Shown: piece by piece, positions 1 to 33,919 of the stretch
How the letters are laid out: the number at the start of each line of letters is the position of its first letter
How positions within the stretch are numbered: position 1 is the stretch's first letter
Assembly: GCA_016926065.1 (NCBI GenBank)
Contig: JAFGPI010000013.1
Coordinates: forward strand, 1 to 33,919
Reading direction: 5' to 3'
Source: Candidatus Krumholzibacteriota bacterium
GTDB taxonomy: Bacteria > Krumholzibacteriota > Krumholzibacteriia > Krumholzibacteriales > Krumholzibacteriaceae
Length of the DNA: 33,919 nucleotides
Translations under genes and position numbers: made by a program
The notes under the pieces: model-generated
Told to the model about the DNA's origin: nothing
The model's database searches: none
What the model saw: only the letters and a program-made list of their open reading frames with translations

Positions 1-275
1 TCCCTTGGGGGGTAATAACAACCGTGACCTAGTGGGGAATGAAATTAATCAGGATAACATAATTGGGGAAAAATCCACTCTCAGCGCAGAGGTCGTTCGG
101 CGAAGCAAAAATCGAGAAACACATGCAAAGGGAACAGGGAATTTGCACACCACCGCCTGAAAGCGCGGAGGGGAGAGGGGATATTTAATTAATGATTTAT
201 GGAAGATGTTCTATTGATGCCCCATGGTTTTAGGCGGCGCTGAGGCTGGTGGGTCGGAAAAAATGCAGGCCTATG
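1..275. other. left-edge intergenic stretch, no gene recognised
   Basis: No convincing gene is seen. Two plus-strand frames are open from the left edge: one closes at 30-32 and one at about 163. Either could be the tail of a gene starting outside the window, but neither peptide is recognisable. Bases 186-193 form TTAATTAA, a short AT palindrome. The stretch leads into the promoter-like element at 276-284. Confidence 0.4.
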
Positions 276-284
276 TGATATAAT
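276..284 (+). promoter_or_regulatory. extended -10 promoter for the 450-3695 unit
   Basis: The sequence TGATATAAT is a perfect extended -10 (TGn followed by TATAAT). No good -35 is seen at the usual distance, which is tolerated by extended -10 promoters. The predicted start, near 291, gives a leader of about 160 bases before the ATG at 450. Promoter class is known biology; its use here is inference. Confidence 0.45.
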
Positions 285-449
285 GTGAACGGCGTTGCAC
301 CGAGGCGGCGTTACCTGTGAAAGATTAAAACGTGAAGATCCTGATCGGCGGGCGAATTCATCTTGAAAACGGTCCATTATTACGCCTGTGCGATCTGTGT
401 TTATCGGCCCTACCGGCGGTCTTGATTCCCGGCTGGGAGGAGGTTACCC

Positions 450-1679
450 ATGAAACGTTCCATTCTGATTATGACAATAATTCTCACCGTTCTGGCCATG
501 GCGGCACAGGGTGATATTCCCCGCTTGATCAACTACCAGGGAGTCCTGACGGATCCCGCGGGAGAGGCGGTACCGAATGGTGAATATCAAATAACCTTCC
601 GCCTTTACCAGGCTGTCACGGGGGGTTCTCCCCTCTGGAGCGAGATCCAGACGGTAACGGTAAGCCACGGCATATTCAACGCCCTTCTTGGTTCGGTCAC
701 GGCGTTGGATATCGGATTCGCTGAACCCTATTACCTCGGAATCGCGGTGGAGAATCAGGCCGAACTTTCTCCCCGCCTGCCACTGGTTTCCTCGGCCTAT
801 AGCTTGAGGGCGGGCAACGCTGAAAAGCTACAGGACCTAGATGCCGGCGCCTTTGCCGACTCGGCCCACCACCATGATACCCGGTACTGCCCGCGGGACG
901 AATTGAGTGGGGAAAGTATCATAAACCAGAGTGGAAATCCGGTCGACTGGACCAGCTTGAAAAATGTGCCCTCCGGATTCGCCGACGGAACGGATGATAC
1001 CGGAGGAGAAGGAGAATTAGTGCTTCCCTACCAGCAATCTGTAGCGGTCTCCGTTTCCGCTTTCCACGTGGTGAATACCGGATCCGGGCCGGGCCTACGG
1101 GGAGAAGCGGCGGGGGATTCTGCCTACGGGATTTATGCCTGCGCCACCGGGATAGCAGGAACGGGGATTTACGCCAGGGGAGGAACGGATGGATGGGCCG
1201 GAGTGTTTCGGGGGAATATTCAGATACAAGATCACGAAACGGGAGAGCCGGTATTGGAAATGGGCGAGGGACTTGATTACGCCGAGGGCTTCAACCTTTC
1301 CGGGGAAGGAAAGATAGAGCCGGGCGCGGTACTTATCATAGACCCGGAGAATCCCGGGAAATTGACCTTGAGTAAAGAGCCTTATGATAACCGGGTGGCC
1401 GGTATCGTGGCCGGAGCGGGAGGACTGGGATCGGGGGTGCGGTTGGGCGTGGACCGCTATGATTGTGATGTGGCTCTGGCCGGACGAGTATACTGCAACG
1501 TGGACGCCTCGGAGCACGGCGTGGAACCGGGAGATCTACTCACCACTTCCGGTCTGCCGGGATACGCCATGAAGGTGACCGATCCTATATCGGCCCCGGG
1601 CGCGGTATTGGGAAAAGCGATGGAGAGACTGGAAAAGGGTGAAATGGGACAGATACTGGTCCTGGTCACCCTACAGTAG
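450..1679 (+). CDS. secreted protein with 'QG-L-TD-G' N-terminal domain and G2-peptidase-like C-terminal domain
   Basis: A secreted or surface protein of unknown role, 409 residues. Residues 1-21 form a signal peptide. Residues about 25-115 match the widespread domain with NYQGVLTDPAGEAVPNGEY followed by TFRLYQ, common at the start of secreted proteins of FCB and related bacteria. Residues about 275-409 (DYAEGF, then EPGAVLIID, VAGIVAGAGG, ALAGRVYCNVDAS, GDLLTTSGLPGYAMK and a closing ILVLVTLQ) resemble the C-terminal domain of tail-fibre-like proteins related to the G2 autoproteolytic peptidases. The middle is Gly-rich. The start is set by a strong GGAGGAGG ribosome site at 436-443. The next gene follows after 9 bases, so the two are probably co-transcribed. 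Domain recognition is from memory; the function is unknown. Confidence 0.85.
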   Translation: MKRSILIMTIILTVLAMAAQGDIPRLINYQGVLTDPAGEAVPNGEYQITFRLYQAVTGGSPLWSEIQTVTVSHGIFNALLGSVTALDIGFAEPYYLGIAVENQAELSPRLPLVSSAYSLRAGNAEKLQDLDAGAFADSAHHHDTRYCPRDELSGESIINQSGNPVDWTSLKNVPSGFADGTDDTGGEGELVLPYQQSVAVSVSAFHVVNTGSGPGLRGEAAGDSAYGIYACATGIAGTGIYARGGTDGWAGVFRGNIQIQDHETGEPVLEMGEGLDYAEGFNLSGEGKIEPGAVLIIDPENPGKLTLSKEPYDNRVAGIVAGAGGLGSGVRLGVDRYDCDVALAGRVYCNVDASEHGVEPGDLLTTSGLPGYAMKVTDPISAPGAVLGKAMERLEKGEMGQILVLVTLQ

Positions 1680-1688
1680 GGAGTGAGT

Positions 1689-3695
1689 ATGTTGAGGTGG
1701 ATTTTATGCTCAATGTTGGCGGGCCTGCTGCTTATCCCTGGAAGCTTATGGGGTGGATACGGAGGAGAGGAAGCAGGAAGCGCCACCAAGGTCACCCGCG
1801 AAAATGTGACCATGGAATACCCGGGTAAAATTCAGGTGCCGGAAGTGAGGTCCTTCCAGGAACCGGCCGGGTACCGTAATTCGTACATATTCCGGGAAGG
1901 CTTCGAGCAGGGTCGGTACTCTTCCGCCTTTGCTCCGGAATGCGGTTCTCTCTGGCGGTTCGAGGAGAATACGACCCCGTCCCCCGAGGGTAACCTCCAT
2001 CTTTTCTTCCCCCCTCCCCGGGAACAGGCCTCCGCGGAGGAATTAATTTCCGATAGAGGCAATTGGATCATATTGGGACCTTTCGATCTTTCCGGAGCAA
2101 GGGAAGCGCACTTCAATTTTTATCTGCGCCTGGGAGAGGGGACGGAAAATAGTAGCGCGTCCCTTTCGGCCCTGGTATCGATCGACGGCGTTCATTTCCA
2201 GGGATTCAGCTTTCAGGGGCGAACGGACGGCTGGGAGTACCGCAATATCGATCTGGGGCAGGTCCCTCATTGGGGAAACGTCTGCGGTAAAAAGGAAGTG
2301 TGGTTGGCCTTCGTTCCCGGTTCACCCGAGGCGCGGACGGAAGGTGGAGTTGCCCTCGATTTCCTCCGTCTGCTGGTGTTTAATCCCCTGCTTCCGCCCC
2401 GCGCTACCGTGCCCGGCTCAAAGAGTTCCGCCGCGGCCGTTGGTCATGGCGATATCCTGGCGCGTTACGCCCCCTACCTGGTCCAGGAATTACAGTGCAC
2501 CGAATTTGGTGATTATCCGACCTGTTTTAATTATGACGGAAACTATACCGCCGCCGATAATTGGGATCACCTGGGAATCGACTGCGGTTCCGATTGCGAC
2601 TCCTACGATGGCGGGTGCCGGTCCGGATTTCCCCTGCCCGCCTATCTATACGGCTCGGTAATCGAAACCGGGACCCATTATTTTCTCTGTTACGCGGTGT
2701 TCCATCCGGCCGATGATTTCCACTGTAACTTTTTTCAGCACGAGAACGATCTGGAAGGGATCGTCATGATGGTTTTAAAGGACGGAAGCGATTATGGCCG
2801 CTTGCGGATGGTGCAGCTTTTTTGGCACATTGGATTCTACGAATTCGTGCCTCCCGGCAGCGAAGGGATTTACGAAACCAACGACGCCATTAACGGCGAG
2901 ATAGAGTTGATCGACGGTCATCCGGTGGTCTACATCGAGGGAGGGGGGCACGGATTGTGCAGCGGGAAGACCGGAGCTTCAGGATCTTGGTACGTTCACT
3001 ATCAATATACCGGAACGGCCGGCGAACCTTCCGCGGCAAACCACACTCAGGAAGCGGATCCCCACCAGGTGGCCGTCGCCCTGCGGGTAGGGTACGGCTT
3101 GTTACCCATAGCGGTGGAATTCTGGCAGCGCAGAAGGAGTTACTCCGCGTCTCCGACCGTTTTCATGGAACCCAGAAATTATTCCGGATACCGCTTTTCC
3201 CTCCAGGGCCTGGGCACCGCCTTTGAGGGGAATAGTTGCATGGACGGCACCGCCAATCCTCCCTGGTGGTGGTCCGACGAAACGGATAATCTCTCCGAGC
3301 CTGAAACCGGCGACTGGTTCCTGGATTCCGCCTGGTATCATGAGTGGCAGTTCAACTGGGACGAAACTCTCGATCTATCGTATACCTATCATCCCTTTCT
3401 TTACAATCACCTGGGGGGTGAAATATATGGGACCCTGGAGTACTTTGACAGCCCCCCCGGCCCCTACCTGGCAAAGACCGACCTCACCGTGCCGCATCCG
3501 GATAGAAGCCTGCTGATCAGGGAAAACGTAGAAATCAGGTTTTTAACGGGAACCAAAATCACCGCTTCCGGCCTGATGGAGGCCCAGGGTTCTCCGGGCA
3601 CGATTCTCCTGGGAGCCGAGGCGGAGCCCCACGGGGAGATCAGGATTGACGGAGAAATCCGCCTCTTCAAGGGGGGCAGCATCAGATTTCCTTAG
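1689..3695 (+). CDS. secreted cysteine-rich protein, Vps62-like core, beta-helix-like C-terminus
   Basis: Function unknown. I choose ATG 1689 because GGGAG at 1679-1683 sits 5 bases upstream; an in-frame GTG at 1683 would overlap that site. The product is 668 residues with a signal peptide over about 1-22. Residues about 60-230 look like a jelly-roll beta-sandwich (EGFEQG, then LGPFDLSGA, and VSIDGVHFQGF). A central part begins YAPYLVQEL and includes a Cys-rich stretch, FFQHENDLEGIVMMV and HPVVYIEGGGHG. The spacing recalls the bacterial Vps62-like fold (YAP, then H-x-x-D-W-E, then P-x-x-Y-x-x-x-x-H). The last 75 residues read as the start of a parallel beta-helix (ENVEIRFLTGTKITASG, then a short repeat). 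It is the second gene of its unit. The Vps62 relation is inference, about 35% sure. Confidence 0.8.
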   Translation: MLRWILCSMLAGLLLIPGSLWGGYGGEEAGSATKVTRENVTMEYPGKIQVPEVRSFQEPAGYRNSYIFREGFEQGRYSSAFAPECGSLWRFEENTTPSPEGNLHLFFPPPREQASAEELISDRGNWIILGPFDLSGAREAHFNFYLRLGEGTENSSASLSALVSIDGVHFQGFSFQGRTDGWEYRNIDLGQVPHWGNVCGKKEVWLAFVPGSPEARTEGGVALDFLRLLVFNPLLPPRATVPGSKSSAAAVGHGDILARYAPYLVQELQCTEFGDYPTCFNYDGNYTAADNWDHLGIDCGSDCDSYDGGCRSGFPLPAYLYGSVIETGTHYFLCYAVFHPADDFHCNFFQHENDLEGIVMMVLKDGSDYGRLRMVQLFWHIGFYEFVPPGSEGIYETNDAINGEIELIDGHPVVYIEGGGHGLCSGKTGASGSWYVHYQYTGTAGEPSAANHTQEADPHQVAVALRVGYGLLPIAVEFWQRRRSYSASPTVFMEPRNYSGYRFSLQGLGTAFEGNSCMDGTANPPWWWSDETDNLSEPETGDWFLDSAWYHEWQFNWDETLDLSYTYHPFLYNHLGGEIYGTLEYFDSPPGPYLAKTDLTVPHPDRSLLIRENVEIRFLTGTKITASGLMEAQGSPGTILLGAEAEPHGEIRIDGEIRLFKGGSIRFP

Positions 3696-3824
3696 GGATG
3701 GTTCAATTAAGACCACACAGGATGCTTTACGGTACCATCTCGGGCAAAAAGCATGTTATAGAAATCGGTCGGACCCTGTGCTACGATCTTTGCGTTCCGG
3801 AGATACAAGAGAGAGGATACGTAT

Positions 3825-4112
3825 ATGCGACCAGACGAACCGGGGCCGGTCGAATATCCGATAAACGGTACTCTGGACCTGCACATGTTCCAGCCGCGCG
3901 AGGTCAAGGAACTGGTTCCGGATTTCCTGCGCGAGTGTATGAAAAGGAAGATATACCGGACGCGCATAATACACGGTAAGGGAACCGGGGCCCTGCGGGA
4001 GACCGTTCACGCGATACTGGATAGGATGGAGGAAGTCGCCTCGTACCGATTGTGCGATGAGGGAGGTGGTGGCTGGGGGGCCACCCTGGTAATTCTCCAT
4101 CCCCAACCATGA
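3825..4112 (+). CDS. stand-alone Smr domain protein
   Basis: A 95-residue protein that is almost entirely a Smr domain, the small nuclease/DNA-binding module otherwise found at the C-terminus of MutS2. The diagnostic elements are all present: LDLHMFQPREV near residues 17-27, RIIHGKGTGALRETVH near 47-62, and GGWGATLVIL at the end. Stand-alone Smr proteins are cytoplasmic and are linked to nucleic-acid cleavage or binding; the exact substrate here cannot be told. The start at 3825 is supported by GAGAGGA 10-15 bases upstream. It begins 129 bases after the secreted-protein gene and may share its transcript or have its own promoter. Nothing in the two upstream genes suggests a shared pathway. Confidence 0.9.
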   Translation: MRPDEPGPVEYPINGTLDLHMFQPREVKELVPDFLRECMKRKIYRTRIIHGKGTGALRETVHAILDRMEEVASYRLCDEGGGGWGATLVILHPQP

Positions 4113-4124
4113 TCGTTTGCCATA

Positions 4125-4230
4125 GATGAAATCCCCGATCCTGTTGAAATGTTACCGGATGATCCGGCTGTTCCTCGGATGAAATCCCCGATCCTGTTGC
4201 AGTATTGCCGGATGATCCGGCCGATCCTCG
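4125..4230. repeat. 53-bp direct tandem repeat, two copies
   Basis: Copy one is 4125-4177 and copy two 4178-4230; they agree at 47 of 53 positions by hand count. Each carries the palindrome CCGGAT-G-ATCCGG, at 4155-4167 and 4208-4220. The unit is not a multiple of three, so it is not a protein repeat. It lies in the convergent gap between the Smr gene (plus) and the DUF5916 gene (minus), where the hairpins could help end transcription from either side. No T-run follows, so it is not a classic intrinsic terminator. Confidence 0.85.
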
Positions 4231-4281
4231 ATCCCCGGCGTATCCGTGGAATATCCAACCCTTGCCTGCGGGGGTCCGATT

Positions 4282-6564
4282 CTATAACTGGAAGAGATAC
4301 TGCAATTTCATGAAGTATTGTCGATCGTTGAGAACCCATCTCCTCCGCAGGTTATCCGGAGGAATCATATCCAGGTAACCGTGGGTGGACCCGACATAGA
4401 AAACGGTGAGGGAATTTATGCGGTAGGTTATCAAGGGATCTATGTCCAGGCTGTGGTAGCGATCATTGTACTGAATGACCAGGCGGGCGGAAAGCTCGCG
4501 GGATGCCTGTAGGTACACATTGGTTCTGAATACGGTCTGGGAAAACAGCTTGAATCCGGTTTCCAGATCGTCGCTGCGGATGTGATCGAGGTAGGAGGAA
4601 ATCAGCAGGCGGTCGATCGGCTTGATATCCGCTCCAAATCCACTGACCAGCTCCTTGCCCATCACTTCATCCCTGCGGGCGATGCGGTGGCCGTAATCTA
4701 TATACCAGTTGAACCCTATGGCATCGAACGGCCGGGTGCTGAAGCAGGTATGCCAGAGCCAGATATCGTTGAACCGTATCCCGTGATACAATTCCCGGCT
4801 CCACATGTAGCGGGAGTGGACCTGCGTTTGAGCGGCGCGGAACTGGAATTGGTGATTGGCAACTATCCATTCATCCTTACGTACGCTATGAAAGTTCCAT
4901 TTCCTGCTGCCCTCGATGCTGCCGTTGATATTTTCCAGTAAGGTGCCGTTATCGTATCTATGTATTCCTCCCAGCGAAAAGGAAAGGATACGATAGTTAT
5001 TTGAGGGCTCGAACCCGTTATCCGCCCGGAAGGTGGGGCTGAGCTGACGGTACGACGAACCGAACCAGTAATTTTCAGTGTCCCGGCTGAGGTTGATGCT
5101 GAAACCGTGTCCCCAGTACTTTTCTCCGTCCAGCCCCGCCGTGTGCTTATCATCCTGGAACCGGGTGACGTTAAAGGCGCTGTCGGCCAGAGCCAGATTG
5201 TTCACCTCGTCGGTATGGGAGGCCATGACCTGAAAGCGCAGGGAATTGCTGGGCGAGGGACGGATCTGCCCGTCTATTCCTACCAGGGAGCCGGAGCCCC
5301 CGCTGTCGAATCGGCGTTCGGTAGCGATCAGACCCAAGTGCGATTGATTTCCCAGGTCGCGCCTTACCCGCAGTATATTGGAATAACTTTTTCCGTTTTC
5401 CACGTATTCGTTGCCCTCCTCGAAGGGAAGGATGATCAGCGAGTGCTCATCCCGCGCCGAGAGGTAGGCCGCGCTGTTCGAGCCCCTGCGCCAGGTCATC
5501 TTTCCGGCCACCAGAGGGTCGTTGATGGAACGGGTGTATACCGCGTTGAAATAGGTGTTGAAAAGATCGCTTCCCTCCTGGAAGAAAGGCCGCCTTTCGG
5601 GATAACTCAGGGCGAAGGCGGTGTTGACATCCAGCTGCGCCACATCGGATTCGATCTGGCTGAAATCGGGATTGATGGTCGCCTCCGCGGTCAGCTCCGA
5701 GGAGATATCCCAAGCGGCTCCCAGGGACATTTCACCCATGAGGTCGCTGTTGTCCAGGTGCTGGTGATCGTTCAGAGCGCCTGATTGATAAGCCACCTGG
5801 GAGGGCAATAACTCCAGCCCTTGCCCCGGTTCGACCCGGGAGATTCCGGTGATCGTTCCCCACTGGCAGGGCCAGCAGTTCTCGTTTCGGTCATAGGCCG
5901 CCCAGGAATACTGGAAGCGCGACTCTCGGGGGCGGTTGCGCCAGAAATCCATCCGCCATACCTGATGTTCCTTATCCGGAAAGCGCAAGCTGTTGAATGG
6001 TATGGCCATTTCCACCACCCAGCCGAATTCAGTGATCTGTCCGAACGATTTGAAGATCATATCGTAGGTTATATCCTCCCCATAGGCCGCGGAAAAGAGC
6101 AGATCGCCCGGGATACCGTAGGGATTGGCGGCGATCTCGTAGGCCAGAGAAGCCTCACCGTAGGTGTCCAGGCAGAGGATCACGTAATCACCGGAGAATA
6201 TGCGGTCCCTTTCGCAGAAGGAGGCGCGCACCTCCCGGGGATCGTCGTAACACAGCCAGGCCAGGTACAGGTTTTCGTAGTCATAGGTGACCAGCACTTC
6301 CGTGTCGACCTCCGGCCGGGTTTGGTCTCCGGGATTGTGCTCGGCGAAATTAACGGCTTTAGCCGCTCCCCGCCAGCCTTCATCCTCCACGTTCCCGTCG
6401 ATCCTGATAGATCCGGTGGCCCGTTTGATCTCCAGTTGCGGATGGTATACCGGCATGTAATTGTGATCAGCCGCCGCCCGGGAAACGGGGTAAAAAAGAA
6501 AAAGGAATATCGCTAGGATCAGGCCCGCTGTCCTGGGAGCAACCTGCTTAATATTTTCTGGCAT
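4282..6564 (-). CDS. DUF5916-type outer-membrane protein with CBM9-like N-terminal domain
   Basis: A 760-residue secreted or outer-membrane protein. A hydrophobic signal segment lies at about 12-33. Residues about 42-235 match the family-9 carbohydrate-binding-like fold: IDGNVEDEGW, then DYENLYLAWLCYDD, DTYGEASLAYEIAANPYGIPGD and EMAIPFNSLRFP. This pairing with a long beta-rich C-terminal part, probably a barrel, is the DUF5916 family, common in FCB bacteria and without a settled function. The start ATG has GGAGAG 9-14 bases upstream. The gene is the last of the minus-strand envelope block, 225 bases after the kinase gene, so it may have its own promoter. Family assignment is fairly sure; surface binding of a glycan or peptide is only a family-level guess. 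Confidence 0.85.
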   Translation of the reverse strand: MPENIKQVAPRTAGLILAIFLFLFYPVSRAAADHNYMPVYHPQLEIKRATGSIRIDGNVEDEGWRGAAKAVNFAEHNPGDQTRPEVDTEVLVTYDYENLYLAWLCYDDPREVRASFCERDRIFSGDYVILCLDTYGEASLAYEIAANPYGIPGDLLFSAAYGEDITYDMIFKSFGQITEFGWVVEMAIPFNSLRFPDKEHQVWRMDFWRNRPRESRFQYSWAAYDRNENCWPCQWGTITGISRVEPGQGLELLPSQVAYQSGALNDHQHLDNSDLMGEMSLGAAWDISSELTAEATINPDFSQIESDVAQLDVNTAFALSYPERRPFFQEGSDLFNTYFNAVYTRSINDPLVAGKMTWRRGSNSAAYLSARDEHSLIILPFEEGNEYVENGKSYSNILRVRRDLGNQSHLGLIATERRFDSGGSGSLVGIDGQIRPSPSNSLRFQVMASHTDEVNNLALADSAFNVTRFQDDKHTAGLDGEKYWGHGFSINLSRDTENYWFGSSYRQLSPTFRADNGFEPSNNYRILSFSLGGIHRYDNGTLLENINGSIEGSRKWNFHSVRKDEWIVANHQFQFRAAQTQVHSRYMWSRELYHGIRFNDIWLWHTCFSTRPFDAIGFNWYIDYGHRIARRDEVMGKELVSGFGADIKPIDRLLISSYLDHIRSDDLETGFKLFSQTVFRTNVYLQASRELSARLVIQYNDRYHSLDIDPLITYRINSLTVFYVGSTHGYLDMIPPDNLRRRWVLNDRQYFMKLQYLFQL

Positions 6565-6769
6565 TTTATTACTCTCCGGGTTTTCAGTTTTAAGCTCGGT
6601 TCACTCCCCTACCGGAGGAGAAACCAGTTACGCATGGGTAATCGGGCGGTATCGGCCGGCCCCTACCCCCAGACGACGAAACACCGGATATTATTAATAC
6701 GATATGCCGAGCAATAAGTTACCCGGAACTTTGATTTTTTGGGGAAATTCTAATCTGTTCTTTAACTAC

Positions 6770-6779
6770 TTATAGTATA
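6770..6779 (-). promoter_or_regulatory. TATACTATAA element upstream of the DUF5916 gene
   Basis: The minus strand reads TATACTATAA, which contains a 5/6 match to a -10 hexamer (TATACT). It lies about 206 bases before the ATG at 6564. The identical 10-mer occurs about 204 bases before the ATG of the PorV-like gene (15339-15348). No good -35 accompanies it, so promoter use is uncertain. Confidence 0.25.
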
Positions 6780-6789
6780 TAAAGTTACA

Positions 6790-9138
6790 CTATTGGTGCG
6801 GAGAGGTGTCGATGCTGATGGTGGTATCGCACTTGATGGTGATATTTCCGGTAAAAAAAGCCTCCCCCAGGTGATTGAGCAGGTTGATTTCGTAATCCCC
6901 TCGCTGGAACCGCCGTTCCTTGATGAGAGGTAATTGCACGGTGATGATCTCCTCCTGGGGGCAGTAAGGGCCCGTTCTGCGCAGGGTGGATTGGCATACC
7001 ATCCCCTCCACGAAGATTGTCGCGTCGGCATATCTCTTTTGCAGGTCGCAGGCTACTCTCAGGTTTTCTCCCTCGCGCAGGGTAAAGGTTTTTTCGTTGT
7101 ACCAGCCCAGCGCGTAAAAAGACGCCGCGTACCTTCCGGTTTCAAGCTGCATCGATTCCAAAGGGGTTTTCGCTCCGGACGGCAGGGGGTTGACGAAGGT
7201 TCCCTGCGATTCGGGGTGGGTCTCGGAGAGATAGACCCGCAGGCCGGAGACGCCGGAGGCACCGCAGGAGGGGATATTGGCGATGAAGGAGACGCTTCCG
7301 AACTTCTTCTCCCGTTCGAAGTAGATGCTGATATTTTTGGTGCGCCGGGCCTGCACCTCGATCGGCCGCACCACATCCTCCCGCCCCGGCTTGCTGAAGG
7401 TGAGGGAGCCGACGGCGGTGGGCACCGGTATATCCTTATCCAGATTCAGATGGCTAAAATATCTTTTCCCCAGGTATTCCTCCTCCCGGGGGGACAGTCC
7501 CGCTCCGGGAGTGATCTTTACGCCGCAATCCCCCGTATCCTGCAATGGCACATTACTTCTTTCTCCCCCCTGGTACCGCCGGTCGAAAAAACTGACTTGG
7601 AGGTATCCGATCTCCGGCTCCAGCTCCAGCCGCACCGGCCGGTCCAGGGGTAAAGTCCTGGCCGGTCCGGTTTCCCCGGGAGAGATGTTCCGCAGTTGCA
7701 GTCCGTCCTGCTCGATCCGGATCTCGAAGCTGGCGCCCGCGTAATCCTCGTGGTCCAGGTGGAACTGGTACCGCCCGGCCGGGAGGGCCGCCCGGATGGT
7801 GTCTCCTCCGGTATAATAGAGCCGGAAGGAATCGATCACGGTCTCGGCGGGCTTGAAGGAGTTGGGATTGAAAGCCTCCGGGGGGATGGTGATCAGGACT
7901 AGGGGAAAGATCATGGGCCGCAGCTCGAAAGTGAAGGCGTTATCCCCTCCAGCGGATATATCAACGAAAGATTCCAGCGGGGAAAAACCGTCCGCCTCCA
8001 CCAGCAGTTTCCTTTTTCCCAGCAGTACCCGGGAGAATTCGAAGGGCCGGCGGTTGCTGTCGGCCTGCCTGCGGCTTTTCCATAAGATATTGTCCAGAGT
8101 GACGGTTATATCGCGCGCGTTCGCCGTTTCTATCGAAACGGCGGCCGGCTGCAGGAGAAAAAAGTGTCCCAGCAGTACCAAGGCGACCAGCGGAACGACT
8201 GTTAGGACGAACCGGACCGTTTTTTTTCGGGTGGGGGAGAGGCGCGGGGGCAGGATTTTTTTCATGCTGTCCTCTTCCCGGCCCATATGCCCGGTTTCGA
8301 TCAGGGCGGCGCGGAAGGCCTCCAGCATTTTCCTGACGTCGGAGTAACGGTCTTCCCTATCTTTCTGGAGGCATTTATCGATGACATTGGCGATTTCCAC
8401 CGGGATCTCTTTTTTCAGGGTGTCCAGGCGGATCGGAGTTTCGGTGAGGATGGCGGTGAGGATCGATCCTTTCGAGGTCTTGCTGAAGGGTATGGTGCCC
8501 CCCAGCATCTCGTACAACAAAGCTCCCAGCGAGTATATGTCGGAACGGTGGTCGAGCTCCCGGCCCTCGGCCTGTTCCGGAGATAGATATCCCAGGGTAC
8601 CCTTCAGGCCTATCGTTTTGGTGGTGTCGGTTTCCTGGAAGCGGGCCAATCCGAAGTCGCAGATATAGACATGATCGTCCGGGTCCAGGAGGATATTGGC
8701 CGGTTTTATATCGCGGTGAACGATCTTTTTGGGATGGTTGTGGGCGTAATACAATCCGTCGCAGATGCCCCGCAATATCTTCCAGGTCCGGGCCAGAGGG
8801 ATGGTCCGGCCGTTCGCCAGCTCCTTTTCCAGGCTGCCGGAAACGTATTTCATCACGAAATAGATATAATCCGCGCTGTCCAGGTCGTTGATACCGCGGG
8901 GAACCACTTTGTAGACGGGCACTATATGGGGATTATCGGAAAGCTCGCCCAGGAATTCGGCGTCCTTTACGAAATTGGGGAGGTTGATATCCGGTTTGGC
9001 GAATTTTAGCGCTACCTGGCGATTACCGAGGGAAGTGTCTTCGGCGATGTAGACCACGGAATAGTTTGTCGAATATATCTTTTTCTTGATTCGAAACTCA
9101 TCGACACTTTTACCCTCGAGATCATGTACCGATTTCAT
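6790..9138 (-). CDS. transmembrane Ser/Thr protein kinase with PEGA-like extracytoplasmic domains
   Basis: A 782-residue Hanks-type kinase. The kinase domain spans about residues 14-275: Lys45 in VALKFAKP, HRDIKPAN at 141-148, DFG at 161-163 and SPEQ at 186-189 are all present. Oddly, the ATP-binding loop reads IYSTNYSVVY and has none of the usual glycines. A transmembrane helix follows at about 308-330, then some 450 extracytoplasmic residues. Residues about 335-410 (VLLGKRKLLVEADGFSPLES) and 411-490 (LPAGRYQFHLDHEDYAGA) look like PEGA beta-sandwiches; the remainder is beta-rich and unrecognised. The layout fits a sensor that reads the envelope and phosphorylates cytoplasmic targets. No clear ribosome site precedes the ATG. 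It follows the outer-membrane protein genes on the same strand after a 339-base repeat-bearing gap. PEGA assignment is inference. Confidence 0.92.
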   Translation of the reverse strand: MKSVHDLEGKSVDEFRIKKKIYSTNYSVVYIAEDTSLGNRQVALKFAKPDINLPNFVKDAEFLGELSDNPHIVPVYKVVPRGINDLDSADYIYFVMKYVSGSLEKELANGRTIPLARTWKILRGICDGLYYAHNHPKKIVHRDIKPANILLDPDDHVYICDFGLARFQETDTTKTIGLKGTLGYLSPEQAEGRELDHRSDIYSLGALLYEMLGGTIPFSKTSKGSILTAILTETPIRLDTLKKEIPVEIANVIDKCLQKDREDRYSDVRKMLEAFRAALIETGHMGREEDSMKKILPPRLSPTRKKTVRFVLTVVPLVALVLLGHFFLLQPAAVSIETANARDITVTLDNILWKSRRQADSNRRPFEFSRVLLGKRKLLVEADGFSPLESFVDISAGGDNAFTFELRPMIFPLVLITIPPEAFNPNSFKPAETVIDSFRLYYTGGDTIRAALPAGRYQFHLDHEDYAGASFEIRIEQDGLQLRNISPGETGPARTLPLDRPVRLELEPEIGYLQVSFFDRRYQGGERSNVPLQDTGDCGVKITPGAGLSPREEEYLGKRYFSHLNLDKDIPVPTAVGSLTFSKPGREDVVRPIEVQARRTKNISIYFEREKKFGSVSFIANIPSCGASGVSGLRVYLSETHPESQGTFVNPLPSGAKTPLESMQLETGRYAASFYALGWYNEKTFTLREGENLRVACDLQKRYADATIFVEGMVCQSTLRRTGPYCPQEEIITVQLPLIKERRFQRGDYEINLLNHLGEAFFTGNITIKCDTTISIDTSPHQ

Positions 9139-9477
9139 GGATCGCTTGTCCCAGACGGTATATTAATCATTATCGCTGAATACCCAGGAAGATAAGGCTA
9201 AGATTTAGGGAAGGATTTTGCCCCTTCGCGATGAAAAAATCAAGTAGAATATTACTTTGAGGGACCTTCTGGAACTTTCCCCCCCGGAGTTCCCGGCTCC
9301 CGGATAACCGGCGGGAGCCCTCTTCGAGGATTCAATTCCCGGATAACCGGCGGGATCCACCTGGAGTATTCGTTTCCCCGGCGACAGGCGAGTGCCCTTC
9401 AAGAAAACCGGGGTTCCCGGAAGACCGGCGGGAGCTCTCCCGGAACGCGCAGTTTCCGCACGACCCTCAGCGGGTTC
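9139..9477. other. intergenic region with hairpin repeats
   Basis: No gene is seen. The part next to the kinase start is AT-rich (9150-9180 on the minus strand holds GATAATGATTAATATA) and may hold its promoter, but no clear -35/-10 pair could be fixed. The part from about 9298 to the preceding stop codon is filled by GC-rich 39-base periodic repeats, listed separately. Confidence 0.5.
9298..9433. repeat. hairpin-forming repeats with 39-bp period
   Basis: A 19-base unit occurs at 9298-9316, 9337-9355 (identical) and 9415-9433 (two changes). The starts are 39 and 78 bases apart, and a decayed copy lies near 9375, so this is a degenerate 39-bp tandem array. Each unit is a small hairpin: TCCCG, a 9-base loop, CGGGA. 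The array begins 45 bases after the stop codon of the 1050-residue protein. On the minus strand it stays open in that same frame and would encode PAGYPG-type repeats. It may protect or end the upstream mRNA, like REP elements; that role is inference. Confidence 0.75.
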
Positions 9478-12400
9478 TCATAACAGTTCCAGTATATCCC
9501 GCAGGGATTTCAACTTGATATACTCGCCGTGCCAATCCTCCGAGGAAAAATTGAAATTCGGATAGAGGGGGTACGGCTTCCGGTAGTGAATATTTACTCT
9601 CCCGGCGGGAAGGGTAATTATAGTCAGGGAGCGGTCGATGGGTGGCGCTGTTTGCCGGGAACATCTGGGGCGATAGTTCTCCCGGGCTTCATTCCACAGG
9701 GCCAGGGTCTCGGGGGTCAAGAGGCCGGATTTCCCGTACCAATCGACGGTATCGTCCAGGCAGAGCAGCTGGATGAACTGCTCCTTGACCGCGGCGTTAT
9801 TATTCTGAACCACGTAGGCGAAGGCCAGCTTCAGCCTTATGCGTTTCTCCTCCTCCAAGCCGAGGTAGGGATTATCGATTTCCCGGGCGATACCCTGGTA
9901 GGCTTTCTGGAAAAGGAGGAGGCAACTATCAGCCTGGGCCATGTTCTGACAGAGGGAATTCTTGGACATCGACAGCACGGAGCGCTTTAAATGCTGGAAT
10001 CGCGCAATCGATTTCCGTTCCGCCTGGTAGGCGGATATTAATTCTTTACCGGCGGACAGGGCATCGAAGAAACGGTCCCGTTTCAGGCGCATTTCCAGGG
10101 GGATATACATCACGGAATCCAGCTCGGCGAATAGCTCGTCTTTATAGGGGGTTTCCAGTTTATCCCGCGGTATCAGCAGTAACCACCGGTCCCGGTGACC
10201 GGCCAGGCAACAGGGAACTTCCAGGGCGTGCAGGAGGGAAGCGGTGAAAACGGCCTTTTCCTGGGGGCTTTGGGGCCCTCGAAAGAGGATTTCATCGAAG
10301 CGGGCGATCCTGATGTTGCCGCCTTCGGCCGGAACGATCTCTTCCCGCCGGGACGGCATGTTATCGGCCGTGAAATTCATGGAGGCCAGGGCCAGCCTGA
10401 CCTTGTCCCGGTACATGGAATCCGGTTCCACCTCGATGCCGTGCAGGATGCAGGTGTTTCTTAAAAGCTGGAGGGCGGTGTTGCCGGCCTTCTTGATCAG
10501 CCGGTCCCGGGGATCGACGAAGTAGGGCAGGAGCTCTTTCAGCTTCGCCCCGCCGGTGGGGAGCAATCGCGAATCGTGAATCTTGATCCGCAGCGAATCA
10601 AGGCGGTCGTTGTATTTCCGGTCCTCCAGCATATAGGAAATCCTGATCGAGGAGGTGAAAAGACCGGTGGTGTCCACGCTGAAGAAATCGGTCACCGGAA
10701 TGATCTTGAGCGGCACCCGGGCGCGTTCCCCGGGGAGCAATTCGGTGCGGAGGCCGTATTCGGGATGCCAGAGGTTGACCGTATCGCCGCATACGAAAGC
10801 GGTCTGTATGTTTTTGATGGTATGGGATCCGTGATGATTCTGGATGGTTACGGATCCGATATCCAGCGCGGTTTCCCGGGCCACGTAAGCAACCGGGAAT
10901 ATCTCTTTTATCTCCAGGGAATCGGGAAGGAAGAGGAAATATTGAGCGATGTTATCCCGTTCCCTGTTCAGGTTGGATATGAGCGAGGATAGGGTCTGGA
11001 GCCGGGCGATATCGCGCGCGGCATTCTTTTCTTTCAGCAGCCCGGGAACGCTGTCGGGGGATACCTGGAACAGGCGTGAATATTCTTCCCGGATGTCACC
11101 CTCGAAAAATTGCAGCCGCTCCACGCTTTTTCCCAGATGGGAGCGGAATCTCCTCAGGCGGGAGATGTTGGATATCTTTTCCGGCGCGTAGTAGGAAAAA
11201 CTGTCGATGTCGGTCGCCACTTCCTCCAGGGCGTTGACCAGGTCTATTTCAGGGTCGGTGAAACGGGGACTCTCCGCGGTAAAATCGGTGACCAGGGAAT
11301 CGATAACTCCGGCCATATCCCGGGCGTCGGAGAATAGGCCGTTGCCGGTGAATCTATCCTGGTAATGCCTGGTGCTGTCGATTTCGCTCAGAAAGTCCTT
11401 CAGGATAAATACCGAATCCGACCGGTTGCTGCATCTGGAGGAGGCGAACTCCAGGTCCCCGGCCATGTCGTTGTGGAGGTGGTAGGAGTAATACTTATGG
11501 GAAGTAAACCGCCGCAGGTTGTCCCGGGCGCGGGCATAGCGCCGGCGGATCTCTTGCTCGACGTTTTGGTGCTCGCCCCTTTGCCGCCAGGTATGGCCGC
11601 TGAAGGGTATCTGGAACCCGATATAGTGCTCGGCGGAATGGGAGGGGGTCCAGGAATAGGCGAAGGACACTCCGTGATAGTTCATCACTATTCCGTAACC
11701 GTGCCCCGAGGACTCGCCGTAGGCGGCGTTGAAGTAGATTTCCAAAGGATGGAGGGTGTTCTCCGGGGGCACGAATTTATCAAAGGCTATCCGGTAGGAC
11801 ATCCCGTAGGAGAATTGGGTTAGATCCCCCCGGCGGCCCAGCATGCCCCAGGAAAGGGAAAGATTTTTATCCAGATATTCCCTCCCCGGCACCGGAACCT
11901 TCAAGTACAGGGCCAGATGCAGAAGGGGATCTTTAAAGTTACCATTTCTCCATTCCTGCTTGATCGAGGTGCTGTCGGGGAAGCCGGTTTTGTCCCACTG
12001 GGAACCCAGCCCGAAACCGTCGATGCCGAGGGAGACCAGGTCGTAGAAAGAGAAGGTACCGTTCAGGCCCAGGGAGAAACCGGCCGAGGTGGAATCGGAA
12101 TCGACGAAATGCTGCCATAGTCCGGAGGCGCTGGCGCCCAGGGAAGCGCAGAAGTTGCTGCCTTCCCTGAATCCGGCGATCCTCCGGTTGAGGGCCAGGG
12201 AGAATACTCCCTGGGAGGTGATTCTGCTATTCCCGAAGACCGGCCTCGTGTTATCCACCGTCCGGTTAAGCCCGCCCACCGAGAATCCCCAATTCATCAT
12301 CTCCTTCCGGTAACCCAGGAAATCGGTGCGGGAGGTGAAGCGGCCCGATTCTTCCCGGCGCAGATGATGGATGGCGAAAGTGGTGTAGCGCGTGCAGGCC

Positions 12401-12630
12401 AGCAGGGAAGGTTTCCAGATAAGGTAGGAAGGATCGTCCAGGCAAACTGATCCCAAGCCGCCGGTGGATATTTCCAGGGGGCTTATATTCCGGAAGACCC
12501 AGTCCGGCAAACGGCTCGATTCCCCCGCGGGCTGGGCCGCCGGCAGCGCCGCGCCGTAAAAAAGGACGAGGGCGCCGGCAGCCGCCGTGAAAAGGCTCTT
12601 TTTGGCCGGTATGAAGCTTAGGGATCTCAT
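9478..12630 (-). CDS. large outer-membrane protein with PorV-like barrel, degenerate transglutaminase-like region and TPR-like tail
   Basis: A 1050-residue exported protein; signal peptide about 1-32. Residues about 45-345 are beta-rich and open with LEISTGGLGSVCLDDPSYLIWKPS, the shape of PorV/FadL-like barrels (A-x-GG, then NPA). Residues 350-580 are helical with coiled-coil character. Residues 587-688 look like an Ig-like sandwich with LLPGERARVPLK. Then YFVDPRDRLIKKAGN (703-717) and GPQSPQEKAVFTASLLHALEVPC (785-807) align by eye with bacterial transglutaminase-like domains (VTP-DP, then GDCDD, then LLxAxGIP). The catalytic Cys position is occupied by another residue, so it is probably inactive. 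Residues 895-985 end in the TPR-like pattern LLCLDDTV, then LTPETLALWNEAR. It starts one base after the stop of the gene before it, so translation is coupled. Role unknown; the domain relations are inference. Confidence 0.85.
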   Translation of the reverse strand: MRSLSFIPAKKSLFTAAAGALVLFYGAALPAAQPAGESSRLPDWVFRNISPLEISTGGLGSVCLDDPSYLIWKPSLLACTRYTTFAIHHLRREESGRFTSRTDFLGYRKEMMNWGFSVGGLNRTVDNTRPVFGNSRITSQGVFSLALNRRIAGFREGSNFCASLGASASGLWQHFVDSDSTSAGFSLGLNGTFSFYDLVSLGIDGFGLGSQWDKTGFPDSTSIKQEWRNGNFKDPLLHLALYLKVPVPGREYLDKNLSLSWGMLGRRGDLTQFSYGMSYRIAFDKFVPPENTLHPLEIYFNAAYGESSGHGYGIVMNYHGVSFAYSWTPSHSAEHYIGFQIPFSGHTWRQRGEHQNVEQEIRRRYARARDNLRRFTSHKYYSYHLHNDMAGDLEFASSRCSNRSDSVFILKDFLSEIDSTRHYQDRFTGNGLFSDARDMAGVIDSLVTDFTAESPRFTDPEIDLVNALEEVATDIDSFSYYAPEKISNISRLRRFRSHLGKSVERLQFFEGDIREEYSRLFQVSPDSVPGLLKEKNAARDIARLQTLSSLISNLNRERDNIAQYFLFLPDSLEIKEIFPVAYVARETALDIGSVTIQNHHGSHTIKNIQTAFVCGDTVNLWHPEYGLRTELLPGERARVPLKIIPVTDFFSVDTTGLFTSSIRISYMLEDRKYNDRLDSLRIKIHDSRLLPTGGAKLKELLPYFVDPRDRLIKKAGNTALQLLRNTCILHGIEVEPDSMYRDKVRLALASMNFTADNMPSRREEIVPAEGGNIRIARFDEILFRGPQSPQEKAVFTASLLHALEVPCCLAGHRDRWLLLIPRDKLETPYKDELFAELDSVMYIPLEMRLKRDRFFDALSAGKELISAYQAERKSIARFQHLKRSVLSMSKNSLCQNMAQADSCLLLFQKAYQGIAREIDNPYLGLEEEKRIRLKLAFAYVVQNNNAAVKEQFIQLLCLDDTVDWYGKSGLLTPETLALWNEARENYRPRCSRQTAPPIDRSLTIITLPAGRVNIHYRKPYPLYPNFNFSSEDWHGEYIKLKSLRDILELL

Positions 12631-12631
12631 G

Positions 12632-13798
12632 CTACAACCTTATATAGAATTCTACTCCGTGCCTATAACTTGTATCTCCCCGTCCGGTGACCACCCGGGG
12701 GAAATAGGAGTAATTGATGTCCAGCTTCCTCAGTCTTAATCCCACTCCGGTGGACGGCCCCGCGTCGCGGTACCCTCCCCGGATGAATATTCCGTGAAAT
12801 TTGATCTCCGCCCCGGCCCGGAAGGACTCGCGGAAGTTCAACTCCCCCACCCGGTAGAATTCCAGTCCGCAGGTGAAATTGTAGTCCGGAGCCCCGGCCG
12901 TATCGCTCAGGCAGGCTCTCCAACCCGCTCCCAGATGATAGTAAGGTTGGATCTTTTTGTAATGGAGCTGTCCCAGGACCCCTTCGGCCATAAAGGAGTA
13001 CTGCAGGTGCAGGGGGGGAATGATCCCCCCGGCGCCGACATCGACCGCGTATCCGACGGCGGTTTCCATTTTGCCCATTTCCTCGGGGAGGGGATTGATG
13101 AATTTATTATAAGCGGTGCCGGAATCGTAACTGATATCCCGGCTGGAGGAGTTGAGGGCCAGGTTCAGCACCCAGCCCAGGGAAAAATGAATCCATTCCT
13201 CGTTTATCAGCTCGTTGGCCTGGCCGACCCTTACCCCCATATCGGTGGAATAGGCGATATTGGCCAGAGCGGCCACCGAGTCGGGCGGGAGGGAAGCGGA
13301 GCGGTCGGGGATCAGGCAATACTCCTTGGTGAGCAAGGCCGATATGTTGAAGAACCAACGCCCCTTTTTAAAGGATAACGGTTGCCAGAAAGACCGCACG
13401 AAATAGTCCCGGTCGCGGAACGCTTCGAACTCGGCGGAGGTAAGGTGGATAATCGATCCGGGGCCGGCCTTATCGTCGACGGTATTGTAGAAGTTTCTCT
13501 CATCCCCGGATATTTCATAGGAAAGGTTCATCACGGGAAAGAGGGAGAAATCCTCGGTATAGTTAAAGGAGACGGGATTGGACGGCTGGATCTGGTAGTC
13601 GCTCCAGAATCCGACCCCATGCAGGGACATTCCGGCCAGGGAGTAGGGGTAATAACGAAAGAACTGGGCCTTGTCGCCTTCGGAATAGGAGGAGGGTCCG
13701 CCCCGGGCCGACGAGGGAAAGAGGGGGAGGAATATCAACAGAACTGCTATTAATCCCCAGCGTTTAGATATGGTCCCAGGCCGGGCCGGAAAATTCAT
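12632..13798 (-). CDS. outer-membrane beta-barrel protein, PorV/FadL-like
   Basis: A 388-residue protein with a signal peptide (about 1-32, cleavage near SSARG) and alternating beta-strand sequence throughout, ending GVEFYIRL like an outer-membrane barrel. NPVSFNYTEDFSLFP near residues 73-87 recalls the NPA region of PorV-like proteins, but the family match is weak and no function can be given. The start is supported by GGGGGAAAGAG just upstream. A well-formed promoter at 13889-13917 lies some 90 bases upstream. It is the first gene of a two-gene operon; its stop lies one base before the ATG of the 1050-residue protein, so the two products probably work together at the outer membrane. Confidence 0.85.
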   Translation of the reverse strand: MNFPARPGTISKRWGLIAVLLIFLPLFPSSARGGPSSYSEGDKAQFFRYYPYSLAGMSLHGVGFWSDYQIQPSNPVSFNYTEDFSLFPVMNLSYEISGDERNFYNTVDDKAGPGSIIHLTSAEFEAFRDRDYFVRSFWQPLSFKKGRWFFNISALLTKEYCLIPDRSASLPPDSVAALANIAYSTDMGVRVGQANELINEEWIHFSLGWVLNLALNSSSRDISYDSGTAYNKFINPLPEEMGKMETAVGYAVDVGAGGIIPPLHLQYSFMAEGVLGQLHYKKIQPYYHLGAGWRACLSDTAGAPDYNFTCGLEFYRVGELNFRESFRAGAEIKFHGIFIRGGYRDAGPSTGVGLRLRKLDINYSYFPRVVTGRGDTSYRHGVEFYIRL

Positions 13799-13888
13799 CT
13801 CTTTCCCCCGAAACGGAGCGGTCGATCCGCCCTCCGTTTCCCTAATTAACTTGCTTGAATCATGTTATGCATACCCATAGGGAAGGCA

Positions 13889-13917
13889 ATTCTACCACGA
13901 GAACTTAACATGTTCAA
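13889..13917 (-). promoter_or_regulatory. sigma-70-like promoter for the 13798-9478 operon
   Basis: On the minus strand a -35 TTGAAC (13912-13917) and a -10 TAGAAT (13889-13894) are separated by exactly 17 bases. The predicted start near 13882 gives a leader of about 84 bases before the ATG at 13798. The -10 matches consensus at 5 of 6 positions and the -35 at 4 of 6. Confidence 0.6.
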
Positions 13918-13921
13918 GTGG
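13895..13921. promoter_or_regulatory. inverted repeat filling the promoter spacer (possible operator)
   Basis: CCACgaGAAC (13895-13904), a 7-base centre and GTTCaaGTGG (13912-13921) form a dyad with 8 of 10 matched positions per arm. It occupies the 17-base spacer and the whole -35 of the promoter just listed, the expected place for a repressor or a MerR-like activator. Which protein binds is unknown, and no regulator gene is adjacent. Confidence 0.45.
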
Positions 13922-13941
13922 TAAAATCGCCGCCCGCCGGT

Positions 13942-15135
13942 TTAGAATTTGATGCCCACCGATATTCCCTGGACGTTTTCATACTGCACCGAGCCTTCGC
14001 CATCCTCATTCAGCGTGGGGCTGGGAAGGTAGTAGTTGGAGTAGTTGCATTCGATGAAACGGAAGAGGGAGAATCCGGCGCCGTAGCAAAAGTTGCCGCC
14101 CTGGTCGATCCCGGAGCGCAGCCGGAAGACCCGGAGGAATCTGGTCTCTCCGCCGAAGTGGAAGGTCATCTCCTCATCCTTGGTCATATTAACCTGCCCG
14201 GCGAGCTGGAAATCCCGGAAGAATCCGAGGAAATTGATATCCCAGGTCAGGGATGCTCCGGCGCAGTAGTCGGGTTCGATCTTTTCCTTGCCCAGCTCCT
14301 CGAAGTTGTCCTTATCCTTATCGAACAGGGTGATGTCACCGACGTCGCTGACCCGGTAGCGCTTCCATTTGATCGGCTTGCTGACCAGGTTATGAGCGGC
14401 CACTCCCACCCGGAGATTGCGGATTTCGTACATGAACCCGGCATCCAATCCGACGGTATAGCCCACGTCGGTGGTGGTGTTGTAGTAGCCGGTGTTAACC
14501 GGCTGTCCGCCGCCGGAGGGATCCTCGTCATAGAGGCCCCGTTCGTTTATCTTCATCAGGTAGTGAATCGGTACTCCAAAGCTCCATCCCGCCTTGCCGC
14601 CGAGGAACTTCTGGCTTCTGGTGAAGGCGAACATCAACTTGGCGTCCATCATCCGCTCCATGATGACTTCCCGTTGGTCGTCCACCGCGCTGCTGCTGAT
14701 GACGGCCGTATGATCGACGGTGGAGACGAATCCCCCCGATTGGGTTACGAAGCTGAGGGCTCCCGCCGACATGTTGTAGCAGAGGGGAGAGCGGTCGACG
14801 CCGTCGCTGATATCTCTCAGGGCCTTCATCCTGTCGGCCGCGTCCATTTTCAGGTTGATAAGAGCGTTGAAATTCTCTTCCAGATCGGAAGCCGATTCGA
14901 TGTCACTTCGGTAAGATGTGGCCATTACCTCGGCCAGGGTAAAGTAGCCCTCGGGGATGAAAGCCGCTTCGGCCGGGTTGTTCCAGAGCATTCCGGCGTC
15001 CCGGCTGATTCCCATAAGCGGACCTCCCATGGCACTCCACCGCATGTTTCCGGTATAACGGACTTGAGCGGAAATTGGCGAATTTAAGCTGGATACTAGA
15101 GCTATCACGATTGAGAGTACGATCAGATTCTTCAT
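13942..15135 (-). CDS. PorV/FadL-like outer-membrane barrel protein
   Basis: A 397-residue protein with a signal peptide (about 1-23) and a mature start typical of the PorV/UPF0164/FadL group: MRWSAMGGPLMGISRDAG and then WNNPAEAAFI. The rest is beta-strand-rich with periodic aromatic residues and ends in Phe (VGIKF), the usual outer-membrane assembly signal. In type IX secretion PorV shuttles sorted cargo, and two cargo-like peptidases with matching sorting domains lie in this window; whether this copy is PorV itself or a general lipid/porin relative cannot be told. AGGAGGCGG just before the ATG is a strong ribosome site. The 143-base gap to the next operon contains that operon's own promoter, so it is probably transcribed alone. 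Confidence 0.85.
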   Translation of the reverse strand: MKNLIVLSIVIALVSSLNSPISAQVRYTGNMRWSAMGGPLMGISRDAGMLWNNPAEAAFIPEGYFTLAEVMATSYRSDIESASDLEENFNALINLKMDAADRMKALRDISDGVDRSPLCYNMSAGALSFVTQSGGFVSTVDHTAVISSSAVDDQREVIMERMMDAKLMFAFTRSQKFLGGKAGWSFGVPIHYLMKINERGLYDEDPSGGGQPVNTGYYNTTTDVGYTVGLDAGFMYEIRNLRVGVAAHNLVSKPIKWKRYRVSDVGDITLFDKDKDNFEELGKEKIEPDYCAGASLTWDINFLGFFRDFQLAGQVNMTKDEEMTFHFGGETRFLRVFRLRSGIDQGGNFCYGAGFSLFRFIECNYSNYYLPSPTLNEDGEGSVQYENVQGISVGIKF

Positions 15136-15338
15136 TTTAGCCGCCTCCTGATTTAAGAAACCCTGGAATTTAGTTAATTGAAAAGTCCCTGCGGTTACTT
15201 ACCATATCAAGAGCGGTACCAAGGTCCCGGAAATAATTTCCCTCATAGTTAATTGATTATTTTAAAATAAGATATGAATGCGATTCCGGCTGTAATCCAT
15301 CACCGGGAAGGTTAAAAAGCGGAAAAACACTAAAATAT

Positions 15339-15348
15339 TTATAGTATA
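15339..15348 (-). promoter_or_regulatory. TATACTATAA element upstream of the PorV-like gene
   Basis: Identical to the 10-mer at 6770-6779 and at nearly the same distance from its gene's ATG. TATACT is a 5/6 match to a -10; the -35 at 17 bases is only TTCCGA, so promoter use is a weak guess. Confidence 0.25.
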
Positions 15349-15454
15349 AGGATAAAAAATTTTAGTCGGAATCGGTTAATAGCGCGGATTTTTGGGGGAT
15401 AGGCATCTGGAGCGGCCGGGAGGAGCACCAGGGCGGATACGAGGGGTAAAGAAA

Positions 15455-15482
15455 AGGGCTCCCCCCCTCCGGGAGGAGCCCT
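15455..15482 (-). terminator. intrinsic terminator of the S9 peptidase gene
   Basis: On the minus strand AGGGCTCC (15482-15475) pairs with GGAGCCCT (15462-15455) across a 12-base loop, followed directly by TTTCTTT. It lies about 125 bases after the stop codon of the S9 peptidase and is oriented to end its transcript. Confidence 0.75.
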
Positions 15483-15605
15483 ATTGAATCTAATAGCGAT
15501 CTATCTAAAGCGCTAAAGCGGCTTACGGTATTATCGCCCGCTCCCCGGAGGGGGCCCATTCCCCGTCGTTCCAGCAGGCCGATCTATCAAACGCCGCCCG
15601 GAATT

Positions 15606-18344
15606 TCACTCCGTGGCGGTCAGTTCGGAGGTGACTGTTCCTCCTCCCGAGGCCGGGGGCAGTTGCATCACCGAGCGAACCAGGTGATGATCGGCATCGG
15701 TACTGACGTACATGGTGCCGCCGCCCGGATCGCCGTCCATCCTTCTCACCTCGATCTTGAAGGCCTCGAAGGAGCCGGCCGGTACGGTAACGTTTTCGAT
15801 CCCTGTAACTTCCAGGGACATGGGATTAACCGCCTGGCTCATCAAATCGAAGGTACGGAAGGTGGTTTTATACCCCGGTTTAAGTGGAAGGGAGCAGATC
15901 ACCAGATCGAGGGCCGCGTCGCTGCCGAAAATGGGCGCTTCCAGTTTGGTCGTCACGGGCATTTCCCTGCCCCCGGCGTTTATGACCCCGCTAATCGAAT
16001 TCTCCGAGTAGTTGATGGATATAGTGGTGGCGCCCTGTTTGATCCCCCGGTATACCGGGAATAAAGAGTGGGAGTCGACCTCGAAGGTATCGAGGGCGCT
16101 TCCCATCATGCTGCTCTGCTCGGTCTTCAGGCGCCACACCTTACGGGCTTCCCGCCGGGCCGGCGAAAGCTCCACGGTCACGTCCACGGGAATTTCCTGT
16201 CCCTGAATGGCCACCTTGGCCGTGTACTTGAAGGTTCCGGCCTTGAGGTGGCTGGTATTGACCTTCGGCAGGGGCGCGGTTTTGGCCGCTTCCATATCCC
16301 CGGCGGGTTCTTCCAGCTTCACGCTTTCTATCGGAACCCACATCTCGTCCAGGGAGGCTTGCACATCCTCTTTCACCGATTCCTGGTAGCGTCCTCCCAG
16401 GTGCTTGGCGAAAAACTTCTCCTGGGCCACCCGGAAGGCGGTACGGTTTTCCCTTCCCAGGAATCCGTGGCCCTCGTCCGGAGCGCACAGATACTCCACG
16501 TCCCGGTCCAGGTCGCGCATGGCTACAACGATCTGTTCCGCCTCGGGCACCTTGCAGCGGGGATCATTGGCTCCCTGCACCACCAGCAGGGGAGCGGTGA
16601 TCTTGTCCGCGGAGAACAGAGGGGACTGCCTCTTGAGACGTTCCATATCCTCCGGATTTTCCGGATTACCGACATGCTCGTCGAAGAATTTGCGGGCGGT
16701 CTCCCAGTAGGGGGGGATCGATTTGAGCAGGGTGAGCAGGTTGGACACCCCCACATAATCGACTCCGCAGCAGTACAGGTCCGGGGTGAAGGCCAATCCG
16801 GCCAGGGTGGCGTACCCGCCGTAGGAGCCGCCGTATATGGAGACCTTGTCCGGATCGGCTATGCCCTTATCGATAAGATACTTGACGCCGTCGGTGATGT
16901 CGTTCTGCATCTCATCCCCCCATTTTCTTTTCCCGGCGTTAAAGAAGGCCTTGCCATAGCCGGTGGAGGAACGGAAGTTCATCTGCAATACGGCGTATCC
17001 CCGGTTGGCCAGGAACTGAGCCTCGGGGTTGTATCCCCAGCTATCGCGCGCCCAGGGCCCGCCGTGGGGATTGACCACCACGGGCAGATTCTTGGCTTTA
17101 ATCCCTTTCGGGACCGTGAGATAGCCGTGTATGGTCAGGCCGTCCCGGGACTTGTACTTGATCGGCTGCATCTGTGCCAGATGTTCGCTGGGAAGATTGG
17201 GCCGGGGCTTGTAAAGGAATTCGGTCTTACCGGTTTCCATGTCGTAGAAATAGGCGGCACCGGGATTGATGTCGCTGGTAACCACCACTATATAGTAACG
17301 ATCGTCGTTGGTGGAGGAGCCGAAAAATAGATCGCCGTCTCCGATTTCCTTTTTCAGATTCTTTTTAAGTTTTTTATAGGCGTCCTCGAACTTATCGTCT
17401 TTCCAGTAGATGCGCAGCCGGTCCGCCTCGTAGGTGGTGGCGATAAGCTCCTTGGTGACGTTGGAAAAAAGGGCCCCCCCGAAATCGACCTCATTCTTGG
17501 GATCGGTTTCCACCACTTCCGTTTGGCCGGTCTGGGGATCGAAGAGAACCAGGCTGGTAAGATCGTTTTCCTCCCCCTTGTTGGTGACCATGTAGGCCCG
17601 TTTGCCGTTCTTATGAAAACTGATGATATTGGCGTTTTCCTCGTTGGTGACGGTATAAACGGATATTATGTCCTTACCTTCCACGCGGAAAAATTCGGTG
17701 CCGCCGTCATCGGTTTCCCGGGTGGCCATCCTCAAGGTTCCGTCCAGGTCGAATATAAAACCGCTCATCCCCTCGGTGTTCTCCCAGACCAGCTCGCGCT
17801 CTCCGGTGGAGATACTAACCCGGTATACGTCGTGGTAACGTTCATCCCGGTCGTTTAGACCCAGGTAAATGATGTCCGGTGTCTTTTCGGGGAAGGAGTA
17901 GAAGGTGACCCGGATTCCATCTATGGGAGTGATATCCCTGGCCTCGGGAACATCCTCACCCTCTTCCAGGGTTTCGGTGGGATCGATTATGTAGGCGTGG
18001 AAATTCTCGTCGCCGCCCTTGTCCTGGATGTAGAGGAGGTACTTTCCGTCCTGGCTCCATCCGTAGCGGATAACGGGCCGGTTGGTGTCGGCGCTCATGG
18101 GGCGGGCGGCGTCAAAAGGCTCATCGACGCCCTTAACCCATATGTTCAGCTGCCCCTTGTACGTTTTCAGGAACGATATGAATTTCCCATCGGGAGAGAT
18201 CTGTCCCCTGGTGATCTCCGGATCGCCGAAAAAGACCTCCCGGTCGATTATGGGCGGGAGCTTGTCGAGGTACTTAAGCTCCTCCGCCACCGCGCCGCCG
18301 GCCAACAGAGCCAGGACCAGCAACAGTAACAAACTTTTCCTCAT
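15606..18344 (-). CDS. secreted S9 family prolyl-oligopeptidase-type peptidase with DUF3108-like C-terminal domain
   Basis: A 912-residue exported serine peptidase that should hydrolyse peptides or oligopeptides in the periplasm or outside the cell. Signal peptide 1-20; residues about 35-390 form the beta-propeller that limits access to small substrates; residues about 400-650 are the alpha/beta-hydrolase domain. The catalytic triad is visible: Ser507 in GGSYGGY, Asp594 in GANDPR and His626 in DEGHGF. HGGPW near residue 427 contributes to the oxyanion hole. S9 peptidases normally end near residue 650-700; here about 215 extra residues (697-912) resemble DUF3108-type beta-rich domains ([10 protein letters not shown], then [13 protein letters not shown], then HHLVRSVMQ). 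The start is supported by AAAGGAGGAA upstream. It has its own terminator and is likely monocistronic. Confidence 0.93.
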
Positions 18345-18497
18345 TTAGATTCCTCCTTTTCGATCTAAATGGAAAGGTTCAAGGAATTAACGATTTCATC
18401 GTTTTTTTTATAAACACTATAAACCGGGTAAAGTTTCAATTAGTTGCGTATATTAATGCAGCCACTCCCCGGATTAATTCGATGAGAGCCTCCATTT
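18345..18497. other. leader and promoter region of the S9 peptidase gene
   Basis: AT-rich; on the minus strand it holds TTGAAA, TATAGT and TATAAA stretches between 18405 and 18440, but no pair has normal spacing, so the promoter is not fixed. An AT-rich hairpin (AACGAT, TTC, ATCGTT, then eight T on the plus strand) lies at 18389-18409, inside the S9 leader. Confidence 0.35.
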
Positions 18498-18683
18498 CGT
18501 TTCACGGCCTGGGAATTAAAGCACAAATATGCGGCCTTGTCTCTATTTTTCGCCGCCGTCTGGGCGCTGGGCCAGTGGGGGGATGAGCGGGCCCTGCCGT
18601 TGCTGAGGCGTCTCTATAACGGTAGGCCCTGTGACCATGATAAGTATCTATGCCAGCATGAACTGGAGAAAGCGATGGACGGA
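18498..18683 (+). pseudogene. HEAT-repeat gene remnant
   Basis: An open plus-strand frame (from just after a stop at 18483) reads AAVWALGQWGDERALPLLRRLY and then RPCDHDKYLCQHELEKAMD. This is a well-formed HEAT repeat (ALGxxGDxRAxPxL) followed by the CDHxKYLCQxELEKA ending that I recall from small HEAT-repeat proteins of related bacteria. There is no upstream start, no ribosome site and no proper stop: the frame runs into the antisense of the C25 gene. It is best read as the surviving 3' end of a decayed or truncated gene. A coincidental frame is possible but the motif density argues against it. Confidence 0.55.
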
Positions 18684-18689
18684 TCATTA

Positions 18690-21077
18690 TCAACGCAGCA
18701 GGACCGCCTTGCGGCTGATCCGTTCCCTTTCGGTGCGCAGCACGTAGAAATAGATACCGCTGGCCAGGGCGCGCGGCCTCCAGGTCACGGTATGAAATCC
18801 CCCGCTCCTGGTCCCCTTAACCAGGCAATCGACCTCCCGGCCGGCGACGTCGTAGACACGCAGGTCCACCGGCCCTTCCCGTTCCAGCGAATAGCGGATC
18901 ACCGTAACCGGATTAAAGGGATTGGGCACGTTCTGTAACAGAACCAGGCGGGGCGAGGGACCTTCTTCTCCCACCGTATCGTCCACCAGGATCGTGTCCC
19001 GGTACACCAGGCGGTTATGCGCGGTTACGGTCAATTCCAGGGAGTCGACCGCGGGGGGAATAGTGGTGTCCAGATGGAGCAGGATATGTCCGTCCCCGCC
19101 ACAGGTCCCGCAGGCGTAACTGATCCCCTTCCAGTATAACGAACCGGTGGCCGCGCCGGCGTCGGTTTCGACCGCGAACATCGTATCGCCCGGATTGATT
19201 ACGGGGGCGTGGTTGACGCTCATGGAGGAGGGGGTATCGGTCCAGGCGTCCAGGGCGGGATCGCCCAGCAGGTTGAGGCAGTAGAAGCACCAGCGGTGCG
19301 CTCCCGGCTCGTATTCGTCCGGCAGGTCGACGAAAGGCACGGTCTCGTCCTTGGAGCGCTGGTTGGCTCCTCCCAGGGTGGTGTATCCTTCGCTGAACAT
19401 GGCGTCCACGAACTCCCGCTGAAAATGATGAGAGGGGCCGTTGGTGGTTCCCTCGGTGAACCAGCCGAAACGGGAGTTGCCCAGAAAGGCCACGGCGAAA
19501 TGGTCTATGGTGACCATCTCCTCGGCGATGCAGTCGTTGACATCGAAGGCTCCGGTGTAGCAGCCGTAGCTGTACACGATAGGAAATCCGGCCGTGAGGC
19601 CGTCGTTGGTAAAGTTGAGATCGGTCACGTCCCTCTTGTACAGGTGCATGGCGTAGCCGGCGTTGCAGTGCCCGGCGTGACAGAGCCAGTGGGTGCCGGC
19701 GTTAACCTCGGAGAAAACGGAGGTTTTATCCCAATAGTCCCCGTCGCGGTTGTAATGCTTGGTGATATCGAAATCGGGGGGAATACCGTCGGTGGAGAAA
19801 CCGTAGGCGGTGCAGGTGTCGATCAGCTGGTCCAACTCGTCCCCGCCGTAGGTCAACGGGTTGCTCCACAGTTGCTCCCCCAGCATGAGGGCGCGGCGTG
19901 CCTGGGGGCTTACCGGAGATTCCTGATAGATGGTGGTTTTATTGATGAAGGCTTCGATCTCGTCGGCCGAGTCGACGCAGGCCCGGCCGATGGAAATCTC
20001 CGAAAAGAAATCTTCCTCTCCCGGCTCGCCCCACAGGGTATCGGCGTCGGTGTTCCAGTCGCCGTCCAGGGCCGCGTAGTAGAGATCGGCCGGGATATCC
20101 GGATCTTCATAGAGACCCGATGATTGGACGGCGGCGTATAGTCCCCGGTAGGGCACCAGCATCGGATCGCCGGGCATGCCGTCGCCGTCCCCTCCCAGGA
20201 GGACATGGGTGATTCCGTAATTGGTATACTGATGGAAGATGGCGTTGCGTATCTTCTCGGGCGTGTCTATCCCGCTGTAGGACGTTTCGATGTCCTCCAC
20301 CGTCATGATCTGGCAGCGCATCCCCCGGCGCTGATAAAAGTCCCGCAGGGGAATGAAGTCGCCGGCAAAGAGGGCGGGGGGGATGATCAGATACCGGTAG
20401 TCATCCGCGCCCGCGGACAATCCCGGGCGGAAAAGGTCGTAGCGGGACAGGTCGCGGGGATTGTCGATGAGCTCTCTCACCCGGGCTAGGGTCTCCGGGT
20501 CGGTCCGCAGCAGGCCGAGGGCCCGGGACGATTCGGCGCGGGGAGCGGTGGTAAGGATAACCCGGATCGAACGGTAGTAGCCCGCTTCCCGGGTGGAGGG
20601 CCGGAAGGCCACCGGGCTGAAGCTGCCGACGGCGATGGCGTGTCCGCGCAGGTACTGGGTTCTAAAATCCGAAAGGGGAGGATGGATCCATTCCTCGCCC
20701 TGGTAGACGCTGCCGCGGTATAGGAACCGGGATTCCCCCCGGTCGGATTCGAATCCCGGAACGGGATATTGCCGGGGGTGCAATAGGACCTCGCCCTCTA
20801 TCCGGGTCCATTCCCGGCGTTCGATCCGGCAGTGGGAAACCGCCTCTCCCGGGGGAAGCAGGATCGTCGCGCCCCGGAAAGGGAAGGTAGGCTCGCCCGC
20901 CTTCCCGGCCTGCACGGTGGAGGAAAAGAAGATGCGCGAGAATTGATTCCCGGCGCTTTCCACCCGGGGTTCCTCGAAGCGGTAGGTGAGGGAGATTTCA
21001 CCGGCCCGCGGGGAACCGATTCCCCAGGATAAGATCACCGTTAAGATGACCAGGCTCCAGATCGTTATTTTCCTCAT
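18690..21077 (-). CDS. secreted C25 (gingipain-like) cysteine peptidase with C-terminal sorting domain
   Basis: A 795-residue exported cysteine endopeptidase. Signal peptide about 1-25, propeptide-like region to about 220, and a C25 peptidase domain at about 227-607. Probable catalytic His470 lies in LCHAGHCNAG, where most relatives have GHG, and Cys506 in VYSYGCYTGAFD. LLGDPALDAW near 603-612 is also typical of C25 peptidases. A beta-sandwich linker follows, then the sorting domain at 713-795 (LLQNVPNPFNPVTVIRYSL, then VYDVAGREV, SGIYFYVL, ending RKAVLLR). Such a domain directs export and surface fixing by type IX-like machinery, none of which is encoded here. The ATG has AGAGGGGAAA upstream. 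It starts 47 bases after the S8 peptidase stop, so the two form an operon; C25 and S8 enzymes may activate each other, which is inference. Confidence 0.93.
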   Translation of the reverse strand: MRKITIWSLVILTVILSWGIGSPRAGEISLTYRFEEPRVESAGNQFSRIFFSSTVQAGKAGEPTFPFRGATILLPPGEAVSHCRIERREWTRIEGEVLLHPRQYPVPGFESDRGESRFLYRGSVYQGEEWIHPPLSDFRTQYLRGHAIAVGSFSPVAFRPSTREAGYYRSIRVILTTAPRAESSRALGLLRTDPETLARVRELIDNPRDLSRYDLFRPGLSAGADDYRYLIIPPALFAGDFIPLRDFYQRRGMRCQIMTVEDIETSYSGIDTPEKIRNAIFHQYTNYGITHVLLGGDGDGMPGDPMLVPYRGLYAAVQSSGLYEDPDIPADLYYAALDGDWNTDADTLWGEPGEEDFFSEISIGRACVDSADEIEAFINKTTIYQESPVSPQARRALMLGEQLWSNPLTYGGDELDQLIDTCTAYGFSTDGIPPDFDITKHYNRDGDYWDKTSVFSEVNAGTHWLCHAGHCNAGYAMHLYKRDVTDLNFTNDGLTAGFPIVYSYGCYTGAFDVNDCIAEEMVTIDHFAVAFLGNSRFGWFTEGTTNGPSHHFQREFVDAMFSEGYTTLGGANQRSKDETVPFVDLPDEYEPGAHRWCFYCLNLLGDPALDAWTDTPSSMSVNHAPVINPGDTMFAVETDAGAATGSLYWKGISYACGTCGGDGHILLHLDTTIPPAVDSLELTVTAHNRLVYRDTILVDDTVGEEGPSPRLVLLQNVPNPFNPVTVIRYSLEREGPVDLRVYDVAGREVDCLVKGTRSGGFHTVTWRPRALASGIYFYVLRTERERISRKAVLLR

Positions 21078-21124
21078 ATTTCCCCTCTGCTGAATATTCT
21101 TTTAACAATCAAAGAGGTCTGTAT

Positions 21125-23575
21125 TTATCTCATCAAAACCAGTTTTCTCGTCTGCCGCTCTCCCTCCTGGGTGAGAACGCATAAGTAAAGCCCGGAAGCG
21201 ACATTATTCCCCTTCGCGTCCCGGCCGTCCCAGCGAACGCTATGCGCCCCGCGGCTGTACCATCTATCCCGGAGCACCCTTACCAACCGGCCCCTCACGT
21301 TGTAGATCTTTATGCTGGCCGGGCCGTCTTGGGGCAGGTAGAAGGGAATCCAGGTAGTGGGATTGAACGGATTCGGATAGTTCTGATCGAGCAGGAGCCG
21401 GGGAGTTATCATTCCCTGGGCCATCTCCTCCACCGCGGTGGCGCAGCCCATGGCTTCCATCAGGCGAAGCTTTCCGTATCCCCAGGTGTCGTTGTAAACG
21501 GTGCCGGTGAATCCGTCGGTGGCGGCATGGCTGGTCAGCAGGTATTCCACCTCCGCCATGGTGGCGAAGGGAAAGGCCTGCTGCACCAAGGCGGCCCCCG
21601 CCGCCACGTGCGGTCCGGCGGCGCTGGTGCCGCTGAATTGCCGGTAACCGCCCAGGGGGTAGGCCCCGCTGTCCGTATGCGAGCGGGGAGACCAGACGTC
21701 GTAATTTCCCGGGGAGCAGATATCCACCAGGTGCCAGCCGTCGATGCGCGCTCCCCGGCCGCTGAAAGCGCTGATTTCCCCCACCGGTATGGAGCCTCCG
21801 CCCACGCCCCCGTATCCCTCGTATCCGCGGGTGGAGTAGGAGCCGTTAACCAGGGCGCTATCGGTGGTGGCGGGCCAGGTGACGTTGCGGTCGTGGGAGA
21901 CGTAATTGAGGAATTCCGCCCCGCCGGCCCAGGAGGAGAGATGATCGGCCACGTTACTGATAATCTCGATCGAATCGAGGGAATTATTTATCACGGAGAG
22001 TTCCCAGCTCCCCATGGCATGGGAATTCGTGTACCGGTCCACGTAGACATCTATGCGGTTGGTGCTCCGGGAACTGGTGCTGAGATCGCACCAGATATAG
22101 TAACCATCCATGAACAGATCGCCGTTGGCCAGGTTTATCTGCCCGCCCAGGGGACTCTTGAGGCGGAAGGAGAGATCGGATAAATTATGTAACCACAGCG
22201 TGGTACAATAAAAACGCAAGATATCGCTGCCGTAGGTGGGGACATTGATCTGTAGTACTATGGAGTCGGCGGCGGATACCGTGCCGATGGCGTGCTTATC
22301 TCCCCGGGCCAGGTTGCCCGAGGGCGTGATCTGGATGATGGTCCGGTTCTCGATGGTGATCAGCTCCTCCTCCAGTGACGATCCATCGAGGTAATCCCAC
22401 ACGAATCCGCCGAATTCGTACAGCACGGCGTCCACGTCGTGGGAACGGGCCCAGGGGATGAGATACGATATGGGATTGTCCGAGAAATAGGCTCCGGCCA
22501 GGATCTCGGCGTCCGGCGCGATCCCGGTAAATCGGTGGCTGCCGATCGTGCCCCCGGCCAGGATTCCCGATACTGAGGTGCCGTGACCGTTGGTATCGTC
22601 GTCGGTGAGGATAAGATCGGTTCCCCGTAGCCGCTCGGTGGAGCTGGCGTTCATGGTGGCGTAGATCTTCGAGGTTCCCAGGGCTACCAGCTTCTCACCC
22701 ACGTTCAGTTCGCCGTTTCCGTTGCCGTCCAGCACGATGTACAGCGGCTCGCCGTAAGTGGGGATGGACTCGATATAACCGGCGCCGGGACCGAAATCGC
22801 GGGTGCTGTTGTTGTTCTGATCGGCATACAGCCAGTCCCAGTAGGTCTGGTATACGCCGTCGTTATTACTGGGATAACCGCTGCCCCACTGCAGGGCCGG
22901 ATCGTATATCCAGCCGTCGAAAAAACGCAGCCTCTCGATGCTGTCGAATATTCCGTTACCGTTTATATCCACCGCGTCCGTACCGCTGTCGAACTGGCCG
23001 TTATCGTTATTGTCAAGCCAGTCCAGGGTGTCGCCGTCGGCGTAGAAGAAGGAGGGATGGAAGACATCGATGCCGGTGTCGAAATCGGCTATTCTCATCC
23101 CCTGGCCGGTGAGGGGCAGTCCCAGCGGATCGGTGTATTTCCAAACCGAATCGGCCTCAATCTCGTGAGCGCTGACGTCCAGGGTGGGAAAGACGGCCGG
23201 TTTCCAGCTACCTTCCATCCGCAGCACCTCCACCCGGTCGCTGATATAATCGATTTCGGACCAGGGAACACGGAGGGGATAAATGGCCTCGGTCCGGGCC
23301 ACTTCGCCTTCCAGATAATAGAAGGAAATCCCCCGGCTTTCATATTCTTCGATCTCGGCCGGGGTCAGGACGTGATCGAACTTAACCGTCACCACGGCCT
23401 TTTCATCCTGCAGGGCGCCCAGCATCTCTCTGCCGGGGGAGGTGGCGAGAGGTTTTTCCCGGAGATGTTTGAGAAATTTCAGCGAACCGTTGAGCTTTTC
23501 TTCCCCTCCCCGGGAGGGAACGGCGGCCAGGGAAAGGATAATTATCACCAGGAAAAGGACTGGTATCTTCTTCAT
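21125..23575 (-). CDS. secreted S8 subtilisin-like peptidase with Ca-loop insert, P-domain-like insert and sorting domain
   Basis: An 816-residue exported serine endopeptidase. Signal peptide about 1-23; propeptide to about 150. The triad is Asp166 (ADFDTGID), His331 (GHGTSVSG) and Ser651 (SGTSAAGPH); Asn421 in PSGN is the oxyanion residue. Between Asp and His, about 165 residues apart, lies an unusually long insert with three Ca-binding-type loops: NNDNGQFDSGTD, DINGNGIFDS and DGNGNGELNVGE. Residues about 430-540 form a beta-sandwich resembling a proprotein-convertase P domain, placed inside the catalytic domain rather than after it. The last 85 residues are the sorting domain (LDQNYPNPFNPTTWIPFYL, ending RKLVLMR). 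AAGGAGCGAG precedes the ATG. It is the first gene of the S8-C25 operon. Ca dependence is inference. Confidence 0.94.
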   Translation of the reverse strand: MKKIPVLFLVIIILSLAAVPSRGGEEKLNGSLKFLKHLREKPLATSPGREMLGALQDEKAVVTVKFDHVLTPAEIEEYESRGISFYYLEGEVARTEAIYPLRVPWSEIDYISDRVEVLRMEGSWKPAVFPTLDVSAHEIEADSVWKYTDPLGLPLTGQGMRIADFDTGIDVFHPSFFYADGDTLDWLDNNDNGQFDSGTDAVDINGNGIFDSIERLRFFDGWIYDPALQWGSGYPSNNDGVYQTYWDWLYADQNNNSTRDFGPGAGYIESIPTYGEPLYIVLDGNGNGELNVGEKLVALGTSKIYATMNASSTERLRGTDLILTDDDTNGHGTSVSGILAGGTIGSHRFTGIAPDAEILAGAYFSDNPISYLIPWARSHDVDAVLYEFGGFVWDYLDGSSLEEELITIENRTIIQITPSGNLARGDKHAIGTVSAADSIVLQINVPTYGSDILRFYCTTLWLHNLSDLSFRLKSPLGGQINLANGDLFMDGYYIWCDLSTSSRSTNRIDVYVDRYTNSHAMGSWELSVINNSLDSIEIISNVADHLSSWAGGAEFLNYVSHDRNVTWPATTDSALVNGSYSTRGYEGYGGVGGGSIPVGEISAFSGRGARIDGWHLVDICSPGNYDVWSPRSHTDSGAYPLGGYRQFSGTSAAGPHVAAGAALVQQAFPFATMAEVEYLLTSHAATDGFTGTVYNDTWGYGKLRLMEAMGCATAVEEMAQGMITPRLLLDQNYPNPFNPTTWIPFYLPQDGPASIKIYNVRGRLVRVLRDRWYSRGAHSVRWDGRDAKGNNVASGLYLCVLTQEGERQTRKLVLMR

Positions 23576-23968
23576 CTCTCGCTCCTTGCAGGGGGTCCGT
23601 TTAGCTTAGCCGAATTATATGGTGGAGCGGCAACGAAGGGAAAATCCGCCCCCTGTTGCCGTTCCCTAAATCTCCCGCCAGCCCGCGGCGGAGTTACACC
23701 TGGACAACCGGAGCGGACGAATACCGGTTCCTGTCCCGGCCGTCTTTACAATGATAAACCATTTAGTGGTCGATTTAAAGTAAATTCTTTGTTTATCAGG
23801 GATTTTAGCCGGGGGGCAACTATCCGCGGGGTATAACATCGGTCTTTTCCCGCCACTATCTCTCCGGCCGGGATAAAGAAAGGGGTGAAATCCCTGGCTG
23901 CCTTTCTCTTGACCAAGGGAAGGAAATCGGGGAAAATAGATATTCCTGATCGTCGCGAAAGGAGCTTT
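23576..23968. other. divergent promoter region between S8 peptidase and barrel-symporter operon
   Basis: No gene seen. It must carry promoters for both directions. A plus-strand promoter is proposed at 23909-23937. An 8-base perfect inverted repeat, TGATAAAC (23752-23759) and GTTTATCA (23791-23798), flanks an AT-rich centre and could be a regulator site or part of the minus-strand promoter. No clear minus-strand -35/-10 pair was found. Confidence 0.4.
23909..23937 (+). promoter_or_regulatory. sigma-70-like promoter for the barrel-symporter operon
   Basis: TTGACC (23909-23914) and GAAAAT (23932-23937) are 17 bases apart. The predicted start near 23944 leaves a leader of about 25 bases containing the AAAGGAG ribosome site, a sensible arrangement. 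The -10 is only a 4/6 match. Confidence 0.4.
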
Positions 23969-25324
23969 ATGAAAGTCGATTCGCCCCGCGGGAAGGGGAG
24001 GCTGGTATCACGGAAAAATCCGGCAAACGTTATCCTCCTGGCAATGTTGATCGTGACGGGATTTGCCCCGGCCGCTTCCGGCGGGGAGGAGGCCTCATTC
24101 AGTTGGGGCTTCCGGCAGCGGATCAGGGAGGCGTACATTCAAAACGGATTGGATGTGGAAAACGACCTCGCGGACGACCGTCATTATATACGGGTACGGT
24201 CCCAGCTCTGGGGCAGCTATTTCCCTTTTCAGGGCTGGAAGATACATGTGCTTTTGAACAACGAGCACCGGCACTGGTTCAAATCGAACCAGGGCCTGGA
24301 GGATAAGGATTTCGAGATCGACGAGTTCATATTCGAGAACCTTTACCTGTCGATCGACAGGATCAACGGTTCCCATATCAGTATTATAGCCGGGCGGCAG
24401 AACATCATGTACGGCGAGGGCTTTCTATTCATGGACGGCGGGCCCCTGGACGGATCCCGCACCGCCTACTGCAACGCCCTGCGGATTAAACTGGCCAACC
24501 CGGAAAGGTCCCTGGAATTTCACCTGCTCTCCAATCCCCACAAGGATAACTACCTCCCGGTGGTCAACTGCCAGACCAAGGATCTGATCGAAAAGGATGA
24601 AAGCGGGGCGGGGCTTCATTACCTGGATAAGTCAATTCCCAAATTGGACATCGCCGGATATTACTTCTTCAAGCGGGAAGAGCTGAAAGGGAGCGGTCTG
24701 GACAAGGCCGATATCCACACCCTGGGCGCCCGGGTGAGCAGCAAGATGACGGAATCCTTCTCCTTCACCAGTGAGTGGGCCTTTCAATTGGGTGATCTGG
24801 GATCCCGCCGGGGCAGGGCGGCCCTGGGCGGGTATATCCACGGCAGTTACTCCGTGCCCCTTTCCCTTGATCCCCTGCTCACCGCGGGGGTGATCTATCT
24901 GTCCGGCAATAAATCGGCCACCGGAACCTATGAAGGCTGGAATCCACTCTACGGCCGCTGGCCGAAATGGAGCGAGCTTTACATATACACCCTGGCGCGT
25001 GAAAATGGAGTGGCTTACTGGGACAACCTTTTCGCCCCCCACCTGAAGCTCGACTTGAAACCGGTGAAGAGAATATCCCTGGAAGGAACGCTCTATTACC
25101 TGGGCGCGGTCCATTCCAATCATTTCGCGGGAGCGGCCGCCGGCAGCCCGGCGGCCGGACGGGGAACCCGGCGGGGAATCCTTTCCCTGATAAAGCTCAA
25201 GTGGTCCGCCGGCGCGCATGTCTCCGGGCACCTGCTGTGGGAGCGGCTGGCGCCGGGCGATTACTATATAGATGGTAGCGACGTGGCGAACTTTCTCCGC
25301 TGGGAGCTAATGTATCACTTCTGA
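23969..25324 (+). CDS. outer-membrane beta-barrel protein, alginate-export-like/porin-like
   Basis: A 451-residue outer-membrane protein. I choose ATG 23969 because AAAGGAG lies 5 bases upstream; a longer frame starting at 23885 lacks such a site and would bury the signal peptide (hydrophobic residues about 20-38). The mature part is beta-rich with girdle-type aromatic residues and ends in MYHF, the C-terminal Phe of barrels. Segments such as IRVRSQLWGSYFPFQGWKIH, EFIFENLYLSIDRI and IIAGRQNIMYGEGFLFMDGG resemble the alginate-export/porin family, where the strand with AGRQ is characteristic. It is followed after 21 bases by a small membrane protein and then a symporter, so it probably lets the symporter's substrate cross the outer membrane. 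The substrate is unknown. Confidence 0.85.
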   Translation: MKVDSPRGKGRLVSRKNPANVILLAMLIVTGFAPAASGGEEASFSWGFRQRIREAYIQNGLDVENDLADDRHYIRVRSQLWGSYFPFQGWKIHVLLNNEHRHWFKSNQGLEDKDFEIDEFIFENLYLSIDRINGSHISIIAGRQNIMYGEGFLFMDGGPLDGSRTAYCNALRIKLANPERSLEFHLLSNPHKDNYLPVVNCQTKDLIEKDESGAGLHYLDKSIPKLDIAGYYFFKREELKGSGLDKADIHTLGARVSSKMTESFSFTSEWAFQLGDLGSRRGRAALGGYIHGSYSVPLSLDPLLTAGVIYLSGNKSATGTYEGWNPLYGRWPKWSELYIYTLARENGVAYWDNLFAPHLKLDLKPVKRISLEGTLYYLGAVHSNHFAGAAAGSPAAGRGTRRGILSLIKLKWSAGAHVSGHLLWERLAPGDYYIDGSDVANFLRWELMYHF

Positions 25325-25345
25325 TCTTTTATAGGCAGGTGACGA

Positions 25346-25465
25346 ATGGGTCCGTTTAACATGCCCTGGCTGACGTTCTGGGCCTTTATCGTGGTGGCGG
25401 CGAGTATCGCGGGGGCGGTCCTGTGGGCGGTCAAGGATATCCGGGACGATAAGAAGAACGGTTAG
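25346..25465 (+). CDS. 39-residue single-helix membrane protein, probable symporter accessory protein
   Basis: A very short gene: Met-Gly-Pro-Phe start, one transmembrane helix at about residues 8-29 (LTFWAFIVVAASIAGAVLWA) and a charged cytoplasmic-type tail (KDIRDDKKNG). The ATG has GGCAGGTGA just upstream; it begins 21 bases after the barrel gene and ends 35 bases before the symporter start. Tiny one-helix proteins of this kind, encoded just ahead of sodium:solute symporters, are known as symporter small accessory proteins; their role is thought to be assembly or stability of the transporter. Position and composition make the call; homology was not tested. Confidence 0.8.
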   Translation: MGPFNMPWLTFWAFIVVAASIAGAVLWAVKDIRDDKKNG

Positions 25466-25500
25466 CCCCCAGCGGCCGTGATTACCGGGAAAGGGGAATC

Positions 25501-26943
25501 GTGAGCTTATTAACTACCTGTATCGTGGTGCTGGTCGTTTATATCGGTGTCCTGATCGGAATCGGATTGTGGAGCGCCCGGCGGGCCTCCACGGTGGAGC
25601 ATTTTATTATCGGCGGCCGGTCCATCGGTCCCTGGGTAACGGCCCTTTCCTTTATCGCGGTCTATTTCAGCTCGGTGCTGATAATCGGAGGAGGGGCGTT
25701 CGGATACAAGTTCGGGATGGCCACCATCTGGATAGGAGCGATCAACGTGCTGGTCGGATGCACCCTCTGCTGGATAGTCCTGGGCCGGCGGGTGCGCCTT
25801 TTCACCGAGCGGATGGGGATCAACACCATCTCGGGATTCTTCTCCCACCGCTACGATTCCCCCGCGGCGGGAATATTTTCCGCCCTGGTGGTTTTTCTGT
25901 TTTTGATCCTTTACAACGTCAGCGTGGTAAAGGGCATGGCCAATTCCTTCCAGGTTCTGATGGACCTGCCTTATTGGGGAGGAGTCTTGATATCGGGGCT
26001 GGTGATCATATTCTACGTGGTGATGGGGGGATACCACGCGGTGGTCTACACCGGATTCCTGCAGGCCTGGGTGATGATTTTCAGCCTGCTCCTGCTCACC
26101 TTCCGCACCCTGCAGGCGGTGGGAGGATTCAGCCTGGGGATGGAGAAGCTGGCCGCCATAGGCCCCGGTTACGTCAACACCCCCGGGGTATGGGGATGGG
26201 CGGGCCTGGTCAGCTTTTGCCTGGTGGTGAGCCTGGGAGTGTGGGGAATGCCCCAGCTCATCATCCGTTTTTACTCGATCAAGGATACCAAGACCTTCCG
26301 GCTGGGAACGGTGATAGTAACGGTGGGGGCGGCCATCGCCGTCATTCCTTACCTGAACGGCGCCTTCTCCAGGATTCTGTTCCCCCAGCTCGAGAGCGCC
26401 GATCTGGCGATTCCTTCCCTCTCCAAGGCGGTTCTCTCCCCCTGGGGCGCCGCCCTACTGTTGGCCGGGGTGGTGGCGGCCGGTATGTCGACCTTCGCGG
26501 GGGTGCTGATTATCGTATCCAGCTCCCTGGTCCGGGATATCTACCAGAAGGGCCTGAAGAGGGAGTTGACCGGAAAACAGGAGATATTCGCCAACCGCTT
26601 GGTAAGCGCTGCCGTGGGAGTGGTGGCCCTGGTCATAGCCCTCAAGCCGCCGGCCCTGATCCTGGTGCTGTGCGGTTTCGCCTGGGCGGTTATTGCCTCC
26701 ACCAACCTGTGGCCGCTGATCTTCGGACTCTACTGGAAGGGGGCCAGCCGCGCCGGGGCCTTTGTTTCGATGATCGCCGGCGCGCTCACCGCCATCCTTT
26801 GGACCTGGCTGGGCAATCCTTACGGAATACACGGATTTATCGCCGGGCTGACGGTAAGCCTGGTGGTGATCGTAACGGTCAGCCTGGTGAAGAGATGGAC
26901 CCCCCCGCCGGGACTCATAGAGAGTATTTGGGGGGAGGAGTAA
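25501..26943 (+). CDS. sodium:solute symporter family (SSS) transporter
   Basis: A 480-residue inner-membrane transporter with about 13 hydrophobic helices, which should couple Na+ entry to uptake of a small solute. SSS hallmarks are present: an N-terminal helix followed by EHFIIGGRSIGPWVTALSF, then YFSSVLIIGGGAFGYKFG near residues 58-75, and GVWGMPQLIIRFYSIKD near 248-265. It is closest in feel to the PutP/PanF-like branch; the solute (amino acid, organic acid, sugar or vitamin) cannot be told. The start is GTG at 25501, with AAAGGGG 5-11 bases before it. It is the last gene of the operon with the barrel and the 39-residue protein. It converges on the lipoprotein gene with only 43 bases between the stops, and no clear terminator is seen there. 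Confidence 0.93.
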   Translation: MSLLTTCIVVLVVYIGVLIGIGLWSARRASTVEHFIIGGRSIGPWVTALSFIAVYFSSVLIIGGGAFGYKFGMATIWIGAINVLVGCTLCWIVLGRRVRLFTERMGINTISGFFSHRYDSPAAGIFSALVVFLFLILYNVSVVKGMANSFQVLMDLPYWGGVLISGLVIIFYVVMGGYHAVVYTGFLQAWVMIFSLLLLTFRTLQAVGGFSLGMEKLAAIGPGYVNTPGVWGWAGLVSFCLVVSLGVWGMPQLIIRFYSIKDTKTFRLGTVIVTVGAAIAVIPYLNGAFSRILFPQLESADLAIPSLSKAVLSPWGAALLLAGVVAAGMSTFAGVLIIVSSSLVRDIYQKGLKRELTGKQEIFANRLVSAAVGVVALVIALKPPALILVLCGFAWAVIASTNLWPLIFGLYWKGASRAGAFVSMIAGALTAILWTWLGNPYGIHGFIAGLTVSLVVIVTVSLVKRWTPPPGLIESIWGEE

Positions 26944-26986
26944 GAGCGATCCTCCCCTTAATAAATATTCGGATGGATATCGATGA

Positions 26987-28426
26987 TCACCCGCCGCCGC
27001 CGCTGCCGCCGCCGATGGCCCCGTTAAGCTCTTCCAGGAACTCGATAGCCTTGTCTATCCGGGTATTGAGGGGACCATTGGACTTCAAAATATCTCGCGA
27101 TGACTGGATCATTTCCGAATTCTCCGTGGAAGCAAGCGCTTCAGCGGCGATTGCCTCCGCCCAAGCCAACATTACATTCTGCAGCTCGGGATCCTCCACC
27201 ATACCCCTCCCGCTTACATGGTTGAATTCGGCCGTGAGAAGTTCCTTGAGAAGAATCAGAAGGGGATCCTTTTTTGACATGGATTTGAGGAGATCCGGCA
27301 AGGCGCCCTTTTTGGATATCGCATTCAGGGCGTTATGGCCTTGATCTCTTGCGGCTTTCTCTTTAAGGATATTCAGGGCTTCCTGGAACTCATTGCCGGG
27401 GGTGAACTGGAAAGGTTCAGGAAGGAAGAGTGCCTGGATCTGAACGAGGAACTGCGCCATGGTCTCGACGTCGTAGGTAGGATTCCCGTTACCGCCATGC
27501 AGGGCGGAACGTACCTCTTTTGTCCAGAACTTGGCCGGTTCGCCGGTGGTCAAGATTATGCCCTCTTCCAGATCAGCGGTGATCTCTTCCACCTGAGGAC
27601 TGAATCCGAAATCGTTGCCGGGCGAATCGGGCCCTATGCTAACGGTCACCGACGTCGGACCGGAAGGATCGAAGGACTCCGCCAGGGACTCGTTGAAATC
27701 CTCGGCGGGCGTGGCCGCTTCGATCAGCAGGGTGTAGGTACCCGCGTTGGCTAGGAATTCATAATCGCCGCCCAGGTCGGTGAGGGCCGTCTGGCTATGG
27801 CCGTCACCGTCGGATAGTGTCACGGTAACACCGGCGATGCCCGATTCCTCGGCAATATCCCTTACTCCGTCTCCATCAGCGTCGATATAGACATTTCCGG
27901 AGATCTCGTATCCACAGCCGGGACCGGCGATCTGCGCTACTGCGGGATCGTAGGGAAGCATAATACAGGTTCTGGTGATCCCTAAGGGGATATCTCCGGA
28001 AAAGGTGACCGAATAATCCCGGCTTTCGTCCATCCCCAAATCGTTATACCATTTGATCCCATAGAGGTCGATAGCAGAATGGATGTTAACGTATACCCCC
28101 GAGGGTTCCCAGTCAGCGGGATAAGGGACGCAATCGCCCAATTCAATGAAGAAGCTTAATAAATCGTGCTCGGCTCCGGCACCCGTCACCGTGTAGTAAA
28201 AAGTAGTCGCTTCTCCGTTATAATCACGGCCGGTGAATTCCACCAGGTAACCGTGTAACATGGCCGTTGTGGGGATCGAGGATTGGGAAGTTCCGGCGGT
28301 GGAAGTCAGGGTTGGAAGGTTTTCCTCCGGAGCCTCGGTCCTAAATATCTGTTCTTCCGTACTGCAACCGGCCAAGACAAGAGTCAGAAAGGAAAGCAGG
28401 GTAAGAATAAAATAGATACGTTTCAT
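26987..28426 (-). CDS. lipoprotein with SdrD_B-like domain
   Basis: A 479-residue lipoprotein: the signal ends in the lipobox LAGC (Cys20), so the mature protein is anchored by lipidated Cys. Residues about 55-175 are a beta-rich domain (FTGRDYNGEATTFYYTVTG, ending in GPGCGYE). Residues about 178-275 are an SdrD_B-like domain: SGNVYIDADGDGVRDIAEESG, then VTVTLSDGDG, then YEFLANAGTYTLLIE, where the Asp-rich loop should bind Ca2+. The C-terminal third is helical and unrecognised, and it ends in a glycine run (GGGSGGGG). Function unknown; a surface or periplasmic structural or adhesive role is a guess. A strong promoter lies at 28549-28577, giving a leader of about 115 bases with a hairpin. It is probably monocistronic. 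Confidence 0.88.
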   Translation of the reverse strand: MKRIYFILTLLSFLTLVLAGCSTEEQIFRTEAPEENLPTLTSTAGTSQSSIPTTAMLHGYLVEFTGRDYNGEATTFYYTVTGAGAEHDLLSFFIELGDCVPYPADWEPSGVYVNIHSAIDLYGIKWYNDLGMDESRDYSVTFSGDIPLGITRTCIMLPYDPAVAQIAGPGCGYEISGNVYIDADGDGVRDIAEESGIAGVTVTLSDGDGHSQTALTDLGGDYEFLANAGTYTLLIEAATPAEDFNESLAESFDPSGPTSVTVSIGPDSPGNDFGFSPQVEEITADLEEGIILTTGEPAKFWTKEVRSALHGGNGNPTYDVETMAQFLVQIQALFLPEPFQFTPGNEFQEALNILKEKAARDQGHNALNAISKKGALPDLLKSMSKKDPLLILLKELLTAEFNHVSGRGMVEDPELQNVMLAWAEAIAAEALASTENSEMIQSSRDILKSNGPLNTRIDKAIEFLEELNGAIGGGSGGGG

Positions 28427-28503
28427 TATGATCCCCCTAAAGGAAAAAATGATAAAAGTCCCCCTTCCAGATTATTCCCCGGGGAGGGTCGTCCGGATTA
28501 GGG

Positions 28504-28528
28504 ATCGCAAGGCGTAACCTTTTGCGAT
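28504..28528 (-). promoter_or_regulatory. hairpin in the lipoprotein mRNA leader
   Basis: On the minus strand ATCGCAA-(AA)-GG pairs with CCTTGCGAT around the loop TTACG: nine base pairs with a two-base bulge. It starts about 14 bases after the predicted transcription start, so it would lie near the 5' end of the mRNA and could stabilise it or bind a regulator. No known riboswitch class is recognised. Confidence 0.5.
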
Positions 28529-28548
28529 TCTTTAGTTTGTCGGAAATT

Positions 28549-28577
28549 ATTATAGCAGAGATTTGAACCTAGGTCAA
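28549..28577 (-). promoter_or_regulatory. strong sigma-70 promoter for the lipoprotein gene
   Basis: TTGACC (28572-28577), 17 bases, then a perfect TATAAT (28549-28554) on the minus strand. The -35 begins 20 bases after the stop codon of the double-kinase gene. The predicted start is near 28542. Confidence 0.75.
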
Positions 28578-28596
28578 GTCCGCATTCTGGGTGGAA

Positions 28597-31500
28597 TCAC
28601 CTATTCGCACTATTTAGACGCTCCCTGACGGTCTCGAGAAGTTTTTCAAACTCGGGATCCCCGCGCAGGGAGGAGAGATCTTTATCCTCGAAGATAACCG
28701 CCAGGGCGAAGCCGCGCTCTATGGCTTCTCGCAGGAAATCGACCGCCTCCCGGCGCTTGCCCTGGAGGGCGGAGACGCAGGCCAGGTTGTAGTAGCTCTC
28801 GATGATACGGGGATGATCCGGGCGCAGGTTCTTCTTCCTTATGGCCAGGGCGCGCAAATGGATCTCCTTGGTCTTTTCCAGATCTCCAGATGCCATATAC
28901 AGGTTGGCGCAGGTGTTGAGGGTGTGGGCCAGATCGGGATGCTCCGGACCCAGGACCTTCTCCTGGATCGACAGGGCCCGGGAGTTGTACTGGCGCGCTT
29001 TCTGGTTTTCCCCCAGGAACCAATGCAGGGTGGACAGGTTGTTGAGGCTGGTGGCGACCAGGGGATGATCGGGGCCGTAGGCCTTCTCGCGGATTGCCAG
29101 GGCGCGCTCGTACAGGGGCAGGGCGGCCCGGTACTCTCCCTTTGCCTCGAGCACGATGGCCAGTCCGTTGAGAGTATTGGATACGTCGACATGATCGGGA
29201 CCCAATGTTTTTTCCCTTAGGGCCAGGGCCTCCCGGTATAGGGATATGGCCCGGTCGAAGTCCCTCGTCTGCCGGTAGAGATTGGCTAAATTGCTTATGG
29301 CCTTGCCTACTTCCGGATTGTCCGGACCCAGTAGTTTTTTCCGCAGGGCCAGGGAATGCTCGAAAAGGGGACGGGCACCCTCGAAATCCCCGATAGAGCC
29401 GAGCAGAGTGGCCAGCTCCTGCTGGCTGCAGGCCACCTCCAGGTTCTCCTCCCCCAGTTCCCTTCGCCTCAGGGCCAGGGATTCCTCCAGCAGGGAACGG
29501 GACTGGCCGTATAAACCGAGGTTCATGTATACCCGGCCCATGGTGACCATCAGGCGGGCCTGTATCAGAGGTTGGTTTTCCAGCTCCCGGATGATCTTTT
29601 CCGCGCCTTTGTCCAGGATCTCGCGGGCGGTGACCGTGTTGCCCCGGGCCTCGCCGGGATCGGACACCTCGAACAGGCCCTCCAGGAATGTCGATACCCG
29701 GCTGGCGGTCTCGGCCTCTTCCCGGGCCACCCTTTCGGCTTTTATGGCCCTTATCAGCCCGATGGTGGTGCCGGTGATTCCCAGCAGCAGCGCCAGCACC
29801 ACCAGGGAGGCGGCGGCCACTCCCACCTTGTGCCTGATGATGAACTTCTTCAGGCGGTATATGGTGCTCGGGGGACTGGCCAGAACCGGTTCGTTGTTCA
29901 GGTGGCGCTGTATATCGGCCGCCAGGTCCGCGGCGGAGGCGTAGCGGCGGCTCCGGTCCTTGTCCAGCGCCTTCATGATGATCCAGTCGAGATCGCCTTT
30001 CAACTGGCTGGACAGGCGCGCCGGATCGGTATGATGCCTCTCGGCCAGGGGAACCGCCCCCTCGCCCAGGGTGGTGACCTTGGTGCTCGGCATGGGGGGT
30101 TCCACCTCCCGGATCATCTTACGGATCCCCTCGAATCCCGACTCCCGCAGCACCTTGGAATCGAAGGGAAGCGCGCCGGTGAGGAGCTCGTACAGGATAA
30201 CGCCCAGGGAGTACACGTCCGTCCTGGTATCGATATCTTCCCCTGTCAGTTCGGCCTGCTCGGGGCTCATGTATTCGGGGGTTCCGATCAACTGGCCCAG
30301 GTGCGTGAACATGGTCCTTTCGGTCAGGGGCTGGGCCGTAGCCTTGGCTACGCCGAAATCGATGATCTTGGGCACCGGCTTGTCGTCCACTACCGTGATC
30401 AGAACGTTACTGGGCTTGAGATCCCGGTGGATCACGGCCTTATGGTGGGCGTGCTGAACCCCCTCGCACAGCAGCATGAAGAGTTTCAAGCGCTCCCCGG
30501 TGGCGAGCCGGTGACGATCGCAGTACTTATCGATGGAGATCCCCTTGATATACTCCATGGCGATATAGGGGCGTCCGGTGGCCGTCGAGCCGGCGTCGTA
30601 CACCTGGGCGATGCAGGGATGGTCCATGAGCGCCAGGGCCTGCCTCTCCGCTTCGAAACGGGCCACCACCTCGGCGGTATCCATACCCGGTTTGAGGATT
30701 TTCAGGGCAACCTTGCGGTGAAAGGGCTTCTCCTGCTCGGCCGACCATACCTCGCCCATGCCCCCGATTCCGATTCTCTCGCGCAGACGGTAATTGCCCA
30801 CCGTATCGCCCGCGCTGGCGAGCTTCGATTCGGCCGGTTTCGAAACCTTGGCCGCTTCCGGGAAACGGGCCTGGACCCCGGGGATGCCTTGCAGCTCGGC
30901 GATAAATTCTTTCATGGAGGAAAGGCGTTTCTCCCTATCCTTCTGGAGGGCCCGGTCGATCAGATCCTGGATGCGGGAGGGAAGGTTCGTTCTATAATAT
31001 TCGAGCGGCTGGGGATCCTCGTTCACTATGCGGTACATCATGGCCATTTCGTGGTCGGCCGCGAAGGGGTGTTCCCCCGTAAGCATTTCGTATAACATCA
31101 CCCCCAAGGAGAAGATATCGGACCGGGCATCGACCTCCTCGCCGTTGACCTGCTCCGGAGACATGTAGGCCACCGTGCCCAGCAGGCTGCCGGCCATGGT
31201 CATGACCGTTTGCCCCGCCAGCTTGGCCACTCCGAAATCGAGAATCTTCAGCTGACCGTCCCCGGTGATCATCACGTTGGCGGGCTTTATATCGCGGTGG
31301 ACGATTCCCTGTTCATGGGCCCGGGATAGGCCGGAAGCGACCTGGGTTATTATCTCCAGGGTCTGCTCGGGTTCCGGAATCCTCTTTTGCATGCGCTGCC
31401 GGAGGCTTTCGCCCTCGTAATAGGCCATGGCCATGAACATCTGTCCGTCGGTAAGGTCGCCTATCTCGTAGATGGTACAGATGTTGGGGTGCTCCAGGGC

Positions 31501-31686
31501 GGAGGCCGCCTTGGCTTCGCGGATAAAGCGTTTCTTGAGTCCCTCCTCGGCGCTTAGATGGGGAGGGAGCAGTTTGAGAGCGACGAAGCGGTCCAGGTTC
31601 AGGTCCTGGGCCTTGTAGACCGTGCCCATTCCGCCTTCGCCGAGCGCCTCGATTATCCTGAAGTGTGATACGGTTTTCCCTATCAT
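28597..31686 (-). CDS. membrane Ser/Thr protein kinase with two kinase domains and C-terminal TPRs
   Basis: A 1029-residue receptor-like protein. Kinase domain one (about 8-268) has the full set: GEGGMG loop at 16-21, Lys38, HRDIKPAN from 130, DFG at 150-152, SPEQ. Kinase domain two (about 299-595) is also complete: GIGGMGEVW from 306, Lys329, HRDLKPSN from 420, DFG at 443-445, SPEQ. A transmembrane helix follows at about 621-645. Residues about 705-985 hold kinesin-light-chain-like TPRs with a 42-residue period, each with LGPDHPxVxxxLNxLA-like and ALAIREK-like parts. A closing module (FEDKDLSSLRGDPEFEKLL) is usual for such proteins. The kinases should face the cytoplasm and the TPRs the periplasm. 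The start is the Met just before the kinase fold, and a perfect promoter lies only 9 bases upstream. Two different kinase subtypes in one chain is unusual. Confidence 0.95.
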   Translation of the reverse strand: MIGKTVSHFRIIEALGEGGMGTVYKAQDLNLDRFVALKLLPPHLSAEEGLKKRFIREAKAASALEHPNICTIYEIGDLTDGQMFMAMAYYEGESLRQRMQKRIPEPEQTLEIITQVASGLSRAHEQGIVHRDIKPANVMITGDGQLKILDFGVAKLAGQTVMTMAGSLLGTVAYMSPEQVNGEEVDARSDIFSLGVMLYEMLTGEHPFAADHEMAMMYRIVNEDPQPLEYYRTNLPSRIQDLIDRALQKDREKRLSSMKEFIAELQGIPGVQARFPEAAKVSKPAESKLASAGDTVGNYRLRERIGIGGMGEVWSAEQEKPFHRKVALKILKPGMDTAEVVARFEAERQALALMDHPCIAQVYDAGSTATGRPYIAMEYIKGISIDKYCDRHRLATGERLKLFMLLCEGVQHAHHKAVIHRDLKPSNVLITVVDDKPVPKIIDFGVAKATAQPLTERTMFTHLGQLIGTPEYMSPEQAELTGEDIDTRTDVYSLGVILYELLTGALPFDSKVLRESGFEGIRKMIREVEPPMPSTKVTTLGEGAVPLAERHHTDPARLSSQLKGDLDWIIMKALDKDRSRRYASAADLAADIQRHLNNEPVLASPPSTIYRLKKFIIRHKVGVAAASLVVLALLLGITGTTIGLIRAIKAERVAREEAETASRVSTFLEGLFEVSDPGEARGNTVTAREILDKGAEKIIRELENQPLIQARLMVTMGRVYMNLGLYGQSRSLLEESLALRRRELGEENLEVACSQQELATLLGSIGDFEGARPLFEHSLALRKKLLGPDNPEVGKAISNLANLYRQTRDFDRAISLYREALALREKTLGPDHVDVSNTLNGLAIVLEAKGEYRAALPLYERALAIREKAYGPDHPLVATSLNNLSTLHWFLGENQKARQYNSRALSIQEKVLGPEHPDLAHTLNTCANLYMASGDLEKTKEIHLRALAIRKKNLRPDHPRIIESYYNLACVSALQGKRREAVDFLREAIERGFALAVIFEDKDLSSLRGDPEFEKLLETVRERLNSANR

Positions 31687-31695
31687 GGAAATGCA

Positions 31696-31724
31696 ATTAT
31701 AAAAAGTCCATTTTTTGCTGTCAA
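31696..31724 (-). promoter_or_regulatory. perfect-consensus sigma-70 promoter giving a nearly leaderless mRNA
   Basis: On the minus strand a perfect TTGACA (31719-31724) and a perfect TATAAT (31696-31701) are 17 bases apart. Only nine bases separate the -10 from the ATG (31684-31686) of the double kinase. Transcription should start near 31689, leaving a leader of about three bases and no room for a Shine-Dalgarno site. Confidence 0.8.
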
Positions 31725-31818
31725 TTATTTACGGTAAGGGAACACATCCAGCTCCAACCTTAATCCCCTTTGGCCGGTTCCCCTCCCCTCCTCGTAGATT
31801 GTGACGGAGTATCGTCAA

Positions 31819-33510
31819 TCAATCGGACCGCCGGCAGAGGCGTTTCCCCGCTTCGGCCGCGTACACGCGGGCTTCCCAGTCGGAGTCCGAGCGGGCCATC
31901 GAATCCAACTCCGTGCACGCCCGGTCCGTTCCCGTTTTTACCAGGGCGATGACCGCGCGCCGCCTGACCCAGGCATCCTTGTCCCCCAGTCCCGCCAGGA
32001 TAAGATCGACGGCCTTTTCCGATCCCAGTATTCCCAGGGCGTCGATGGCCCCGATCCTGATCCATTTAGACTCCGAGCGAAGATAGATCCTTACCCCCTC
32101 GAGTACCTCCTCCGCCTTAAGGAAGGCCAGGGATCTTAGGGCCGACATCTGCACGAATTTTTCGGGATCGTCGAAAAGAGCAAGAAGCGGCTCCACCGCG
32201 TCGCGGGAAGACATGGCCCCCAGCGCTCGAGCGGCCCCCGAACGGATATCAGGCGAGGGATCCTCCAACGCCTCTACGAGGTGGGGTACGGCCTGCCGTG
32301 CCGCCATCCGGCCCAGATGTTGGATGGCCAATTTCCTGACCTCCAGCAGCTCGCTTTCCATCAGCCTTATAAAATGTTCCTCGGCGGGCGGGCCGTAGGA
32401 TCGCAGGCGGTCCGCCAGGTGATATCTGGCCAGCCTGCCCTGTTCCCTGTCCAGCCGGTCGGCCAGTTCCGCCAGTTCTTGGCTTTTACTGGCGGCCGGT
32501 TTGAAGAGGGTGGTTATCCTTCTGGCCCCGTCCAGGTAGAAGAGGGAGGATATACACAACAACAGCGCGGTATAGATCGAAAGCACCGCCGCCACCTCTC
32601 TCTTTCGCCCGGGCAGATCCTTCTTGAACATTAATTTCAAGGGCAGCGAAAAGAATCGCCTCAGAAAGCGGGGCAGGGGAAAGAGGAAGGGAGCGCTGAG
32701 GCGGTATCCGGCATACGCTTCGCCGTGCCGGTGCTCCATCTTGATCTCTTCCACCATGGCCACGCCGACGATGAAGATGGTTGACAGTAGCCAGGGCAGG
32801 CTGCCGCTGATACCCCAGGACCGTTTGGGGTACCGCGCCAGGAGGAGCAGCAGGTAAACACCGTAGCTCCAGAGGATCCATCCGGCGTACTGGGGATGGC
32901 GCGAGAGGCGGTATATCCAGAGGTCCGCCACCTTTTTCCTGCCGGCGCGCGACGAGAGCCAGGCGTAGGTGCCCAGGAAGAAGACCAGCAGTCCGCCGCC
33001 TATGAAGAAATATACGATATACCAATAGGCGTTTAATCCCATACGGCGCAGCAGCCAGTTCAGAAGGTCGAAAGGGGCGTGTATGACCATCCCCAGCCGT
33101 TGCAGGTCGAACGATATGTCCAAGAGGGGGAGCCAGAGAACATTGAGCACTCCCAGGCCGGCGAGGAAGAACATGACGCCGGCGAACTGAGCGAAGACGG
33201 GAAGCATGAAGGTGAAGGCCCCCACCGCCGCCAAGCCGGTGCGCCTGGTGGAGAATCCGATGATAAGCAGTAGTATCATCACGGCGAAACAGGCATAGCC
33301 GATCTCGCGGAGATGGTAGTGACCGATGAAAAGTTCCGTCTGGAGCCGGCTGGTCTCGTCCACCTGGGAGTCAAAGTCAGGAGTGGTGAGGTTATCTTGG
33401 AGGACATGATCGATCCTGTAGGGAAGCTCCACCGTCGCGAAACTGAGACCGATGGTGAACACGATCGCCAGGAATCCCAGGAATATGGGCTGCAGGAACC
33501 GGTTTTTCAT
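31819..33510 (-). CDS. membrane protein: isoprenylcysteine-methyltransferase-like domain fused to HEAT repeats
   Basis: A 563-residue inner-membrane protein. About seven to eight hydrophobic helices fill residues 8-250. The motif RLSRHPQYAGWILWSYG (201-217), followed by EE at 254-255 and HGEAYAGYR (262-270), is the S-adenosylmethionine-binding signature of the ICMT/PEMT-type membrane methyltransferases. One more helix lies at about 305-326. Residues about 375-560 are HEAT repeats with a 31-residue period (VRKLAIQHLGRM, IRSGAARALGAM, VQMSALRSLAFL, IRIGAIDALGIL, VRRRAVIALVKT). HEAT repeats bind proteins, so this part may recruit the substrate. The methylated substrate is unknown; bacterial relatives act on lipids, sulfide or amines as well. 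GAAGG precedes the ATG. It lies 132 bases upstream of the double kinase on the same strand. Confidence 0.88.
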   Translation of the reverse strand: MKNRFLQPIFLGFLAIVFTIGLSFATVELPYRIDHVLQDNLTTPDFDSQVDETSRLQTELFIGHYHLREIGYACFAVMILLLIIGFSTRRTGLAAVGAFTFMLPVFAQFAGVMFFLAGLGVLNVLWLPLLDISFDLQRLGMVIHAPFDLLNWLLRRMGLNAYWYIVYFFIGGGLLVFFLGTYAWLSSRAGRKKVADLWIYRLSRHPQYAGWILWSYGVYLLLLLARYPKRSWGISGSLPWLLSTIFIVGVAMVEEIKMEHRHGEAYAGYRLSAPFLFPLPRFLRRFFSLPLKLMFKKDLPGRKREVAAVLSIYTALLLCISSLFYLDGARRITTLFKPAASKSQELAELADRLDREQGRLARYHLADRLRSYGPPAEEHFIRLMESELLEVRKLAIQHLGRMAARQAVPHLVEALEDPSPDIRSGAARALGAMSSRDAVEPLLALFDDPEKFVQMSALRSLAFLKAEEVLEGVRIYLRSESKWIRIGAIDALGILGSEKAVDLILAGLGDKDAWVRRRAVIALVKTGTDRACTELDSMARSDSDWEARVYAAEAGKRLCRRSD

Positions 33511-33828
33511 TTTCCACTACCTTCTCTACCTGCCCCCGGCGAAAGGCAGGCTTTCACGATGGGGTGAACCGCCGGGGGTGGAAATAATATCTTTTTCCCC
33601 GATAACCTTGGAAAAAGTAGTTACTTATCCAGCGGCAAATGAGTTGGTGAAGCGTAACCGGACGGGGGTCGATTTTCAAGATCAAATTTTATTACGCTAT
33701 TCTTTATATCAATGAGACTTATCTTAAAGATCTTGCCAAGGGGAGAGGTGATGGTTATTTTTAATCAAAGATCAAAGGAAACCTGGAAGATCGAGCAACG
33801 GATGAATGACAAGGGCGGGTGATCTACC
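33511..33828. other. divergent intergenic region at the right edge
   Basis: No firm gene. The AT-rich block 33675-33725 should hold promoters for both directions. On the minus strand TTGATA and TAAAAT occur there, but at 15-base spacing. A 23-codon frame at 33751-33822 with GGGAGAGG upstream could be a leader peptide; its stop lies just before the next gene's ATG. Confidence 0.35.
33751..33822 (+). CDS. possible 23-residue leader peptide
   Basis: ATG at 33751 has GGGGAGAGG directly upstream, a better ribosome site than the following gene has, and the frame closes with TGA six bases before the ATG at 33829. The product is basic and unrecognised. It may be a translated leader or chance. Confidence 0.2.
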   Translation: MVIFNQRSKETWKIEQRMNDKGG

Positions 33829-33919
33829 ATGAAATCGATTCTAATGTTAACGGCTATTATAGTATTGCTGGCATATTTCCGCGGCCCGGAAGCGAGCGCG
33901 GGGGAGAAGAATATGAAAA
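33829..33919 (+). CDS. start of a secreted-protein gene, cut by the window edge
   Basis: Only 30 codons are visible: a typical signal peptide, with Lys at position 2, a hydrophobic core (ILMLTAIIVLLAYF) and a probable cleavage region at PEASA, followed by GEKNMK. The start is ATG 33829, preceded by a weak GGGCGGGTGA. The mature protein lies outside the window, so nothing can be said of its role. It is divergent from the methyltransferase-HEAT gene. Confidence 0.7.
   Translation, partial: MKSILMLTAIIVLLAYFRGPEASAGEKNMK

Follow-up and report, generated by a model that had tools for sequence, protein, structure and literature searches.

A consensus promoter nine nucleotides upstream of a tandem Ser/Thr kinase gene predicts a functionally leaderless mRNA and has a spacing that recurs in related kinases

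In bacteria, leaderless mRNAs are a known class, often viewed as a trait of the whole genome in certain phyla. In the draft genome of a Candidatus Krumholzibacteriota bacterium, a promoter with two perfect consensus hexamers lies so close to the start codon of a large kinase gene that it raises two questions: is this gene transcribed with virtually no leader, and is the arrangement a property of the single gene, of its family or of the genome as a whole? We addressed these questions in a stretch of 33,919 nucleotides (GCA_016926065.1, contig JAFGPI010000013.1, positions 1 to 33,919), hereafter called the window, and in related genomes. The features of the window on which the argument rests are the following.

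31819..33510, minus strand: upstream co-directional gene with HEAT repeats and weak DUF1295/ICMT matches
31719..31724, minus strand: -35 hexamer TTGACA, 6/6 consensus (sequence reading and promoter scan)
31702..31718, minus strand: 17-base spacer GCAAAAAATGGACTTTT, with TTT at its end (sequence reading)
31696..31701, minus strand: -10 hexamer TATAAT, 6/6 consensus (sequence reading and promoter scan)
31687..31695, minus strand: 9-nt stretch between the -10 hexamer and the ATG, TGCATTTCC, made up of TGCATT and a predicted 3-nt leader, TCC
31686..31689, minus strand: predicted range of the transcription start, from the sequence and published start-site rules (PMC3160421, PMC3898074)
28597..31686, minus strand: kinase gene, 1029 aa, with two Pkinase domains, a hydrophobic stretch and TPR repeats
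30913..31659, minus strand: first kinase domain, residues 10-258
29941..30792, minus strand: second kinase domain
28549..28577, minus strand: promoter-like TTGACC-17-TATAAT that carries a TG, located between the kinase gene and the downstream gene
26987..28426, minus strand: downstream gene with an SdrD B-like domain and, by eye, a lipoprotein-like start

The kinase gene encodes a protein with two Pkinase stretches (Pfam, E 6.8e-99), each of which carries Hanks-type motifs in the translation (HRDIKPAN/DFG and HRDLKPSN/DFG), followed by a hydrophobic stretch that, on visual inspection, we took for a single membrane span, and then by TPR repeats. These domains mark the protein as a tandem Hanks-type Ser/Thr kinase that also has TPR repeats. 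The original prediction had described it as a receptor or sensor kinase; the kinase part of this description stands, whereas the receptor part is a guess, because Pfam recognised no ligand-binding domain and, beyond the hydrophobic stretch, there are just TPR repeats. The protein resembles PknB-kind kinases (Pkinase PF00069; NF033483) in its kinase domains, but differs from them in having two such domains in tandem, TPR repeats and a promoter that overlaps the start of its gene. Its NF033483 score exceeds the cut-off (562 vs 450 bits, in three stretches); however, PASTA is absent among the 19 Pfam families listed for it, so that the name PASTA kinase is not applicable despite this score. The gene that follows is matched downstream of both of the orthologues considered below, and the promoter-like site preceding it suggests that it and the kinase gene may be separate transcription units. 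A 13-bp hairpin lies between the two genes (window 28500-28577). Elsewhere, the window contains another gene for a Ser/Thr kinase, this one matching a PEGA domain (6790-9138).

Sequence comparison places the start codon of the kinase firmly. The ATG at 31686-31684 on the minus strand is the first ATG, GTG or TTG downstream of an in-frame stop codon, and the first nine residues, MIGKTVSHF, align with the sequence MIG[KQER]T[IV]SH[YF] of its relatives, 81/86 of which, when aligned, have a standard start codon (ATG, GTG or TTG) at the same residue. The claim that the choice of ATG is fixed was thus borne out, and relatives that start further upstream behind a Shine-Dalgarno (SD) sequence, named in the original prediction as what would refute the leaderless reading, were not seen, the start position being common to the relatives. 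A true start further downstream, which would provide an ordinary leader, could use the next in-frame ATG at codon 20. This codon lies within the glycine loop, however, and initiation there would cost the protein its first strand and some of that loop (GEGGMG), along with residues 1-9 that are common to dozens of relatives, so that we regard this alternative as hardly credible.

Upstream of this codon, direct reading confirmed the predicted arrangement of TTGACA, 17 bases and TATAAT, with perfect hexamers and nine nucleotides to the ATG. The site matches the sigma-70 pattern TTGACA/16-18/TATAAT in 12/12 positions, with a spacer of 17. Since the spacer ends in TTT, it lacks the TGN of an extended -10 element, and the description of the promoter as the strongest possible was an overstatement. 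No SD-like motif was found when we searched the 9-nt stretch (31687..31695). The seventh base downstream of the -10 hexamer is position 31689, and the A of the ATG (31686) is the sole purine among positions 7-10 after the hexamer. Purines account for 85% of transcription starts in the work of Cortes et al. (2013, PMC3898074), who class a start lying no more than 5 bp from the codon as leaderless. Zheng et al. (2011, PMC3160421) describe leaderless bacterial genes with a TANNNT signal ~10-12 bp upstream of the start and place the -10 signals ~12 bp from it, measured from the first T. In the window, the hexamer has its first T 15 nt from the ATG, i.e., 3 nt beyond the mode given by Zheng et al., which suggests a leader of ~3 nt and hence no room for an SD sequence. 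A predicted kinase mRNA with a leader of about this length is well supported by the comparison with related kinases given below, in which the 9-nt spacing recurs, and the original proposal of a transcript start ~3 nt before the ATG holds up as a prediction.

Perfect promoters of this kind are rare by chance. The window contains one match to TTGACA-N15-19-TATAAT, compared with a mean of 0.01 in dinucleotide shuffles, and 1/100 shuffled windows contained such a site. The 3.02-Mb draft genome to which it belongs has 15 perfect sites and no match to a reversed control pattern, indicating that perfect promoters are real signals in this genome. For ten of the other 14 sites, a longer ORF has its nearest plausible start 15-76 nt downstream, and seven of these ten show an SD-like motif at a candidate start; the remaining four precede no longer ORF (ORFs of at least 35 codons were listed), and very short peptides are possible there. 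One of these four heads an FMN riboswitch (L012:231-354); among short conserved transcripts, Rfam recognised just this riboswitch and a tRNA. Of the 15 sites, that of the window alone was seen where a long ORF starts. The spacing from promoter to the next ATG, among the matches listed, had first hinted at many close starts, but this line was dropped because the close ATGs at these 15 sites, that of the window excepted, open no ORF of more than 36 codons. The analysis was then anchored on kinase starts fixed by homology.

For this purpose, 86 related kinase starts from the same genome and its relatives were chosen among the matches listed, ranked by similarity and, except for those of the first alignment, selected before their upstream DNA was seen. 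Fourteen aligned loci were left out (L013, L018, L023, L024, L029-L036, L054 and L055), because the aligned residue offered no start codon that could be fixed or because the N-terminus differs; L022 and L026 are copies of L014. Promoters were scored with an unfitted matrix of E. coli sigma-70 frequencies at 83 of the 86 starts, which include L174, L178 and L188, without a standard start codon at that residue, and exclude L049 (start not homologous), L159 (wrong cut base) and L043 (too short). At a score of at least 9, there were 45 sites over distances of 0-89 nt between the -10 hexamer and the start. Nine of the 83 starts had a promoter at a distance of exactly 9 nt, and the remaining distances between 0 and 19 nt were empty; 31 of the other 36 sites lay 45-76 nt upstream. 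The laxer score of 8 again gave nine sites at 9 nt and one each at 0, 3, 8 and 11 nt. The Poisson tail for this peak is ~6e-10, a value that, like the other p-values given here, serves as a guide only because the compared sequences are related.

A second search, independent of both the promoter score and the similarity rank, looked in 80 genomes of the class for the exact pattern TTGACA, N16-18, TANNNT, followed after 0-30 nt by the kinase N-terminus. All seven matches within this range lay at exactly 9 nt, with no control match, and one match was found at 31-61 nt. The seven came from four of the 80 genomes (one in the genome of the window, one in G015, four in G009 and one in G014), and six were already among the nine scored kinases, L271 being new. 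Allowing weaker hexamers raised the number of kinases with the 9-nt layout to 12, among them that of the window and a weak member, L166, with a promoter score of 7.0. The TGN of an extended -10 element is present in 11 of the 12, the exception being the window copy with its perfect hexamers. This recurrence exceeds what chance would produce, and the layout looks functional rather than accidental. Upstream of five of the 12 close promoters (L041, L180, L171, L195 and L271), a GGCRC-type box was noted by eye, starting ~25-28 bp upstream of TTGACA and in some cases taking the form of an 11-bp direct repeat (AGGCACAATTYA-like, twice); it is possibly an activator site. No such box was seen by eye at the window promoter.

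The kinases with this layout also stand apart in their translation signals. An SD-like motif precedes 0/9 of them, the window copy included, as opposed to 43/72 of the other kinases, for which a control position yields 11/72. This comparison used 81 of the 86 starts (L174, L178 and L188 excluded, L043 included), and its SD pattern included GGGG, which was excluded from the non-kinase control. The latter drew on stretches of four genomes (that of the window, G006, G009 and G014) in which genes were called with a simple custom script and given several candidate starts each, a choice that favours the control. Such a promoter occurred at 9 nt in 3/810 sampled non-kinase genes and at 7-10 nt in 8/810; set against 9/83 kinases, the former figure gives a Fisher p of ~6e-8, again a guide only given the relatedness of the sequences. 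At 160 unambiguous non-kinase starts from the same samples, SD-like motifs were found in 100, compared with 30 at the control position, and no promoter peak was detected near the start. Two earlier controls, both superseded by this one, had pointed in the same direction; the first of them gave 31 SD-like motifs at 62 unambiguous starts vs 8 at the control position in the genome of the window, and 22 at 36 vs 5 in G006. The arrangement is rare in sampled other genes, but the window case is no singleton, being one of the 12 kinases that share it.

These controls bear on the idea that leaderless starts are a common mode of the lineage and that the kinases are not special. Close promoters do occur at some non-kinase genes of the relatives, whose translations read as ArsR-, PadR- and XRE-like regulators and a RelE-like ORF, so that the close-promoter mode is not exclusive to kinases, and the eight sampled genes with a site at 7-10 nt fit the same picture. 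Nevertheless, the prevalence of SD-like motifs and the lack of a promoter peak at the 160 starts, together with the single long-ORF start among the 15 perfect promoters, argue against a general mode, which we consider unlikely; according to the samples, these genomes mostly use SD sequences. Among the non-kinase sites, L229, L230 and L235 are HTH-like regulator genes, named by reading, with a GTATAC-type palindrome across the -10 hexamer, which is followed by ATGs at 6 and 9 nt; they are likely autoregulated genes with short leaders. L225 (G000:C213) and L232 (G008:C7) share TTGACA-17-TAGAAT and, at 9 nt, the ATG of a similar ORF of 15-16 codons, with similar sequence just past its stop codon. 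The region of this short ORF has no Rfam match at the gathering score, and the element is perhaps an undescribed small RNA or peptide.

The closest relatives of the window gene complicate the picture. The best nearly full-length orthologues among the matches listed, in G006 (72%) and G015 (71%), lack the 9-nt layout and have other upstream regions, with promoter-like sites (TTGACG-17-TAGCAT and TTGACT-17-TAACAT, respectively) that end 47 nt (by eye) and 61 nt (also by score) before the ATG. The expectation that promoter and spacing are conserved in relatives therefore fails for these two orthologues and holds, to the exact 9 nt, for a subset of the other related kinases; in G015 itself, the kinases L171 and L172 show the layout. 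Its absence from the two closest listed orthologues weakens the claim of selection on the window gene itself. It also lends some weight to the view that the consensus arose by chance near the ATG and that the kinase is expressed by other means. However, this reading has to contend with an expectation of 0.01 perfect sites per window, with the occurrence of the same spacing in 11 other kinases and with its rarity in the 810 sampled other genes, and we consider it quite improbable.

On a tree of 46 kinase domains, ten of them labelled as having the layout (L271 is absent, and L166, represented as L252, was counted as lacking it), the layout is scattered. It requires seven changes, at least five of which are forced by well-supported branches, and shuffled labels gave a value as low as seven in 16/500 cases. 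A single origin of the layout is unsupported by these seven changes; the geometry reappears or survives on the kinase tree through at least five gains or losses. The folding energy of the first 50 coding nucleotides, considered as a possible mark of leaderless kinases, was dropped, as it showed no difference between kinases with the layout and the others (p 0.84). Codons 2-3 contain NTA in 8/9 layout kinases vs 16/72 others and GGG in 6/9 vs 9/72, a difference to which we attach little weight because the sequences are related.

The upstream promoter-like sites of the orthologues also raise the possibility that the window gene is expressed in two modes, in which the close promoter yields a leaderless mRNA, and a second mRNA with a leader, arising by read-through from the upstream gene or from an upstream promoter that escaped notice, accounts for part or most of the protein. 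The co-directional upstream gene ends 132 nt from the kinase gene, and a simple scan detected no minus-strand terminator-like site between the two, so that a leadered read-through transcript is conceivable. Conversely, there is no SD-like motif before the kinase ATG, the same kind of scan revealed no second promoter-like site in the gap, and nothing matching the upstream gene was found when 3 kb (G006) and 1.5 kb (G015) ahead of the orthologues were compared. We regard two modes as possible but less probable than not; they are compatible with the reading we prefer, and the odds of the two overlap.

The reading we prefer, to which we assign a probability of roughly 0.8, is that a sigma-70 promoter drives a leaderless kinase mRNA with a geometry that is recurrent and apparently selected in a subset of the MIGxTxSHY Ser/Thr kinases of this bacterial family, rather than typical of the genome at large. 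RNA polymerase carrying a housekeeping, sigma-70-type factor would bind the consensus promoter overlapping the start of the gene and initiate either ~7 nt after the -10 hexamer, at position 31689, or with the A of the start codon (31686). Because the promoter overlaps the kinase start so closely, the transcript would begin 0-3 nt before the AUG, most likely as 5'-UCC-AUG or 5'-AUG, yielding a functionally leaderless mRNA devoid of an SD sequence and read through the 5'-AUG/70S route. We infer the activity of the promoter, the start nucleotide and the initiation route from this layout.

A classic regulator mRNA with a 5'-terminal AUG is the leaderless lambda cI transcript from PRM. Like cI, the window kinase is a regulator that would be read from a predicted 5'-terminal AUG; unlike it, the protein is a large kinase, and no repressor operator was seen in an unsystematic look at the window. 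A similar comparison can be drawn with the TA-led genes described by Zheng et al. (PMC3160421), with which the kinase shares a -10-like hexamer just upstream of the start (its first T, at 15 nt, lies within a range of ~10-15 nt), the lack of an SD sequence (0/9 layout kinases) and a certain start codon (81/86 relatives); occurrence of the layout in the closest listed orthologues, a supporting rather than a defining property, was not found in G006 and G015. In contrast to these genes, its hexamer begins 15 nt rather than ~12 nt from the start, the -35 hexamer also matches the consensus, and the layout clusters in one kinase family within genomes that mostly use SD sequences. In Mycobacterium tuberculosis, Cortes et al. 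(PMC3898074) report that 26% of the genes with a primary TSS are leaderless, without a -35 motif, and that TGN accompanies 7% of the TANNNT motifs. The kinase resembles these transcripts in its TANNNT element and in a predicted start within 5 nt of the codon, but the layout is rare in sampled genes, includes a -35 hexamer and, in the relatives, TGN. According to a review (PMC9031893), 70S ribosomes translate leaderless mRNAs from the 5' AUG; the review also mentions natural stress conditions that enhance leaderless translation and states that the MazF model was not reproducible by other laboratories.

The kinase belongs to a known kind of gene, and it is the family-specific, fixed spacing that is new, as far as our literature search shows; in this search for leaderless kinase genes, two of the papers found, on M. 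tuberculosis kinases and phosphatases, used the word in their reference lists only. It is tempting to speculate, albeit with considerable doubt, that these kinases of an uncultured family form a translational regulon in which leaders of ~3 nt, fixed by a promoter locked at 9 nt, and the 5'-AUG route, against a background of mostly SD-led genes, would allow their synthesis to be shifted as a group upon a change in the mode of initiation. The significance of the layout lies in its concentration in one signalling family, with a spacing fixed to the base, in genomes that otherwise rely mostly on SD sequences. If 5' ends confirm the predicted starts, these kinases would provide a natural set for studying the regulatory role of a fixed short leader, with an internal contrast between leadered and leaderless kinase paralogues in one cell, as in G015.
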